A stretch of 64,000 bases of DNA from the NCBI RefSeq assembly GCF_000259195.1, contig NZ_JH650767.1:94753-158752 (forward strand). Direction: 5' to 3'. Positions 1-64,000 of this stretch are shown piece by piece. This DNA comes from Pseudomonas donghuensis. Its GTDB lineage: Bacteria > Pseudomonadota > Gammaproteobacteria > Pseudomonadales > Pseudomonadaceae. The notes under the pieces were generated by a model. The model searched no databases. It had not been told where the DNA came from and saw nothing but the letters and a program-made list of their open reading frames with translations. Positions within the stretch are counted from its first letter, which is position 1; the number at the start of each line of letters is the position of its first letter. A program made the position numbers and the translations under genes.

Positions 1-391
1 TGACAAGGTCAGCCAGGCTGATGCCGCTGAGGAATTCGTGAATCTGCTGGCTGAGGTCGCACCACAGGTGGTGGGTCAGGCAGGGGTCGCCGGCGTGGCA
101 ATCACCCAGGCCCTGACAACGCGTGGCATCGACCGATTCGTTGACCGCGTCGATGACCTGGGCGACCTGAATGCTCTCCATGCTTCGCGACAGCTGATAG
201 CCGCCGCCGGGGCCGCGCACACTGGAAACCAGACTGCTACGGCGCAGCTTTGCAAACAGCTGCTCCAGATAAGAGAGGGAAATGCCTTGGCGCTCGGAAA
301 TGTCGGCCAGAGACACCGGCCCATTCTGCGCATGCAACGCCAGGTCGAGCATGGCGGTCACGGCGTATCGGCCTTTTGTAGTCAGTCGCAT
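1..391 (-). CDS. iscR: Rrf2-family Fe-S cluster regulator IscR (3' end outside window)
   Basis: Transcriptional regulator that senses the cell's Fe-S status by binding a [2Fe-2S] cluster; it controls the isc assembly operon. The visible part starts [20 protein letters not shown], the typical Rrf2 winged helix, and carries three cysteines in the stretch [13 protein letters not shown] (about residues 93-105), the IscR cluster ligands. The gene runs off the left edge, so only about 130 codons and no stop are present; iscS and iscU would be expected beyond the edge. The ATG at 391 is the family start. Two tandem IscR-type operators lie at 436-485, which fits autoregulation. Confidence 0.95.
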
Positions 392-435
392 GGCTAGTAG
401 GTACCACGGGGTTACGGAATGGGAGCGAGTATGCT

Positions 436-485
436 ATTCCCGAGCGTTTAAGTCAACTATAAGACCTAGTGCTTTAGTCGGGTTT
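436..485. promoter_or_regulatory. Two abutting IscR type-1-like operators upstream of iscR
   Basis: Two 25-bp segments, 436-460 and 461-485, lie end to end. On the minus strand the first reads ATAGTTGACT...GCTCGGGAAT and the second AAACCCGACT...ACTAGGTCTT. Both fit the E. coli type-1 consensus ATASYYGACTRWWWYAGTCGGSTAT with some mismatches. They sit 45-95 bp upstream of the iscR start, where a promoter would be. The match was made by eye. Confidence 0.7.
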
Positions 486-509
486 ACCGCAAGAGGGCGG
501 CCGAATGAT

Positions 510-541
510 AGCAAACTAAGGGGCGCTTGCGCACGCCCCTT
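510..541 (-). terminator. Rho-independent terminator after cysE
   Basis: On the minus strand GGGGCG, a short loop and CGCCCC are followed by TTAGTTT, directly after the cysE stop. The T-run is imperfect, so strength is uncertain. Confidence 0.6.
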
Positions 542-544
542 CTG

Positions 545-1327
545 TCAATGCGTCGACGCGTCGCTACGGGCCTCGTCCTTGATCTGGGCGAAGTCTTCTT
601 CACGCAGGGCCGGCAGCTCCTTGGCGCAGTAGTCGCTGCCCAGTTTCTTCAGCGCGCCGCACATGTCCTCCAGGCGCCCGTCGACGGCCTGCAGGTGGTC
701 GAGCAGCTGACCAATGGCGCGAGCCACCGGGTCGGGCATGTCCTCGCTGACGCCATAGGCATCGAAGCCGATCTTCTCGGCCATGGCCTTGCGCCGGGCT
801 TCGACTTCGGCATCGGTCTTGACGATAATCCGCCCCGGAATACCCACGGCAGTCGCACCGGCCGGCACCGCCTTGGTCACCACCGCATTGGAGCCGATCT
901 TGGCCCCGGCGCCGACGGTGAACGGCCCCAGCACCTTGGCCCCGGCGCCCACCACCACGCCGTCTTCCAGGGTCGGATGACGCTTGCCCTTGTTCCAGGT
1001 GGTGCCCCCCAGGGTTACGCCCTGGTACAGGGTGACGTCGTCGCCGATTTCAGCGGTTTCGCCAATAACGATGCCCATGCCATGGTCAATGAAAAATCGC
1101 CGGCCAACCTTGGCGCCGGGGTGGATCTCGATCCCGGTCAGCCAGCGCCCGAAGTTCGACACCAGCCGGGCCAGCCACTTCCAGTCCCGCAACCACAGGG
1201 CGTGCGCCGCGCGATGCAGCCAGATCGCATGCATGCCCGGGTAGCAGGTCAGCACTTCAAAGGCATTGCGCGCCGCCGGGTCACGGTGGAAAACGCTCTG
1301 GATATCTTCACGCAGACGCTCGAACAT
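545..1327 (-). CDS. cysE: Serine O-acetyltransferase
   Basis: Converts L-serine and acetyl-CoA to O-acetylserine, the first committed step of cysteine synthesis. The protein (260 aa) has the N-terminal helical domain starting [20 protein letters not shown], then left-handed beta-helix hexapeptide repeats with the motifs [22 protein letters not shown] and GVTLGGTTW, which include the catalytic Asp-His region. Its ATG directly follows the trmJ stop codon with no gap, so the two are probably co-transcribed. The position next to iscR is standard in Pseudomonas, where cysteine supply feeds IscS. The C-terminal extension past the helix is longer than in the E. coli enzyme core. Confidence 0.95.
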
Positions 1328-2101
1328 CTATTGATCCTTCCGCTTATGCGGTTCGCCACGAGCCACTTTCTGGGTTTCCGTGAGAATGCCGCGCAAAATA
1401 CTCATTTCCGAACGATTGACCGAGCTGCGCCCGTACAGCCGACGCAGACGCGGCATCAGGTGCCTGGGCTTCTCCGGGTCGAGAAAACCGATGTCGACCA
1501 GGGTCTTTTCCAGGTGTTCGTAGAACAGCTCCATTTCATCCATGGTCGCCAGCTCGCTGCTGCGCTCCGGCGCCACTTCAGTGTTTTCCGTCTTCGACAG
1601 CTGCCCCTCCAGCGCCAGCCAGGCCATGCGCACTTCATAGGCCAGCACCTGCACCGCAGCACCGAGGTTCAGCGAGCTGAAGTCCGGATTCGAGGGGATG
1701 TGCACATGAAAATGGCAGCGCTGCAGTTCTTCGTTGGTAAGGCCCGCATGCTCGCGACCAAACACCAGGGCGATCTCCTCGCCCTGAACGGCATGCTCGA
1801 TGACCTTGCTCGCGCACTCGCGCGGGTCGACCAGCGGCCAGGGGATGCGTCGCTCGCGGGCACTGGTGCCGAACACCAGGTTGCAGCCGACCAACGCGTC
1901 TTCGAGGGTGGCGACCACTTGCGCACCGGCGAGCACGTCATCGGCACCCGACGCACGGGCATCGGCCTCGTGGGACGGAAAATCCTGCGGGTCGACCAGC
2001 ACCAGCCGCGACAAGCCCATGTTTTTCATGGCACGCGCTGCGCCGCCGATATTGCCCGGGTGGCTGGTATTGACCAGAACAACACGAATATTTTGCAGCA
2101 A
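1328..2101 (-). CDS. trmJ: tRNA (cytidine/uridine-2'-O-)-methyltransferase TrmJ
   Basis: SpoU/TrmH-family SAM-dependent enzyme that 2'-O-methylates position 32 of tRNAs. The 257-aa sequence opens MLQNIRVVLVNTSHPGNIGG, with the family NTSHPGNIGGAAR motif (RNA and catalytic Arg region), and carries LVFGREHAGLTNEEL and HIPSNPDFSSLNLGAA, the knotted SAM-binding motifs. The first codon appears to be TTG (followed by CTG), because no ATG matches the conserved N terminus. It ends flush against the cysE start. Confidence in function is high; the exact start is less sure. Confidence 0.92.
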   Translation of the reverse strand: MLQNIRVVLVNTSHPGNIGGAARAMKNMGLSRLVLVDPQDFPSHEADARASGADDVLAGAQVVATLEDALVGCNLVFGTSARERRIPWPLVDPRECASKVIEHAVQGEEIALVFGREHAGLTNEELQRCHFHVHIPSNPDFSSLNLGAAVQVLAYEVRMAWLALEGQLSKTENTEVAPERSSELATMDEMELFYEHLEKTLVDIGFLDPEKPRHLMPRLRRLYGRSSVNRSEMSILRGILTETQKVARGEPHKRKDQ

Positions 2102-2246
2102 GGCGAGCGCTCACAGACGTTGCGAAGGGGGAGCAAATCTTACAGAAGCGACCGACTTTACGCTACGAAAGCAAATGTCACCCTTCTTCGCGCAAAGTTT
2201 TCTGCTAGAATGTTCGGCTTTCTTTAACGACCCAGGTGAAACGTCC

Positions 2247-3065
2247 ATGCAGCCCATGCTGAATATCGCGCTGCGCGCCGCCCGCAGCGCCAGTGAATTG
2301 ATTTTCCGCTCCATCGAGCGCCTGGATAGCATCAAGGTTGATGAAAAAGACGCCAAGGATTACGTCTCCGAAGTCGATCGCGCCGCAGAGCAGAAAATCA
2401 TCGATGCCCTGCGCAAGGCCTACCCGAACCACTCCATCTACGGCGAAGAGACCGGCCTGCATGCCGGTAGCGGCGAAGAAGGCAAGGACTACCTGTGGAT
2501 CATCGACCCACTGGATGGCACCACCAACTTCCTGCGTGGCGTTCCGCACTTTGCTGTCAGCATTGCCTGCAAATACCGTGGCCGCCTTGAGCACGCCGTG
2601 GTGCTGGACCCTGTCCGCCAGGAAGAATTCACCGCCAGCCGTGGCCGTGGCGCCCAGCTGAACGGCCGCCGCCTGCGCGTCAGCCCTCGCACCAGCCTGG
2701 AAGGCGCCCTGCTCGGTACCGGCTTCCCGTTCCGTGACAACCAGATGGCCGACCTGGACAACTACCTGGGCATGTTCCGCGCCCTGGTCGGCCAGACCGC
2801 CGGCATCCGCCGCGCCGGCGCTGCCAGCCTGGACCTGGCCTACGTTGCCGCTGGTCGTTTCGATGCCTTCTGGGAATCGGGCCTGTCGGAGTGGGACATG
2901 GCTGCAGGCGCCCTGCTGATCCAGGAAGCCGGCGGTCTGGTGAGCGATTTCACCGGCGGCCACGACTTCCTCGAGAAGGGTCACATCGTTGCCGGTAACA
3001 CCAAGTGCTTCAAGGCCGTCCTGACTGCTATCCAGCCGCACCTGCCTGCCTCGATCAAACGCTGA
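2247..3065 (+). CDS. suhB: Inositol-1-monophosphatase family protein SuhB
   Basis: Mg-dependent phosphatase of the IMPase family; in enterobacteria SuhB also acts in rRNA antitermination. The 272-aa protein has the metal-binding motifs GEETG (about 68-72) and WIIDPLDGTTNFLRG (about 82-96), and the C-terminal SEWDMAAGALLIQEAGG. The ATG at 2247 follows AGGTGAA. A plausible -10 (TAGAAT) lies about 40 bp upstream. It is transcribed divergently from trmJ and ends at a strong terminator. Confidence 0.95.
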   Translation: MQPMLNIALRAARSASELIFRSIERLDSIKVDEKDAKDYVSEVDRAAEQKIIDALRKAYPNHSIYGEETGLHAGSGEEGKDYLWIIDPLDGTTNFLRGVPHFAVSIACKYRGRLEHAVVLDPVRQEEFTASRGRGAQLNGRRLRVSPRTSLEGALLGTGFPFRDNQMADLDNYLGMFRALVGQTAGIRRAGAASLDLAYVAAGRFDAFWESGLSEWDMAAGALLIQEAGGLVSDFTGGHDFLEKGHIVAGNTKCFKAVLTAIQPHLPASIKR

Positions 3066-3082
3066 GTTTCGACCGGGCACAA

Positions 3083-3108
3083 AAAAGCACCCTTCGGGGT
3101 GCTTTTTT
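3083..3108 (+). terminator. Rho-independent terminator after suhB
   Basis: Stem AAAAGCACCC / GGGTGCTTTT with loop TTCG-type, followed by eight T residues. The A-run on the other side means it could also work in the reverse direction. Confidence 0.9.
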
Positions 3109-3131
3109 TTGGCCTTATGGACCACCTTCTC

Positions 3132-3242
3132 TCTGTGGGAGCTGGCTTGCCAGCGATGAGGCCGGTATAGCCAACACTGTAGCCGGCACCTGGACTGCGA
3201 CCGCTTCGCGCTCGATCGCCGGCAAGCCCAGCTCCTACAGAG
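3132..3242. repeat. Paired REP elements (BIME-like)
   Basis: A copy starting GTGGGAGCTGGCTTGCC and an inverted copy ending in CAAGCCCAGCTCCTAC flank a roughly 60-bp spacer. This is the common Pseudomonas REP palindrome. It sits between the converging ends of suhB and the glycine-zipper gene. Confidence 0.85.
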
Positions 3243-3251
3243 ACCGCGCCG

Positions 3252-3800
3252 TTACTGACCGGGCTGGGCCTGGCCGAGCACCAGCTTGCCTTCTTTATCC
3301 AGCGGAATCTGCGAACCCGGATCACGGTCCATGCGCACCTGACCGACCTTGTCGCCGATCGAGTACTTCACGTCATATCCGACAACTTTCTCGCTCAGGT
3401 CATTGACCGTGTTGCAGCGGGTTTGCGTGGTGGTATAGGTATCACGCTCCTGCATGCCCTCCTGCACCTTGTTACCGGCATAGCCACCACCGACAGCACC
3501 TGCCACGGTAGCGATTTTCTTACCGGTGCCGCCGCCAATCTGATTACCCAGCAGGCCACCCGCCAGCGCGCCAACCACAGTACCGGCGATCTGGTGCTGA
3601 TCCTTTACCGGCGCCTGACGCGTCACGGTGACATCCTTGCACACTTCACGAGGTGTCTTGACCGTCTGCTTGACCGGCTGCACCGCCAACACTTCGGCGA
3701 ACTCCGGTCCACCCTTGACCAGGTTGTAGGTGGCAACAGCACCTCCGGCTGTTACACCGACAGCACCCAGAACCGCACCCACCAGCATCGACTTGTTCAC
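3252..3800 (-). CDS. Glycine-zipper 2TM-domain envelope protein
   Basis: Small envelope protein (182 aa) with an N-terminal hydrophobic segment (residues about 5-25) and a glycine zipper with repeated GxxxG spacing around VVGALAGGLLGNQIGGG and VAGAVGGGYAG (about 75-105), as in SmpA/Rcf-like Gly-zipper 2TM proteins. The C-terminal half has YDVKYSIGDKVGQVRMDRDPG, common to this family. The start is GTG at 3800: AGGAGG lies five bases upstream, while the next ATG at 3788 is too far from it. The role is probably outer-membrane association; no enzymatic motif is seen. Confidence 0.85.
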   Translation of the reverse strand: MNKSMLVGAVLGAVGVTAGGAVATYNLVKGGPEFAEVLAVQPVKQTVKTPREVCKDVTVTRQAPVKDQHQIAGTVVGALAGGLLGNQIGGGTGKKIATVAGAVGGGYAGNKVQEGMQERDTYTTTQTRCNTVNDLSEKVVGYDVKYSIGDKVGQVRMDRDPGSQIPLDKEGKLVLGQAQPGQ

Positions 3801-3859
3801 CTGAACCTCCTGATCGTACCTGCAGGACAAAGCCCGCCTTCTCCCTGCCTTGGAGCATA

Positions 3860-3895
3860 AAAAAAGGCGCGAGTTCAACACTCGCGCCTTTTTGT
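3860..3895 (-). terminator. Bidirectional-looking terminator downstream of secF
   Basis: Stem AAGGCGCGAGT / ACTCGCGCCTT with loop TCAAC, A-run on one side and T-run on the other. It would end the tgt-yajC-secD-secF transcript on the minus strand. Confidence 0.85.
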
Positions 3896-3919
3896 ACGGC
3901 CAACCGCGTGGGAAAACCC

Positions 3920-4831
3920 TTATGGACGGTCGTCCACGCCCTCGGCTTTTACGGTCGGGATCAGGTCTTCGCTGCTCAGGTTCAGCCAGATCAGCACCAC
4001 GTTGGCGATGTAGATCGACGAGTAGGTACCCGCCATGACGCCGATGAACAGCGCCAGGGAGAAGCCCCACAGGTTGTCGCCACCGAAGAACAGCAGCGCG
4101 GCAATGGCCAACAGGGTCGATACCGATGTTGCCACGGTACGCAGCAGGGTCTGGGTGGTCGAGATGTTGATGTTCTCGATCAGCGAAGCCTTGCGCAGTA
4201 CCCGGAAGTTCTCCCGCACCCGGTCGAACACGACGATGGTGTCGTTGAGCGAGTAACCGATGATCGCCAGCACCGCCGCCAGTACCGTCAGGTCGAAGGT
4301 GATCTGGAAGAACGAGAGGATCCCCATGGTCACGACCACGTCGTGGATCAGCGACAGGATCGCACCCAGGGCGAACTTCCACTGAAAGCGGAAGGCCAGG
4401 TAGATCATGATGCCGCCAAGAGCCAGCAACATGCCCAGGCCGCCCTGGTCGCGCAGCTCTTCACCGACTTGCGGGCCAACGAACTCGACGCGCTTGACCA
4501 CTGCAGGGTTGTCGGAACTGACCTTTTGCAGCGCCTCGGACACACGATTACCCAGCAGCGGGTCATCGCCTGGCATGCGCACCAGCAGGTCGGTGGTAGC
4601 ACCGAAACTCTGCACCACCGCATCCTCGAAGCCGGCCTTGACCAGCTCCTCGCGGACCTCGCCAAGGTTGGCCGGACGCTCGTAGGTCAGCTCGATGAGC
4701 GTACCGCCGGTGAAGTCCAGGCCGAAGTTGAGGCCCTTGTAGAACCAGCTGAACAACGCCAGCACGGTCAGTAGCAGGGTGATGCCGAACGCAACGTTGC
4801 GCACACCCATGAAGTTAATGGTACGTAACAT
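3920..4831 (-). CDS. secF: Protein translocase subunit SecF
   Basis: Inner-membrane partner of SecD that uses the proton-motive force to help pull proteins out of SecYEG. The 303-aa protein has the family N-terminal motif LNFGLDFTGGTLIE (about 34-47), a periplasmic P1-like domain and five further membrane segments, including GYSLNDTIVVFDRVREN (about 193-209). It starts nine bases after the secD stop, in the usual yajC-secD-secF order. Confidence 0.97.
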   Translation of the reverse strand: MLRTINFMGVRNVAFGITLLLTVLALFSWFYKGLNFGLDFTGGTLIELTYERPANLGEVREELVKAGFEDAVVQSFGATTDLLVRMPGDDPLLGNRVSEALQKVSSDNPAVVKRVEFVGPQVGEELRDQGGLGMLLALGGIMIYLAFRFQWKFALGAILSLIHDVVVTMGILSFFQITFDLTVLAAVLAIIGYSLNDTIVVFDRVRENFRVLRKASLIENINISTTQTLLRTVATSVSTLLAIAALLFFGGDNLWGFSLALFIGVMAGTYSSIYIANVVLIWLNLSSEDLIPTVKAEGVDDRP

Positions 4832-4840
4832 GGCAGCCCC

Positions 4841-6706
4841 TTATACCCACAGCTTCTTGATATCACGCCCGCCGCAGGTCAGGTTGACCATTGCGCGGGT
4901 AACCATGACGGCCGTGAACATCGAGGTGAAAATCCCGAGGGACATGGTAACCGCAAAGCCCTTGACCGGGCCGGTACCCATGGCGAAGAGGATGCCACCG
5001 ACCAGCAAGGTGGTCAGGTTGGCATCGACAATCGCCGTGTAGGCACGGTTGAAGCCTTCGTGGATGGCGCGCTGCACCGACATGCCGTTGGCCAGCTCTT
5101 CGCGGATCCGCGAGAAGATCAGCACGTTGGCGTCGACCGCCATACCCATGGTCAGCACGATACCGGCGATACCCGGCAGGGTCAGTGTCGCCCCCAGCAG
5201 GGACATCAGCGCCAGCAGCATGACCATGTTACCGGCCAGGGCGATGGTCGCGATTAGACCGAAGAAGCGGTAGATGGCCATGATGAACAGCGAAACGAAC
5301 AACATGCCCCACAGGGAAGCATCGATACCCTTGGTGATGTTGTCGGCACCCAGGCTCGGGCCAATGGTGCGCTCTTCAGCGAAGTACATCGGCGCCGCCA
5401 GACCACCGGCACGCAGCAGCAGGGCCAGTTCCGACGATTCACCCTGACCGTTCAGGCCGGTGATACGGAATTGGCTGCCCAGTGGCGACTGGATGGTCGC
5501 CAGGCTGATGATCTTCTTCTCTTCGGTGAAGGTCTGCACGGCAACGTCTTTTTCGACGCCATCGACCATCTGCTTGACGTAGCGCGTGGTAGGACGCTGC
5601 TCGATGAAGATCACCGCCATGCTGCGACCGACGTTGCTACGGGTAGCACGGCTCATCAGCTCGCCGCCATGACCATCCAGACGGATGTTCACTTGCGGAC
5701 GGCCTTGCTCGTCGAAGCTGGCCTGGGCGTCGGTGACCTGGTCACCGGTGATGATCAGGCCACGCTCGACCGCAGCCGCACGACCGCCCTCGCGGAATTC
5801 GAAGGTTTCGGTGGTGGCTTTCGAGGCACCTGGCTCAGCACCCAGGCGGAATTCGAGGTTGGCGGTCTTGCCGAGGATCCGCTTGGCTTCGGCGGTGTCC
5901 TGCACGCCTGGCAGCTCGACCACGATGCGGTTGGCACCCTGGCGCTGAACCAGTGGCTCGGCTACACCCAGTTCGTTGACCCGGTTACGTACCGTGGTCA
6001 GGTTCTGCTTGATCGAGTATTCACGGATTTCCGCGACCTTGGCCGGGGTAATCGCCAGACGCAGCACGGACAAGCCGTTACGCTCGGTGGTGGTCAGCTC
6101 GAAATCGTTGAAATTCTTGCGGATCAGGCTACGGGCCTGTTCGCGGGAGTCATCATCGGAGAAGCCCAGCTGAATGCCGCCATCTTGTTGCGGCAGGCTG
6201 CGGTAGCGCACGCGCTCTTTGCGCAGCAGGCTTTTGACTTCACCTTCGTAGACTTTCAGGCGGGCCGACATGGCCTTGTCCATGTCCACTTCAAGCAGGA
6301 AGTGCACACCACCGGAAAGGTCCAGACCCAGCTTCATCGGGCTGGCGCCCAGGTTGCGCAACCATTGCGGGGTAGTCGGGGCCAGGTTGAGCGCTACTAC
6401 ATAGTCGTCGCCCAGTGCCTTGCGCACTACATCCTTGGCTGGCAGTTGGTCTTCCTGTTTGGTCAGGCGCACCAGCCCAACCTTGCCCTTCTCGCCCAGG
6501 CTCGCGGCCTTGACCTGGATTCCGGCCTCAACGAGCGCTTTGCTCACGCGGTCCAGATCAGTCTGATTGACCTGCAGCGCCGTGCTGGCACCACTGACCT
6601 GAACGGCCGGATCATCAGGGTAGAGGTTGGGAGCGGAATAAATAAAACCGATCGCCAGTACCACCAGGATCAGTGCGTATTTCCACAGAGGGTATTTGTT
6701 CAGCAT
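4841..6706 (-). CDS. secD: Protein translocase subunit SecD
   Basis: RND-related subunit of the Sec holotranslocon. The 621-aa protein has one N-terminal membrane helix, a large periplasmic P1 domain containing the signature LGLDLSGGVHFLLEVDMD (about 127-144), and a C-terminal six-helix bundle with GIVLTMGMAVDANVLIFSRIREE. The ATG at 6706 (MLNKYPLWKY) is preferred to a GTG one codon upstream because it matches the conserved N terminus. A GC-rich hairpin at about 6727-6747 lies between yajC and secD without a T-run, perhaps a processing or stabilising structure. Confidence 0.97.
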   Translation of the reverse strand: MLNKYPLWKYALILVVLAIGFIYSAPNLYPDDPAVQVSGASTALQVNQTDLDRVSKALVEAGIQVKAASLGEKGKVGLVRLTKQEDQLPAKDVVRKALGDDYVVALNLAPTTPQWLRNLGASPMKLGLDLSGGVHFLLEVDMDKAMSARLKVYEGEVKSLLRKERVRYRSLPQQDGGIQLGFSDDDSREQARSLIRKNFNDFELTTTERNGLSVLRLAITPAKVAEIREYSIKQNLTTVRNRVNELGVAEPLVQRQGANRIVVELPGVQDTAEAKRILGKTANLEFRLGAEPGASKATTETFEFREGGRAAAVERGLIITGDQVTDAQASFDEQGRPQVNIRLDGHGGELMSRATRSNVGRSMAVIFIEQRPTTRYVKQMVDGVEKDVAVQTFTEEKKIISLATIQSPLGSQFRITGLNGQGESSELALLLRAGGLAAPMYFAEERTIGPSLGADNITKGIDASLWGMLFVSLFIMAIYRFFGLIATIALAGNMVMLLALMSLLGATLTLPGIAGIVLTMGMAVDANVLIFSRIREELANGMSVQRAIHEGFNRAYTAIVDANLTTLLVGGILFAMGTGPVKGFAVTMSLGIFTSMFTAVMVTRAMVNLTCGGRDIKKLWV

Positions 6707-6769
6707 CACGCCGCCCGTTCAAGACGCGGGGCGCCTTGCGCGCCCCGTCGATTGGTAAAAAACTGAAAC

Positions 6770-7105
6770 TTAGATCGCTTTGAGCGTGCCTTTAGGCAGG
6801 GTCGCGGCTACGGCGCCCTTCTGGAACTTCAGCTCGACGTTGTCGGACACTTCCAAAACCACGAAGTCGTCGGCAACTTTGACGATCTTGCCGGCGATAC
6901 CGCCGTTGGTGACAACTTCGTCACCTTTTTGCAGGTTGCTCAGCAGGTTTTTCTGCTCTTTGGCACGTTTGGCCTGCGGGCGCCAGATCATCAGGTAGAA
7001 GATGACCAGGAAACCGACCAGGAAAATCCACTCGAAGCCAGTACCGGCTGGGCCGGCGGCTGGGGCAGCTGCGTCCGCGTATGCGGCAGGGATCAGAAAG
7101 CTCAT
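6770..7105 (-). CDS. yajC: Sec translocon accessory protein YajC
   Basis: Small single-span inner-membrane protein that associates with SecDF. The 111-aa sequence has a membrane helix (about residues 23-43, WIFLVGFLVIFYLMIW) followed by RPQAKRAKEQKNLLSNLQKG and a small beta domain with GDEVVTNGGIAGKIVKV, the YajC signature. It lies 63 bases ahead of secD and 47 bases after tgt on the same strand. Confidence 0.96.
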   Translation of the reverse strand: MSFLIPAAYADAAAPAAGPAGTGFEWIFLVGFLVIFYLMIWRPQAKRAKEQKNLLSNLQKGDEVVTNGGIAGKIVKVADDFVVLEVSDNVELKFQKGAVAATLPKGTLKAI

Positions 7106-7152
7106 TTAGCACTCCAGTTGCAAATCAGTACTTGTTAGGGATCGACAATACA

Positions 7153-9332
<2,180 letters not shown>

Positions 9333-9440
9333 GATGGTGTTCGGTTCGACAGGGCCGGAAAGTTTAGCCGAAACCGTGAAAATTGACCATGAAACCTGAT
9401 TGACCAACGGTAGGCGCCTCTTTATACTTCGCCGCCACAA

Positions 9441-9525
9441 GCCCTGATGGCGGAATTGGTAGACGCGGCGGATTCAAAATCCGTTTTCGAAAGGAGTGGG
9501 AGTTCGAGTCTCCCTCGGGGCACCA
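9441..9525 (+). tRNA. tRNA-Leu (anticodon CAA)
   Basis: An 85-base class II tRNA. The acceptor strand GCCCTGA pairs with TCGGGGC (one G-T pair), followed by A and an encoded CCA. The anticodon stem GCGGA/TCCGT closes the loop TTCAAAA, giving anticodon CAA. The long variable arm and TTCGAGTC T-loop are present. Its 3' end is the attachment core of the island that follows. Confidence 0.95.
9504..9525. other. attL: left attachment core of the tRNA-Leu island
   Basis: The 3' end of the tRNA gene, TCGAGTCTCCCTCGGG followed by GCACCA, recurs at 18733-18752 with one G missing. The 16-bp identity marks the likely crossover region. Confidence 0.85.
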
Positions 9526-9570
9526 TATAGCAGTATCTGAAAGTCTCTACCAGACTCTCAGACCCAGAGA

Positions 9571-9598
9571 AACCGGCCACTTGAGCCGGTTTTTTTTG
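9571..9598 (+). terminator. Rho-independent terminator at island left end
   Basis: Stem AACCGGC / GCCGGTT with loop CACTTGA, then a run of T. It stops read-through from the tRNA-Leu promoter into the integrase region. Confidence 0.85.
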
Positions 9599-9616
9599 TG
9601 TCTGGCTATCTACCTC

Positions 9617-9688
9617 TGTATCCCCTTATCCGTTGTATCCCTGTATCCCTGCTTGTATCCTGAGAAAAATGCCGAACTTTGGGATACA
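9617..9688. repeat. TGTATCC arm-site repeats, left end of island
   Basis: Four direct copies of TGTATCC start at 9617, 9634, 9642 and 9654, and one inverted copy (GGATACA) lies at 9682-9688. They sit between the attachment core and the integrase start and match two copies near the right end. This arrangement is typical of integrase arm-binding sites, and it overlaps the presumed integrase promoter. Confidence 0.75.
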
Positions 9689-9691
9689 AGG

Positions 9692-10323
9692 ATGAAGCGC
9701 GCAGATATCAAGCGCCGCCCTCTCGCAGACACGACGCTTGCGGGGCTGGAGCCAGAATCAAAGGAATACAGGGAGCTGGACGGAAGCGGCCTCTACTTCA
9801 GGGTCAAACCTGATGGTGGGAAATCCTGGCAGCTCCGCTACAAACGTCCGGCAGGCAATTGGGCCTGGATGGGGCTCGGGGGTTACCCGGAAGTAAGCGG
9901 TGCATTGGCACGGGACAAAGCTGCTGAACTACGCAAGGTAGTTAGCAGCGGCGCCGATCCTCTCGAACAGAAACGCTCCGCCAAAGCTGCCATTGACGCT
10001 GCCAGGACTCGGACCTTCCGAGCTGCTGCTGAAGCTTGGCTCAAGGCCAAAGAAGAAAAGGGCCTCGCTCCCTCCACTCTTAACAAAATCCGCACTTACC
10101 TCGACAAAGACATCCTCCCGGCATTGGGAGATAAGCCCCTCGACGAAATCACGCGTACCGACTGCGCAGAACTCCAGGCATCCCTCGAAGCGCGAAACGC
10201 ACACAACGTGGCGGAAAAGTGCCGCACGTGGATCAATCAGATCTTCGGCCGAGCCATCGGCCTAGGGCTCACCGAAAACGATCCAGGCAGCCGCCTGCGT
10301 GACATCGCAGCACAAGCTCCTAG
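9692..10323 (+). pseudogene. P4-type tyrosine integrase, 3' part lost
   Basis: Site-specific recombinase of the island. The surviving part (about 210 residues) has the DUF4102 arm-binding domain (LADTTLAGLEPESKEYRELD, YFRVKPDGGKSWQLRY, WMGLGGYPEVS) and the SAM-like core-binding domain (TFRAAAEAWLKAKEEKGLAP...). The catalytic domain with the Arg...His-x-x-Arg...Tyr residues is missing: the frame runs into an IS at 10320 and ends inside it at 10372. The sequence after the IS (11273 on) does not resume a recognisable integrase, so a deletion accompanied or followed the insertion. Confidence 0.9.
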
Positions 10324-11272
10324 GTTCTGTACGAAATCCCGAGAAACCCAATCGACGTCCCTCGGAAGCTGAAGTTTTGTAGAGTTTCCAGCCATCTACG
10401 GAAAGGAATCCTGTGATGGCAAAGCGTTACGAACTCTCGGATGAGGCTTGGGCTGTGGTCGCTGATCTCTTCACCGAAACCCATGGCCGGGGGCGGCCCC
10501 GCCTGAGTGACCGCCTGATGCTCGATGGCGTGCTCTGGGTGCTCTGCTCAGGTGCAGCGTGGCGAGATATGCCGGAACGCTTCGGCCCGTGGTCAACGGT
10601 GTATCAACGGTTTCGGGGCTGGCGAAACCAGGGGGCATTCGATCAGATGCTCAAACGCTTGCACCTGAGATTGAATGAGCAAGGCTTGATCGATGTGCAA
10701 ACCTGGATGATCGACTCAACCGCAGTACGTGCAACCCGAGCCTCTTCTGGCGCCGGGAAAAAAGGGGGCCTGACGAGCCTGCCGATCACGCTCTAGGCCG
10801 CAGTCGCGGTGGCCTGACAACCAAAATCCACATGCTCTGCGACGCCAACGGGACACCATTGCGCTTCCTCCTCTCTGGAGGTCAAGCCAGTGACATCAGC
10901 TATGCCCAACCCCTGTTGGACGAGGTTAGCATTCCATCGAGCCAACGTGGCCGCCCGCGTAAGCGCTGTAAATGGCTGCTTGCCGACAAGGGCTACGACG
11001 CCGAAGCGCTACGCCGTTACTGCGACCAATATCGAATGCAACCCGTCATCCCGCTGCGTTCGATGAAACGCAAACCCAAGCCTGGCTTACCAAGACTGTT
11101 TGATCGGCCCAAGTACCGACAACGCAACATCATCGAGCGCATGTTTGGCTGGCTGAAAGAGAACCGACGGATCGTGACGCGCTTCGACAAGCTCGCGAAA
11201 AGCTATGCCGCTATGGTCTCGCTGGCTTGTTCCATGCGGTGTTTGCGACATCTCTTTTCGTACAGAACCTAG
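10320..11272 (+). mobile_element. IS5-family (IS427-like) insertion sequence
   Basis: Inverted ends GTTCTGTACGAAA (left, from 10324) and TTTCGTACAGAAC (right, to 11268) are perfect complements, flanked on both sides by CTAG (10320-10323 and 11269-11272), a probable 4-bp target duplication. The element is about 945 bp and carries a two-frame DDE transposase. It sits inside the island integrase. Confidence 0.88.
10416..11272 (+). CDS. IS5/IS427-type DDE transposase, two frames joined by -1 slip
   Basis: The first frame (10416-10796) starts MAKRYELSDEAWAVVADLF and includes WMIDSTAVRAT, the first catalytic Asp. The second frame (open to 11272) has LLADKGYDAEALRRYC (second Asp) and RNIIERMFGWLKENRRI (catalytic Glu in the R..E..K region). 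The frames meet at six A then five G (10758-10768), where a -1 slip continues through GPDEPADHALGRSRGGLTTK into the second frame. Such slippery runs are a known way of making the full transposase in the IS427 group; a plain frameshift mutation cannot be excluded. The stop overlaps the flanking CTAG. Confidence 0.85.
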
Positions 11273-11507
11273 ATCCGCAAAGCGGCAAGCGCACTCAAGT
11301 TTTGACTGCGACGTCCGCCCCTCGTAAACCTCGTTAGCTCAAGACTTACAAAAACCCTCACACTGGTTAAGTCGTAGAAACCAAAGGTGGTAATCACAGC
11401 ACGCTAAAAGAGTGGAAAATCAAACACGGTTCTGATGAGGTGGAAAACAGGCTAAAAATGTAAAAACGACTCATCAGAAAGGGCCCAAAGGGCCCTTTTT
11501 TATTGGA
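11273..11507. other. Non-coding stretch between IS and helicase gene
   Basis: 235 bases without a convincing gene. The sequence just after the IS should hold the rest of the integrase but shows no catalytic motifs. It ends in a terminator hairpin at 11478-11503. Confidence 0.6.
11478..11503. terminator. Terminator hairpin GGGCCC/GGGCCC
   Basis: AAAGGGCCC, loop AAA, GGGCCCTTTTTT. A symmetrical stem with A-run and T-run, so it can act on either strand; it lies just after the stop of the minus-strand helicase gene. Confidence 0.8.
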
Positions 11508-12989
11508 TTAGCGTAGGACAGACATACACCTATTTAATATCTCCTGATTACCTATGATCACAACATTTAATCTTTTCCTTGCGCGAGTAATATTTTGGAA
11601 CAGCATTTTAGTCATATTATAATACGCCGAACCCTTATAATATAATTCGCCGTCAGAATTATAAGAAAAATACTGATCTATCGGTATCGCAACACTGTCG
11701 AACTCTTGCCCAATAACTCGATGCGATGTTTTTTTGGCAACGGCACAATATTTTTCATGATGCTCATTTCCGTATTGCGACGGAGTAAACCTAAGTACTT
11801 CCCAGCCACACTCATCCAGCGTAGCAAGATAGGACCTTGCATCCTCCAAGCTATTGAAATAGCTAAGCTCAATATTGTTCGTACTTGACAAGGGTAGATT
11901 TCTTTTATTATTAAAAAGAACCCTAATAAAATTTGCAATTTCTTTGTTTGTACGAATTTTTTCGGATAGCTTGTGCACGACCAAATTTTTTATAGAACTT
12001 ATCGAAGCATCAATATCGCTTCTTTCTTCCCAGTTAGCTAACGTCTGAAGTTTGTCATAGGAAAAAATGCAACTCCCGCTCGACGCCTGGACCTTAGCAA
12101 TAATATCGTTTAATTGATGAGGACGAACACGCTGCGACTCGTCAACAATGACCAAATCATATTTCGCCAAATCATAGGATAAGTAGCTTTTTATAGGAAT
12201 AATATCCCAACCACATCCCATTAGCTCAACATGCCCCTCATTCAACTGTCCACAATGGATGATAAGATTACTTTTTTTCAGCTTTGTATATTGTTTCGAA
12301 ATATCATATACAAGCAGAGTCTTGCCCGTACCCGCACTGCCTATCACCGAAATAAATTTCACCATTTTCGGCCCAGTCAAATACTGCAAAATTCGACTTC
12401 TAATTTCTTCCTGCTGATGAGTTAAAAAATATTCGTCACGCAAAAATTTTTGAGTTGAGTTGAAGGGCGAAACCAAATAATCAGAGGGATTAAAAAGATC
12501 ATCAACAATTTCTTCGCGATTAATCTCTTGGGAAGCGAGCAAATCCCTCAAGGAACTAAGATCAACCTTTACCAGACAATTATCATCTTTTAGATAATAC
12601 AGCGCCTTCACATCCGACACATAGGTGAAGCAATATACATATCTACCAACACAAGATAGATAATACCGATTCCTCACCAACTGATCTTTTATTTTTTCCT
12701 CTGAGCAAGTTTTTTTAAGCTCAATGTTGACAACGTTATCCTTCCCAAATCTTAACAAATCAAACTCTTTACCTATTTGGGGAATTTGATAACCAACGTA
12801 AAACGCAGAAAAAACACTAGCATTACCAGATAAACCATACAACCCGCCAACCAGCCCTTTAAGATCTTCGACTTCTGCTGGCTTTATTTTTATATTATGG
12901 TGCGTTAAAAACTCGTCAAACATAGCAGGCGTTAACGAGGTATTTGCTTGCACCAAAGACAGGATGTTTATGTATTTCACGTTATACAC
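11508..12989 (-). CDS. PD-(D/E)XK nuclease-DUF2075/Schlafen-like helicase fusion
   Basis: Probable nucleic-acid-acting defence protein (493 aa). The N-terminal part has a nuclease-like signature: Asp77 in KEFDLL and Glu90-x-Lys92 in NIELKK. The C-terminal part is a superfamily-1 ATPase of the DUF2075 type: Walker A GSAGTGKT (217-224), Walker B LVIVDES (279-285), motif FSYDKLQ (309-315), VIGQEFDSV (425-433) and the arginine motif NITRARKR (466-473). The start is GTG at 12989 with only a weak ribosome site; a second GTG three codons on is possible. The gene is AT-rich with codon use unlike the core. A 153-base gap with a GACCCTG hairpin separates it from the HerA gene, so it may be a separate unit. 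Family placement is by motif only. Confidence 0.7.
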   Translation of the reverse strand: MYNVKYINILSLVQANTSLTPAMFDEFLTHHNIKIKPAEVEDLKGLVGGLYGLSGNASVFSAFYVGYQIPQIGKEFDLLRFGKDNVVNIELKKTCSEEKIKDQLVRNRYYLSCVGRYVYCFTYVSDVKALYYLKDDNCLVKVDLSSLRDLLASQEINREEIVDDLFNPSDYLVSPFNSTQKFLRDEYFLTHQQEEIRSRILQYLTGPKMVKFISVIGSAGTGKTLLVYDISKQYTKLKKSNLIIHCGQLNEGHVELMGCGWDIIPIKSYLSYDLAKYDLVIVDESQRVRPHQLNDIIAKVQASSGSCIFSYDKLQTLANWEERSDIDASISSIKNLVVHKLSEKIRTNKEIANFIRVLFNNKRNLPLSSTNNIELSYFNSLEDARSYLATLDECGWEVLRFTPSQYGNEHHEKYCAVAKKTSHRVIGQEFDSVAIPIDQYFSYNSDGELYYKGSAYYNMTKMLFQNITRARKRLNVVIIGNQEILNRCMSVLR

Positions 12990-13142
12990 CGACTAAGTCC
13001 AATTAAAATTTAACTCAATTTTCTTAATCTAACGACCCTGGCCATCCGAGGTCAGGGTCGGGATTCGATTGAACGGCAATACCTGCTACCGGACTAAAGC
13101 AGTGCTTCAATGAGGCACTGCAATTAAGAGCAATTCAACTTC

Positions 13143-14909
13143 TTACTTTCTCCAACGCTCAATGACCTGAGCGAAGACAACATCGCGCCATGGCGTTTTC
13201 CACTCACTATGAACCCTAACGCTTTGGGAATGTGGTTCTGGAACCGGTAGCGGCATCTTGATCACAGCTGGCAACAACACGGCGTCACCAACCACAACGC
13301 ACTCGCCAGGAGCCAGGTTAGGCAGGATCTCTGTGATCGCATTGGCGTTGTCGGGGAATAGCCGTCGTACGTAGGTCTGATCTGCGTCGTTCGTAAGGCG
13401 CAACGAAATGAAGTTGTTGCACTGGGCGAATATTGTTTCCGACACTTCCGAGGGTCGTTGGCTCACCACCATCAGGCTCAAGCCGTATTTTCGTCCTTCC
13501 TTTGCAATGCGTTCGATGGATTTTCGGGATGCACGGTAGGCTGCGTGACTGTCCCGCGGTACATAGTTGTGCGCCTCTTCACACACGAGCATGACAGGGA
13601 TGTCGTTGAGTTTGCCTTCGGCATGCTGCAGTTTGGAATAATGAAAGCAAAAGTCAAAGATGAGGCGAGAGATCAGGCTTACCGTGACGCTAAGAACTTC
13701 GAAAGGAACTCCGCTCAAGTCCACAATGGTGACGTTCGCCTTGTGGAGATAGCCGATGAATTGCTTCATCAACGTCTCAAAATCCTCGGTAACATGTGCC
13801 TGCCCATCAGCTTTCTTTGAGTTCAAAAGGAACCGGAGGCGCTTATCAGCCAATTTCGCCTCCAGTCGCGAAACGAACCTATTGAACTCTCCATTGAATG
13901 GTCCATTAGTAGCCTTGCTTGCTGCTGCAGTTGAGTTGGCAACAAAATCGTGGACTTTCTCAAAATAAATTTTCCGATCAGCCACCAAATCTCCGTTGGC
14001 TAGCTTTGGCTTGTCTTCTCCGGGCAGCCGACCAATTACCTCTCGATTCAGGTTTTCAATGAAGTTGTAAACTTCCTTAATCGAAAAATAAACTGGGGTG
14101 TCGTAAGTCACCTCCGGAACATCTGGATTGTGCATTTCTTTATTCAAAACAACAGCATACTTAAACTGACTAACTTGATTATGAGAGTTCGACTCATTAC
14201 TCTCGATAAACATGCTTTCCAGTTCTTCTGAATTCATCAGCCAATAAGGAAGCTGTAGAGTATCAATATCTAGCCGACTCAGAGTAAATAACTCTTCCGC
14301 CTGCAAAGTAAACGCAGCGGTATATTCATCATGAATATCAAATATCACAACATGCGAGTTATTTTGCATGTCCTTGTTATTGTTTTTACGCTGAGATATC
14401 CCAACGATACCTTGGAGCACGCTCGCAACAGTGCACGACTTACCGGAGCCAGTAGAACCCACAACGGCAATATGCTTACTGAAGAATCTATTGCCGCTGA
14501 TCATAAGATCAATGGCTTTATTCATTGAGAGTTTGCCAAGAGGAAAATCGTGATCACCATCTGCCGAAAATATCTTGTCTAAAGTATCGTTTTCTGCAAT
14601 GAATGCATGCTCAGTTGGTACCGGCAAGAGGAGACTACTACGGTCAAACGTTTTGTCATCTACCAGGGTTCCTATCGCCTGGCACTCAATCTGGAAGCTC
14701 CATGCTGGCTTCCCGTCTGGAGTGGTCGTATTTGTGCCTTTGATATTTCGGATGGTGGCAATTGTAAAATCATGGTTGCCTTGTGCAATTTTTAGAAAGC
14801 GGCCAACCTGCAGCCCCTCTTTATTTCTCTCGAAAGTTTCAAGACTATCCACCGCAACGATGACGGCTTCTGGCGCACACGAGAGCACAGCTCCAATTTT
14901 AATAGGCAT
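13143..14909 (-). CDS. HerA-type hexameric ATPase
   Basis: FtsK/HerA-class ATPase (588 aa) with an N-terminal HAS-barrel-like region (1-100), Walker A GSTGSGKS (151-158), Walker B VMLVCEEAHN (439-448), the sensor-like VVSQRPSEVS (481-490) and a C-terminal arginine-containing region. In other bacteria such ATPases form rings that bind a nuclease partner, and HerA with DUF4297 or SIR2 partners are known anti-phage systems. The start at 14909 overlaps the preceding nuclease gene by 11 bases, so the two are almost certainly co-translated. Phage defence is inferred from this pairing and the island context. Confidence 0.85.
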   Translation of the reverse strand: MPIKIGAVLSCAPEAVIVAVDSLETFERNKEGLQVGRFLKIAQGNHDFTIATIRNIKGTNTTTPDGKPAWSFQIECQAIGTLVDDKTFDRSSLLLPVPTEHAFIAENDTLDKIFSADGDHDFPLGKLSMNKAIDLMISGNRFFSKHIAVVGSTGSGKSCTVASVLQGIVGISQRKNNNKDMQNNSHVVIFDIHDEYTAAFTLQAEELFTLSRLDIDTLQLPYWLMNSEELESMFIESNESNSHNQVSQFKYAVVLNKEMHNPDVPEVTYDTPVYFSIKEVYNFIENLNREVIGRLPGEDKPKLANGDLVADRKIYFEKVHDFVANSTAAASKATNGPFNGEFNRFVSRLEAKLADKRLRFLLNSKKADGQAHVTEDFETLMKQFIGYLHKANVTIVDLSGVPFEVLSVTVSLISRLIFDFCFHYSKLQHAEGKLNDIPVMLVCEEAHNYVPRDSHAAYRASRKSIERIAKEGRKYGLSLMVVSQRPSEVSETIFAQCNNFISLRLTNDADQTYVRRLFPDNANAITEILPNLAPGECVVVGDAVLLPAVIKMPLPVPEPHSQSVRVHSEWKTPWRDVVFAQVIERWRK

Positions 14910-16077
14910 TGCTCATCCCCATCATATATTTGATTTCATCAAATTTTTCGGCACCTAGGGCTTCCAGATTTACATCCTTGAGATCTAGACTCGTAATATC
15001 TCCATCTCCAATTACAAAAAAATCATCCGCTTTAATTTTAAGCTGAAGTTTTTTGTAATCATCCCAACGAATAAACCTTAGAACAAACTCTTTTTTATCT
15101 TTTAGAACCATCGGCTCACGGAAAAAACTGATCTCGGAAAACGTTTTCACTGGGCGTCCGAGGTTTGGCACCACATCCTTCCCGATCAGTCGCTCCGCAA
15201 TTTCATCAAATAAATCTTGAGTAACGTCCAGCGCAAAGAGGGGTGTATGCGCATGTGCCTGTTTGAAATGGTACTTATCAATAAATGACTTGATAAAAAG
15301 AACAATCTGGTCATCGAACTGCTCTAAAAACGCAGGAAAAATAACCAAGAAGCGCAGGCGAACATTTAAACTCAAGTTTTCTTTTAGCTGTTTACGTCGT
15401 ATTTCCAAAACCTTCTGTCGAGTCTTTAACGCAAGTGTCCACTGGGAAACCGCTGTAGATCTGATTCGGCGTAATGCTTCTAAAAAATTCTTCTTGGTGA
15501 TTTTTCTAAGATCTTCCTCATGCTTGATACTCAGATCAGCAATGATTTGAATGGAATTTGGATAGAAGAGAGTTTCTACTTCACCCTTGTTGAAACCGTG
15601 GGCCTCAAGTAGCTTTGTGTTTTCCTCCATTAAGTCGTCGTATTTAGGTGTTACCGTAATTGCGAATAATTTCAGGAATTCATCAACATCAACACCGGCA
15701 ACCTCTGCAATCAAGCCTTGCAGGTCTTTATTTTTAGAGTTGAGCGCACTCTTCAGCTCTACAGAGGAAATGACGATTTCTGGATTATTCGGAAAATGCG
15801 CGAACAGATGATATTTTATCTTTGCGGTTGGATTAGACTTAAAATGCTTCATCATCTGAAGCAAAGGATCATATAGAATGCTCGGCGTATACTTATCCTG
15901 CGCCTCGTGATACTTACACTGAATCGCTTTAATTCCCGAAAATGTTGCTACCTCAATATCTTCAACAATACCTTCGATAGTAATTTCTGCCTCATCCGCC
16001 GCTTTCAGAAGTTCAGCGAGCGTCTGATTAAATTGGTACAAGAACCCTTGTATTGTGTAGTCGGCCGAACGTCCCAT
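14899..16077 (-). CDS. DUF4297-like PD-(D/E)XK nuclease, HerA partner
   Basis: 392 aa. The N terminus has the pattern of the DUF4297/Cap4-type nuclease: GFLYQFNQTLAELL (11-24), the acidic strand GIVEDIEVAT (36-45) and IQCKYHE (52-58), where Asp40, Gln53 and Lys55 would be the active-site set (a Q-x-K variant of (D/E)-x-K). The remaining 300 residues are mostly helical, with no motif I recognise. AGAGG precedes the ATG at 16077 by five bases. It sits between the small Cys-His-Asp gene (19 bp upstream) and herA (11-bp overlap). DUF4297 membership is judged by eye; a profile search would settle it. Confidence 0.68.
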   Translation of the reverse strand: MGRSADYTIQGFLYQFNQTLAELLKAADEAEITIEGIVEDIEVATFSGIKAIQCKYHEAQDKYTPSILYDPLLQMMKHFKSNPTAKIKYHLFAHFPNNPEIVISSVELKSALNSKNKDLQGLIAEVAGVDVDEFLKLFAITVTPKYDDLMEENTKLLEAHGFNKGEVETLFYPNSIQIIADLSIKHEEDLRKITKKNFLEALRRIRSTAVSQWTLALKTRQKVLEIRRKQLKENLSLNVRLRFLVIFPAFLEQFDDQIVLFIKSFIDKYHFKQAHAHTPLFALDVTQDLFDEIAERLIGKDVVPNLGRPVKTFSEISFFREPMVLKDKKEFVLRFIRWDDYKKLQLKIKADDFFVIGDGDITSLDLKDVNLEALGAEKFDEIKYMMGMSNAY

Positions 16078-16096
16078 TTTGACCTCTGCAGTTTTT

Positions 16097-16516
16097 TTAC
16101 GTTGTTAATTTCGGGAGGCCGGCCTCGCTGAGCACTGCTCGAAGTATGTTGCGCTCCTCGCTGTAGGTCCAGGCACTTGGATGATGAATTGCAATGTGCC
16201 GCGCCGACTCCTCCCATGACGCATACCAATCATCTTTTACAGCGATGAATACTGGGGGGCGGCCATCGAACTGGTCGCTGGTAATGTCAATAACTACATC
16301 GTCGAGCTCAAGCCAAGCATGGGAGCCGCCGTCACGCTCGCCACACACGTATTCAACCCGCAAACCTAGCTGGGTATTGAGATAGTCCCCGAGCAGCTCC
16401 GAAACGACACCACAACAGCCCCGTGGGAATGTCTGCAGGTGTGTCGGGAGCTGGCCTCGAAATTTTTGTGCATCAAACCCTTTACGAAAAGAATGAGTGA
16501 CGACAATAAAATCCAA
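16097..16516 (-). CDS. Small transglutaminase/NlpC-like Cys-His-Asp protein
   Basis: 139 aa, function unknown. It shows an ordered triad typical of papain/transglutaminase folds: Cys34/Cys35 in PRGCCGVVSELLGDYL, His66 in GGSHAWLELDD and Asp77 in VVIDITSDQF. No signal peptide is seen. The start is TTG at 16516, supported by GGAGG seven bases upstream; no better ATG exists. It is the first gene of a likely three-gene operon with the DUF4297-like nuclease and HerA. It could be a peptidase, amidase or deamidase; the substrate is unknown. Confidence 0.65.
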   Translation of the reverse strand: MDFIVVTHSFRKGFDAQKFRGQLPTHLQTFPRGCCGVVSELLGDYLNTQLGLRVEYVCGERDGGSHAWLELDDVVIDITSDQFDGRPPVFIAVKDDWYASWEESARHIAIHHPSAWTYSEERNILRAVLSEAGLPKLTT

Positions 16517-17185
16517 TATCTTCCTCCTCGTTTTCTGATGCGCCCTACGTTCTGTATCGGCCCCAGCTTAGTAGGCGCTTTGAATGTTTGCTATTTTGGC
16601 CGACGGCTACTTGGCACAAAATGGACCTGGTAGCCTGCTGTCCGCACTAGACAGGCTGCTGATAATACTACTGGGCAGATGACGATCCAAACGGCCTACA
16701 TCATAGCGCACATTCATTCTTCTGAAGCGTTACACCAGTTAGCCTAGTAACATTTCCAACTGCTGACGCACAACGACAGTGTTACTTAATAAATACCCAA
16801 TAAATACAGTCGGTTAGATAACATCGTTACACCAGTAACATGGGTAACACGGTTTTTAGGGGCAACGTAACCCCAGCTCCCCGGACGCATCATTCCCTCC
16901 AGCGAATGTCACGTGCATGGTCCAAAGTACGCCGGGGTCCCTGAGGCGTTCATTGGGACGCGGGGTCGGAAACCCGCGAGACTTTGTTAGCAGCAGGGCG
17001 TCCAGCTTAGTGAACAGGTGAACTGGGTTAACACACCCGTCTGGGTGGTGAACCCAATCAATCATTCTCTAGCCTACTGACCCTTCTCATCGGGAGGCCG
17101 TCAACCTCGTCAACTGTCAACCATCGTCAACCGGCCGCCCGCTAGCAAGACGGCGCGGGTTTCCGACCCCGTGTAACTGCAAAGC
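16517..17185. other. Long non-coding stretch with GTTAC/GTAAC and GGTGAAC repeats
   Basis: About 670 bases with no convincing gene. From 16728 to 16880 GTTAC or GTAAC recurs many times, including two copies of CGTTACACCAGT (at about 16728 and 16823). From 17011 to 17055 GTGAAC recurs (AGTGAACAGGTGAACTGG, GGTGGTGAACCC). The repeats resemble replication-origin iterons, but this is only a resemblance. Confidence 0.5.
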
Positions 17186-17815
17186 TCACAGGGTCCCCGG
17201 CACCGTTTTAGAGCTCAAGATCGGATGACCTCGGAAATCAAACCCCGGTAGGGCCCGCTCCAAATAGCCAACGGTGCGAGACTCTAAAAGGGCTTTGGCA
17301 TCCGGCAGCAGTGCGTGTACCTCACCCAGCGTGGGCGCTCTGTCCAACCGCTTGTCCTTCACCAGTTTAACCAGCTCATGACGAAGTCGATTAGCTGCCT
17401 GTTTTGGACCAATCCTCGCATAGACCGAAGCTCGAACCAGAAATGTCGGGAACGCCTCTTGGTAGATTTCAATCAACGCGCTCCAGCGGGGATCATGAAA
17501 CTCTTTACCCACTAGTTCTTTCACCATTGCAAACGCCTGCTTGTGCTTCTCCTGTGAAGCGTCCATTGCGGCGTAGCTGTCGGCCATGTACTGCGCATCC
17601 TGCTCCTCCGCTAGCTGACGACTACGGTTAATGCTGGCGAGAACCTCTTGTGCTTGGGCGATCAGTAAGGAGTCATTCGTAATAATCCCGACGTCCAAAG
17701 CAAGAAGAGCGGCGCCATGAGCGATGTCTTCACTTTCGTAATCATCCTTGTCGTGCCGTTCGAAAGCGGCGAACCTAATTTGCAAAGCTTGGCTTACTGC
17801 CTGGTTGGAATGCAT
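17186..17815 (-). CDS. Hypothetical protein, island cargo
   Basis: 209 aa, not recognised. It starts MHSNQAVSQALQIRFAAFERHDKDDYESED, is rich in Ala, Gln and Glu with long helical stretches (about 30-120), and has no membrane segment, signal peptide or catalytic motif that I can name. The ATG at 17815 follows AGAGTG. It lies alone, transcribed toward the HerA operon and divergent from the AbiV gene. Defence function is only suggested by its neighbours. Confidence 0.6.
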   Translation of the reverse strand: MHSNQAVSQALQIRFAAFERHDKDDYESEDIAHGAALLALDVGIITNDSLLIAQAQEVLASINRSRQLAEEQDAQYMADSYAAMDASQEKHKQAFAMVKELVGKEFHDPRWSALIEIYQEAFPTFLVRASVYARIGPKQAANRLRHELVKLVKDKRLDRAPTLGEVHALLPDAKALLESRTVGYLERALPGFDFRGHPILSSKTVPGTL

Positions 17816-17934
17816 TGCTGAACACTCTTATCTTGATAATTGACAAGCGCCACACCGGCTGTGACCGGTTATAGCAGAACCTCCCACCGGCGCCGCTACA
17901 TTCGTCCATCCCTATAACGCACGAGGGGCCCACC

Positions 17935-18618
17935 TTGCAGAAAAAACTCGACAGCTACAAAGGCCCACTTTCCATTTCTCAAATAGCGAATGGAATGAAC
18001 GCCGCGTTACAAAACGCGGCACGGCTTGCCAAGGATGCCAGATTGCTTCTTGACTCTGATCGGCTTCCGTCAGCCGTATCGCTAGCAATCCTATCCATTG
18101 AAGAGGCCGGAAAGATTTCCATTCTTCGCGGGTTGGCATTTGCCGAAAACGAGCAAGATCTGAAAATGGAGTGGAGGAGATATCGGTCTCATACCAGCAA
18201 GAATCTACAGTGGACTCTTCCACAACTGGTGGCCGCTGGAGCTCAATCTCTCGATGACATGCGCCCACTGTTTGACGAGGAGTCGGATCACCCACAGCTT
18301 CTGGATCAACTGAAACAGATAGGTTTCTACACTGACTGTTTGGGGAGCAAAGCTCATTGGTCACTCCCGGATGAGGTCATCGACCTCGATCTGGCAAAAA
18401 TGCTCGTCAATACAGCAGAGACCTTAAGCTCTGGCGCCTTGACGACTGAGCGAGAGATCGCATTGTGGGTTGAGCATCTTGGGCCTGTTTGGAAACAGAG
18501 TGACCGACAAATGAAGCAGGCCTTGATCGATTGGTATGGAGCTATGCAAGCGGAAGGCTTGAAAGATGCCGGACCAAACAAAATGGAGCAGTTCGCTCGC
18601 GGTGGCCTGGACAATTGA
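17935..18618 (+). CDS. AbiV-family abortive infection protein (HEPN)
   Basis: 227 aa. The N-terminal half fits the AbiV family: KGPLSISQIANGMNAALQNA, LLLDSDRLPSAVSLAILS and IEEAGKISILRG (about 10-65), the last being the conserved EEAGK helix of the HEPN fold. AbiV of lactococci stops phage translation. The start is TTG at 17935, with GAGGGG six bases upstream; it includes the conserved N-terminal segment that the next ATG (17995) would lose. It sits at the right end of the island, divergent from the unknown gene. A HEPN RNase motif (R-x4-6-H) is not obvious. Confidence 0.8.
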   Translation: MQKKLDSYKGPLSISQIANGMNAALQNAARLAKDARLLLDSDRLPSAVSLAILSIEEAGKISILRGLAFAENEQDLKMEWRRYRSHTSKNLQWTLPQLVAAGAQSLDDMRPLFDEESDHPQLLDQLKQIGFYTDCLGSKAHWSLPDEVIDLDLAKMLVNTAETLSSGALTTEREIALWVEHLGPVWKQSDRQMKQALIDWYGAMQAEGLKDAGPNKMEQFARGGLDN

Positions 18619-18669
18619 CCTGTTCTCCCACCCAGCTTACCCTTTTGTGAAGCACAGCACTTACGACCG

Positions 18670-18688
18670 TGTATCCCTACATGTATCC
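18670..18688. repeat. TGTATCC arm-site repeats, right end of island
   Basis: Two direct copies of TGTATCC, starting at 18670 and 18682, lie about 45 bp inside the right attachment core and match the five copies near the left end. Confidence 0.7.
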
Positions 18689-18732
18689 TTTGTCGCATAA
18701 CAGAGCTACACGTCACGGATTATATGGAACGC

Positions 18733-18752
18733 TCGAGTCTCCCTCGGGCACC
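18733..18752. other. attR: right attachment core
   Basis: TCGAGTCTCCCTCGGG then CACCA repeats the 3' end of tRNA-Leu with one G fewer. The terminator just beyond it is probably the original tRNA-Leu terminator. Confidence 0.85.
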
Positions 18753-18764
18753 AAACGCAAAAAG

Positions 18765-18788
18765 AAACCGACCCTAGGGTCGGTTTTT
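18765..18788 (+). terminator. Rho-independent terminator beyond attR
   Basis: AAACCGACCC / GGGTCGGTTT with loop TA, then T-run. Symmetrical, so it may also end the minus-strand higA-like gene. Confidence 0.85.
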
Positions 18789-18802
18789 TTGTGCCCGGCG
18801 AA

Positions 18803-19111
18803 TCAAGCGCAAGCCACCAGGCGCTGCACCTGCCGGTGGATTTCCTCACCGTGATTGAGCTCGGCAGTGCGCAGGTCAAACGCCGTCTGCAGGTTGAGCC
18901 AGAACTCGGGGGTGGTGTCCAGGCAGGTGGCGAGGCGCAAGGCCATGCCTGCCGATACACCGCGACGCCGAGAAAGAACGCCATGGATCGAAGTGGCAGA
19001 TACGCCGAGCGCACGAGCCAAAGCGGCAGCGCTAACACCCATCTCGCTTTGGAAGTCCTCGCGCAAGACCTCTCCTGGGTGGACCGGACGCATGGCGTTC
19101 TTGCAGATCAT
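18803..19111 (-). CDS. HigA-type XRE antitoxin, apparently without a toxin partner
   Basis: 102-aa helix-turn-helix protein with the HigA signature MRPVHPGEVLREDF, ALARALGVSATSIHGVLSRR (recognition helix) and TPEFWLNLQTAFDLR. The ATG at 19111 has GAGG six bases upstream. HigB toxins normally lie directly upstream of higA, but only 69 bases separate this gene from sodC and no toxin frame is there. It is either an orphan antitoxin or a regulator of other genes. Confidence 0.85.
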   Translation of the reverse strand: MICKNAMRPVHPGEVLREDFQSEMGVSAAALARALGVSATSIHGVLSRRRGVSAGMALRLATCLDTTPEFWLNLQTAFDLRTAELNHGEEIHRQVQRLVACA

Positions 19112-19180
19112 GATGCACCTCAGTGGAAGTCCGTAGTTTCAACACTTACAGGCTTAGCGCATTGCGCAATGGATTGCCCG

Positions 19181-19693
19181 TCACTGCACCACCCCACACG
19201 CAATCCGCGCCCCACCACCACCCAACGCCTGTGGGTGATCGCTGTGGTTATCACCGCCGCCATGCACCATCAGCGCATGGCCCTTGAACTCTTCGGCCTT
19301 CAGGCGTGGCGCCAGGACCGGATAACGGGCAGTGCCGTCGGCGCTGACATACAGGGCCGGCAAGTCGCCTTTATGCCCGGCATCGTCGTATGGGCCCAGG
19401 TGTTTTTTACTCTGTTGCGGATCCCAGTGCCCGCCCGCGGCACCTGCCGGTGTGGTCTTGCCATCGGCGGTTGCCGGTGCACAGGAAGGCTGTTCGTGCA
19501 GGTGAAAACCGTGTACGCCCGGCGGCAAGTCGCGCAGGTCAGGCGTGAGCAGGGTGCCGTATTGGTTCTGCTCGAGGGTGATGGTACCGACCGGTTTGGC
19601 GCTGCCGTCGGCGCCCACCAGGGCCAGTTCCACAGTCTGGGCCTGGGCGGCGCCCGCTGTTGCCAGGGCGGCAGTGAACAAGAGTGCTTTCAT
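19181..19693 (-). CDS. sodC: Periplasmic Cu/Zn superoxide dismutase
   Basis: Dismutates superoxide in the periplasm. The 170-aa precursor has a signal peptide (MKALLFTAALATAGAAQA, cleavage near 18), the copper site GFHLHEQPSC, zinc-loop residues in GGHWDPQQSKKHLGPYDDAGHKGDLP, and MVHGGGDNHSD with the last copper His. The C-terminal GGARIACG supplies the second disulphide Cys. It is a monocistronic-looking gene upstream of the higA-like gene. Confidence 0.95.
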   Translation of the reverse strand: MKALLFTAALATAGAAQAQTVELALVGADGSAKPVGTITLEQNQYGTLLTPDLRDLPPGVHGFHLHEQPSCAPATADGKTTPAGAAGGHWDPQQSKKHLGPYDDAGHKGDLPALYVSADGTARYPVLAPRLKAEEFKGHALMVHGGGDNHSDHPQALGGGGARIACGVVQ

Positions 19694-19832
19694 GGTGTTG
19701 CTCCTTGTGGGTCGATGCAGCCGAAGGGCACCTTATCAAGGAGACCCTTGGTCCGGCGTGGGGATTGCATTACCGGCTTTGTCAAAATGTGTAGGATCAC
19801 TGTCCCCCCTCATTTGCAGATCGAGTCGCGCC

Positions 19833-20309
19833 ATGCAATTGACCCACCGCCCCGTCCAGCCCCACGACATCGCTGCCATTTGCTGCTTCCCCCAGGGCCC
19901 GGACGAGCTGTTCTACATGTTCCCCAAGGCCAGGTACCCGCTGACACCCGCGCAACTGAGCGAGGCCATCGCCCAGCGCAACGGCTCGACCGTGGTCGAG
20001 GGCGACGGGACCGTGCTGGCCTTCGCTAACTTCTACAAGGCAGAGCATGGTGGCGTTTGCGCCCTTGGCAATGTGGTGGTGGCCCCCGCCGCGCGCGGCC
20101 ATGGCGTAGCGCGCTATCTGGTGCAGAGCATGATCGAGCTGGCGCGCCGTCAGTTCGAGGCTCGCGAGGTGCAGGTGTCATGTTTCAACAGCAACACCGC
20201 CGGGCTGCTGCTTTATCCACAGCTGGGCTTTGAGCCCTTCGCCATCGTCGAACGTGAGGGCCCCGGCAATACGCGGGTCGCACTGGTGCAGATGAAGCAG
20301 GCGCTGTAG
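19833..20309 (+). CDS. GNAT-family N-acetyltransferase
   Basis: 158 aa. It has the GNAT core with the acetyl-CoA loop VVAPAARGHGVARYLVQSMIE (about 83-103) and the C-terminal CFNSNTAGLLLYPQLGFEPF. The start is the ATG at 19833 (MQLTHRPVQPHDIAAICCF); the frame is open further upstream but not conserved there. The substrate is unknown. It is divergent from sodC. Confidence 0.85.
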   Translation: MQLTHRPVQPHDIAAICCFPQGPDELFYMFPKARYPLTPAQLSEAIAQRNGSTVVEGDGTVLAFANFYKAEHGGVCALGNVVVAPAARGHGVARYLVQSMIELARRQFEAREVQVSCFNSNTAGLLLYPQLGFEPFAIVEREGPGNTRVALVQMKQAL

Positions 20310-20349
20310 CCGATCGATGGGCTGCAACGAACCTTGAGCGTGCGACGGT

Positions 20350-20988
20350 GTTCGATCCCGTGCGCTGGTGGTGCTGGTCAGCTTTCGCAACAGCAGCGCC
20401 TACAACCGCTGGTGGGAAGCGCGCACCTTGTGGGGCGGGCTGGTCAACAGTTCACGCAGCTTTGCCCGCCAGGTGCTGACGCTGATCGATGATTTGGATG
20501 ACGGCGTCAACCCAATCAAGACGACATTGCTGCGCCGCCATATCGCCTATGTGAACTGCCTGGCCGCACACCTTCGCGGCGAACCGTGCCCGGATGAACT
20601 GATGGCCTTCATCCCGCCCGAAGAATTCGACCGGCGCAGCCGCTCGAACAACTTCGCCAACGACATCCTCACCGGCTCTGCGGCGCTGCTAACCCGCGAA
20701 TACAAGGCCGGGCGCCTGGACAGCATTCGCCTGGCGCGGCTGGAATCGACCCTGGTCGACCTGTCCAACAGCCAGGGCGGCATGGAGCGCATCGCCAACA
20801 CGCCCCTGCCCTACCCTTACGTGTATTTCCCGCGGCTGTTTATTTCGCTGTTCTGTTTGCAGAGCCCGTTCCGGATCAGTGAGCATCAGATTCAGATGGA
20901 TGCGATTTGTGAGACCATCGAAAGGAATTTGGAGTCGATGCAACGGGATGCGCAGTGTGGGGAGCTGGTTGGCGAATCTACCCATTGA
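20350..20988 (+). pseudogene. Bestrophin-family (YneE-like) channel remnant
   Basis: The frame begins inside the family motif: VLVSFRNSSAYNRWWEARTLWGG corresponds to residues about 65-90 of a normal 300-aa bestrophin, so the first membrane helices are gone. Near the 3' end, PLPYPYVYFPRLFISLFCLQSPF jumps directly to HQIQMDAICETIERNLESM, missing the usual membrane segment and the G-L-D-A-L region. Truncated and internally deleted, it is unlikely to make a channel. Confidence 0.75.
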
Positions 20989-21010
20989 CGTGCAATCGAG
21001 TGCGGGCGAC

Positions 21011-21310
21011 TCAGAGTCTCGACGAAGCATGAGGGTGGGCCAGAAGATCAATCCCTAGCGCCCGGATGACCTTCAGTACAGTGTCAAAACGAGGCTTCGC
21101 ACCGGGGGTCAACGCCTTGTACAGGCTCTCGCGCCCCAATCCACTGGCAGTTGCGATCTGGCTCATGCCGCGAGCCTTGGCGATATAGCCGAGGGCGCGA
21201 ATCAGTTCGTCATGATCACCATCCGCCAGCACTTGAGAAAGGTACTCGCTGATTGTCTCATCGCTATCGAGCAACGCGGCCATATCAAACGTAGTAAGTG
21301 ACAAACTCAT
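21011..21310 (-). CDS. Addiction-module antidote protein (HigA2-like HTH)
   Basis: 99-aa antitoxin: MSLSLTTFDMAALLDSDETI, ALGYIAKARGMSQIATASGL (helix-turn-helix) and SLYKALTPGAKPRFDTVLKV, typical of the COG3636 family. The ATG at 21310 with AAGGAAA upstream starts one base after the toxin stop, so the pair is translationally coupled. Antitoxin downstream of toxin is normal for this type. Confidence 0.9.
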   Translation of the reverse strand: MSLSLTTFDMAALLDSDETISEYLSQVLADGDHDELIRALGYIAKARGMSQIATASGLGRESLYKALTPGAKPRFDTVLKVIRALGIDLLAHPHASSRL

Positions 21311-21311
21311 A

Positions 21312-21605
21312 TCAAATTTCCTTGGCCAGCTTCCTGGCCAGTTGGATATCAACAGATTGCGATGACTTGTCACCACCTGCCAACAAAACAATGACTACAC
21401 CGTCCCGAGCCGTGAAATACACCCGATAACCCGCCCCCACATCGATGCGCATCTCGCAGACCTGACCACCGACGGACTTCACATCTCCCAGATTTCCCGC
21501 CGTTACACGCTCTATTCGCCGTGCGATTGCCACCCTTGCATGCATGTCGCGTACGGAAATCAACCAAGAGGTGAATCTGGGCGTTTGCAAAACACTGTAT
21601 TTCAA
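21312..21605 (-). CDS. RelE/ParE-superfamily toxin (Gp49/HigB-like)
   Basis: 97-aa toxin: FTSWLISVRDMHARVAIARRIERV, GGQVCEMRIDVGAGYRVYFT and VIVLLAGGDKSSQSVDIQLARKLA fit the 'addiction module killer protein' family, likely a ribosome-dependent mRNA interferase. It is first in the two-gene operon, with a perfect palindrome (TGTATCC/GGATACA) 13-30 bp before its start, probably the TA operator. Confidence 0.9.
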   Translation of the reverse strand: MKYSVLQTPRFTSWLISVRDMHARVAIARRIERVTAGNLGDVKSVGGQVCEMRIDVGAGYRVYFTARDGVVIVLLAGGDKSSQSVDIQLARKLAKEI

Positions 21606-21617
21606 GGCTCACACCAA

Positions 21618-21635
21618 TGTATCCCCTTGGATACA
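21618..21635. promoter_or_regulatory. Palindromic operator of the toxin-antitoxin operon
   Basis: TGTATCC-CCTT-GGATACA, a perfect inverted repeat just upstream of the toxin start, where the antitoxin would bind. Confidence 0.7.
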
Positions 21636-21707
21636 AGCAAGCAACCAGCAACCCACACCTCTCATCGCCTGGCCAGAAATTTGGCCGGGTTATGCAGATG
21701 CCTGAAG

Positions 21708-21869
21708 ATGGCAACAATGACACCGAGAGAAAGGTTGCTGGATACCGCTGCTTCGCTGTTTCGTGTAGTCCATTTCCCAAGCATAATCCCCAAGCACTTC
21801 AGCTGTTGCGCCTGCATCGCTAGCTGCCTAGTCTTGGCCGGTCGTTGCCAAATCAACGACCGGTTTTGA
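21708..21869 (+). pseudogene. TetR-family regulator, N-terminal fragment
   Basis: MATMTPRERLLDTAASLFR is the start of a TetR DNA-binding domain, but the sequence then leaves the family (VVHFPSIIPKHFSCC) and stops at 21869. Only about 19 residues are recognisable. It is a gene fragment left by a deletion. Confidence 0.55.
21838..21867 (+). terminator. Hairpin terminator
   Basis: CCGGTCGTTG, loop CCAAAT, CAACGACCGG, then TTTT. A perfect 10-bp stem; probably a relic of the gene that once stood here. Confidence 0.75.
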
Positions 21870-22030
21870 CAGACCGCTGTTGATACAGTCGCACTGCTCT
21901 ATGGCAGCTGTGCGTGGGGCACATTCGTGTGCGCCGGTTCCTGTATCACCGGTCTGTCAACCCACGTACTGCTGCCACCCTCCTGTTTGACAGCGGGTTT
22001 GTGGCGGCTCGACCGATACAGGAGCTGACC

Positions 22031-22267
22031 ATGCTGAAAATAGTCCCCGATCCCCCGCTTCTCTCCACCGATTCCCCTCATTGCCTTGAAGACATCCTGG
22101 TTCATGCCGGCGAGCATCTGGCCTGTGCCCTGGCTGTCGGCCAGCAAGCGGTGTTGTTGCATCCCGATAGGCATGGGCAGGCGCTGGTGCGTACTGCCCT
22201 GCACGAGATGGAAACGGCGCGCTGGCGGGTTGAACAGGCGCTGGCCTGCGTTCAGGTAGCCCACTGA
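22031..22267 (+). CDS. Small DUF6124/DUF3077-like protein
   Basis: 78 aa: MLKIVPDPPLLSTDSPHCLE, ILVHAGEHLACALAVGQQAV, then a helix ETARWRVEQALACVQVAH. It resembles the small Pseudomonas-specific DUF3077/DUF6124 proteins of unknown role that often occur as tandem copies. GGAG lies seven bases upstream of the ATG. A decayed relative follows at 22382. Confidence 0.7.
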   Translation: MLKIVPDPPLLSTDSPHCLEDILVHAGEHLACALAVGQQAVLLHPDRHGQALVRTALHEMETARWRVEQALACVQVAH

Positions 22268-22287
22268 TTACGAGCGCTTTGCGCTCG

Positions 22288-22360
22288 ATCGCTGGCAAGC
22301 CAGCTCCCACAGGGTTCGGCGCATGCCGATCGTTTGTGGGAGCCGGACTTGCCGGCGATG
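22288..22360. repeat. REP element pair
   Basis: An inverted copy (ATCGCTGGCAAGCCAGCTCCCAC) and a forward copy starting GTGGGAGCCGGACTTGCC, separated by about 25 bp. Confidence 0.85.
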
Positions 22361-22381
22361 GGCGGCGCAGCCGACCCGGGC

Positions 22382-22545
22382 ATCCCCAGCGAACAGGCAC
22401 TGGAGCACGCCTCGCTAGGTGCCAGCGAAGAAGACCCCACCCTGGCCTGGGCCGCGCACCTTCTGGGCGAGATGGCAAGGCGATTGTTGATGACATGGGC
22501 CTGGGTTTGCAGCAGGCCGAGCACGCAACAGGTAAAACCCAGTGA
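22382..22545 (+). pseudogene. DUF3077 remnant with one-base deletion
   Basis: IPSEQALEHASLGAS and DPTLAWAAHLLGEMA read in one frame, then AKAIVDDMGLGLQQAEHATG continues in the next frame. Adding one A in GAGATGGCAAGGCG restores a continuous C-terminal half of a DUF3077 protein. The N-terminal half is replaced by the REP pair. Confidence 0.6.
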
Positions 22546-22601
22546 GGATTTCGCCCGCGCGGCCGTTATCCTCAAGGTAAGACCCTGCGCCCGAGGTAAC
22601 G

Positions 22602-23282
22602 ATGTTTCAACAATGGAGCGAAATGCTGCAGCTCTACAAACGCAGCCGCCCGAACTATTGGCACGCGATTCGCCACAATCCGCTGGCAGCGCACCTGTTG
22701 CCGACCTGGCTGGTGGTGCTGGCAATCATTCTGGTGGTCAGCGCGTCCTTCAGCGTGCAACAGCACCCGCTGGGACCGGTTACGGTGATGTTCAGTACCA
22801 GCCTGTGCATGTGGGCGCTGTTGCTGGCCCGTGAGTACTTTGTCGCCGAGCAGTTCAAAAGCCTGTATCAACGCCACGCCATCGCCAGCCAGCCGCTGCT
22901 GCAGCGCGACAGCTACCTGCGCTATGCACATTTCCTGCAGATGCTTGAACAGAACGCTGTCAGTGCGGCCCAGGCGGCCGAGATCGTAGCGTTTGCGAAG
23001 ATTTCCGAGAACCCGCCCAAGTCGTTGAACCTGACCCAGAACGCGATGTTCGTGGCGATCATGACCTTCCTCGCCACCATTGCCGCCGAAAAGGCCAAAT
23101 TGACCGAGCTGTGGGCGTTCGGCAAAGGCAACCTGGTCATCCTGCTGACCTTCGCCGTCCTACTGGTGCTGTGGCTCGGATTGATAGTGGTGCGCGATCA
23201 CCTGCATTACAAGGAACGGATCATCCGCTACCTGGAATGGGCCAGCCATGATCTGCCCGCTCGTGAAACCCCTTGGAAATGA
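22602..23282 (+). CDS. Hypothetical inner-membrane protein
   Basis: 226 aa, not recognised. It has two N-terminal membrane helices (about 34-52 and 60-78), a soluble helical middle containing YLRYAHFLQMLEQNAVSAAQ, and two C-terminal helices (about 148-165 and 177-198), ending RYLEWASHDLPARETPWK. The ATG at 22602 follows GAGGTAAC. It stands before the fecI promoter with a Fur box overlapping its stop region. Confidence 0.7.
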   Translation: MFQQWSEMLQLYKRSRPNYWHAIRHNPLAAHLLPTWLVVLAIILVVSASFSVQQHPLGPVTVMFSTSLCMWALLLAREYFVAEQFKSLYQRHAIASQPLLQRDSYLRYAHFLQMLEQNAVSAAQAAEIVAFAKISENPPKSLNLTQNAMFVAIMTFLATIAAEKAKLTELWAFGKGNLVILLTFAVLLVLWLGLIVVRDHLHYKERIIRYLEWASHDLPARETPWK

Positions 23283-23297
23283 GACTCACTCTTATTA
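23278..23297. promoter_or_regulatory. Candidate Fur box upstream of fecI
   Basis: AATGAGACTCACTCTTATT, a good match to the Fur consensus core AATGAGAATCATTxTTATT, about 50 bp before the fecI start. It implies repression by Fur when iron is sufficient. Confidence 0.7.
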
Positions 23298-23346
23298 GTA
23301 TGCGCGACTCGCGTGGGGCGAAATCAGGGTGGCGGGGGCTGTGGCC

Positions 23347-23874
23347 GTGGAGACGAATCAACAAAAGCTCAGCACGCTTTTTATCGGGCAGCGCAGTGCC
23401 TTGATCCGCATGCTGTCGCGAGTCGTCGGCTGCGCCAGCCTGGCCGAGGACCTGGCGCAGGAAACCTATCTGAAAGTGGCTAAAGCGCTGAACACCCGAC
23501 CGATCGAGCATTTGCACCCGTTCCTCTACCAAACCGCCCAGTACCTGGCATTCGATCACTTGCGCAGTCAACGAAGCAAGCGTCGCTTCGAAGACCCGTA
23601 CGCGGATGAAAACCTTGTGGTGGAAGTGCCGACCAGCGCGCCTGGCCCGGACAGTCACGCCCAGGGCCAGCAACAGTTGCAACAGTTTCAGCAAGTGCTC
23701 GCAACCTTACCCAAACGCCAGCAACAAATCCTGATATTGCATAAACTGCATGGCCTTGCCCAAGCTGAGATTGCCCAGCGCCTGCAGGTTTCTCTGAGCA
23801 CGGTGGAAAAAGACCTACGCAATGCGCTCACTGCCTGCATTAAAGCCACCGACATGCAGACCGCCCATGACTGA
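23347..23874 (+). CDS. fecI: FecI-type ECF sigma factor
   Basis: Iron-starvation sigma factor that would direct transcription of the adjacent siderophore receptor. About 175 aa: region 2 with SLAEDLAQETYLKVAKAL and FLYQTAQYLAFDHLRSQRSK, region 4 with LATLPKRQQQILILHKLHGL and LQVSLSTVEKDLRNAL. Several GTG codons compete for the start; GTG at 23347 is chosen because GGGGG lies eight bases upstream (the frame is open from 23329). It overlaps fecR by eight bases. Confidence 0.9.
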   Translation: METNQQKLSTLFIGQRSALIRMLSRVVGCASLAEDLAQETYLKVAKALNTRPIEHLHPFLYQTAQYLAFDHLRSQRSKRRFEDPYADENLVVEVPTSAPGPDSHAQGQQQLQQFQQVLATLPKRQQQILILHKLHGLAQAEIAQRLQVSLSTVEKDLRNALTACIKATDMQTAHD

Positions 23875-24838
23875 AGCATCCCCCCTCCTCATTCCCGGCG
23901 AATCGGCCAGAGAGCAGGCAAGCTACTGGTTCGCCCACCGTGCCCAGATCGCCAGTGATCAGGCAACCCGCCAGCGCTTCGAGCAGTGGCGCGGTGCCGA
24001 TGCAGAACATGACGCAGCCTATGCCGAGCTAGAAGCACTGTGGAACAACCGCGCGTTCGAGCAGGCTCTGCAAAGCCTGGAAGTCGATCTGGGGTTGCCA
24101 CCCGCGCCTGTCCAGCGCTCCTGGCGACGCCCAATGCGCCAATACCTGGCCACCGCCGCTGCCGTACTGCTGATGCTCGGTGCCGGCTGGATGGCCGATG
24201 TGCCGATGCGCTTGCAAGCCGAGCACCTGACCGCCATTGCCCAGGTCGAACACCTGGAGCTGGCTGACGGTTCGCATATCGTCCTGGGCAGCAACAGCGC
24301 AATCAGCACCGCGTTTGACGGTCAATCCCGGCATATTCGCTTGCTGCGTGGCGACCTTTACATCGAAGCCTTTCACGACGCCGCGCGCCCGTTGATCATC
24401 GATACCGGCGAAGCCAGGGTAACGGTGGTCGGTACTCGCTTCAGCGTCAGCAAGCGTGACAAGCAAGTCACCGTTGCCGTACGCGAAGGCCGGGTACGCT
24501 TCGCCAACAACGCCGGTGACAACAACCTGCTGCTGGCCGGTAACTGGCAACAACTCAAGGCCGGGCACCTGCAACCTGCGCACCAGGAAGGCGGCGAACG
24601 GCAGATGGCCTGGATCAATGGCCGCCTGTCGTTCCAGGATGCGCCGCTGGCCGACGTTCTCAGCGAGTTGCGCCGCTACTACCCGGCGCCCATCCTGCTG
24701 TTCAACAGCACTGCCGCCACTCAGCGCGTCAGCGGCAATTACCAGTTGGATGAGCCCCTGGCGATTGTCCAGGCGCTGAGCAAAGTTACCGCCACACAGG
24801 TCACCCGCCTGCCCGGCGGAACCCTTGTGGTTCGCTGA
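23867..24838 (+). CDS. fecR: FecR-type anti-sigma regulator
   Basis: Inner-membrane protein that relays the receptor signal to the sigma factor. 323 aa: a cytoplasmic N-terminal part (EQASYWFAHRAQIASDQATR, FEQWRGADAEHDAAYAELE), one membrane helix (about 92-108, LATAAAVLLMLGAGWMA), then the periplasmic FecR domain with VEHLELADGSHIVLGSNS and TRFSVSKRDKQVTVAVREG, and a C-terminal secretin/STN-like tail. The start is the ATG at 23867, overlapping fecI. Confidence 0.92.
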   Translation: MTEASPLLIPGESAREQASYWFAHRAQIASDQATRQRFEQWRGADAEHDAAYAELEALWNNRAFEQALQSLEVDLGLPPAPVQRSWRRPMRQYLATAAAVLLMLGAGWMADVPMRLQAEHLTAIAQVEHLELADGSHIVLGSNSAISTAFDGQSRHIRLLRGDLYIEAFHDAARPLIIDTGEARVTVVGTRFSVSKRDKQVTVAVREGRVRFANNAGDNNLLLAGNWQQLKAGHLQPAHQEGGERQMAWINGRLSFQDAPLADVLSELRRYYPAPILLFNSTAATQRVSGNYQLDEPLAIVQALSKVTATQVTRLPGGTLVVR

Positions 24839-24945
24839 GCGACACCAGCCGATCACACCGGTGAAAAAAGTTTTACGGCTTTCGAGCTTTCAACCCGTCA
24901 AGGTTTTTGCGCTTGCAAATAATTCCTATTCAGAACGGGGCTCGC

Positions 24946-27387
24946 ATGCACCTTCCAGCACTCCACCCAACCCACGCCCATAGCATCCTGGCACTGGCCA
25001 TCTACCTGGCCTGTAGCAACGCCATAGCCGCCGAGATCATCGACACACCGATTGGCAACCAGGTGCTGAGCACCCACGATTTCGCCATTGCCGCACAACC
25101 TCTGGCCAACGCCCTCGATCAATTGAGCGAGCAGAGTGGCTTGCAGATCGCCTATTCGGCAGATCTGGCCCAAGGTGTGCAATCGTCCGGTGTCAGTGGC
25201 CAGATGACCAGCCAACAAGCGCTGGCCCAACTGCTGGCAGGCACACAGCTGGGCTTCGAGCCCAACGGCGCGAATGCAGTCATGCTCGTGCGCCGCCCTG
25301 CCCCGGGTTCGGCACTGGAGCTGGGCGCCACCAGTATTATCAGTAACCAGCTAGGCACGGTTACCGAAGGTACGGGCTCCTATACCCCAGGCACTATCGC
25401 CACGGCAACGCGCCTGGTCCTGACACCCCGGCAAACCCCGCAGTCGATCACCGTCATCACTCGCCAGCACATGGATGACTTCGGCCTCAACAACGTTGAT
25501 GACGTGATGCGCCATACACCCGGTATCACCGTCTCGGCCTTCGACAGCGACCGTACCAACTATTACGCCCGTGGTTTTTCCATCAACAACTTCCAGTACG
25601 ACGGCATTCCCTCCACCGTACGCAACGTCGCCTATTCGGCGGGCAATACCCTGAGCGACATGGCCATCTATGACCGTGTCGAGGTACTTAAAGGCGCCAC
25701 AGGACTGTTAACCGGTGCCGGGTCCCTGGGCGCCACCATCAATCTGGTGCGTAAAAAACCCACCGCTGATTTCCAGGGCCACGCCAGCGCCGGGATGGGC
25801 TCCTGGGATAACTACCGCAGCGAACTGGACCTCAGCGGGCCCCTGACCGACACCGGCAATGTCCGTGGCCGGGCGGTGGCGGCCTACCAGGACAAGAACT
25901 CGTTCATGGACCACTACTCGCGTAAAAGCTCGGTGTACTACGGCATCCTCGAGTTTGATCTGTCACCTGACACGATGTTGACCGTGGGCGGCGATTATCA
26001 GGACAGCAACCCCAAAGGCTCGAGCTGGTCGGGGAGCTTCCCGCTGATCAACTCCGCGGGTGGTCACAACAGCGTCTCGCGCTCGTTCAACAACGGCACC
26101 GACTGGAGCGGCTGGGAGCAATACACCCGCACCGTGTTCGCCACCCTCGAACATGAGCTGGGCGATGGCTGGGTCACCAAGCTGCAACTGGACCACAAGA
26201 TCAATGGCTACCATGCCGCGCTTGGCTCGATTCAGTTCGACCAGCCCAAGCCCGATGGCACCGCCAGCATCAACGCGCAGAAGTACACTGGCGAAACCAC
26301 CAGCGACTCGGCCGATCTCTATGTCAGCGGGCCCTTCACGTTACTGGGGCGCGAGCATGAGCTGGTGCTGGGTGGTTCGATCGGCACCTCGCACTGGAAA
26401 GGCAAGGGCTACTGGGACGTGACCCATCGCGGTCCCAACATTGTCGATTTCAATCATTGGAACGGCAATTTCCCAGAGCCTGACTGGGGCCCGGTGTCCC
26501 AACGTAGCGATGATGTGGTGCGCCAGACCGGCGCCTACATGACCACCCGGCTGAACCTCAGCGATGACCTGAAAGTCTTTCTTGGCGGTCGCGTCGTGAA
26601 CTATCACCTGACAGGCCTGAACCCGTCCTACAAGGAGTCGGGACGCTTCGTGCCTTACGTCGGCGCAGTCTATGACCTCAACGACACCTATTCGGTGTAC
26701 GCCAGCTACACCGACATTTTCATGCCCCAGGAAAGCTGGAACAAAGACCGCGACAGCAAGCTGCTCGAACCGGACGAAGGGCAGAACTACGAGTTGGGCC
26801 TGAAGGCGGACTTTTTCGAAGGCCGCCTGAACAGCAGCCTGGCCTACTTCGAGGTGCATGAAGACAACCGCTCCATGCCCGATGATGACTACAACAACCT
26901 GCAACCCACGCCACCCAACTATGCCTTCAAAGGCACCCAGGCGGTGACTAAAGGGTATGAGCTGGAGATTTCCGGGGAGCTCAGCCCGGGCTGGCAGTTG
27001 CAGGCCGGCTACACCCACAAGATCGTGCGCGATGACAATGATCAAAAGATCTCGACCTTTGAACCGGAGGACCAGGTCAGCCTGTACACCAGCTACAAGC
27101 TCAACGGTCGCCTGGAAAACCTGACCGTCGGCGCCGGCGCGCGCTGGCAAAGCGTGGGTTGGCAATCGATCTACAACGCCCCTCTCGGGCATTACCAAGA
27201 CATCTCCCAGGAGTCCTACTGGCTGGTGGACCTGATGACCCGTTACCAGTTCAGCGAACACCTGTCGGCAACGCTCAACATCAACAACCTTTTCGACAAG
27301 TACTACTACACCAACGTCGGTTTCTATAACTCGGCGGCTTATGGTGAGCCACGCAATTTCATGCTGAGCACCCGCTGGGACTTCTGA
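24946..27387 (+). CDS. TonB-dependent ferric-siderophore receptor with STN signalling domain
   Basis: Outer-membrane transporter, 813 aa. Signal peptide to about residue 28 (..SNAIAA), then the STN domain (about 45-110: LANALDQLSEQSGLQIAYSA, VSGQMTSQQALAQLLAGT), which contacts FecR. The plug follows (QTPQSITVITRQHMDDF, DRVEVLKGATGLLTGAGSLG), then the barrel, ending in the Phe of RWDF. FpvA-like siderophore receptors share this architecture, but the ligand cannot be told. It lies 107 bp after fecR, so cell-surface signalling through FecR/FecI is very likely. The sequence is clearly paralogous to the receptor at 37107. Confidence 0.93.
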   Translation: MHLPALHPTHAHSILALAIYLACSNAIAAEIIDTPIGNQVLSTHDFAIAAQPLANALDQLSEQSGLQIAYSADLAQGVQSSGVSGQMTSQQALAQLLAGTQLGFEPNGANAVMLVRRPAPGSALELGATSIISNQLGTVTEGTGSYTPGTIATATRLVLTPRQTPQSITVITRQHMDDFGLNNVDDVMRHTPGITVSAFDSDRTNYYARGFSINNFQYDGIPSTVRNVAYSAGNTLSDMAIYDRVEVLKGATGLLTGAGSLGATINLVRKKPTADFQGHASAGMGSWDNYRSELDLSGPLTDTGNVRGRAVAAYQDKNSFMDHYSRKSSVYYGILEFDLSPDTMLTVGGDYQDSNPKGSSWSGSFPLINSAGGHNSVSRSFNNGTDWSGWEQYTRTVFATLEHELGDGWVTKLQLDHKINGYHAALGSIQFDQPKPDGTASINAQKYTGETTSDSADLYVSGPFTLLGREHELVLGGSIGTSHWKGKGYWDVTHRGPNIVDFNHWNGNFPEPDWGPVSQRSDDVVRQTGAYMTTRLNLSDDLKVFLGGRVVNYHLTGLNPSYKESGRFVPYVGAVYDLNDTYSVYASYTDIFMPQESWNKDRDSKLLEPDEGQNYELGLKADFFEGRLNSSLAYFEVHEDNRSMPDDDYNNLQPTPPNYAFKGTQAVTKGYELEISGELSPGWQLQAGYTHKIVRDDNDQKISTFEPEDQVSLYTSYKLNGRLENLTVGAGARWQSVGWQSIYNAPLGHYQDISQESYWLVDLMTRYQFSEHLSATLNINNLFDKYYYTNVGFYNSAAYGEPRNFMLSTRWDF

Positions 27388-27424
27388 TCCGGGCACATCG
27401 CGGTAAACAAAGCCAGCGGACTGA

Positions 27425-28192
27425 TCAAGCCCGCACAAACCGCTGCCTGAGCACGTCACTCAAGGCATCCACCAGCAACACCAGCACCAGCATGGCGATG
27501 ATCACCGTGCTGGCCTGGGCTTCCTGGAACAGGCTCAGGGTGGTGTAGAGCATCTGCCCCAGGCCACCGGCACCAACAAAACCCAGTACGCTGGCCATGC
27601 GGATGTTGTTCTCCCAGCGGTACAGGCTGTAGGCCAGCAACTGCGGCCAGAGGTTGGGCAAGGTGCCGAAGCAGAACGCCGTGACCTGGCTGCCGCCTTG
27701 CAGGCGAATGGCCGCAGCCGGTTCTGGCGGGGTGTTTTCCAGCGCTTCGGCGAACAGGCGGCCGAGTACGCCTGAGGTATGCAAGGCCAAGGCCAGCGTG
27801 CCGGCATTCGGTCCAAGGCCCGCGGCCAGGACGGTCAAGGCCGCCCACACCAGCTCCGGAATCGCTCGCAATGCGTTGAGCAGCAGGCGCGCTACGCCTT
27901 GCAACGGCCAGCCAAAACGCCCGGCTGCCGGCAAGGCCAGCAACAGGCCGAGCACCACCGCAAGCAAGGTACCCAGCCCTGACATCGCCAGGGTTTCCAG
28001 TGCGCCTTTGCCAACCGCCCGCAGGTGATCGGGGCTCAGGTCGGGGCTGAGGAATCGCAGCGCGTATGCACCCATCTGCCCTAACCCGCCATCGCCAAAC
28101 AGCGCCTGCAGATCAAGACTCAAATAAGCGAACGAAGCTGCCACCGCCGCCAACAGCGCCAGCACCAGCGCCGTGTTGACCAACGCTCTCAT
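27425..28192 (-). CDS. ABC transporter permease, PhnE-like (second subunit)
   Basis: 255 aa with about six membrane helices and the EAA-loop region ALENTPPEPAAAIRLQGGSQ. The stretches LRAIPELVWAALTVLAAGLGP and MASVLGFVGAGGLGQML are typical of phosphonate-type permeases. The start is the ATG at 28192, overlapping the upstream permease as ATGA; the frame further upstream is a shadow. It is the last gene of the four-gene transporter operon and converges on the siderophore receptor. Confidence 0.88.
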   Translation of the reverse strand: MRALVNTALVLALLAAVAASFAYLSLDLQALFGDGGLGQMGAYALRFLSPDLSPDHLRAVGKGALETLAMSGLGTLLAVVLGLLLALPAAGRFGWPLQGVARLLLNALRAIPELVWAALTVLAAGLGPNAGTLALALHTSGVLGRLFAEALENTPPEPAAAIRLQGGSQVTAFCFGTLPNLWPQLLAYSLYRWENNIRMASVLGFVGAGGLGQMLYTTLSLFQEAQASTVIIAMLVLVLLVDALSDVLRQRFVRA

Positions 28193-29016
28193 GCCAGCCT
28201 CCCGCGCAGCAGGCGACTGAGCTGGTCGGCCAGCCATACCAGCAGCAGAAACGTCAGCAGCATGCTTGCTACCTCGGCGCCTGCGAACATGCGCATGGAC
28301 AGGTCGATCTGCTGGCCCAACCCGCCCGCGCCGACAAAGCCCATCACCACCGAGGCACGGATCGCGCATTCCCAGCGGTACACCGTGTAGGACACCAGCT
28401 CCGCCGCCGCAGCGGGCAGGATGCCGTAAAAAAACGCGCTCAAGCGGCTGCTGCCGGCCTGCAACAAGGCATGGGCCGGGCGCTGGTCGACCGATTCGAA
28501 GATCTCCGCGTAGACCTTGCCAAGCATGCCGCTGTAGGTAATGGCGATGGCCAGCACCCCGGCGGTCGGGCCCAGGCCGACCGCGCGGACGAACAACAGC
28601 GCCCAGACGATCTCCGGCACGCTACGCAGGAAGATCAACAAGGCGCGCACCGGCAGACGCAAGGTGCGCGACCAGAAGCCCAGGCGCCCGCCCCGTGAGG
28701 CAGCGCGCAACGACAGCGCCCGGCTGGCCAGCAGGCTGGCCGGGATCGCCAGCAGCAAGGCCAGGGTCATGCCGGCGGTAGCCACTGCCAGGGTCTGCAA
28801 GGTGGCATCCAAAAGCAGCCGAAGGAAGTCAGGCTCATGGGCCGGCGGCCAGAAGGCGCTGAGGAAAGTGGCCATCTCCCGGCGGTTGTCGGCCTGCAGC
28901 AATACGCCGGGGTTCAGTTCGCTGAGGCGGATGCCCGGCCACAACAGGGCAATCGCCAGCAGCGCCAGCAGCACCCTGGGCAGTGCCGCCGGGTCGCGGC
29001 TATCGACCTTCAGCAT
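28189..29016 (-). CDS. ABC transporter permease, PhnE-like (first subunit)
   Basis: 275 aa with the same family features as its neighbour: FLRSVPEIVWALLFVRAVGLGP, YAEIFESVDQRPAHALLQAGSS (EAA loop) and MGFVGAGGLGQQIDLSMRMF. The two permeases are diverged copies and would form a heterodimer. It overlaps the ATPase gene by seven bases. Confidence 0.9.
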   Translation of the reverse strand: MLKVDSRDPAALPRVLLALLAIALLWPGIRLSELNPGVLLQADNRREMATFLSAFWPPAHEPDFLRLLLDATLQTLAVATAGMTLALLLAIPASLLASRALSLRAASRGGRLGFWSRTLRLPVRALLIFLRSVPEIVWALLFVRAVGLGPTAGVLAIAITYSGMLGKVYAEIFESVDQRPAHALLQAGSSRLSAFFYGILPAAAAELVSYTVYRWECAIRASVVMGFVGAGGLGQQIDLSMRMFAGAEVASMLLTFLLLVWLADQLSRLLRGRLA

Positions 29017-29804
29017 CGGGGAATCTGCAGGTTCAACGCTGGCAGCGGTAGCGGCGGCGACACCAGATGTTCGTTGGCATACAAGCCATCGAGCATGTCG
29101 CTGGAGACCTCGCTCGCCGGGCGATCAAAGACGATCCGCCCTTCTCGAACACCAATCACCCGCGGGAAATGCGCCAGCGCCAGCTCTACCGCATGCAGGC
29201 TGGCGATCAGGGTCACGCCGCGCTCATTGGCATGCTGGTTGAGGGTTTTCAGGCTGTGTTCGGCCAGCACCGGGTCCATGGCCGAAACCGGCTCGTCAGC
29301 CAGCAGAATCTGTGGTTGCTGATACAGTGCCCGGGCAATGCCGACCCGCTGCAACTGGCCACCGGACAGTTGCCCGCACTGGACAAAAATCTTCTCGGCC
29401 ATGCCCAGGCTCGTCAGCACTTCGCGTACACCCGGAACGTCCGCCGGGTGCAGCAGATTGAGCAGCCCGCGCAAGGTGCTCCACTGCCCCAGGCGCCCGG
29501 CCAGCACCGCCGTCACCACCCGCTGGCGCGGTGGCAGCGGCGGCGCCTGATGGATCAGGCCGATGCGCGCGCGCAGGCGCTGACGCGCCCCGGCCGACAA
29601 GCGCCAGGGCGCCACATCGAGCAGCTCGACGGCGCCGGTACTGGGGGCCAGGGCAGTGCCCAGCAACTGCAACAGGCTCGACTTGCCCGCCCCCGAAGGG
29701 CCGATGATCGCCACCCGCTCGCCGGCGCCAATCTGCAGGTCGATGCCGTGCAGGGCCTGGACCTGGCCATGGCGCAGGCTGGCGCCGGTCAAACGGATGG
29801 TCAT
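29010..29804 (-). CDS. ABC transporter ATP-binding protein, PhnC-like
   Basis: 264 aa: Walker A GPSGAGKSS (about 35-43), Q-loop LIHQAPPLP, signature LSGGQLQRVGIARALYQ, Walker B ILLADEPVSAMDP and the H-loop SLHAVELAL. It drives uptake with the two permeases. Its start overlaps the binding-protein gene's stop. Confidence 0.93.
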   Translation of the reverse strand: MTIRLTGASLRHGQVQALHGIDLQIGAGERVAIIGPSGAGKSSLLQLLGTALAPSTGAVELLDVAPWRLSAGARQRLRARIGLIHQAPPLPPRQRVVTAVLAGRLGQWSTLRGLLNLLHPADVPGVREVLTSLGMAEKIFVQCGQLSGGQLQRVGIARALYQQPQILLADEPVSAMDPVLAEHSLKTLNQHANERGVTLIASLHAVELALAHFPRVIGVREGRIVFDRPASEVSSDMLDGLYANEHLVSPPLPLPALNLQIPRC

Positions 29805-30652
29805 TTCAGCAGTTCGGCGGCGCGCGCGGCCTCTTCGATGCCCTTGTAGTTGTCCGGGCTGGTTTCGATAAAGCGGCTGGCGGCCTGCAGGTCGAGGATG
29901 GCCTTGTCGGCGGGCTTGGCCGGATCGAGGTCGAGGAACGCCTGTTTGATCTTGTCTTTCAGCGCCGGGTCGAGGCTGCCGCGCACGGTCCAGTTGTAAT
30001 CGAAGTAGCTTGGGGTGGTGGCGAACACCTTCACCTTATTGGTATCGACCTTGCCCGAGGCCACCAGCTTTTCCCAGACGCTGGCGTTGAGTACCCCACC
30101 GTCGGCCTTGCCGGCCTGGACCCACGCCGCCGTAGCATCGTGGGCACCGGAATAGGCGACGCGGCTGAAGTAAGTTTCAGGCTTGATGCCATCCTTGAGC
30201 ATGAAGTAGCGCGGCATCAGGCTGCCCGAGGTGGACGAAATGGAACCGAAGGCAAAGGTCTTGCCCTTGAGATCGGCGAGGCTCTTCACATCCGGGTTGG
30301 CGGTGATGAATTTGCTGGTGAACTTGGCGTCCTGTTCACGCTGTACCAAAGGCGTGGCTGTCGGATCCTTGAGGTGCACCTGCACGAAAGTGAAACCGCC
30401 CAGCCAGGCCATATCCAGCTTGTTGGCGACCAGCGACTCGACCACCGCCGGGTAGTCTGCCACCGGCACGAACTCGACTTTCATCCCCAGCTTCTGCTCC
30501 AGATACTCACCCAACGGCTTGAACTTACGCAGCAGTTCGGTGGGCGCTTCGTCAGGGATCGCGCTGACCCGCAGGGTATCGGCCGCCTGGGCCAGGTAAG
30601 ACGTGCAGGACAATAGCAGACCGGCAAACAGCGCCAGGGGACGTTTGAGCAT
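29801..30652 (-). CDS. Periplasmic binding protein, putative selenate/selenium-oxyanion ABC transporter
   Basis: 283 aa, PhnD-like. Signal peptide MLKRPLALFAGLLLSCTSYL.. to about residue 23, then TLRVSAIPDEAPTELLRKFK, FVPVADYPAVVESLVANKLDMAW and GKTFAFGSISSTSGSLMPRY. The start is ATG 30652 with GGAGAA upstream; an in-frame TTG lies further out. Members of this subgroup next to selD are annotated in databases as putative selenate transporters (from memory, TIGR04553). Here selD and selU start only 123 bp away, divergently. The selenium role is inferred from context; phosphonate or sulfonate uptake is the alternative. Confidence 0.8.
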   Translation of the reverse strand: MLKRPLALFAGLLLSCTSYLAQAADTLRVSAIPDEAPTELLRKFKPLGEYLEQKLGMKVEFVPVADYPAVVESLVANKLDMAWLGGFTFVQVHLKDPTATPLVQREQDAKFTSKFITANPDVKSLADLKGKTFAFGSISSTSGSLMPRYFMLKDGIKPETYFSRVAYSGAHDATAAWVQAGKADGGVLNASVWEKLVASGKVDTNKVKVFATTPSYFDYNWTVRGSLDPALKDKIKQAFLDLDPAKPADKAILDLQAASRFIETSPDNYKGIEEAARAAELLK

Positions 30653-30774
30653 GGGGATTCTCCGGTTCAATAGCGGGGAAAGGGCCGGTACGGGCCACCC
30701 CGGAAATTATAAGAGGCATCGGCGCAAAGGCCAGCTTTGCTACACTCGGGCCTTGACGATTTTTCGAGGTGCGT

Positions 30775-31809
30775 ATGAGCGAAACGATTCGCCTGACCCA
30801 GTACAGCCACGGTGCCGGCTGTGGCTGCAAGATCTCTCCGAAGATGCTCGAGGTGATTCTCGCCGAAAGCGGTACCCAGGCGCTGGACCCGAAACTCTGG
30901 GTCGGCAACGCTTCGCGCGATGACGCGGCAGTTTACGCCCTCGATGACGAACGCGGTGTGGTTTCGACCACCGACTTCTTCATGCCGATCGTCGATGACC
31001 CCTATGACTTCGGCCGCATTGCCGCCACCAACGCCATCAGCGATATCTACGCCATGGGCGGCGACCCGCTGATGGCCATCGCCATTCTCGGCTGGCCGGT
31101 CAATGTGCTGGCCCCGGAAGTGGCCCGTGAAGTGATCCGCGGCGGCCGTGCCGTGTGCGCAGAGGCCGGCATTCCCCTGGCTGGCGGCCACTCCATCGAC
31201 GCCCCCGAGCCGATCTTTGGCCTGGCGGTAACCGGCGTGGTGCAAAAGCGTCACATGAAGCGTAACGACACCGCCACGGCAGGTTGCCGTCTGTACCTGA
31301 CCAAACCCTTGGGTATCGGCATCCTCACCACCGCCGAGAAAAAGGCCAAGCTGCGCGATCAGGACAAGGGCCTGGCCCGCGACTGGATGTGCACCCTGAA
31401 CACCCCCGGCAGCCGCTTCGGCAAGCTGGCCGCGGTCAAGGCCATGACCGACGTCACCGGCTTCGGCCTGCTTGGCCACCTGGTGGAGTTGGCCGACGGC
31501 AGCGGCCTGAGCGCACGCCTGAACTACAACGCGGTGCCCCGCCTGCCGAGCGTCGAGCATTACCTGGCCGAAGGCTGCGTGCCCGGCGGAACCCTGCGCA
31601 ACTTCGACAGCTACGGCGACAAGATCGCGCCCCTGAGCGATGAGCAGAAGCACCTGCTGTGCGATCCACAAACCAGCGGCGGGCTGCTGGTGGCGGTGAC
31701 CCCGGAAGGTGAAACGGAGTTTCTCGCCGTCGCCGCCGAACTGGGCCTGAACCTGGCGCCGATCGGCGAACTGGTGGAGCGACAGAGCCATGCGGTTGAG
31801 GTGCTTTGA
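30775..31809 (+). CDS. selD: Selenide, water dikinase (selenophosphate synthase)
   Basis: Makes selenophosphate from selenide and ATP. 344 aa, with the active-site [10 protein letters not shown] (Cys16 and Cys18; cysteine rather than selenocysteine), [31 protein letters not shown] (ATP/Mg binding) and [18 protein letters not shown] precedes the ATG at 30775. The stop overlaps the selU start (TGATG). Confidence 0.96.
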
Positions 31810-32912
31810 TGCGCGACAACTGCACCGACTACCGCCAGCTGTTTCTCAACGATGTAGCCATGATGGACCTGCGCGCCCCGGTCGAATTCACCAAGGGCGC
31901 CTTCCCCAATGTCAGCAACCTGCCGCTGATGAACGACCTTGAGCGGCAAAAGGTCGGCACCTGCTACAAGCAGCAGGGCCAGCAGGCCGCCATCGCCCTC
32001 GGCCATCAACTGGTCAGCGGCCAGACCAAGGACCAGCGCATTGCCGCCTGGGCCGCGTTCGCCCGGGCCAACCCAGAAGGTTACCTCTACTGCTTTCGCG
32101 GTGGCCTGCGTTCGCAGATCGTCCAGCAGTGGCTCAAGGCTGAAGCCGGCATCGACTATCCGAAAGTGGTCGGCGGCTACAAGGCAATGCGCACGTTCCT
32201 GATCGAGACCACCCGGCAGGCCGTGGCGGAGTGCGACTTCGTGCTGATCGGCGGCCTCACCGGTACCGGCAAGACCGAAGTGCTACAACTGCTGGATAAC
32301 ACCATTGACCTGGAAGGCCACGCCAACCACCGCGGTTCCAGCTTTGGCAAGCGCGCCACCGGCCAGCCGGGGCAGATTGACTTCGAGAACGGCCTGGCCA
32401 TCGATGTGCTGAAGAAACGCGCCCGGGGCATCGAGCAGTTTGTGCTGGAAGATGAGGGCCGCATCGTCGGCAGCTGCACGGTGCCGCTAGAGCTGTACCA
32501 GGGCATGCAGGGTTACCCGCTGGTGTGGCTGGAAGACAGCTTTGACAACCGCGTCGAGCGGATTCTCGGCGATTACGTGATCAACCTGTGCGCCGAGTTC
32601 GTTGCCCTGCACGGTGATGAAAACGGCTTCAGGCTGTTTGCCGAACGCCTGACCCGGAGCATGGCCAATATCCTCAAACGCCTGGGCGGCGAGCGCTACC
32701 AGCGACTGTCGGCGTTGCTCCAGCAAGCGCTACAGGAACAACTGCGCAGTGGCGCGGTGGAGCTGCACCGCGCCTGGATCAGCGGCCTGCTCAGCGAATA
32801 CTATGACCCGATGTACGCCTACCAGCGCGACAGCAAGGCCCAGCGCATCGAGTTTGCCGGCGATCAGCGCGAAGTGCGCGAGTACCTGCGCGAGCGCGCC
32901 GCCCGGCGCTGA
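31809..32912 (+). CDS. selU: tRNA 2-selenouridine synthase
   Basis: Replaces sulfur by selenium in 2-thiouridine at the tRNA wobble base, using selenophosphate from SelD. 367 aa: a rhodanese domain with catalytic Cys95 in [12 protein letters not shown] and a C-terminal P-loop domain with [12 protein letters not shown] (about 148-159). Translational coupling to selD is clear. selA/selB are not in this window, so here selenium may serve mainly tRNA modification. Also called mnmH or ybbB. Confidence 0.95.
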
Positions 32913-32914
32913 TC

Positions 32915-33298
32915 TCAGGGCTGCAGCAATGCCTGCAGTTCGTCTGCCCGGTCCCGGGTGCTGCCGAGGATGCACCCGGCGCCATTGAGCTGGTCGATAG
33001 TGCCGCCGGTGGGGCTGTAATACAGGTTGCAGTTGGCGTCGCGGTACTTGATCCAGGCCCGCTGAGCCTCACGCAGCTGGGTTTGCTGAGGGCCTTCGAG
33101 AGCGGCCATGGCCTTTTTGTAGGCGCTGTTGAGGCGGCTGTCCTGGCGCTTGATCTCGGCGCCGTTGCAGTTGTTCATGGCCAGGGTGGACTCGGCGGTT
33201 TTCATGCAGGCTGTGTAGGCCGGGGAGTACTCGTCCTGGGCCTGGGCTATTGAGGAACCACAGACCCATAGGCCGATGAGCAAAAATGGGCGGTTCAT
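32915..33298 (-). CDS. LprI/DUF1311-family periplasmic protein
   Basis: 127 aa with signal peptide (MNRPFLLIGLWVCGSSIAQA) and the DUF1311 pattern: four spaced cysteines (TACMKTAE, NNCNGAEI, NCNLYY, GCILGSTRDR), SRLNSAYKKAMAAL and LREAQRAWIKYRDANC. Some relatives inhibit lysozyme. It is tail-to-tail with selU, two bases apart. Confidence 0.85.
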   Translation of the reverse strand: MNRPFLLIGLWVCGSSIAQAQDEYSPAYTACMKTAESTLAMNNCNGAEIKRQDSRLNSAYKKAMAALEGPQQTQLREAQRAWIKYRDANCNLYYSPTGGTIDQLNGAGCILGSTRDRADELQALLQP

Positions 33299-33346
33299 GC
33301 GGCGGACTCCGTCTTGGGTGGGCGCGGGCTGATCGTGGTCGGCATG

Positions 33347-33898
33347 CTAGATGGCGCCCTTGTCGATCTGGACCGGCGTCGGTGGCTCGATCATTTTCTT
33401 TAGCTGAAAGTGCAGGCTAGGCGTCTGGATCGCGTAGACGATGGCAATGTTGAGCACGATTGCCAGGCCGCCATCAAGCCAGTGCCAACCCGGCATCTGC
33501 GCGCCTTTGACCCCCTGTCGGCACCACCAGGCCTGCGCTACGCAGAAGAAGCCGATCGATAGCAGCCAGACGTAATAACCGGGGCCGAAGCCTGTGACGT
33601 CGAGAAAACTGTAGCTGTGATTGTCTGGCAGACGCTCGACTTGCAGCGCGCTGAGTGCCAGGTACAGCGCGCCAAGGCCAAGCACCAGGGCCAGCCAGCG
33701 CCAACGCCGGTGCATCAGGATCGCCAGCCCCAGCAACGGGTTGGCAAACCAGCCGTAGATCTGCATGACAATGCCCCAAGGCCCGAGCAGCAGCACCTGC
33801 AAAGCATGCAGAGAGCCGTCAGCCGACAGGTAGATGGCTTTGAAGCACAGGCTCAACAGGTACAACGCCAGGGTGATTGCAACGTAGAAACGGGCCAT
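33347..33898 (-). CDS. Hypothetical membrane protein (paralogue of the next gene)
   Basis: 183 aa with five predicted membrane helices: MARFYVAITLALYLLSLCF, LLLGPWGIVMQIYGW, WLALVLGLGALYLAL, YYVWLLSIGFFCVAQA and a C-terminal span. It shares GW/FWYANPL-MHR and PGYYVWLLS patterns with the next gene. The ATG at 33898 overlaps the upstream stop (TGATG). Function unknown. Confidence 0.7.
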   Translation of the reverse strand: MARFYVAITLALYLLSLCFKAIYLSADGSLHALQVLLLGPWGIVMQIYGWFANPLLGLAILMHRRWRWLALVLGLGALYLALSALQVERLPDNHSYSFLDVTGFGPGYYVWLLSIGFFCVAQAWWCRQGVKGAQMPGWHWLDGGLAIVLNIAIVYAIQTPSLHFQLKKMIEPPTPVQIDKGAI

Positions 33899-34437
33899 CA
33901 GTTGCCTCCGCACTCAATGCACGGTACCTGCTCGGGGACCGACCGAAACGGCACTTTACTCCAGGGCGTGAATGCCAGCGGCACACTGACTACGATGCCA
34001 GCGACCAGCACCCAGCCCGGCCAGCCCAGCAGCGGTACCCTGCTGCTACCCGCAGGTTCCCGGCGGTAGCGCCACTGGCCAAGGATGAACAGCACCATCG
34101 CCAGCAACCACACGTAGTAGCCGATCAGCAGCCCCGGACCGTTGGGCGAATCGGGTACCGGGGTCAAGTTGAACCAGCCCAGCGGCACCATCGAGCCACT
34201 GAGCAACAGCGCAGCGCACCCCAGGTACAGGGCCACCCGTGGTTGTTTGCGGTGCATCACCAGGGCGGCGAAATACAGCGGATTGGCATACCAGAAGGCG
34301 CCGCCCAAGACCCCCAGGGCCAGGGCGTGCATGCCACGCATCACATCGTGCTCACGGGCACAAGCCTCAAGGAACAGGCAGGTCAGGTAGCAGGCGAGGC
34401 TGAGGGTCAGGTAGTTCAGGGGCACCAGTAAATCCAT
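33898..34437 (-). CDS. Hypothetical membrane protein
   Basis: 179 aa, about five membrane helices (YLTLSLACYLTCLFLEA, ALALGVLGGAFWYANPLYF, VALYLGCAALLLSG, GYYVWLLAMVLFILGQW, WPGWVLVAGIVVSVPLAF). WYANPL...VMHRKQPR and GLLIGYYVWLL match the downstream gene, so the two arose by duplication. An in-frame start four codons upstream (34449) is also possible. Function unknown. Confidence 0.7.
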   Translation of the reverse strand: MDLLVPLNYLTLSLACYLTCLFLEACAREHDVMRGMHALALGVLGGAFWYANPLYFAALVMHRKQPRVALYLGCAALLLSGSMVPLGWFNLTPVPDSPNGPGLLIGYYVWLLAMVLFILGQWRYRREPAGSSRVPLLGWPGWVLVAGIVVSVPLAFTPWSKVPFRSVPEQVPCIECGGN

Positions 34438-34494
34438 TTGGCTGGTCAAAGAGCGCGCGACAATAGCGCAGACTGCGCTGCCGCGCTTGAGTAT

Positions 34495-35064
34495 TCAACC
34501 TTCCATTGGCGCCTGATCGAGCAGCAGCCCGTATAGCCCCGAGTCCGACAGCTCACCGGCGACACACCAGCGCTGGCGCAGCACCCCTTCGAGCACAAAG
34601 CCCTGACGCTCCAGGGTGCGTGCCGAACCGTGGTTGCGCGGGTCGATTTCGGCCTCCAGGCGCCGCAAGTGCAGGCCGTGAGCCAGGTAGTCAATGAAAC
34701 AGGTCAGCGCCTCGTCCATGAAACCACGGCCTTGGGCAGCACTGGCCAGGCAGTAGCCGATTTCCCCGCGGCGCGAAGTGGGCTCCAGGTTGAACAATTG
34801 GCTCATGCCGATCAGTTCGCTGTTGTCGCGCCGATAGATGCCCAGCTTCAGCATCTGCCCAGCGGCATAAGCGGCGCGGTCTTCGGCCAATGCCGCCCGT
34901 GCCTCGGTCAGCGCTTGCCAGGGACGGTGGTGCCAGTAACGCATGACCTGCGGGTCGGCCATGATGGCAAACCATGCGTCGGCATCCTCGAGCACCATCG
35001 GGCGCAGTTGCAAGCGCGGGCTTTCCAGGCACAGGTCAGCGGGAAAACTGTACATGCGGGTCAC
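34495..35064 (-). CDS. RimJ/RimL-type GNAT N-acetyltransferase
   Basis: 189 aa. It contains the RimJ-type pattern LESPRLQLRPMVLEDADAWF, QVMRYWHHRPW, GEIGYCLASAAQGRGFMDEAL (acetyl-CoA binding) and NHGSARTLERQGFVLEGVLR. Probably acetylates an amine on a small molecule or protein N terminus; the substrate is unknown. Confidence 0.88.
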   Translation of the reverse strand: MTRMYSFPADLCLESPRLQLRPMVLEDADAWFAIMADPQVMRYWHHRPWQALTEARAALAEDRAAYAAGQMLKLGIYRRDNSELIGMSQLFNLEPTSRRGEIGYCLASAAQGRGFMDEALTCFIDYLAHGLHLRRLEAEIDPRNHGSARTLERQGFVLEGVLRQRWCVAGELSDSGLYGLLLDQAPMEG

Positions 35065-35118
35065 GCGGGACCTCCTGTCCGATTCATGAACCCGCCAGTG
35101 TACCCCTCAAGCCGCGCC

Positions 35119-35493
35119 TCAGGCGACTTCAGCGCCCTCGTCCGGCCAGATCGGTTCGTTGGCCTCGAGCGGTGGCAGCCCATAGGCGGCGCGGGCCGCA
35201 TCGCAGCTGGGGTTGGCTTCGCCATTGACCCAGGCCGCGTCGAACTCCCGGCACGGGCTGGAGCGTTGTTCATACAAGGTGCAGCTCACACCTTTGCCGA
35301 TCTCGCCTTCGAGCCCGATGCAGCGACAGGGCTTGCTGTCGGTGCCGATCATCGCCACGCGGCTGGGGCTGATCTGGACCACCAGATCGTCGGGCACGAC
35401 ACCACCCGCCGACGTGCACTCACCCCAGAAGAAAGACACACGGAAATACCCGCAGCAGGCGCCGCAGTTCAAACAAGGATTATGTTCGGACAT
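35119..35493 (-). CDS. YkgJ-family cysteine-cluster protein
   Basis: 124 aa: CLNCGACCGYFRVSF at the N terminus, then CRCIGLEGEIGKGVSC and SSPCREFDAAW, a CxxCxxCC-type metal (Zn or Fe-S) cluster family. The start is ATG 35493 by family alignment, although the upstream bases are a C-run on the coding strand with no ribosome site. Role unknown. Confidence 0.85.
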   Translation of the reverse strand: MSEHNPCLNCGACCGYFRVSFFWGECTSAGGVVPDDLVVQISPSRVAMIGTDSKPCRCIGLEGEIGKGVSCTLYEQRSSPCREFDAAWVNGEANPSCDAARAAYGLPPLEANEPIWPDEGAEVA

Positions 35494-35623
35494 GATCAGA
35501 AGGGGGGGAGGTTGATTATCGTTATAGGGAGAAACCCGCCGCCATTCTATGCTTTGCCGGATGTTTGAGAAGGGGGGTATTGCAGAAATAAATCGCCGCT
35601 GACGGACGGTTGTTTCGCTGCGG

Positions 35624-35664
35624 CAATCCCGCTCCCACTGTAGGAGCGGGATTGACCCGCGATG
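35624..35664. repeat. Single REP palindrome
   Basis: AATCCCGCTCC / GGAGCGGGATT with loop CACTGTA, then GACCCGCGATGG, downstream of alaC. Confidence 0.8.
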
Positions 35665-35674
35665 GCCTGTACGC

Positions 35675-36895
35675 TTATTTCTGGGCCGGCTTGCTGCCCA
35701 CACCATCAGCCCTGAACATCTGCCGGATGCCGCGCACCGCCTGACGGATGCGGTCCTGGTTCTCGATCAGGGCAAAGCGCACATGGTCGTCGCCATAATC
35801 ACCAAAGCCGATGCCCGGCGACACGCAGACCTTGGCCTCGGCCAGCAGCTTCTTGGAAAACTCCAGCGACCCCAGGTGCGCGTACTCTTCGGGGATTTTC
35901 GCCCAGACGTACATCGACGCCTTGGGGTTCTCGACCATCCAGCCCAACTCGTGCAGGCCCTTGACCAGCACGTTGCGACGCTGGCGATACTGCTCGGCGA
36001 TATCGAGCACACACTGCTGATCGCCTTCCAGCGCGGCAATGGCCGCGACCTGCAGCGGGGTGAAGGTGCCGTAGTCGTGGTAGCTCTTGATGCGTGCCAG
36101 GGCGCTGACCAGCTCGGGGTTGCCGACCATGAAGCCGATCCGCCAGCCGGCCATGTTGTAGCTCTTGGACAGGGTGAAGAACTCCACGGCAATGTCCTTG
36201 GCCCCCGGCACCTGCATGATCGACGGTGCTTTCCAGCCGTCGTAGACGATGTCGGCGTAGGCCAGGTCGTGGATCACCAGCACGTCGTACTGCTTGGCCA
36301 GGGCCACCACCCGTTCGAAGAAGTCCAGCTCGACGCACTGCGCGGTCGGGTTGGAGGGAAAGCCAAGGATCATCATCTTCGGTTTCGGGATGGTTTCGCG
36401 GATTGCCCGCTCCAGCTCGTTGAAGAAATCCACCCCCGGAATCAACGGCACCGAACGCACCTGGGCACCGGCTATCACCGCCCCGTAGATGTGAATCGGG
36501 TAGCTGGGGTTGGGCACCAGCACGGTGTCGCCATGGTCAAGGGTGGCGAGCATCAGGTGCGCCAGGCCTTCCTTGGAGCCGATGGTGACAATAGCTTCGC
36601 TTTCCGGGTCGATCTCGACCTCGTAGCGGTCCTTGTACCAGCGCGAGATCGCCCGGCGCAGGCGTGGGATACCGCGGGAAGTCGAGTAGCCGTGGGTGTC
36701 TTCACGCTGGGCGACCTGCACCAGTTTCTCGACGATGTGCGGCGGCGTGGCGCCGTCGGGGTTGCCCATGCTCAGGTCGATGATGTCCTCGCCACGACGG
36801 CGCGCGGCCATCTTGAGCTCGGCAGTGATGTTGAAGACGTAGGGGGGGAGACGATCAATGCGCGCAAAGCGGCGCGGCGAACCTTGGTCAGCCAT
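35675..36895 (-). CDS. alaC: Alanine-type class I aminotransferase
   Basis: PLP enzyme, 406 aa, of the AlaC/YfdZ group (pyruvate + glutamate). It has [43 protein letters not shown], the PLP-lysine motif [14 protein letters not shown], and the substrate Arg in [15 protein letters not shown]. The ATG at 36895 has GAGGA upstream and matches the family; an in-frame ATG at 36946 would add 17 unconserved residues. Confidence 0.9.
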
Positions 36896-37051
36896 GGCTT
36901 CCTCGAAGACGTAAGCGCCCGGAACCGTCCGAGCGACGTTGGCCACTGCGGTGGCCGAGGCAAACCATAGAGCCTTTGCCCGCCGGGTGTCCAGTAACTG
37001 CAGAAAAATACCTCGCCAAGCCTTTCTTTTGCATTACAGTCCTGACACCAT

Positions 37052-37070
37052 AATGAGAATCATTTGTATC
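37052..37070. promoter_or_regulatory. Fur box upstream of the second siderophore receptor
   Basis: AATGAGAATCATTTGTATC matches the Fur consensus at most positions, 37 bp before the receptor ATG. Confidence 0.85.
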
Positions 37071-37106
37071 ACATTTATTAATTAGCCAGCATTCAAAGGA
37101 ACTGCA

Positions 37107-39293
37107 ATGCTTCCCCCCCTCCCCCAGCACCTCCCGTTCACACCGACACTTCTTGCCATCGCGCTATGTGCCGCCAGTGCCGGGCTGCACGCAGCCACGC
37201 CAGAAGACGACACTGAACCTGTCGACGTTCATCACCATCATGTGTGGGAACTTGGCGAAACCCAGGTCATCAGTAACCAGCTGGGGACCATCACCGAAGG
37301 CAACGGCAGTTACACCCCGGGCACCATCGCCACTGCCACCCGCCTGGTGTTGACCCCCAAGCAGACTCCGCAGTCGATCTCGGTGGTCACCCGCCAGTTC
37401 ATGGATGACTTCAATCTCAACGCCATCGACGAGGTGATGCGCCATACACCGGGCATCACGGTATCGAGACTGGACAGCGAGCGCACCACCTACTATTCCC
37501 GTGGCTATTCGATCCAGAACTACCAGTACGACGGCATTCCCACCCTGGATAACGGCGTCAACGCCGCCGGCAACAACCTCAGCGACACTGCCATCTACGA
37601 CCGCATCGAGGTAATCAAGGGCGCCAACGGCCTGCTTTCCGGTGCCGGCAAACCTGGTGCAGCGATCAACTTCGTACGCAAGAAACCCACCGCCGACTTC
37701 AATGCCCATATCGGCGCCAGCGGTGGCTCCTGGGACAACTACCGCAACGAGCTCGATGTCTCTGGCGCACTCAACGACAGCGCCAGCGTGCGGGCTCGGG
37801 CCGTGGCCGCCTTCCAGGACAAACACTCGTTCCAGGATCACTATGAACGCAAGACCAGCGTCTACTACGGCATTGTCGAAATGGACCTGGATGACGACAC
37901 CCTGCTGACGTTGGGCGCCGACTACCAGGACAACGACCCCAGGGGCTCCAGTTGGGCGGCCATCCCGATATTCAACAGCGATGGCAACCTGAACAAGGTT
38001 TCGCGTTCGTTCAATCCGGGGGCGCAGTGGAGCCGTTGGGAGCAATACACCCGTACCGCATTTGCCAGCCTGGAACGGCACTTTGCCAGCGACTGGGTCG
38101 CCAAGTTCGAGCTGAGCCACAAGCTCAACGGTTACCACGCAAGGCTCGGCTCTCTCAGCGGCGGTGCCCCCAACCCTCGCACGGGCAGCGGCAGCGCCCT
38201 GTACTCGGGCAAGTTCACCGGCGAAACCAAAACCGACACCGCAGAGCTCTATGCCACCGGCCCTTTCGAGCTGTTCGGGCGCGAGCACGAGTTGGTGGTC
38301 GGCACCAGCTATTCGCGGGCCAGGTTCGATGCCAAGGCCTATGACGCGGCGGCGGGTTACAACAACCGGGTCGACAACTTCTACACCTGGAACGGCAACA
38401 TTGCCGAACCGGACTGGAAGCTGTCGCGCACCGACGACCTGACCACCCGCCAGACTGCCAGCTACATCACTGCGCGTTTCAAGCCCACTGATGATCTGGC
38501 ACTGATCCTCGGGAGCCGGTTTGCCAACTTCACCCGCTCCGGCGACAGCGATCAGAAGGAAAGCGGACGCGCCGTGCCTTACGCGGGCGTGGTCTACGAT
38601 CTCAATCCGACCTACGCCGTCTATGCCAGCTACACCAGCATTTTCAACCCGCAGTCCAGCCAGGATCGCTTTGGCAAGACCCTGGAGCCCAACGAGGGCG
38701 ACAACTATGAAGTCGGTCTGAAGGGCGAATGGTTCGACGGGCGCCTCAATGCCAGCCTGGCCTACTTCGAGATCCATGAAGACAACCGCGCCGAACAGGA
38801 CCGCAGCGGGCAACCGTCACAGGTTCTGAGCCCCTATGTGGCGACCAAGGCCAAGTCCAAAGGCTACGAAGCGGAGATTTCCGGGGAACTGGCCCGCGGC
38901 TGGCAGGTGCAGGCCGGTTATACCCACAAGGTCATTCGCGATGACGATGGCGACAAGATCTCTACCTGGGAACCGGAGGACCAGGTCAGCCTGTTCACCA
39001 GCTACAAGCTGCCCGGCGAGCTGGAGCGCATGACCGTTGGGGGTGGCGCGCGCTGGCAGGGCAAGTCATGGCAAGCGGTGAACAACCCGGTTCGCGGCCG
39101 GGAAGACTACACCCAGGAAGCCTACTGGCTGGTCGACCTGATGACCCGGTATCAGTTCACCGACAGCCTCTGCGGCCAGGTCAACCTGAACAACCTGTTC
39201 GACAAGAAGTACTTCACCAACGTCGGCTTCTATAACTCCTACTACTACGGCGACCCACGCAACGTGAGTGTCAGCGCTCGCTACGATTTCTAA
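37107..39293 (+). CDS. TonB-dependent ferric-siderophore receptor, no STN domain
   Basis: 728 aa outer-membrane transporter. Signal peptide to about residue 30 (..AGLHAAT), a His-rich stretch VHHHHVW, then directly the plug (TPKQTPQSISVVTRQFMDD, DRIEVIKGANGLLSGAGKPG) and a barrel ending RYDF. It lacks the roughly 80-residue signalling domain present in the paralogue at 24946, so it should not act through FecR. AAAGGAACTGCA precedes the ATG. Iron control is likely by the Fur box just upstream. The ligand is unknown. Confidence 0.93.
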   Translation: MLPPLPQHLPFTPTLLAIALCAASAGLHAATPEDDTEPVDVHHHHVWELGETQVISNQLGTITEGNGSYTPGTIATATRLVLTPKQTPQSISVVTRQFMDDFNLNAIDEVMRHTPGITVSRLDSERTTYYSRGYSIQNYQYDGIPTLDNGVNAAGNNLSDTAIYDRIEVIKGANGLLSGAGKPGAAINFVRKKPTADFNAHIGASGGSWDNYRNELDVSGALNDSASVRARAVAAFQDKHSFQDHYERKTSVYYGIVEMDLDDDTLLTLGADYQDNDPRGSSWAAIPIFNSDGNLNKVSRSFNPGAQWSRWEQYTRTAFASLERHFASDWVAKFELSHKLNGYHARLGSLSGGAPNPRTGSGSALYSGKFTGETKTDTAELYATGPFELFGREHELVVGTSYSRARFDAKAYDAAAGYNNRVDNFYTWNGNIAEPDWKLSRTDDLTTRQTASYITARFKPTDDLALILGSRFANFTRSGDSDQKESGRAVPYAGVVYDLNPTYAVYASYTSIFNPQSSQDRFGKTLEPNEGDNYEVGLKGEWFDGRLNASLAYFEIHEDNRAEQDRSGQPSQVLSPYVATKAKSKGYEAEISGELARGWQVQAGYTHKVIRDDDGDKISTWEPEDQVSLFTSYKLPGELERMTVGGGARWQGKSWQAVNNPVRGREDYTQEAYWLVDLMTRYQFTDSLCGQVNLNNLFDKKYFTNVGFYNSYYYGDPRNVSVSARYDF

Positions 39294-39301
39294 GCCATGT
39301 C

Positions 39302-40435
39302 TCAGCGAATTTCCTGGTAGGAAGATGCCTGCCAGGTGATAGGCGCTGCCAACCCGGCAGGCGGCATCAAGGTGCCGCCCTTCACCGCAGAGAAGCCAGC
39401 GCCCTGGCTGCCCAGCGAAACAGCCCGCTCGCCCTTCTCCGACTCGGTCAGCACGGTGTAGGAATGCGTGCGCATTGCCTGGTACTTGCTGTCGTCGCGC
39501 GCGAGCACCTGGTGATAGGCCTGCAGGTCGCGCTCGCCGAGGTTGAGCATTTTCTGCAGTTTCACTCCCCAACGGGTCAGGCACACTTCAGCAAAATGGC
39601 GAACGATCAGGCCCGGCTCGGCCAGCACCTTGCCACCGGCGGCACCATCGGCTGCAGCATTGCCCACCAGAGTGGCATGGCGCCCGGGCATCGGGTAGAC
39701 ATGGCAACGGGTGCTGGCATGGGTCTTGGGGATCACGCAGGAGAAACCTTTGGAGCGTTCGTCGCGGGAGAAGAAGCCAACGTACTGCTTGACGTTTTCG
39801 CCCAGTTGCACCCGGTGGTGGTCGAAGTTGCCAATGCCTGGTACCGGATCGATGGCGAAAATATTCACCGCAAGCTTCTTCAACTCACTATCGCCAAGCA
39901 GGGCATTGGCCAGCATGTGACAGCTGACGCCGCCTCGGCTCCACCCCACCAGGTTGACCTGGGTGGGGATGATGCCGTCCTTGCGAAATTGCTTGATGAT
40001 CTGCTCCTGGAGCATTTGCGGCGTAATCTTGCGGTTGCCGTAGTTGTAGGTGCGCCAGAACCAGGAAGCCGTTGCCGTCGAGTTGGGGATTGGGACGCCA
40101 GCGGCTTTCAGGCGCTGATACTCCTCCTCACTCAGTTCCGTGCGCTGCCAGTTGCTCTCGCCCTTGATGATCTGCAGTGCATGCTGGACATTTTCCTCCC
40201 AGCCTTTGCCAAACAGGGTCTGGTTCCAGTTGTAGTAGCCACCTGGCTCCACGAACAACTCATCGGCCTGCAGGTTGCCACTGCCTGGGCCGTCGACGGC
40301 AATCCAGTGGGCATACTCCTTGCCCTGGTCGTTGGAGGCCAGGGTCGAAACCAGCTCGCCATTCCAGAAGTTGGGGTTCTTGTCGTCGAAACGATGAGAG
40401 CCGGTGCCACAAAAGTAAACGGTCAAAATGCTCAT
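39302..40435 (-). CDS. Alpha/beta-hydrolase with GWSRGG motif, possibly lipase-like
   Basis: 377 aa, cytoplasmic-looking, no signal peptide. It starts MSILTVYFCGTGSHRFDDKN, comparable to the YFDGTGNN start of DUF2235/Tle1-type lipases, and has the nucleophile elbow VNLVGWSRGGVSCH (Ser about 169), followed by FAIDPVPGIGNFD, a likely acid-residue loop. These features suggest a serine hydrolase of the type VI lipase kind, but no T6SS gene is near. It converges with the receptor (8 bp apart) and lies 109 bp downstream of the isonitrile operon on the same strand. Confidence 0.6.
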   Translation of the reverse strand: MSILTVYFCGTGSHRFDDKNPNFWNGELVSTLASNDQGKEYAHWIAVDGPGSGNLQADELFVEPGGYYNWNQTLFGKGWEENVQHALQIIKGESNWQRTELSEEEYQRLKAAGVPIPNSTATASWFWRTYNYGNRKITPQMLQEQIIKQFRKDGIIPTQVNLVGWSRGGVSCHMLANALLGDSELKKLAVNIFAIDPVPGIGNFDHHRVQLGENVKQYVGFFSRDERSKGFSCVIPKTHASTRCHVYPMPGRHATLVGNAAADGAAGGKVLAEPGLIVRHFAEVCLTRWGVKLQKMLNLGERDLQAYHQVLARDDSKYQAMRTHSYTVLTESEKGERAVSLGSQGAGFSAVKGGTLMPPAGLAAPITWQASSYQEIR

Positions 40436-40544
40436 GTCATGATCCTGTCAGGTTGAGGACCAGCACACGCTATTGCAGCCCGAGCGCCACCGACAGACGG
40501 AAAGAAACCCTGACAGCGGGCACCCCGCTGTCAGGGTCAGCGCC

Positions 40545-42305
40545 TCAGTAGACCTGAACCCGCCAGAGCTCGCGCGAAGCCGAAGCCGGCGACATCGGCA
40601 AGCGACCATGCAGGGTCTGGTAGTTGTCGATCAGAACCAGATCGCCCTCGACCCACTCATGGGCGATCAGGCAATCCTCGTCATAGACCAGCGCATTGAG
40701 CTGCTCGAGCAAAGCCTGCTGGGCTTGCGCCTCGAACCCGTGCACTTCCTGGCTCAAGGTCTGCAGGGTCGACTCGGTGCCTTCCTGGTAGCGCAAAATA
40801 CGTTCACCGGTGCGCGGGTGCAGGTCCACCAGGCTGTAGCTACGCGGCGAGCCACCGAAGTAGGTCATGCGCGTGTAATAGGTAATGTCCACGGCCTGCC
40901 ATTGTCGGGCTACCTGGCTGCCGACCTTGCGCAGGGCATTGCGGCTGTCGACGATGGTGGTCTGGCCTTCACCCGGCTGCGGCGCGGTCTTGCAATAGAG
41001 CATGAACTTGCTCGCGCAGAACTTCGGATCACGCTGCACCTGGGCATCGCTGGCCGGCAGCATGTTCAGGTCCCAGTGCAGTGGCGTCTTCTCCAGCGAG
41101 TGCACCACGCCCTCGGGCTTGTCCGCCGGCTTGACCACATGCACCTTGCCGAAGGCCCATTGGTAGATGGTGCCGAAACGTTCGCAATCGCGGGCGAAGC
41201 TGTCGCGGTCTTCGAAGGTGCAGCCGCGCAGGCAGACAAAACCGAAGGTTTCCACCAAGGCTTCGAGCAATTGCGTCGAGAAACGCTCAAAGCCCAGGCC
41301 CAAGGGGGCGCGTACCAGCAAGCCGAACAACGGGCGCTTCTGGAGCTCGAATTCAAAGCCCTGCAGCGCCTCGCCGGTGGTTTCGTGGTACAGCCAGGGG
41401 CGCCCCTGGTACTGCACCAGCAGGTGCCGGTCGATATCCACTTCAGCCCGGGTGCGCAGCGTTTGGCTGCCATCCAGATGACGCACCGGCACCGCATGCC
41501 AGGGGCTGGAAACCCGTGTCAGGCCATCAGCCAAGGCCAGGGTGAACTTCGGCCCGGCATTGTCGTACTGATGCACCGACAGACGAATGTCGTCCGGGAA
41601 GAAGCGATTGACCGCGGCATTCAGCGCTTGCCCGCGGAACATCATCTGATAGGCCTTGTAGCCGATCTGCAGCAGGTGCTCGTCTTCGCTCTGCCCCGCT
41701 TCGCGGCACAGACGCAGGTCGTTGTAGAGGTGGCTGCAGAGCTTGTCGTGGGCATGACTGAGGGTCTCGTCATGGCGACTCTGCGCGATCAGCGCCTCGA
41801 CGTTCTTCCACGGCAGCCGGGCCTGCTTGACCAGCGTGGCGCGCACGGCATCGGCGCTGCTGGCCTGGGGGAACAGGTCTTCCATGCTTACCCAGTTGAT
41901 CGTGTGGGTGGTGCACAACTCGCGCAATGCCTGGTTGTAGGCTTTGCGCACGTCGTCGGGCACGCCGACGATATCGTTGAAGGTCGTGCCGTCACTCAGG
42001 ATCGATACCACGCAACCTGGCGCGTACAGCGCCGCGATCTCCTGGCCCAGTTGGTCCAGACGCTCGATGGCCATGGCTTCGCCGTAATCTGGCAGCACAC
42101 CGAACGTCTGGTCGCGGGCATTCGGCGACTTGCACGGGAAGCCCGGCAACACCAGGCGTACCGGCGCCTGTTGATCGTAGAAGTGGGCAAGGCTGGTGGC
42201 CAGGCTGGCCCGACCTGCCCTGTCGAACCGATCGTCGTTGTCCTTGAGCAGATAACCTGCCAGCACATCGCTGACCGCCTTGATCCAGGTGTCCTTGTGT
42301 TGCAT
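40545..42305 (-). CDS. Fused isonitrile synthase-Fe(II)/2-oxoglutarate dioxygenase
   Basis: 586 aa with two domains. Residues 1-300 are a DIT1/PvcA (IsnA) isonitrile synthase, with LPGFPCKSPN (53-62) and SILSDGTTFND (101-111); the family turns the amino group of Tyr or Trp into an isonitrile using ribulose 5-phosphate. Residues 320-586 are a TauD-like dioxygenase (PvcB/IsnB), with His410-x-Asp412 in LHWDLN, distal His566 in YQTLHGR and the 2-oxoglutarate Arg in SRELWRVQVY. In P. aeruginosa pvcA and pvcB are separate genes. It is the last gene of a three-gene operon, 27 bp after the HAD gene. The amino acid used cannot be read from sequence. Confidence 0.85.
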   Translation of the reverse strand: MQHKDTWIKAVSDVLAGYLLKDNDDRFDRAGRASLATSLAHFYDQQAPVRLVLPGFPCKSPNARDQTFGVLPDYGEAMAIERLDQLGQEIAALYAPGCVVSILSDGTTFNDIVGVPDDVRKAYNQALRELCTTHTINWVSMEDLFPQASSADAVRATLVKQARLPWKNVEALIAQSRHDETLSHAHDKLCSHLYNDLRLCREAGQSEDEHLLQIGYKAYQMMFRGQALNAAVNRFFPDDIRLSVHQYDNAGPKFTLALADGLTRVSSPWHAVPVRHLDGSQTLRTRAEVDIDRHLLVQYQGRPWLYHETTGEALQGFEFELQKRPLFGLLVRAPLGLGFERFSTQLLEALVETFGFVCLRGCTFEDRDSFARDCERFGTIYQWAFGKVHVVKPADKPEGVVHSLEKTPLHWDLNMLPASDAQVQRDPKFCASKFMLYCKTAPQPGEGQTTIVDSRNALRKVGSQVARQWQAVDITYYTRMTYFGGSPRSYSLVDLHPRTGERILRYQEGTESTLQTLSQEVHGFEAQAQQALLEQLNALVYDEDCLIAHEWVEGDLVLIDNYQTLHGRLPMSPASASRELWRVQVY

Positions 42306-42332
42306 GACCTTTCTTCCTTGAGAGGTGGTGTA

Positions 42333-43040
42333 TCAGAGCGGGCTGGCAATAGCGCCAGCCACGCAGGTTGGGTTGGCCCGCTGCACGGCATGCAGCAGGT
42401 CTGCCGGTTGATCGCAGTACAGGTCCGCCGTCTGTGCTTGCAAGGCATAGGCCCGACCGTAGCCCCAGGTCACGCCAGCGGCGTGCATGCCGGCTGCGCG
42501 TGCGGTCATCAGGTCGATGACGGTATCGCCGACGAACAGGCAGCGGGAGGGTTCCACCGCCAGATGCCGGGCCGCTTCCAGGGCAGCATCCGGCTGGGGT
42601 TTGAGCGGGTGGCCACGGCGCTGGCCAAGAACGATTTCGAAGGTGTTTGAGGGGAACAGCTGCCCAGCCACCTGCAACGCCATGTCGTGGGCCTTGTTGG
42701 TGACGATGGCCATCGGCAATTGCAATTGGCGACAGCCCTCGAGCATTTCCAGCACGCCCTCGAACGGTCGCGAGAACTGCACCAGGTGCTGCTGGTAGCA
42801 GGCGATGTAATGGGTATGCAGGGCCTTGTCATCGGCAATGCCCAGGCGCGCGGCGACACGCTCGAGCATCGCCCCGGTTCCACCGCCGACATAGGCGCTG
42901 ATGGTCTCCCGTGGCAGCGGCTGATAGCCCTGATCCTGCAGCACCCGGTTCAGGCACCAGACGATGTCCGGCAAGGTATCGACCAAGGTACCGTCGAGGT
43001 CGAAAATCACGGCATCTGCCGTCAATGCTGGAAGCATCAT
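42333..43040 (-). CDS. HAD-superfamily phosphatase, phosphoglycolate-phosphatase-like
   Basis: 235 aa: motif I AVIFDLDGTLVDT (about 10-22; nucleophile Asp and acid Asp), motif II IVTNKAHDMALQ, motif III Lys in GHPLKPQPDAA, and motif IV FVGDTVIDLMTARAAG. A normal soluble HAD fold of the Gph type. The ATG at 43040 overlaps the stop of the upstream isonitrile-synthase gene (ATGA), so it belongs to this pathway operon; a general repair phosphatase is less likely here. It may act on a phosphosugar linked to the ribulose 5-phosphate reaction (inference). Confidence 0.88.
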   Translation of the reverse strand: MMLPALTADAVIFDLDGTLVDTLPDIVWCLNRVLQDQGYQPLPRETISAYVGGGTGAMLERVAARLGIADDKALHTHYIACYQQHLVQFSRPFEGVLEMLEGCRQLQLPMAIVTNKAHDMALQVAGQLFPSNTFEIVLGQRRGHPLKPQPDAALEAARHLAVEPSRCLFVGDTVIDLMTARAAGMHAAGVTWGYGRAYALQAQTADLYCDQPADLLHAVQRANPTCVAGAIASPL

Positions 43041-44032
43041 TGCGCACTGGCGTAGTGGCAGGGGCGGCCCTGGCGGAACACCAGGCGGCTGTAGCGCTCG
43101 TCGATATTGCTGCGCTTGTCGAGCATCACCACCCCGCGGCGCTTGATCGCTACCGAGTGCCAGGGCGTACGCCACAGGTCGCTGGTGGGCACCAGGCGGA
43201 TGCCGATCTTCTGTGACACGGCCAACTGCGGGTGAATCGACAACCGCAGGCACTGTGGGTAGCGCGCCTGCAACAGCGCGCTCCAGGCTTCGCTGCGCTG
43301 GATCACCCGTTGCGACGCCGGCTTGGCGATCTTCTTCACGGCGTTGAGGCTCATGCCGGCGAACTCGGCAAGCCCCGAGTAATCCTCGGACAGAAAACGG
43401 TGAATACCGCAGTACATCAGCATCATGTGTGGCTCATCCTGAAAGCGCTGGCCCAGTGCGATCAGCGACTGGCCATACTCGATCATCAGCTCCTCGCGCA
43501 TGGAGTCCAGGCAGCCCAGTTGCGGGTAGGCATCCTTGAGATCGAACAAGGCGAAGCTGTGCGGATAATGCTGCTCGGCGTAACGCTGGATTTCGTCGGT
43601 GTAAGCCTTGACGTGGGCATCGGGCACACGCACCAGGTCGGAAAACACGTAGCCGTCGGAACAGATGTGAATCAACGCGCCCGGCGCATACAGCGCCTGG
43701 ATTTCAGCGCACAGGTGCTGCAGTTCGTCGATGGCGTGACGCTCGGCAAGGTCCGGTAGGTGGCTGAGGGTTTTCTGCCGGTTCGGCGACTTGCCCGGGA
43801 AGGCTGGCAGGACCATTTCGATGCGCTGGCCGGCCTCGATCGCGCTGAGGACTTTATCCAGATGCGGCTCGAGCACTTCAGCCGACAACTCGTCGTCCTG
43901 GCCCGGTGCCAGGCTGCGGCGGCGGAACAGGCAGTCGAGCACCTGCAAGGCGGTATCGAGGTGCGCAGAGGTATGGCGTTCGCGCAGCAGCGCGAGGCAC
44001 GCCCGTTGAGCAACGGCGTTTGGCTCGGTCAT
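43037..44032 (-). CDS. Second isonitrile-synthase-family (DIT1/PvcA) protein
   Basis: 331 aa, with the same landmarks as the N-terminal half of the fused enzyme: EMVLPAFPGKSPN (about 72-84), LIHICSDGYVFSDLVRVPD (about 120-138) and the C-terminal LVPTSDLWRTPWHSVAIKR. It has no dioxygenase domain. Overall similarity to the fused copy is modest, so the two are old paralogues. ATG 44032 is preferred over TTG 44038 because AAGGGA lies six bases upstream of it. First gene of the operon; a GGCCAG/CTGGCC inverted repeat lies just upstream at 44059-44076. Confidence 0.82.
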   Translation of the reverse strand: MTEPNAVAQRACLALLRERHTSAHLDTALQVLDCLFRRRSLAPGQDDELSAEVLEPHLDKVLSAIEAGQRIEMVLPAFPGKSPNRQKTLSHLPDLAERHAIDELQHLCAEIQALYAPGALIHICSDGYVFSDLVRVPDAHVKAYTDEIQRYAEQHYPHSFALFDLKDAYPQLGCLDSMREELMIEYGQSLIALGQRFQDEPHMMLMYCGIHRFLSEDYSGLAEFAGMSLNAVKKIAKPASQRVIQRSEAWSALLQARYPQCLRLSIHPQLAVSQKIGIRLVPTSDLWRTPWHSVAIKRRGVVMLDKRSNIDERYSRLVFRQGRPCHYASAQ

Positions 44033-44058
44033 GGACAATCCCTTGTGTGGTCAATCAC

Positions 44059-44076
44059 GGCCAGCATCCTCTGGCC
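44059..44076. promoter_or_regulatory. Inverted repeat upstream of the isonitrile operon
   Basis: GGCCAG-CATCCT-CTGGCC, perfect 6-bp arms, 27 bp before the first gene's start. It could be an operator or a leader hairpin. Confidence 0.4.
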
Positions 44077-44168
44077 ATACGCAGATACTCCTTACCCGCG
44101 CCGCGCTAAAATCCGGCAAACCCCGGGTACTTGTCAACAGCAGATTCGGTCGTTGTGGCGTTCACTAT

Positions 44169-44238
44169 CGATCGCGGGACAAGCCCGCTCCTACAGGGTT
44201 GATGCAATTCCTGTGGGAGCGGGCTTGACCCGCGATGA
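44169..44238. repeat. REP element pair
   Basis: ATCGCGGGACAAGCCCGCTCC and the inverted GGAGCGGGCTTGACCCGCGAT flank about 25 bp. Confidence 0.88.
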
Positions 44239-44254
44239 GCCCACCGGCACAAAC

Positions 44255-44291
44255 AAAAACGCCCCGGGCTCTGCAGCCTGGGGCGTTTTTG
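44255..44291 (-). terminator. Terminator of the cyo operon
   Basis: AAAAACGCCCC, a G/C-rich loop containing CTGCAG, GGGGCGTTTTT. Works on both strands; it lies 15 bp past the cyoE stop. Confidence 0.88.
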
Positions 44292-44306
44292 TTACACGCG
44301 GATGAA

Positions 44307-45194
44307 TCAGTGCGCGTAAGTCAGCAACAGCTCGGTCGGCACCTTGGTGTCCAGCGACATCATCACGCTCAGGGCAGTGATGGTGAAGATCGAGAACACG
44401 AACAGCTTGCGTGCCCACAGGCGATCGTCCACTGCCTTGTAGCCGGTCCAGGCCATGTACAGCCAGTACATGCCCATGGCGGCGGCAACGGCCATGTAGC
44501 TCATGCCCGCGTAGCCACCCAGGGTCAGCATCAGGGTCGCGACCAGGAACGCCACGATGTACCAGAGGATGTGCTTCTTCGCCACCAGGATCCCACGCTT
44601 GACCGGCAGCACCGGAATCGATGCGGCCAGGTAGTCGTTGAAGCGGAAGATCGCAATGGCGTAGGAATGCGGCATCTGCCACAGGCTGAACATCACCAGC
44701 AGGGTCAGTGCAGCCAGGTCGAAGCTGTTGCTCACCGCGCAGTAGCCGATCACCGGAGGCATGGCACCGGACAGGCTGCCCACCAGGGTGCCGTGCACCG
44801 ATTTGCGCTTGAGGTACAGGCTGTAGAAGCCGACGTAGATGACAAAGCCGATCAGGCCGAACAGCGCCGCCAGGGCATTGGCCTGCACATACAGCAGGCC
44901 AAGGCCGGCCACCCCGAGCAGGGTGGCGTAGGCCAGCGCGACGTTCAGCGAGATCTGGCCCTGGACCATCGCACGGTTCTTGGTGCGCTCCATCTTGATG
45001 TCGATGTCACGGTCGATGCAGTTGTTGAACACGCAACCGGACGCCACCACCAGCGAAGTGCCAATCACCGTGGCCAGGAACAGCATGAAGTCGACATGCC
45101 CTTGCGCGGCAAGGAAAAAACCGCCTGCCACAGAAAGCACGTTACCGAAAATGATCCCCGGTTTGGTGATTTGGATAAAGTGCTTAACGGACAT
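44307..45194 (-). CDS. cyoE: Protohaem IX farnesyltransferase
   Basis: Makes haem O for the bo3 oxidase. 295 aa, UbiA-type polyprenyltransferase with [22 protein letters not shown] (first Asp-rich motif, about 52-73), the second aspartate region in [21 protein letters not shown], and about eight membrane helices. Last gene of cyoABCDE, 11 bp after cyoD. Confidence 0.96.
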
Positions 45195-45205
45195 GTCGTC
45201 TTACC

Positions 45206-45538
45206 TCACTTCGCCATCATGCTGGTGTGGATGCTGAACATGATCCACAGCGACAGGCCGACCAACAGTGCAATGACCATCGCTGTAAACAGGAAGGTCG
45301 ACACGTTGGAGCGCTGCTCGGCGGAACGGTCCATGTGCAGGAAGTACACCAGGTGAACCACGACCTGAATGACCGCCAGGGCCACCACGATCATGATCGT
45401 GATGTCCTTCGGCATGCTCGGGAACATCACCAGGCCGAACGGAATCGCCGTCAGGATCACCGACAGGATGAAACCGATCACGTAGGACTTGACGCTACCG
45501 TGGTTGCCCTCGGCGTGGCTGTTATGTGCGTTAGCCAT
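45206..45538 (-). CDS. cyoD: Cytochrome o ubiquinol oxidase subunit IV
   Basis: 110 aa with three membrane helices and the family stretches GSVKSYVIGFILSVILTAIPF and VVVHLVYFLHMDRS. A small assembly subunit of the bo3 complex. Its start abuts the cyoC stop. Confidence 0.96.
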   Translation of the reverse strand: MANAHNSHAEGNHGSVKSYVIGFILSVILTAIPFGLVMFPSMPKDITIMIVVALAVIQVVVHLVYFLHMDRSAEQRSNVSTFLFTAMVIALLVGLSLWIMFSIHTSMMAK

Positions 45539-46168
45539 TTACAGAACCCCCAGCAGATACACGACGGTGAACACGCAGATCCAGACCACGTCCAGGAAGT
45601 GCCAGAACAGGCTCAGGCAGCTCATGCGGGTCTTGGCGGTACCGGTGATACCGTGCTTGTTGATCTGGTACATCATCACCGCCATCCAGATCAGACCTGC
45701 GGTCACGTGCAGGCCGTGGGTACCGACCAGCGCGAAGAACGCCGACAGGAAGCCACTGCGCTGCGGGCCGAAGCCCTCGGCGATCAGGTGATGGAACTCA
45801 TAGACTTCCATCGCGATGAAGCCGGCACCGAACAGGAAGGTGACAGCCAACCAGCCCAGCACGCCGCCCTTGTTGCCTTTGAACATCTGCAACATGGCGA
45901 AGCCGAAGGTGATACTCGAGAACAGCAGCAGTGCGGTTTCGACCGCGACAAAGTCCAGCTGGAAAATGTCGTGACCCGACGGGCCGCCGGCAAAACTGCC
46001 GGACAGCACCGCGTAGGTGGCGAAGAGCGACGCAAACAGGATGCAGTCGGTCATCAGGTACAGCCAGAAACCGAATACGGTCATCTGGCCCGAGTCGTGG
46101 TGGTGGTCGTCATGCCCATGGTCGTGACCATGAGCATGAGTATCAGCGTTAATTACATGACTGGACAT
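45539..46168 (-). CDS. cyoC: Cytochrome o ubiquinol oxidase subunit III
   Basis: 209 aa with five membrane helices. The N terminus is very His-rich ([19 protein letters not shown]), a stretch that could bind metal. Then the subunit III core: [21 protein letters not shown] and [22 protein letters not shown]. Three bases separate it from cyoB. Confidence 0.96.
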
Positions 46169-46171
46169 TGA

Positions 46172-48190
46172 TTAAACCCGTTCAAACGATTCGACACGTG
46201 CGCCAACCGGGGTACCGGTAGCCAGGCCCAGGGACTTCATGCGCTCACCTTCGATGCGCGCCACTTCCTCGGCTGGAACCATGTAGCCCTGGTCGTCACG
46301 AGCAGCGTGGGCGACGAAGACCGCGATGGTACCGATCAGGCTTGCGCCGACCAGCCACCAGATGTGCCAGATGAAGGCGAAACCGAATACGGTGAGCAAG
46401 GCACCCATGAACACACCGGTAGAGGTGTTGTTCGGCATGTGGATCGCTTCGTACTTGGCTGGAACCTTGTAAGCCTTACCGGCTTGCTTGGTTTCGTGCC
46501 ATGCATCCAGATCGACATTCTCAGGCATGCTGGCGAAGTTGTAGAACGGCGGTGGCGACGAAGTCGACCATTCCAGGGTACGGCCGCCCCATGGGTCGCC
46601 GGTCACGTCCATGTTGTCCTTGCGGTCGCGGATCGAGACGTACAGCTGGATCAGCTGGCAAGCGATACCGAACAGGATCAGCACGGCGCCGAACACGGCT
46701 ACGTACAGGTAGGGTTCCCACAGTGGGTTGTCGGAGTGGTTCAGACGACGGGTCATACCCATGAAGCCCAGTGCGTACAGCGGCATGAAGGCCACGTAGA
46801 AACCGGAGATCCAGAACCAGAAGGCAGCTTTGCCCCACTTCTCGTTCAGGGTGAAACCGAAGGCTTTCGGGAACCAGAAGGCGAAGCCGGCAATGTAGCC
46901 GAACACCGCACCACCGATGATCACGTTGTGGAAGTGAGCGATTACGAACAGGCTGTTGTGCAGGACGAAGTCAGCACCTGGAACAGCCAGCAGTACGCCG
47001 GTCATACCACCGATCGAGAAGGTCACCATGAAGCCCAGGGTCCACAGCACCGGTGCGGTGAAGCGCAGACGGCCCTGGTAGATCGTGAACAGCCAGTTGA
47101 ACAGCTTCACCCCGGTCGGAATCGAGATCAGCATGGTCGCCAGACCGAAGAAGGTGTTGACGCTGGCGCCCGAACCCATGGTGAAGAAGTGGTGCAGCCA
47201 TACCGCAAAGCCCAGTACCGCGATCGCGCCCGAAGCGTAGATCATCGACTTGTGGCCAAACAGGCGTTTGCCGGCGAAGGTCGAGGTGACTTCCGAGAAC
47301 ACACCGAAGGCCGGCAGGATCAGGATGTAAACCTCAGGGTGACCCCAGGCCCAGAACAGGTTGACGTACATCATCGGGTTCCCACCAAGCTCGTTGGTGA
47401 AAATGTGGAAGTCCAGATAACGGTCAACAGTCAGCAGAGCCAGTGCAGCGGTCAGGATCGGGAACGAAGCGACGATCAGCACGTTGGCCCAGGTGCAGGT
47501 CCAGGTGAAGATCGGCATGTCCATCAGCTTCATGCCAGGGGCGCGCATTTTCAGCACGGTGGCGAGGAAGTTGACACCCGTTAGCGTCGTACCCAGACCC
47601 GATAGCTGTAGCGCCCAGATGTAGTAGTCGACACCCACGCCAGGGCTGTACTGGATACCCGCCAGCGGTGGATAGGCGACCCAGCCGGTCTTGGCGAACT
47701 CACCAACACCCAGGGAGACGTTGACCAGCACGACGCCGGACACCAGCAGCCAGAAGCTCAGGGAGTTCAGGAACGGGAAGGCAACGTCACGTGCACCGAT
47801 CTGCAGAGGCAGGGCCAGGTTCATCAGGCCGGTGAAGAATGGCATTGCCATGAAGATGATCATGATCACACCGTGAGCGGTGAAGATCTGGTCATAGTGT
47901 TCGGGAGGCAGGTAGCCCTCGGAACCTCCGGTGGCCATGGCCAGCTGCGTGCGCATCATGATGGCGTCGGCAAAGCCGCGCAGCAGCATGATCATCGCGA
48001 CGATGATGTACATCACCCCGATTTTCTTGTGGTCGACCGAAGTCAGCCACTCAGACCACAGGTAGGTCCATTTCTTGAAATAGGTGATTGCACCGATCAA
48101 CGCAATACCGCCGAGCGCGATCATGGCAAGTGTCACCATGACTATCGGCTCGTGATACGGAATCGCATCCAGACTTAGTTTACCGAACAT
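46172..48190 (-). CDS. cyoB: Cytochrome o ubiquinol oxidase subunit I
   Basis: Catalytic subunit, 672 aa. Haem b and haem o/CuB ligands lie in [38 protein letters not shown] (the His-Tyr crosslink motif) and [28 protein letters not shown] holds the paired haem ligands. About 15 membrane helices. Terminal oxidase that reduces O2 and pumps protons at high aeration. Confidence 0.97.
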
Positions 48191-48193
48191 CTC

Positions 48194-49138
48194 TTACTCC
48201 TCTGCCCCAGCAGCTGAATGCATAGTCACGTCCATCCCTTCGGTACCGGCCGCTTCTTTGCTCTGCTCTTTTTCGTGGACCGGCCGACCGCGGTTCATGC
48301 CTTCGTACTTGTCGACGATGGACTGGAACTGCTCAGGCGAGGCCACGCTGTACAGCGCGACTGGATTGTTTTCGCTCGTTTTGGCCAATGCCGCGTATTC
48401 AGCCGCATCCAGCTGTTTAGGCGATTGCTTGACTTCGTTCACCCATGCTTCGAAATCAGCCTGGGAGGTGGCGGTTGCCTTGAACTTCATACCGGTGAAA
48501 CCAGCACCGCTGTAGTTGGCGGAGATACCGTCGAACTCACCGTTCTCGTTGGCGATCAGGTGCAGTTTGGTGGTCATGCCAGCCATTGCGTAGATCTGCC
48601 CGCCCAGGCCCGGGATGAAGAAGGAGTTCATCACCGAATCGGAGGTCACGCGGAAGTTGACCGGGGTGTTGGCCGGGAAGACGATCTTGTTGACCGTGGC
48701 AATGCCTTGTTCCGGGTAGATGAACAGCCATTTCCAGTCCAGGGCGACCACGTCGATCTGCACCGGCTTCACGTCGGAAACCAGCGGACGATACGGGTCC
48801 AGCTCATGGGTGGTCTTGTAGGTGACGTAACCCAGGGCAATGATGATCAGCACCGGGATGGTCCAGACCGCCACTTCGATCTTGGTCGAGTGCGACCAGT
48901 CCGGGGTGTAGGTGGCTGCCTTGTTGGAAGCGCGATACTTCCAGGCAAACGCCAGGGTCATGAAAATGACAGGAATCACCACCAGCAACATCAAGCCGGT
49001 AGCGATCAGGATAAGGTTCTTTTGCTCAATGCCGACCTGGCCCTTCGGGTCGAGCAGGGTCCAGTTGCACCCACTGAGTAAAAGCATGCCTAAAAAGGGC
49101 AGAATGCCAAACAGTCTGGGGTAACGCTTTTTACTCAT
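48194..49138 (-). CDS. cyoA: Cytochrome o ubiquinol oxidase subunit II
   Basis: 314 aa lipoprotein: signal with lipobox LLLSGC (Cys about 24), two membrane helices, then a cupredoxin domain that lacks the CuA cysteines, as usual for quinol oxidases (VIDVVALDWKWLFIYPEQGI, FFIPGLGGQIYAMAGM). The start is ATG 49138; the frame is open upstream but not conserved. First gene of the operon, with a long leader region. Confidence 0.96.
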   Translation of the reverse strand: MSKKRYPRLFGILPFLGMLLLSGCNWTLLDPKGQVGIEQKNLILIATGLMLLVVIPVIFMTLAFAWKYRASNKAATYTPDWSHSTKIEVAVWTIPVLIIIALGYVTYKTTHELDPYRPLVSDVKPVQIDVVALDWKWLFIYPEQGIATVNKIVFPANTPVNFRVTSDSVMNSFFIPGLGGQIYAMAGMTTKLHLIANENGEFDGISANYSGAGFTGMKFKATATSQADFEAWVNEVKQSPKQLDAAEYAALAKTSENNPVALYSVASPEQFQSIVDKYEGMNRGRPVHEKEQSKEAAGTEGMDVTMHSAAGAEE

Positions 49139-49701
49139 CTCACGACCTCTAGAGCAGCTTGCTTCAATGCAATTTGTGTTTTGGTCGCCAACACTTCGTC
49201 CTGCCAAGCGTCAGCATTTATGGGATCGAATACGGTCATGCCTTGAGGCCAGCTGCGGCGGCTCGGCATAAACCGGGTATTACGGTGTTTATTGTTTTGA
49301 CTTCAGTAGGCAACAGGCCTGTCTTCAGACCAATTCCATTTGGTGCGGGAAATCACGGAGGGGGGTCAGCCCGGCATCGCCGCAGGCGATGCTCGTCAGA
49401 GTCAGCGAAAAGAGCCTGGGCTCCTTTAATCCTGCGACTCGCAAGCGGTGCCGAACGGAAATTGGGGGCGATTGTAGATAGGTAACCAATCGTTGACTAT
49501 GACTTATTGAGCAACAGTCCTTTACCGATTACGTAACAATAGCGCCTGAAAAATCAGTTTCGCGACAGTTTGTCGCACCCCTTCCAATACCCCTGGAACG
49601 CCCGTTTTACAAGGGCCGAGACTTGATCAGGATCAAGTCTGGTGCGACAAACTTTGCAAATCTCATTGCGCAACGGACTTGCGTCAACACATGACTTTTG
49701 T
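49139..49701. other. Long upstream region of the cyo operon
   Basis: 563 bases with no convincing gene. It should hold the cyo promoter and leader. An Anr/Fnr box lies at 49623-49636. No other feature is claimed. Confidence 0.6.
49623..49636. promoter_or_regulatory. Anr/Fnr box
   Basis: TTGAT-CAGG-ATCAA, an exact match to the Anr/Fnr consensus TTGATNNNNATCAA, within a longer GACTTGATC..GATCAAGTC symmetry. It is about 485 bp upstream of cyoA and 66 bp past the end of dsbB. Confidence 0.8.
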
Positions 49702-50208
49702 CTAAGCCTGGCGGCGGTTGCGGTAGATGCCCAGAGGCACCAGAACGGCGGTCAGGATAAAGGCCGCCAGGGCCCATTGCGCCAGGGACAGGCCCATGAC
49801 CGGCGGGTACGGCGTGGAGCAGAAACCATCGACCTGGAACACCAGTGGCAGCACCGACGCCAGCGGCAGGCCGTCGACGATCGGTTGCAGGGTATCGATG
49901 CCGCAACTGACCGCTGGATTGGCCAGAATGTACACATGATTACCGGCAGCGGCGATACCGCCGATGGCGCTGAGCACCACCAGGCCTTCGAGCACGGTCA
50001 GGCTGCGTTTGCCGGGCATGGCCGCACCGATGAAGGCAAACAGCGCGATCAGCAGCAAGGCATAGCGTTGCAGGATGCACAGCGGGCATGGCGCCTCGCC
50101 CAGCACGATCTGCATGTACAGCGCCCCGCCGATCAGGGCCAGGCAGATCACCCCCAGCAGTACCAGAAAGCGCCGTTCCCGATTCAGGCGCGATGTTTGC
50201 TCGTTCAT
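49702..50208 (-). CDS. dsbB: Disulfide bond formation protein DsbB
   Basis: Reoxidises periplasmic DsbA and passes the electrons to quinone. 168 aa, four membrane helices, first redox pair Cys41-Pro-Leu-Cys44 (EAPCPLCILQRY) and periplasmic-loop cysteines Cys102 and Cys130 (SCGIDTLQP, GFCSTPYPP). The location upstream of cyo is common in Pseudomonas, and it links disulfide formation to the quinol oxidase. Confidence 0.94.
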   Translation of the reverse strand: MNEQTSRLNRERRFLVLLGVICLALIGGALYMQIVLGEAPCPLCILQRYALLLIALFAFIGAAMPGKRSLTVLEGLVVLSAIGGIAAAGNHVYILANPAVSCGIDTLQPIVDGLPLASVLPLVFQVDGFCSTPYPPVMGLSLAQWALAAFILTAVLVPLGIYRNRRQA

Positions 50209-50378
50209 TGCTGTTCCTTCGTAGACTGGATGGCTCGACTGCCGATACGCAATTCTACACGCTGAAGCAGACCATAGAGAGCGGCAAAAGTGCCGCGCCA
50301 GGCCCTCGTGGAGAGAAGCGAAGAGCAGAATACTGATTTGCCACTATCTTAGTCCTGTGGATTACCCTATCATTAACA

Positions 50379-50394
50379 CTGTACAAATAAACAG
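50379..50394. promoter_or_regulatory. LexA (SOS) box upstream of yebG
   Basis: CTGT-ACAAATAA-ACAG, an exact CTGT-N8-ACAG match, 41 bp before the yebG start. Confidence 0.88.
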
Positions 50395-50434
50395 TATCGA
50401 ATACATCGATTACCAAAGGCATGTGAGGTGATGA

Positions 50435-50698
50435 ATGGCCGTCGAAGTGGTATACCGCAGCAGCCGCGACCTGGAGCGCTTGTTCATGGATAAAGCCGAA
50501 GCAGACCGTCACGACAAGATGCTCGAGCTGGCCGAGCTGTTGGCCGAGGTCCTGAAGAAAGCCGTGCCTTCGCTGAGCGAACAGCAGGTCGAGGATGCCG
50601 GTATCTATATGGCGAAAAACCGTGATGTGTTCGCCAAGGCCTTCAAGAGCCAGCCCGACGCCCTGTCCGAGTTGCTCAACGACAGTACCGCCGAGTAA
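50435..50698 (+). CDS. yebG: YebG-family SOS-response protein
   Basis: 87 aa: MAVEVVYRSSRDLERLFMDK, EADRHDKMLELAELLAEVLK and QVEDAGIYMAKNRDVFAKAF fit the YebG family, a LexA-controlled DNA-damage protein of uncertain function. GAGGTGATGA gives the ribosome site for ATG 50435; an ATG four bases earlier is in another frame. The LexA box upstream supports the call. Confidence 0.9.
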   Translation: MAVEVVYRSSRDLERLFMDKAEADRHDKMLELAELLAEVLKKAVPSLSEQQVEDAGIYMAKNRDVFAKAFKSQPDALSELLNDSTAE

Positions 50699-50704
50699 CC
50701 GTCT

Positions 50705-51724
50705 TCAGTTGTAGATCAACTGCTCGGCCAGCATCTGCGCCACCCGCGCCGGCGAGCGCTTCTCGGCCTGGGCATGAGCGAAGACCTCGGTCAGGCGCAA
50801 GGGGATGCGCGCCAGGTGCGCGGTAATGGTGCTCAGGTCCTCGCCACGGTGCCTGAGCGCCACGTAGATCAACCCGCCGGCATTGATCACGTAATCCGGG
50901 GCATAAAGGATGCCGCGGCTTTCCAGCTGATCGGCCACCTGCAAGGTGGTCAACTGGTTGTTGGCCGCCCCCGCCACCGCCGCACAGCGCAACTGCATCA
51001 CGCTCTGCCCCGTGAGCACCGGCCCTATCCCGCACGGGGCAAAGATGTCGCAGGGTGTGCTGATCAACATCTCGTTGGCCACCGGCCGGGCATTGAACTG
51101 CTCAATGGCCAGTTGCACCCGCCCCGGGTCATGATCACTGACCAGCAACTCGGCACCCGCTGCATGCAACTGCTCAGCCAGCGCATAACCGACATTGCCC
51201 AGGCCCTGCACGGCAATACGCAAACCTTCGAGGTTATCGCTGCCCAGGCGTGCCATCGAGGTAGCGCGAATGCCGGCGAACACACCCATGGCCGCATGCG
51301 GCGAGGGGTCGCCGGCAGCGGTGGTGCTGGTGACATGCTGGGTGGTCTGGGCGATGCAGTCCATGTCCAGGGTCGAGGTGCCGCTGTCCACGGCCGTAAT
51401 GAAGCGCCCCTGCAGGGTATCGACAAAGCGCCCGAACGCCTCGAACAAGGCTGCACGGTTTTCCACATGGGGGTTGCGAATGATCACCGCCTTGCCCCCG
51501 CCCAACGGCAACCCTGCCAGCGCAGCCTTGTAACTCATGCCCTGGGCCAGGCGGATGGCGTCGATCATGGCGCTGTCGTCGTCCGGGTAAGCCAGGTAGC
51601 GGCAACCTCCCATGGCCGGGCCCAGGTGTTCGCTATGAATGGCGACCACTGCTTTGAGGCCGGTCGGCGGATCGATGCACAGGTGCAGCGACTGCGTGCG
51701 GGTGCTTTGCATGAGAGCGAACAT
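50705..51724 (-). CDS. Leucine/phenylalanine-type amino-acid dehydrogenase
   Basis: NAD-dependent oxidative deaminase, 339 aa. It has the Glu/Leu/Phe/Val dehydrogenase core: GGCRYLAYPDDDSAMIDAIR, MSYKAALAGLPLGGGKAVI (catalytic Lys), VDSGTSTLDMDCI, and the NAD fold VQGLGNVGYALAEQLHAAGA. The size fits leucine or phenylalanine dehydrogenase rather than glutamate dehydrogenase. ATG at 51724 rather than TTG one codon out. It converges on yebG. Confidence 0.88.
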   Translation of the reverse strand: MFALMQSTRTQSLHLCIDPPTGLKAVVAIHSEHLGPAMGGCRYLAYPDDDSAMIDAIRLAQGMSYKAALAGLPLGGGKAVIIRNPHVENRAALFEAFGRFVDTLQGRFITAVDSGTSTLDMDCIAQTTQHVTSTTAAGDPSPHAAMGVFAGIRATSMARLGSDNLEGLRIAVQGLGNVGYALAEQLHAAGAELLVSDHDPGRVQLAIEQFNARPVANEMLISTPCDIFAPCGIGPVLTGQSVMQLRCAAVAGAANNQLTTLQVADQLESRGILYAPDYVINAGGLIYVALRHRGEDLSTITAHLARIPLRLTEVFAHAQAEKRSPARVAQMLAEQLIYN

Positions 51725-51849
51725 CAACGGGCTCCTCGATGAGGTGCTGATCCCAGTATAGGTCGCGCTTTCACGCCTGATGACAACACTCGGACCACTG
51801 GACGAAAAGCCGCGCCAGCGCTACAACAGAAGCTTGAGCGGAGATTGTC

Positions 51850-52656
51850 ATGAACCCACGTAGCGCCTGCCTGGCTTGCCTTGAACGTGATCCGGTCGCC
51901 TTGCTGGAAGCGGCACTGTGGATTGCTGCCGAGCACGATGAGAGCGTGGTGCCGGCGCAGGTCCTGGCCGAGGTTCAGGCATTGCAGCAGGAGGTCAGCG
52001 CCGGGCTGCCGATGCTGCCGCTCAGCGAACTGGCCCAACCCTTGTTGCGCCGCCTCAACGCCCTGGGTTTCCAGCAGGACGAGTACCACCCCCTGCGGCC
52101 CCAGTCGGCGCTGCTCGACAAAGTCATGCAGCGTCGCCGCGGTCAACCATTGGCCCTGGCCCTGCTGACCCTGGAACTGGCCCGTGGCCTGTCGATCCCC
52201 CTTGAGGGCGTGAACTTCCCCGGGCATTTCCTCTTGCGGGTGCCAGGCGCCGATCACCTGCTCGATCCTTGTGGCGGGCGGCGCCTGTACCCGGCCGATT
52301 GCCGCGAACTGCTGGGCCGTCAGTTCGGCCCGCAACTGGCCCTGAGCGCCGACCACCTGCTGACCGCCAGCCCTATGCAGATGCTCCAGCGCCTGTCACG
52401 CAACCTGCGCCAATTGCACGCCAGCCACGATGACTACCTCGAAGCCCTGAAGGATGCCGAACGGGTGTTGCAGCTGGGCCCGGGCACGGCTGCCGACTAC
52501 ATGGCACGCGCCACCCTGTATCAGCACCTGGAATGCCCCCAGGCCGAACGCTTCGACCTGGAGCACGCCCTGCTGCTCAGTGACGATCCAATCCAGCGCT
52601 TGCGCCTGACGGAACGCCTGAGTCATTTGCCACCGGCGTCGCCATCGGTGCATTGA
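51850..52656 (+). CDS. SirB1/UPF0162-type protein with transglutaminase-like domain
   Basis: 268 aa. N-terminal transglutaminase-like domain (YHPLRPQSALLDKVMQRRRG, GVNFPGHFLLRV, DPCGGRRLYPADC), then TPR-like helices (DYLEALKDAERVLQLGPGTA). Members lie near prfA/prmC in other genera; role unsettled. The last 80 bases overlap the 3' end of the opposite-strand transporter gene. Confidence 0.85.
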   Translation: MNPRSACLACLERDPVALLEAALWIAAEHDESVVPAQVLAEVQALQQEVSAGLPMLPLSELAQPLLRRLNALGFQQDEYHPLRPQSALLDKVMQRRRGQPLALALLTLELARGLSIPLEGVNFPGHFLLRVPGADHLLDPCGGRRLYPADCRELLGRQFGPQLALSADHLLTASPMQMLQRLSRNLRQLHASHDDYLEALKDAERVLQLGPGTAADYMARATLYQHLECPQAERFDLEHALLLSDDPIQRLRLTERLSHLPPASPSVH

Positions 52657-53971
52657 CCGCCTCGGCCGGGCTGCGCACCTGAATGATCAACAACGCTGCC
52701 AGCACCGCCGGAATCGCGCAGAAGAAGAATATCTGCTCGACCGGCAGGTGCATGGCCAACAGCAGGCTGCCGAACAGCGGCCCGAGGATCGAACCAAAGC
52801 GCCCTACCCCCAGCGCCCACCCCGTGCCGGTGGCGCGCACCTGGGCTGGATAGAAGTTGCTGGTAAAGGCGTTGAGCGTCAATTGCCCGCCGATGATGCA
52901 GAAACCGGCGGCGAACACGCAGACCACCAGCCAACGCGGGTTGCTGTGGTTCAGGCCGACCAGCACGGTAAACACCGCCGCCGCCAGCAGCACGGCACTG
53001 AGCAGGCGCACCTTGCGCTTGAGGCGGTCGGCGAACCAGGCCATGAACACCGCACCCAGGGTGCCGGCAAACAGGAACATCGAGGTCACCAGGTTGGCCT
53101 GATTCAGGGCCAGACCGCTTTCAAGCAGCAGCGAGGGCAGCCAACTGATCATGAAGTACAAAAGGATCAGGCTGACGAAGAAGGTCGACCAGATCAACAG
53201 GGTCGGCCTGGCGTAGCCATCACGAAACAGCGCCACGACAGTGAGTTTGTTCTGGTTGTCTGCCATGGCCTGCGCACTGGCTGCAGGCGGCTGCCAGCCC
53301 GGGAGCATCTTCGCCGTGATCTTGAGCAGGCGCGCATAGGGCGGCGCATCACGCAGCAAGCGGGGCAAGGATTCAGGCAGGTACAAGACCAGGAACGGAA
53401 ACAACAGCAGCGGCGCAATACCGCCGGCGAGGAACACCGCCTGCCAGCCGAAGCTGTCGATAAACCCGGCAGCGACGAAACCGCCCGCAGCGCCCCCCAG
53501 CGAGAAACCGCAAGCGGCCAGCGTGACCATCAGGGTACGCAAGCGCGGCGGCGCATACTCGGACATCAGCGCCATGGCACTGGGCATTGCCCCGCCCATG
53601 CCGATGCCACACACAAAGCGCGCCAGCATCAGGCTGTTGAGGGAGTTGGCGAACACCATCATCACGGTCAGGCTGGAGTACAGCAGTACACAGCACAGCA
53701 GCACCCGACGCACACCAAAACGATCCGCCAGCGGCGTCACCGCCAGCGAACCGAGGGTCAGGCCCAGCAGGTTGGCGCTGAACACCGGCCCGAATGCGGC
53801 CTTCTCCAGGCCCCAGTCCTGGGCCAGAGAAGGAATCACATAGCCCAGCACCTGAGCATCATAACCATCGGTAACCAGCAATAAGGCGAGTAACAACAGC
53901 AATAACCACTGATAACGCGACACGGGCCGGGCATCCAGCGCCGTGCGAAAGCTGGCAATCTGATTGTGCAT
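52577..53971 (-). CDS. MFS aromatic-acid:H+ symporter (AAHS family)
   Basis: 464 aa with 12 membrane helices. LLVTDGYDAQVLGYVIPSLA in helix 1 carries the D-G-x-D pattern of AAHS carriers, and the loop 2-3 motif is PLADRFGVRR. FADRLKRK is the matching loop 8-9 motif. It lies 48 bp after maiA on the same strand, so it probably imports an aromatic acid feeding the homogentisate pathway. Confidence 0.88.
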   Translation of the reverse strand: MHNQIASFRTALDARPVSRYQWLLLLLLALLLVTDGYDAQVLGYVIPSLAQDWGLEKAAFGPVFSANLLGLTLGSLAVTPLADRFGVRRVLLCCVLLYSSLTVMMVFANSLNSLMLARFVCGIGMGGAMPSAMALMSEYAPPRLRTLMVTLAACGFSLGGAAGGFVAAGFIDSFGWQAVFLAGGIAPLLLFPFLVLYLPESLPRLLRDAPPYARLLKITAKMLPGWQPPAASAQAMADNQNKLTVVALFRDGYARPTLLIWSTFFVSLILLYFMISWLPSLLLESGLALNQANLVTSMFLFAGTLGAVFMAWFADRLKRKVRLLSAVLLAAAVFTVLVGLNHSNPRWLVVCVFAAGFCIIGGQLTLNAFTSNFYPAQVRATGTGWALGVGRFGSILGPLFGSLLLAMHLPVEQIFFFCAIPAVLAALLIIQVRSPAEAVNAPMATPVANDSGVPSGASAGLDRH

Positions 53972-54019
53972 CGCAAGGTACCTTTTATTGTTATGGGTAT
54001 CAGGTGCGGGCAGCGGGGT

Positions 54020-54646
54020 TTATGGCGTATCGGGCTGCCTCGACGGATGAGCCTGGGCGAACGCCGCATGTTGCTCGGCCAGCGCGGCGACCCGGCGAAT
54101 GCGCGGGAAGCCACTGAGGTCGATGTTGAAGCGTTCGGCGGCATACAGTTGCGGAATCAGGTAGACATCAGCCAGCCCCGGCTCGTCGCCAAAGCAGAAG
54201 CCTTCATCGCCGATCAACTGCTCGACAGCAGCCAGGCCCTGGCTGATCCAGTGGCCGATCCACTGGTTGACCTGGGCGTCATCGTGGCCCAGGCCACGCA
54301 ACTGGTTAAGCACACTGACGTTGTGCAGCGGATGAATATCGCAGCCGATCAACGCCGCAACACCACGGGCCTGGGCCCGCCGAAGCGGATCTTGCGGCAG
54401 CAGCGCCGGCTGTGGATAAACCTCTTCCAGGTATTCGATGATCGCTGGCGACTGCACCAGCACCTCACCGGAGTCGACCTTCAGCGCCGGCACCCGCCCT
54501 TGCGGGTTGAGGGCCAGGAAGTGCGCCTCGCGCTGCTCGCCCTTGAGCAGGTTGACCGGCAGTTGCCGGACCTCCAGCTGCTTGAGCGCCAGGGCAATCC
54601 GCACCCGGTAGGACGAGGTCGAGCGGTAGTAGGTAAAGAGTTCCAT
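54020..54646 (-). CDS. maiA: Maleylacetoacetate isomerase
   Basis: Glutathione-dependent zeta-class GST, 208 aa, converting maleylacetoacetate to fumarylacetoacetate. The active-site motif YYRSTSSYRVRIALALK (Ser-Ser-Cys variant SSY) is at residues 6-22; ALNPQGRVPAL and QSPAIIEYLEE bind glutathione. Third gene of the hmg operon, 12 bp after fahA. Also called hmgC. Confidence 0.94.
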   Translation of the reverse strand: MELFTYYRSTSSYRVRIALALKQLEVRQLPVNLLKGEQREAHFLALNPQGRVPALKVDSGEVLVQSPAIIEYLEEVYPQPALLPQDPLRRAQARGVAALIGCDIHPLHNVSVLNQLRGLGHDDAQVNQWIGHWISQGLAAVEQLIGDEGFCFGDEPGLADVYLIPQLYAAERFNIDLSGFPRIRRVAALAEQHAAFAQAHPSRQPDTP

Positions 54647-54658
54647 GGCCCTGCCCTC

Positions 54659-55951
54659 TCAGTGAGCCGCAAGGATCTTGCCGCGGCATTCACCGAAGCC
54701 GATCGAGGCCACGCCATCGCGCTTGCAACGGGCGCGCAGGATGATCTCGTCACCGTCTTCGAGGAACTTGCGCACCTCGCCCGACGCCAGTTCGACCGGC
54801 TCCTTACCGCCCTGGGTGATTTCCAGCAGGCTGCCGAACTGGCCCGGCTGGGCACCGGACAGGGTGCCGGAACCGAACAGGTCGCCCGGCTGCAGCTGGC
54901 AACCGTTGACGCTGTGGTGGGCAACCATCTGCGCCACGGTCCAGTACATGCTCAGGGTGTTGCTCAGGGTCAGGCGATGGGCCGGCAGCTTCTGCTCGCG
55001 CATGCGCTCGGTCAGCAGCAGCACTTCCAGCTCGATATCGAAGGCGCCGTTGGCCTGGTCGCGCTTGTCGAGCAGGTACGGCAGTGGCTGCGGATCACCT
55101 TCCGGGCGCGCCGGCTGGGCGCAGCGGAACGGTTCCAGGGCTTCGGCGGTGACCACCCACGGAGAAATGGTCGAGATGAAGCTCTTGGACAGGAACGGAC
55201 CCAACGGCTGGTATTCCCAGGCCTGGATATCGCGTGCCGACCAGTCGTTGAGCAGGCAGAAGCCGGCGATGTGTTCAGCGGCTTCGGCGACCGGGATCGA
55301 ATCGCCCATGTCGTTGCCCTGGCCGATCCAGATGCCCAGCTCCAGCTCGTAATCCAGGCGCGCGCACGGGCCGAAGCTCGGTTCGCTCTGGCCGGCGGGC
55401 AGGGTCTGGCCTTTTGGCCGGCGCACGTCGGTACCGGACGGGCGAATGGTCGACGCGCGGCCGTGGTAGCCGATCGGCACGTGCTTGTAGTTGGGCAGCA
55501 GCGGGTTATCGGGGCGGAACAGCTTGCCGACATTCTTGGCGTGTTCGATGCCGACATAGAAGTCGGTGTAGTCGCCGATACGCGCCGGCAGGTGCAGTTG
55601 GCACTCGCTGGCCGGATACAGCAGCGGCTTGAGCGCGGCCTGGTGCTCGCTGTGCTCGCCGAGCAACTCCAGCAGGCGTTCACGCAGGGCGACACGCGCA
55701 CTACGGCCGAGGGCGAAGAAAGCGTTCAGCGCACCGCCGCGGGTGGCTTCAACCGCAGCGCGTGCCTGGCCGTCGAACAGACCGGCAGCCAGCACGGCTT
55801 CCAGGTCGAGAATGGCATCACCGATAGCCACGCCACAGCGCGGCGCCTGGTCCTTGCGGCTGAAGATCCCCAGAGGCAGGTTCTGCAGCGGGAAGTCGCC
55901 GTGGCCGTTGGCGTGTTCGACCCAACTGCGGGCAAGGGCGGACTGATTCAT
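54659..55951 (-). CDS. fahA: Fumarylacetoacetase
   Basis: Cleaves fumarylacetoacetate to fumarate and acetoacetate, the last step of tyrosine catabolism. 430 aa: N-terminal domain, catalytic His region YKHVPIGYHGRAS, metal ligands in DYTDFYVGIEHA and LDYELELGIWIGQGND, then LNDWSARDIQAWEYQPLGPF. It starts three bases after the hmgA stop. Also called hmgB. Confidence 0.96.
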   Translation of the reverse strand: MNQSALARSWVEHANGHGDFPLQNLPLGIFSRKDQAPRCGVAIGDAILDLEAVLAAGLFDGQARAAVEATRGGALNAFFALGRSARVALRERLLELLGEHSEHQAALKPLLYPASECQLHLPARIGDYTDFYVGIEHAKNVGKLFRPDNPLLPNYKHVPIGYHGRASTIRPSGTDVRRPKGQTLPAGQSEPSFGPCARLDYELELGIWIGQGNDMGDSIPVAEAAEHIAGFCLLNDWSARDIQAWEYQPLGPFLSKSFISTISPWVVTAEALEPFRCAQPARPEGDPQPLPYLLDKRDQANGAFDIELEVLLLTERMREQKLPAHRLTLSNTLSMYWTVAQMVAHHSVNGCQLQPGDLFGSGTLSGAQPGQFGSLLEITQGGKEPVELASGEVRKFLEDGDEIILRARCKRDGVASIGFGECRGKILAAH

Positions 55952-55954
55952 GGG

Positions 55955-57256
55955 TTATCTCCGATTCGGGGTAAAGGTGCTCGGCAACGAGGCCCAGCAA
56001 CTATCGTAGTCGGCCTGCAATTGCGGGCATTCGAGCGCATGACGGCTCGGGCGCAGCACCTGGCTGGTCTCGAACATGAAGGCCATGGTGTTGTCGATCT
56101 TGTTCGGTGCAAGCTCCACGGCAATGGCCTTGCTGCAGGTCTCGGCATCCGGGCCATGGGCGCTCATGCAGCTGTGCAGCGAAGCGCCGCCGGGCAGGAA
56201 GCCTTCGGCCTTGGCGTCGTACTCGCCCTTGATCAGGCCCATGAACTCGTTCATCAGGTTGCGGTGGAACCACGGCGGACGGAAGGTGTTCTCGGCCACC
56301 ATCCAGCGCGGCGGGAAAATCACGAAGTCGAGGTTGGCCATGCCTGGCACGCTGGTCGGCGAGGTCAGCACGGTGAAGATCGAAGGGTCCGGGTGGTCGA
56401 AGCTGACCGTGCCGATGGTGTTGAAGCGGCGCAGGTCATATTTGTACGGCACGTTGTTGCCGTGCCAGGCGACCACGTCCAGTGGCGAGTGGTTGAGTTG
56501 GCAGCCCCACAACTCACCGAGGAATTTCTGCACCAACTGCACCGGGCCGTCGATTTCTTCGTAATGGGCCACCGGCGCCAGAAAATCGCGCGGGTTGGCC
56601 AGGCCGTTGCTGCCGATCGGCCCCAGGTCCGGGATGCGCAGCGGCGCACCATGGTTTTCGGCCAGATAACCACGGGCCTGGGCGTCGAGCAGTTCGACGC
56701 GGAACTTCAGGCCACGGGGCAGTACCGCGATCTCCAGCGGCTCGACGTCCAGCACGCCCAGCTCGGTGACGATGCGCAGGCGGCCCTGCTCCGGCACCAG
56801 CAGCAATTCGCCGTCGGCGTTGAAGAACACCCGTTCCATGGAGCGGTTGGCGCAATAGGTATAGATGCTGATGCCCGCCGGTTTTTCACCCGCCGAGTTG
56901 GCCGCCATGGCCACCCAACCGTCAATGAAGTCGGTCGCGTCGCTCGGGATCGGCTGTGGGCTCCAGCGCAGGCGATTGGGCGTCACCGAGCCCAGCGGAC
57001 CACCGGCCAGTTGACGCTCCAGGCGCTCGAAGCGCGGGTGCAGGGCCGAAGGGCGAATGCGGTACATCCAGGTGCGGCGCAACTCGCTGCGGGCCATGGT
57101 GAAGGCGGTACCGGAAAACAGTTCGGCATACAGGCCGTACGGGGCTTTTTGCGGCGAGTTCTGCCCGACAGGCAGGGCGCCAGGCAAGGCTTCGCTGGCG
57201 AATTCGTTGCCGAAGCCGCTCTGGTAGCCGAGGACAGGGGTGTTATCGAGGTTCAT
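55955..57256 (-). CDS. hmgA: Homogentisate 1,2-dioxygenase
   Basis: Opens the ring of homogentisate with Fe(II) and O2. 433 aa: the family opening [19 protein letters not shown], the region [17 protein letters not shown], and the C-terminal metal site around [20 protein letters not shown] and [16 protein letters not shown] (His/Glu ligands). First gene of the catabolic operon, controlled by the divergent HmgR. Loss of this gene gives brown pyomelanin-producing strains. Confidence 0.97.
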
Positions 57257-57341
57257 CGAGCCTCCGGGCCCAGTGCAGGCCGGTCAATGGCAGTTGGCTG
57301 CAGGCCTTGAAGGGGTGGCAGCGCTTCTGCGTTATTTTTAT

Positions 57342-57367
57342 CGTAATTACATTACGCATAACGTAAT
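57342..57367. promoter_or_regulatory. HmgR operator palindromes
   Basis: ATTACG-CATAA-CGTAAT (57351-57367) is a perfect 17-bp palindrome; CGTAAT-TAC-ATTACG (57342-57356) overlaps it using the shared ATTACG. They lie between the hmgA and hmgR starts. A 17-bp palindromic HmgR site has been reported in P. putida (from memory). Confidence 0.8.
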
Positions 57368-57429
57368 TTGATTGACGAAGACCGTCAAGCTATAAAGACG
57401 CCCACTGAACTCCCCGGATCGACTCCACC

Positions 57430-58221
57430 ATGGCCAAAGCCAGCTCCCCCGCCGACAGCTCCGGCAAACAGAAGGTCCGCTCGGCCGAGGTCGGTACCGA
57501 CATCCTCAAGGCCCTGGCGCAGTTGTCGCCGTCCACCTCGCTGTCGCGCCTGGCCGAGCATGTGGACATGCCGGCGAGCAAGGTCCACCGTTACCTGCAG
57601 GCGCTGATTGCCAGCGGTTTTGCCGAGCAGAACCCGGCCACCAACCACTACGGCCTGGGCCGCGAAGCCTTGCGCGTGGGCCTGGCCGCGCTGGGCGGGA
57701 TGGACGTATTGAAAGAGGCGGCGCTGCCGCTGTCGCAACTGCGCGATGAGCTTAACGAAAGCTGCTTCATTGCCGTATGGGGCAACCAGGGCGCAACCGT
57801 GGTCAATATCGAGCCGGCGGTACGTGCGGTCACCGTAGTCACCCAGATCGGTTCGGTACTGCCCTTGCTCACCTCCTCGACGGGCCTGGTGTTCGGCGCC
57901 TACCTGCCAGAGCGTGAAACCATCGAACTGCGCGAGCAGGAACTGGCCACTTCTGGACACCGCTTCAGCGACTACGAAACCTTGTTCGCCACGATCCGCC
58001 AGCGCGGCCTGCACCATGTCCATGGCCTGCTGATGCCGGGCGTCGATGCACTGTCGGCGCCGGTGTTCAACGCGGTCGGCAAGATTGCCGCGGTGCTGAC
58101 CGTGGTCGGCCCGACCTCCATCTTCCATGCCGACGAGCAGGGGCCGGCAGCGCAACGGCTGTTGGCTGCGGCGAAGCTGATCAGTTGGCGTATGGGGTAT
58201 GAGGAAGCGCCTGCGGGATAA
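57430..58221 (+). CDS. hmgR: IclR-family regulator HmgR
   Basis: Repressor of the homogentisate operon; homogentisate is the inducer in P. putida. 263 aa: winged helix with ALAQLSPSTSLSRLAEHVDMPASKVHRYL (about 30-58; recognition helix PASKVHRYLQAL), then the IclR effector domain (QLRDELNESCFIAVWGNQGA, PLLTSSTGLVFGAYLP). Divergent from hmgA across the shared operator region. Confidence 0.93.
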   Translation: MAKASSPADSSGKQKVRSAEVGTDILKALAQLSPSTSLSRLAEHVDMPASKVHRYLQALIASGFAEQNPATNHYGLGREALRVGLAALGGMDVLKEAALPLSQLRDELNESCFIAVWGNQGATVVNIEPAVRAVTVVTQIGSVLPLLTSSTGLVFGAYLPERETIELREQELATSGHRFSDYETLFATIRQRGLHHVHGLLMPGVDALSAPVFNAVGKIAAVLTVVGPTSIFHADEQGPAAQRLLAAAKLISWRMGYEEAPAG

Positions 58222-58279
58222 ACTTGTTTACACACGATCACAGTCTTTCATCAAGCCAGCGCTTAATCTGACCACCGGG

Positions 58280-58304
58280 CACTGTTACTAGAGTTGTAAC
58301 AGTG
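58280..58304. promoter_or_regulatory. Perfect inverted repeat, probable regulator site
   Basis: CACTGTTAC-TAGAGTT-GTAACAGTG, both 9-bp arms perfect. It is followed by no gene on the plus strand until the terminator at 58493. The regulator is unknown. Confidence 0.6.
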
Positions 58305-58492
58305 AATGTCACAATCGGCTATTTTTCCTCACCGATCAGCGGCTTATCCTGAACGCACTTACACAGCAGCAGGCAACGCCCCAAGCCAGCTGTCTATTCC
58401 GGGCCTTTGCGGCGTGAACACCCCGCCCCCGCGACCTGTAAGCCCAGGTTCACCGACGTTGATTTTGAAGCTCCTTGATCTGCGTCTTACTT

Positions 58493-58519
58493 GGCCGCTG
58501 CACTGCAGCGGCCTTTTTT
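58493..58519 (+). terminator. Rho-independent terminator
   Basis: GGCCGCTG, loop CACTG, CAGCGGCC, then six T. Directional for the plus strand; it lies about 270 bp beyond the hmgR stop. Confidence 0.88.
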
Positions 58520-58530
58520 ATGCCCGTGAT

Positions 58531-58884
58531 TCAATCGCCATCGGCGTCGTCAAAGTGAAATCGGTGCAACAATCGGTGAGCGATGGGCGCCAGGATCAGG
58601 CCGATGCTGGCGACGAACACCAATCCCACATAAAGCCCGTAACCGGCGAAGAACAACTTGCCGCCGATGGACTCGGGGAGGATTACCGGCCCCACTCCGC
58701 CGAGCAGCAAGGTGGCATTGAACAGCGCATCATGCCAAGGCACCTGCGGCTCGAAATACAGATGCCCGACCACACCAAACAGAATCGAGCCAATCAGCAA
58801 CAGGCAGGCTGCGAAGCCGTGCCACATCAGGCGGTAGCCAAACTGTCGGGTAGAGATGACAGCATCCGTTCTGGATTCGTACAT
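58531..58884 (-). CDS. Hypothetical inner-membrane protein
   Basis: 117 aa with three membrane helices (AACLLLIGSILFGVVGHLYF, ALFNATLLLGGVGPVIL, GYGLYVGLVFVASIGLILA) and a His/Asp-rich tail HRFHFDDADGD. Not recognised by family name. It sits alone between the hmgR terminator and the SDR gene. Confidence 0.65.
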   Translation of the reverse strand: MYESRTDAVISTRQFGYRLMWHGFAACLLLIGSILFGVVGHLYFEPQVPWHDALFNATLLLGGVGPVILPESIGGKLFFAGYGLYVGLVFVASIGLILAPIAHRLLHRFHFDDADGD

Positions 58885-58959
58885 CCACTGTGCTCCTGCA
58901 ACCTGGGTGGCCGTCCAGCATAGGCAACTTCAGCCGACGACCACAACCTTGGGGCAGGT

Positions 58960-59868
58960 TCAGCCCTGTGGATACTTCTGCAAATTGGCCATCATCTGCT
59001 GTAAGGCTTGCAGGCTGTCTTGCGGGTGCACAGCGTTGTCGAAGTCGCCGATCTGCTGCCAGTTCGCCGCAATATCTTCGGGTGAAAAGCCCTCGCGCGG
59101 GTCAAAACCGACACCCAGGCTGCGCTCCCAGCGCACCTTGCCGACCCAGCCACCGCCCACTTCGTAGAGGCCGCCGCTGTCCTGGCAATCGTCACTGCCC
59201 AGGTACACCACCAGCGGGCTGACCAGTTCCGGCTTGAGCTGTTCGAACACCTGTGAAGGAATCAGCCCTTCGGTCATGCGCGTACCGCCGGTGGGGGCAA
59301 TGGCGTTGACCAGGATGCCGTGCTTGCGCCCTTCGATGGCCAGGGTGCGGGTCAGGCCATACAAGCCGAGCTTGGCCGCACCATAGTTGGCCTGGCCGAA
59401 GTTGCCATAGATCCCCGAGGTCGAGGCAGTGAAGATCACCCGTCCCCAGTTCTGCTCGCGCAGGTGCGGCCAGGCGGCGCGGGTGACCTTGTAGGCACCT
59501 TCGAGGTGCACCTGGTAAACCTGCTCCCAGTCACTGTCCTCCATCTTGTGGAAGGTCTTGTCACGCAGGATACCGGCGTTGTTGATCACCACATCGACCC
59601 GACCGAAGCTGTCCAGGGCCTGTTCGACAATGCGCTGGCCATCGGTGACCGAGTCATGGTTGGCAACCGCAGTGCCGCCGGCTTCGCGAATCTGCGCCAC
59701 CACCCGGTCGGCGGCCGAGACGCTGGCGCCTTCGCCATGGGTCGAGCCGCCCAGGTCGTTGACCACCACCCTGGCGCCATGCCGGGCGAACAGCAGGGCA
59801 TGGGCGCGGCCCAGGCCACCGCCGGCTCCGGTGACAATCACCACTTTTTCGTCCAAGCGAATCGTCAT
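58960..59868 (-). CDS. Short-chain dehydrogenase, (3R)-hydroxyacyl-CoA dehydrogenase type
   Basis: 302 aa SDR: NAD-binding GAGGGLGRAHALLFARHGA (14-32), NNAGI, catalytic Ser in FTASTSGIYGNFGQANYGAAK with Tyr-x3-Lys. The pattern GGLGRAHAL..FA.RGA.VVVNDLGG and the C-terminal stretch resemble peroxisomal multifunctional-enzyme-type SDRs that oxidise (3R)-hydroxyacyl-CoA. ATG 59868 is chosen because GGAGAA lies at correct spacing; the ATG two codons earlier is too close to it. Confidence 0.85.
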   Translation of the reverse strand: MTIRLDEKVVIVTGAGGGLGRAHALLFARHGARVVVNDLGGSTHGEGASVSAADRVVAQIREAGGTAVANHDSVTDGQRIVEQALDSFGRVDVVINNAGILRDKTFHKMEDSDWEQVYQVHLEGAYKVTRAAWPHLREQNWGRVIFTASTSGIYGNFGQANYGAAKLGLYGLTRTLAIEGRKHGILVNAIAPTGGTRMTEGLIPSQVFEQLKPELVSPLVVYLGSDDCQDSGGLYEVGGGWVGKVRWERSLGVGFDPREGFSPEDIAANWQQIGDFDNAVHPQDSLQALQQMMANLQKYPQG

Positions 59869-59997
59869 GCTCATTTCTCCAGCAGAACAAGGGAGGGATG
59901 CCCGAGTGTCGGCCAGCACTGGCTGGCACACAATCAAGCGGGCAGACGCTGAATGGCAGGCGATAAGGCCGGGCGATAATTGCGCACACCTGGCCGC

Positions 59998-60903
59998 TCA
60001 GGACCAGGCGACCTTCTGCGGCATATTCACCAGGGGTTGCTCGCGAAACGCCAGGTAATGGCGCAGCACCTGTACCGGTGCTTCGGTATGCGGATAGTGG
60101 CCGATGCCCTGGAGCATCACGGTGTCGGCGTTGGGCACCAGCTCCTGGTAGCGCTCAACCATGTGTGCGCCGGAAATCGGATCGACCGCGCCGTTGATCA
60201 GCCGCAGCGGCACGCCTTCGGCCTGCAACGCCCCGACCCAGCGCTCACGATGGGCAACCCGTTCGGGCAGGTAAGTGATCAGCTTGTGCAGGATTCGTGT
60301 ACCGCGGTTGGAAGCGACAAGGCTCCAGTAATCGTCCAGTGCGCTTTCACTGGGATGGGTGCAGGGGCCGTAGATCTGGGTCACGTTGCGCACCAGGTCG
60401 TCTCGCCCGAACGAACGCCCCACCAACCAACCCAGGCGGCTGAGCAGCAGTTTCTGGATCAGCAGCGGCCGATGACGCTCGGGAAACAGGCCGCCATTGA
60501 GGAATACGCAACTGGCGATTTGCGCACGGCCCTCATGGTGGCGGGCGAGCAATTCCTGGGCGACGCTGCCGCCATAGTCATGCCCGAGCAAATGCACCGG
60601 CTGCTCGACCTGCAGGTGCGCCAGCAGCGCCTGCAGCAAGTCGGCCTGCTCCAGCAGGCTGTAGTCGTGAGACAGCGGCTTGGCCGAATCGCCAAAGCCA
60701 AGCATGTCACAGGCAATCACCCGAAAACGCTGGGTCAGGGGGGCCCAGAGGTAATGCCAGTCCCAGCTGGCGGTGGGAAAGCCATGGATGAGCAGGAGCG
60801 GTTCGCCCTGCCCTGCGCTCCAGTAGCGGATGGCCAGGCCACGGAAGGAGAAATTCAAGCCCCGGGTCCGCCAGACGCACAATGGAATCTCGGCCAAAGG
60901 CAT
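59998..60903 (-). CDS. Alpha/beta-fold hydrolase with Asp nucleophile
   Basis: 301 aa: oxyanion motif LLIHGFPTASWDWHYL, nucleophile elbow LLGHDYGGSVAQE (Asp, as in epoxide hydrolases and haloalkane dehalogenases, not Ser), and catalytic His in IGHYPHTEAP. ATG 60903 is chosen by alignment; the frame runs further upstream. It lies 129 bp upstream of the SDR gene on the same strand, so the two may share a degradation pathway. Substrate unknown. Confidence 0.85.
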   Translation of the reverse strand: MPLAEIPLCVWRTRGLNFSFRGLAIRYWSAGQGEPLLLIHGFPTASWDWHYLWAPLTQRFRVIACDMLGFGDSAKPLSHDYSLLEQADLLQALLAHLQVEQPVHLLGHDYGGSVAQELLARHHEGRAQIASCVFLNGGLFPERHRPLLIQKLLLSRLGWLVGRSFGRDDLVRNVTQIYGPCTHPSESALDDYWSLVASNRGTRILHKLITYLPERVAHRERWVGALQAEGVPLRLINGAVDPISGAHMVERYQELVPNADTVMLQGIGHYPHTEAPVQVLRHYLAFREQPLVNMPQKVAWS

Positions 60904-61090
60904 CACAGTGGTCCCGGTAGGTTGTAGCTGTTCGTGTTGGGCAAGGCATCGGCTGCGATCATTGCAATCACCTCGGCACATTCGTGTGCTCTACTGACTC
61001 AACAGTCTAGTCAGGCAGGCCCGTGCCGAGAGTTGCGTTGGCAGCCAGCTTATTGACCTTGGGAGTCAGCGCGCAAAATAGCGTGGTGAA

Positions 61091-61777
61091 TCACAGCAGC
61101 AAGGTCAGCAACGGCGCGGCAAACAGGTTGAGCAAACCGGTCAGGACCATGACCAGGCCGGCCACCGAGCCCTCCTCGCCACCCACTTCATGGGCGCGGC
61201 TGACGCCCGCTCCGTGAGCGCCGACACCAAACAGCGCGCCACGGGCCAATGGCGTGCGCAGCGGCAGGTACTTGAGCAGCACGCCCCCCAACATCGCCCC
61301 CAATACACCGGTAAACATCACGAATACGGCGGTGAGCTCCGGCACACCGCCCAGGTCCTTGGCCAGCGGCATGGCAAAGGGCGTGGTGATCGAGCGCGGC
61401 ACCAGCGACAGACTGACCGAGCTGTCCAGTGCCAGCAGGTGCGCCAGGCCCCAGGAGCTGCCGATCGACGCCGCGCTGCCCATCAGCATACCCAGGGTCA
61501 GGGCCGGCCAGTGGCGGGCGAGCAAGGCGCGCTGTTGCCAGATCGGTACGGCAAAGGCCACGGTCACCGGGCCCAGCACCGTCATCAGCCAATGGGTATT
61601 GCGCGCATACTCGGCGTAGGCGGTATGCAACGGCACGGCAATCGCCAACAGCACTGCCGGCACCAGAATCAATGGCGACAGCAGGTAGCGCCCGGTGCGC
61701 CGGTACAACCAGCGGCTGCCCAGATAGGCCAACAGGGTAATGAGCAGCCAGAACAGCGGCATCGGCTCAAGCGTCAT
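61091..61777 (-). CDS. lrgB: LrgB/CidB-family membrane protein
   Basis: 228 aa, about six to seven membrane helices, with GPVTVAFAVPIWQQR, SVSLSLVPRSITTPFAMPLA and GVGAHGAGVSRAHEVGGEEG, the LrgB signature. Acts with LrgA in holin-like or pyruvate-transport functions. Overlaps lrgA by 11 bases. Confidence 0.92.
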   Translation of the reverse strand: MTLEPMPLFWLLITLLAYLGSRWLYRRTGRYLLSPLILVPAVLLAIAVPLHTAYAEYARNTHWLMTVLGPVTVAFAVPIWQQRALLARHWPALTLGMLMGSAASIGSSWGLAHLLALDSSVSLSLVPRSITTPFAMPLAKDLGGVPELTAVFVMFTGVLGAMLGGVLLKYLPLRTPLARGALFGVGAHGAGVSRAHEVGGEEGSVAGLVMVLTGLLNLFAAPLLTLLL

Positions 61778-62153
61778 GGCGCAGCCTCCAGCGGCAGACC
61801 CACTCCACGGTTACCGCCGTAACCACCATTACCAGCAAGGTACTCACGCCGATCACCAGCAAGATCCGCCAGCCTTCATCGCGCAACAGGCTGCCATAAT
61901 CGAGCAGGCTCATCAGCGCCGGAATGAAAAACAACAGCATCTCGGCCATCAGTACCCCGGCACCCAGCTGCAACATGGCCGGCTTGAGCACGCCGGCGGC
62001 GAACAACAGCAACAGCAGGGCCAGGCCAATGACCCCACCTGGAATCGGCCAGGCCAACCAGGCGGCCAGCACACCACCGACCTTATAAAGAGCCAGCAAC
62101 ACCGCCAGCTCGGCGAGCAGGCGGACAAATCGGTTAAACGCAGGGGGTTTCAT
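61767..62153 (-). CDS. lrgA: CidA/LrgA-family holin-like protein
   Basis: 128 aa, four membrane helices, with the family stretches IPGGVIGLALLLLLFAAG and MAEMLLFFIPALMSLLDYG. Small holin-like membrane protein, possibly involved in cell lysis or small-acid export. Divergent from the LysR gene. Confidence 0.9.
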   Translation of the reverse strand: MKPPAFNRFVRLLAELAVLLALYKVGGVLAAWLAWPIPGGVIGLALLLLLFAAGVLKPAMLQLGAGVLMAEMLLFFIPALMSLLDYGSLLRDEGWRILLVIGVSTLLVMVVTAVTVEWVCRWRLRHDA

Positions 62154-62249
62154 CGCGGGGGTCCTCTCAGGCCTTCATTTTAAAAGCCCGCTCCCCACGC
62201 CAAAAGCGAATTGTTAGACTGCCAGCTATTCCAGATTGGAATTGCGCGA

Positions 62250-63137
62250 ATGGAATTCAAACAGCTACGCAGTTTTCTCGAAGTGGTGCACCGCGGCGGT
62301 TTTACCCAGGCCGCGCTGACCTTGCACATCAGCCAGTCCGCAGTGAGCAAGCAGGTCGCGCAACTGGAGCAGGATCTTGGCGTTGCGCTGCTTGAGCGCC
62401 AAGGCTCGCAATTGCACCTGACCGCCGCCGGTAAAATTGTTCTGGAACGCGGCGAAGCCATGTTGCGCCTGCGCCAGGAGCTGCTCAGCGAACTGGATGA
62501 CCTCAGCCAGCTGACACGCGGCGAGCTGCGCCTGGGCCTGCCGCTGCTGGGCAGCGATGCGCTGTTCGCCCGGTTGTTCGCCGAGTACCGGCGGCGCTAC
62601 CCGAATATCAGCATCCAGCTGTTTGAAGGCGGCAGCCGCAGTGTCGAGCACGCCGTGCTCAGCGGCGAGCTGGAACTGGGCGGCAGCCTGACGCCAAACG
62701 ACCCGGCCTTTGCCTACCAGCCGTTTTGCAACGAGCCCCTCGACGCCCTGCTGCCCACCGATCACCCGTTAGCGAACGCCGGCCAGGTCAGCCTGGCGCA
62801 ACTGGCCGACACGCCGTTCCTGCTCTATCAGCGCAGTTTCGTGCTCAATGATCGTTTGCTCAGTGCCTGCCAGCAGCTGGGATTTACCCCGCGCGAAGGC
62901 GGGCGCAGTGGTCAGGCCGACTTTCTCGCCGCGCTGGTGGCGGCGGGCCAAGGGGTCGTACTGCTGCCCAGCGTGGTCGCCCGTGGCCTGGAGCGGCCGG
63001 GGGTGGTTCGCCTGTCACTGAGCGAACCGACGGACCTGCGCTGGGACATTGCCTTTATCTGGCGCCAGGGCGCCTACCTATCGCGTGCCGCCCAGGCCTG
63101 GCTGCAACTGCTGCGCGAGCAACCACAGCCGCAGTGA
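62250..63137 (+). CDS. cidR: LysR-family regulator (CidR-like)
   Basis: 295 aa: N-terminal winged helix MEFKQLRSFLEVVHRGGFTQ, HISQSAVSKQVAQLEQDLGV, then a periplasmic-binding-protein-like effector domain. Placed divergently 96 bp from lrgAB, as CidR is, so it likely controls them. Its stop shares TGATCA with the opposite-strand flavodoxin stop. Confidence 0.88.
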   Translation: MEFKQLRSFLEVVHRGGFTQAALTLHISQSAVSKQVAQLEQDLGVALLERQGSQLHLTAAGKIVLERGEAMLRLRQELLSELDDLSQLTRGELRLGLPLLGSDALFARLFAEYRRRYPNISIQLFEGGSRSVEHAVLSGELELGGSLTPNDPAFAYQPFCNEPLDALLPTDHPLANAGQVSLAQLADTPFLLYQRSFVLNDRLLSACQQLGFTPREGGRSGQADFLAALVAAGQGVVLLPSVVARGLERPGVVRLSLSEPTDLRWDIAFIWRQGAYLSRAAQAWLQLLREQPQPQ

Positions 63138-63593
63138 TCAGCCGCGCAGTTTTTCCACCAACTGGGCAATCCAGGGCTCGGCATCGGCTTCCGGGGTGAC
63201 GGTTTCGCTGGCATCCAGGCGCAGCATCGGCAGCACTTCCTCCAGGCCCAGCTCGGCGAACAGTTCACGCAGTTGCTCGCCGCCACCACAGAACGTATCG
63301 CCATAGCTGGAATCGCCCAGGCCGATGACCGCGCCCTTGAGTCCACGCCACTCGGCGGGCAGCACGTCGCGAATGGCACTGTACAGCGGCATGATGTTGT
63401 CCGGCAGCTCGCCCATGCCAGTGGTCGAGGTCACGGCCAGGAATGCCTGCGGGGCAAAGCCCTGGATGTCCTGCAGGGTGGCCCGGTTCGCGTGCCAGGC
63501 CTCGAAACCTGCTTGTTTGAGCAACTTCTCGGCGTGCCGAGCAACTTCTTCGGCGGTGCCGTAGACCGAACCGGAAAGGATCGCGACTTTCAT
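63138..63593 (-). CDS. mioC: MioC-type flavodoxin
   Basis: 151 aa FMN electron carrier: phosphate loop SGSVYGTAEEVARHAE (7-22), TSTTGMGELPDN (57-loop) and GLGDSSYGDTFCGGGEQL (90-loop), as in MioC. ATG 63593. Ends directly against the cidR stop. Partner unknown here (in E. coli, biotin synthase). Confidence 0.88.
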   Translation of the reverse strand: MKVAILSGSVYGTAEEVARHAEKLLKQAGFEAWHANRATLQDIQGFAPQAFLAVTSTTGMGELPDNIMPLYSAIRDVLPAEWRGLKGAVIGLGDSSYGDTFCGGGEQLRELFAELGLEEVLPMLRLDASETVTPEADAEPWIAQLVEKLRG

Positions 63594-63735
63594 AGAGGTT
63601 TCCGAAACTGAGTAAAAACGTAGGATACTAGCATCCGGCACTGGCAAAAGGCCTTATTCGGCAGCTGTACAGCGACGGTCAATCTACTAGAATCAGCCAG
63701 CATGCCCGATCTACAGCCCTTGCGGACCTAACAAG

Positions 63736-64000
63736 ATGATCAATGCCACATTGCTGCAGCGCATGATTGACGCCTCCAATGACGGGATCGTAGTGGCCGA
63801 ACAGGAGGGCGACGACGACACCATCCTGATCTACGTGAACCCGGCCTTCGAGCGCTTGACCGGCTACGACGCCAACGAAATCCTCTACCGCGACTGCCGC
63901 TTCCTGCAGAACGACGATCGCGACCAAAGCGCCCGGGCACTGATCCGCCAGGCGATCAAGGATGGCCTGCCAAGCCGGGAAATCTTGCGTAACTACCGCA
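63736..64000 (+). CDS. Short LOV photoreceptor (3' end outside window)
   Basis: The 88 visible codons read MINATLLQRMIDASNDGIVV, IYVNPAFERLTGYDANEILY, then RDCRFLQNDDRDQSARALI, the flavin-binding LOV core with the adduct-forming Cys in DCRFLQ (usually NCRFLQ). This closely matches the short LOV proteins SB1/SB2 of P. putida (from memory), which have only a LOV core and short terminal helices. A blue-light sensor is expected; whether an output domain follows cannot be seen. Confidence 0.9.
   Translation, partial: MINATLLQRMIDASNDGIVVAEQEGDDDTILIYVNPAFERLTGYDANEILYRDCRFLQNDDRDQSARALIRQAIKDGLPSREILRNYR

Follow-up and report, generated by a model that had tools for sequence, protein, structure and literature searches.

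A DUF4297-HerA defense pair in a tRNA-Leu island of Pseudomonas donghuensis, very probably preceded by an unrelated cargo gene

Introduction

In a 64,000-nucleotide stretch of the Pseudomonas donghuensis genome (contig NZ_JH650767.1, positions 94,753 to 158,752; hereafter the window), a gene for a small protein with Cys, His, and Asp residues stands directly in front of genes for a DUF4297-type nuclease and a HerA-type ATPase. The question raised by this locus is whether the small gene is part of an extended variant of the defense system, as the original prediction suggested, or a passenger that came to lie next to it.

In Escherichia coli, DUF4297 and HerA are reported to form a 12:6 complex of approximately 1 MDa, an assembly-activated dsDNA nuclease and ATPase that protects against phage lambda through destruction of both host and phage DNA; according to the same source, defense is abolished by D40A/Q53A/K55A or by HerA K157A (An et al. 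2024, PMC11291478). The DUF4297 nuclease has been described as Cap4-like (PMC12198126). The E. coli system (PDB 8XAU-8XAY) likewise consists of two genes, one for the nuclease and one for HerA, and the locus studied here differs from it by the passenger gene in front.

Results

The locus contains a complete DUF4297-HerA pair

The open reading frame coordinates agree with the three-gene arrangement that had been predicted. All genes lie on the minus strand: the small gene (139 aa) at 16097-16516, the DUF4297 nuclease gene (392 aa) at 14899-16077, and the HerA-type ATPase gene (588 aa) at 13143-14909. The first two are separated by 19 bp (16078-16096, minus strand), a stretch that carries the pair's own ribosome-binding site, and the last two overlap by 11 bp (14899-14909). 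The small gene begins with a TTG behind GAGGAGGAAGATA, preceded by a GAGGAGG-type site. A TTG in the same place is annotated as the start in relatives at 74% identity from a P. aeruginosa plasmid and from phage vB_PaeS-D14H, while L005, a 73% relative, has an ATG at this position. G+C content is 0.53 in the small gene, 0.40 in the DUF4297 gene, and 0.47 in the HerA gene, compared with 0.60 for the window. A DNA search with the three-gene stretch gave no match in E. coli genomes.

The nuclease had been predicted to carry a D...QxK-type site, and this site is present. In a PADLOC profile search, the 392-aa protein was recognized as DUF4297 (7.3e-40), and it contains E35, E39, D40, and Q53-C-K55, corresponding to a PD-(D/E)xK-type site, D40...Q53-x-K55. 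With phmmer, it matched the solved structures PDB 9c1m (3.7e-74) and 8ziq (1.9e-66) over nearly its full length, while the match to 8xav (3e-18) spanned residues 1-337 of 392. The DUF4297 protein of 9c1m is 436 aa long, with an insertion of some 36 residues between the positions equivalent to window residues 118 and 129. The HerA ATPase was found to be complete, as anticipated, with matches to Pfam DUF87 (2.7e-29) and to the PADLOC HerA profile (2.9e-169) across residues 7-588. It matched 9c1m (6.8e-228) and 8ziq (1.1e-217) along nearly its whole length, and 8xau at 7.1e-130 (phmmer).

Judged by its sequence, the lower two genes are thus a DUF4297-HerA pair, another member of an already known system, and the earlier assignment to this type of phage defense was supported by the near full-length matches to 9c1m and 8ziq and by conserved catalytic residues. 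D40, Q53, K55, and HerA K157 (Walker A) occur at the same numbers as those given for the E. coli proteins (PMC11291478). The E. coli system forms a distant branch, and the complexes 9C1M and 8ZIQ are much closer to the window pair than 8XAU-8XAY. The window pair also misses the cut-offs of the narrow NCBIfam equivalog models (the pair NF042945 / NF042944), at 164.2 bits against 300 for DUF4297 and 618.5 bits against 850 for HerA, which places it closer to the 9c1m and 8ziq proteins than to the targets of those models.

Relatives of the pair were collected from 80 genome loci, 4 plasmids, and 2 viral records (86 in total), the genome loci being the best 80 of 104 from a contig scan with the DUF4297 alignment. 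The nuclease residues proved to be conserved among these homologs: Q53 was kept in all 86, D40 in 84 (with 2 gaps), and K55 in 84. The exceptions at D40 and K55 were L094 and L106, where the best tblastn segment covers DUF4297 only in part and the reading frame is probably broken; a third locus, L112, is a remnant that retains DUF4297 residues 1-82 only. A HerA match was found downstream of DUF4297 in 85 of the 86 relatives, the contig of L062 ending before that point, and K157 was kept in 81 of 85, the remaining 4 being gaps.

The small gene is absent from relatives of the pair

If the small gene were a component of an extended system, its Cys-His-Asp protein would be expected to act on that system, gating it by deamidating, cross-linking, or cleaving DUF4297, HerA, or a phage protein. 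The position of the gene, on the same strand and at a tight spacing of 19 bp, is in keeping with such a role, as is the intact and invariant triad of its product (see below). Its distribution is not. No member of the small family was detected among the 86 DUF4297 relatives, either by tblastn at 1e-3 or, at E-values up to 10, with a profile built from 21 rows (2 of them duplicates), which matched only the window's own copy. Absence could be assessed in the 81 loci with 439 bp upstream of DUF4297; L054, L090, L091, L105, and L108 have less. Among the loci without the gene are 11 close relatives that are 72-87% identical in DUF4297. The co-conservation with HerA systems on which the extended variant depended was therefore not found.

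Among 249 same-genus genomes, the small family occurred in 15 (including the window genome) and a DUF4297 match in 3, namely the window's own and two distant ones (33-34% identity), so that the window genome was the only one with both. Plasmid searches gave 61 records with the small family and 19 with DUF4297; of these, 8 (4 for each family) were examined with flanks of 6-8 kb, and none of the 8 contained both. Since the examined relatives of the small gene also stand in other settings, and homology breaks exactly between it and the pair (see below), we regard an extended three-gene variant as very unlikely.

Nor did another third gene common to the relatives emerge. At the settings used, no neighbor cluster besides the pair was present in more than 7 of 85 loci (L112 excluded). 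A representative of the 7-locus cluster is a serine recombinase, and one from a 4-locus cluster a YhcG-type nuclease; another cluster holds an annotated N-6 DNA methylase, and two more clusters comprise 4 loci each. In 12 of 85 loci, some gene lies within 50 bp upstream of DUF4297, with differing lengths.

In two relatives, a Methylotuvimicrobium (L024:8990-13188) and a Sphingomonas plasmid (L026:2177-5943), genes for a metallophosphoesterase and for SMC-like or YhaN-annotated (SbcCD-like) proteins adjoin DUF4297-HerA.

Homology breaks at the junction, and most close relatives carry an upstream promoter-like box

The border between the small gene and the pair could be placed by DNA comparison with relatives of each. 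The DNA of the pair can be aligned with that of its closest relatives from about 13139 to 16097, with homology ending at 16096/16097 in L111, L039, and L031. Homology of the small gene begins at 16110/16111 in L005 and L027, leaving a junction at 16097-16110. The break coincides with the stop codon of the small gene. At the start of DUF4297, GAGGTCAAAATG recurs unchanged in 4 of the 11 close relatives (L031, L111, L023, and L033), all of which lack the small gene.

In 8 of these 11 relatives (L031, L111, L023, L033, L039, L032, L035, and L036), a promoter-like box was found 56-59 bp before DUF4297, while the other 3 are without a box at the exact spacing. It consists of GT[G/T]AC-n, a spacing of exactly 17 nt, and a hexamer such as TAGCGT, which is preceded by TG-n in 6 of the 8. 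A matrix built from the eight relatives scored them at 22-31 bits in a leave-one-out comparison, values that are raised by their relatedness. The box is missing from the window, where the best score was 5.7 bits in 1123 bp upstream (one strand), against a mean of 3.5 and a maximum of 13.4 bits in 200 shuffles. A generic sigma-70 scan returned 2 sites, fewer than in shuffled sequence (mean 6.0). The small gene thus appears, from this comparison, to occupy the place of the pair's probable promoter, and as it lies where the relatives carry their box, transcription of the pair now probably proceeds as part of the small gene's transcript.

The small protein is probably transglutaminase-like

The prediction of a Cys-His-Asp protein was borne out by its relatives: C35, H66, and D77 are invariant, together with W68, T79, and Q82, in every row of two alignments, one with 17 rows and one with 27. 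The larger alignment contained the window protein and 26 of 46 viral relatives; L007, L017 (stop inside), L018, and L019 (a duplicate of L009) were left out of the smaller one. With the YunG/transglutaminase-like superfamily (PF24585, PF01841, PF13471; PHROG 26734), the protein has in common the invariant Cys-His-Asp and a DITxDQF-type motif. Its score against Pfam YunG (PF24585) stays under the family's cut-off (22.8 bits against 27), while a viral relative, L139, passes that of Transglut_core (PF01841; 24.5 against 23 bits). It is probably a YunG/transglutaminase-like Cys-His-Asp protein.

Comparisons of fold are no more than suggestive. An AlphaFold2 model of the small protein (pLDDT 96.2) returned protein glutaminases, LapG, and TglA among its top rows, but with Z at most 7.8, and at a threshold of 0.001 it had no match in the PDB with Foldseek and none in BFVD. 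Several of these enzymes are papain/transglutaminase-like.

The small family travels on plasmids and phages

Members of the small family were found on 61 plasmid records and 46 viral contigs, and in 3 phage records. The neighbors of 12 same-genus copies include genes of GajA/GajB type along with those for cytosine methylase, integrase, and conjugation. When 81 of 99 listed open reading frames around 12 small-family loci were scanned, 186 PADLOC families were matched (1e-10), compared with 36 for 88 of 95 open reading frames from 12 control stretches, a comparison that is small, uneven, and weak, with related models counted many times. The scan left out 11 small-family genes and 7 others from the first set and 7 from the controls, and L116, a short contig, was not used.

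Two of the copies may be singled out. In what appears to be locus L119 (3933-8848), a relative of the small gene lies just downstream of two GajA/GajB-looking genes, and in what appears to be L117 (7486-10241), relatives form a tandem pair beside a cytosine-methylase-looking gene.

This distribution suggests that the small gene is a mobile cargo enzyme. It would also fit a gene with a defense or counter-defense role of its own, encoding an enzyme that phages, plasmids, and islands carry as cargo, and that has an island, and perhaps a transcript, in common with the pair, without having a part in its mechanism. The mobile records, the defense-type and mobility neighbors, and the invariant triad all point this way, and such a role is compatible with the gene being a passenger here. 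PHROG 26734 and Pfam YunG, however, carry no function, the neighbors vary and so do not indicate any partner, and the comparison with control stretches has the weaknesses given above. We therefore consider an independent defense or counter-defense role a reasonable possibility that falls somewhat short of an even chance. Literature searches on HerA with DUF4297 turned up no connection between HerA and the small gene, although such a connection may exist in print.

The genes lie in a probable defense island

The three genes are located between a tRNA-Leu(caa) gene (9441-9525, plus strand) and a nearly identical repeat of that gene's 3' end, which form a repeat pair. The probable left end of the island is the tRNA 3' end itself (9504-9525, plus strand), and the probable right end a copy with one G fewer (18733-18753, plus strand), in which 16 bp are exact (18733-18748), followed by CACCA. 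Inside the left end lies a gene for a tyrosine integrase (9581-10372, plus strand) that is cut short beside an IS4/5-family transposase and has arm- and core-binding domains only. A Nhi/AbiO-like gene of 493 aa (11508-12989, minus strand; PADLOC AbiO 6.7e-189, Nhi 2e-183) starts 153 bp after HerA. On the other side of the array, an AbiV (HEPN) gene is found at 17935-18618 (plus strand; Pfam HEPN_AbiV 2.7e-42), and between it and the small gene lies an open reading frame of 209 aa (17186-17815, minus strand) that has no match in Pfam or PADLOC, and no useful one in NCBIfam.

Three kinds of defense genes (Nhi/AbiO-like, DUF4297-HerA, and AbiV) are thus present in 9.2 kb (9441-18753) between the tRNA gene and the near copy, and from its gene content this stretch looks like a common kind of defense island. 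The Nhi-like gene had no match in the 86 loci related to the pair; in Pantoea, the gene that follows HerA is a different one.

Discussion

Taken together, we consider it highly likely that the locus contains a standard two-gene DUF4297-HerA abortive-infection system within a tRNA-Leu island, and that an unrelated YunG/transglutaminase-like cargo gene has recombined directly in front of it. This reading follows from the near full-length matches to solved complexes, the conserved catalytic residues, the absence of the small gene among relatives of the pair, the break in homology, the box that is missing here, the differing G+C contents, and the probable island ends; the operonic-looking spacing of 19 bp, the missed equivalog cut-offs, and the 3 close relatives without an exactly spaced box speak against it. 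By analogy with the solved homologs, a hexameric HerA would assemble with DUF4297 in two layers, and this assembly would activate both the ATPase and the Cap4-like dsDNA nuclease, so that on infection both host and phage DNA would be destroyed. The small gene would have recombined in front, after which the pair would be transcribed from the small gene's transcript, and may now depend on it.

A bolder scenario is that the transglutaminase-like gene not only replaced the promoter of the pair, but also became a covalent brake or trigger of the toxic nuclease-ATPase complex, by deamidation or cross-linking. This would be a recent three-gene system, present in one genome so far, and we think it highly improbable.

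Recognizing the small gene as a probable passenger removes the false lead of an extended HerA variant, and the locus provides a clean example that close spacing on the same strand need not mean a common system. What remains of the small gene is a different lead, to a family of Cys-His-Asp proteins borne by phages and plasmids. For the pair itself, the probable replacement of a promoter upstream of a nuclease system whose E. coli version is toxic is a curiosity, and the promoter-like box upstream of this branch of DUF4297-HerA bears on how the toxic complex is kept in check.
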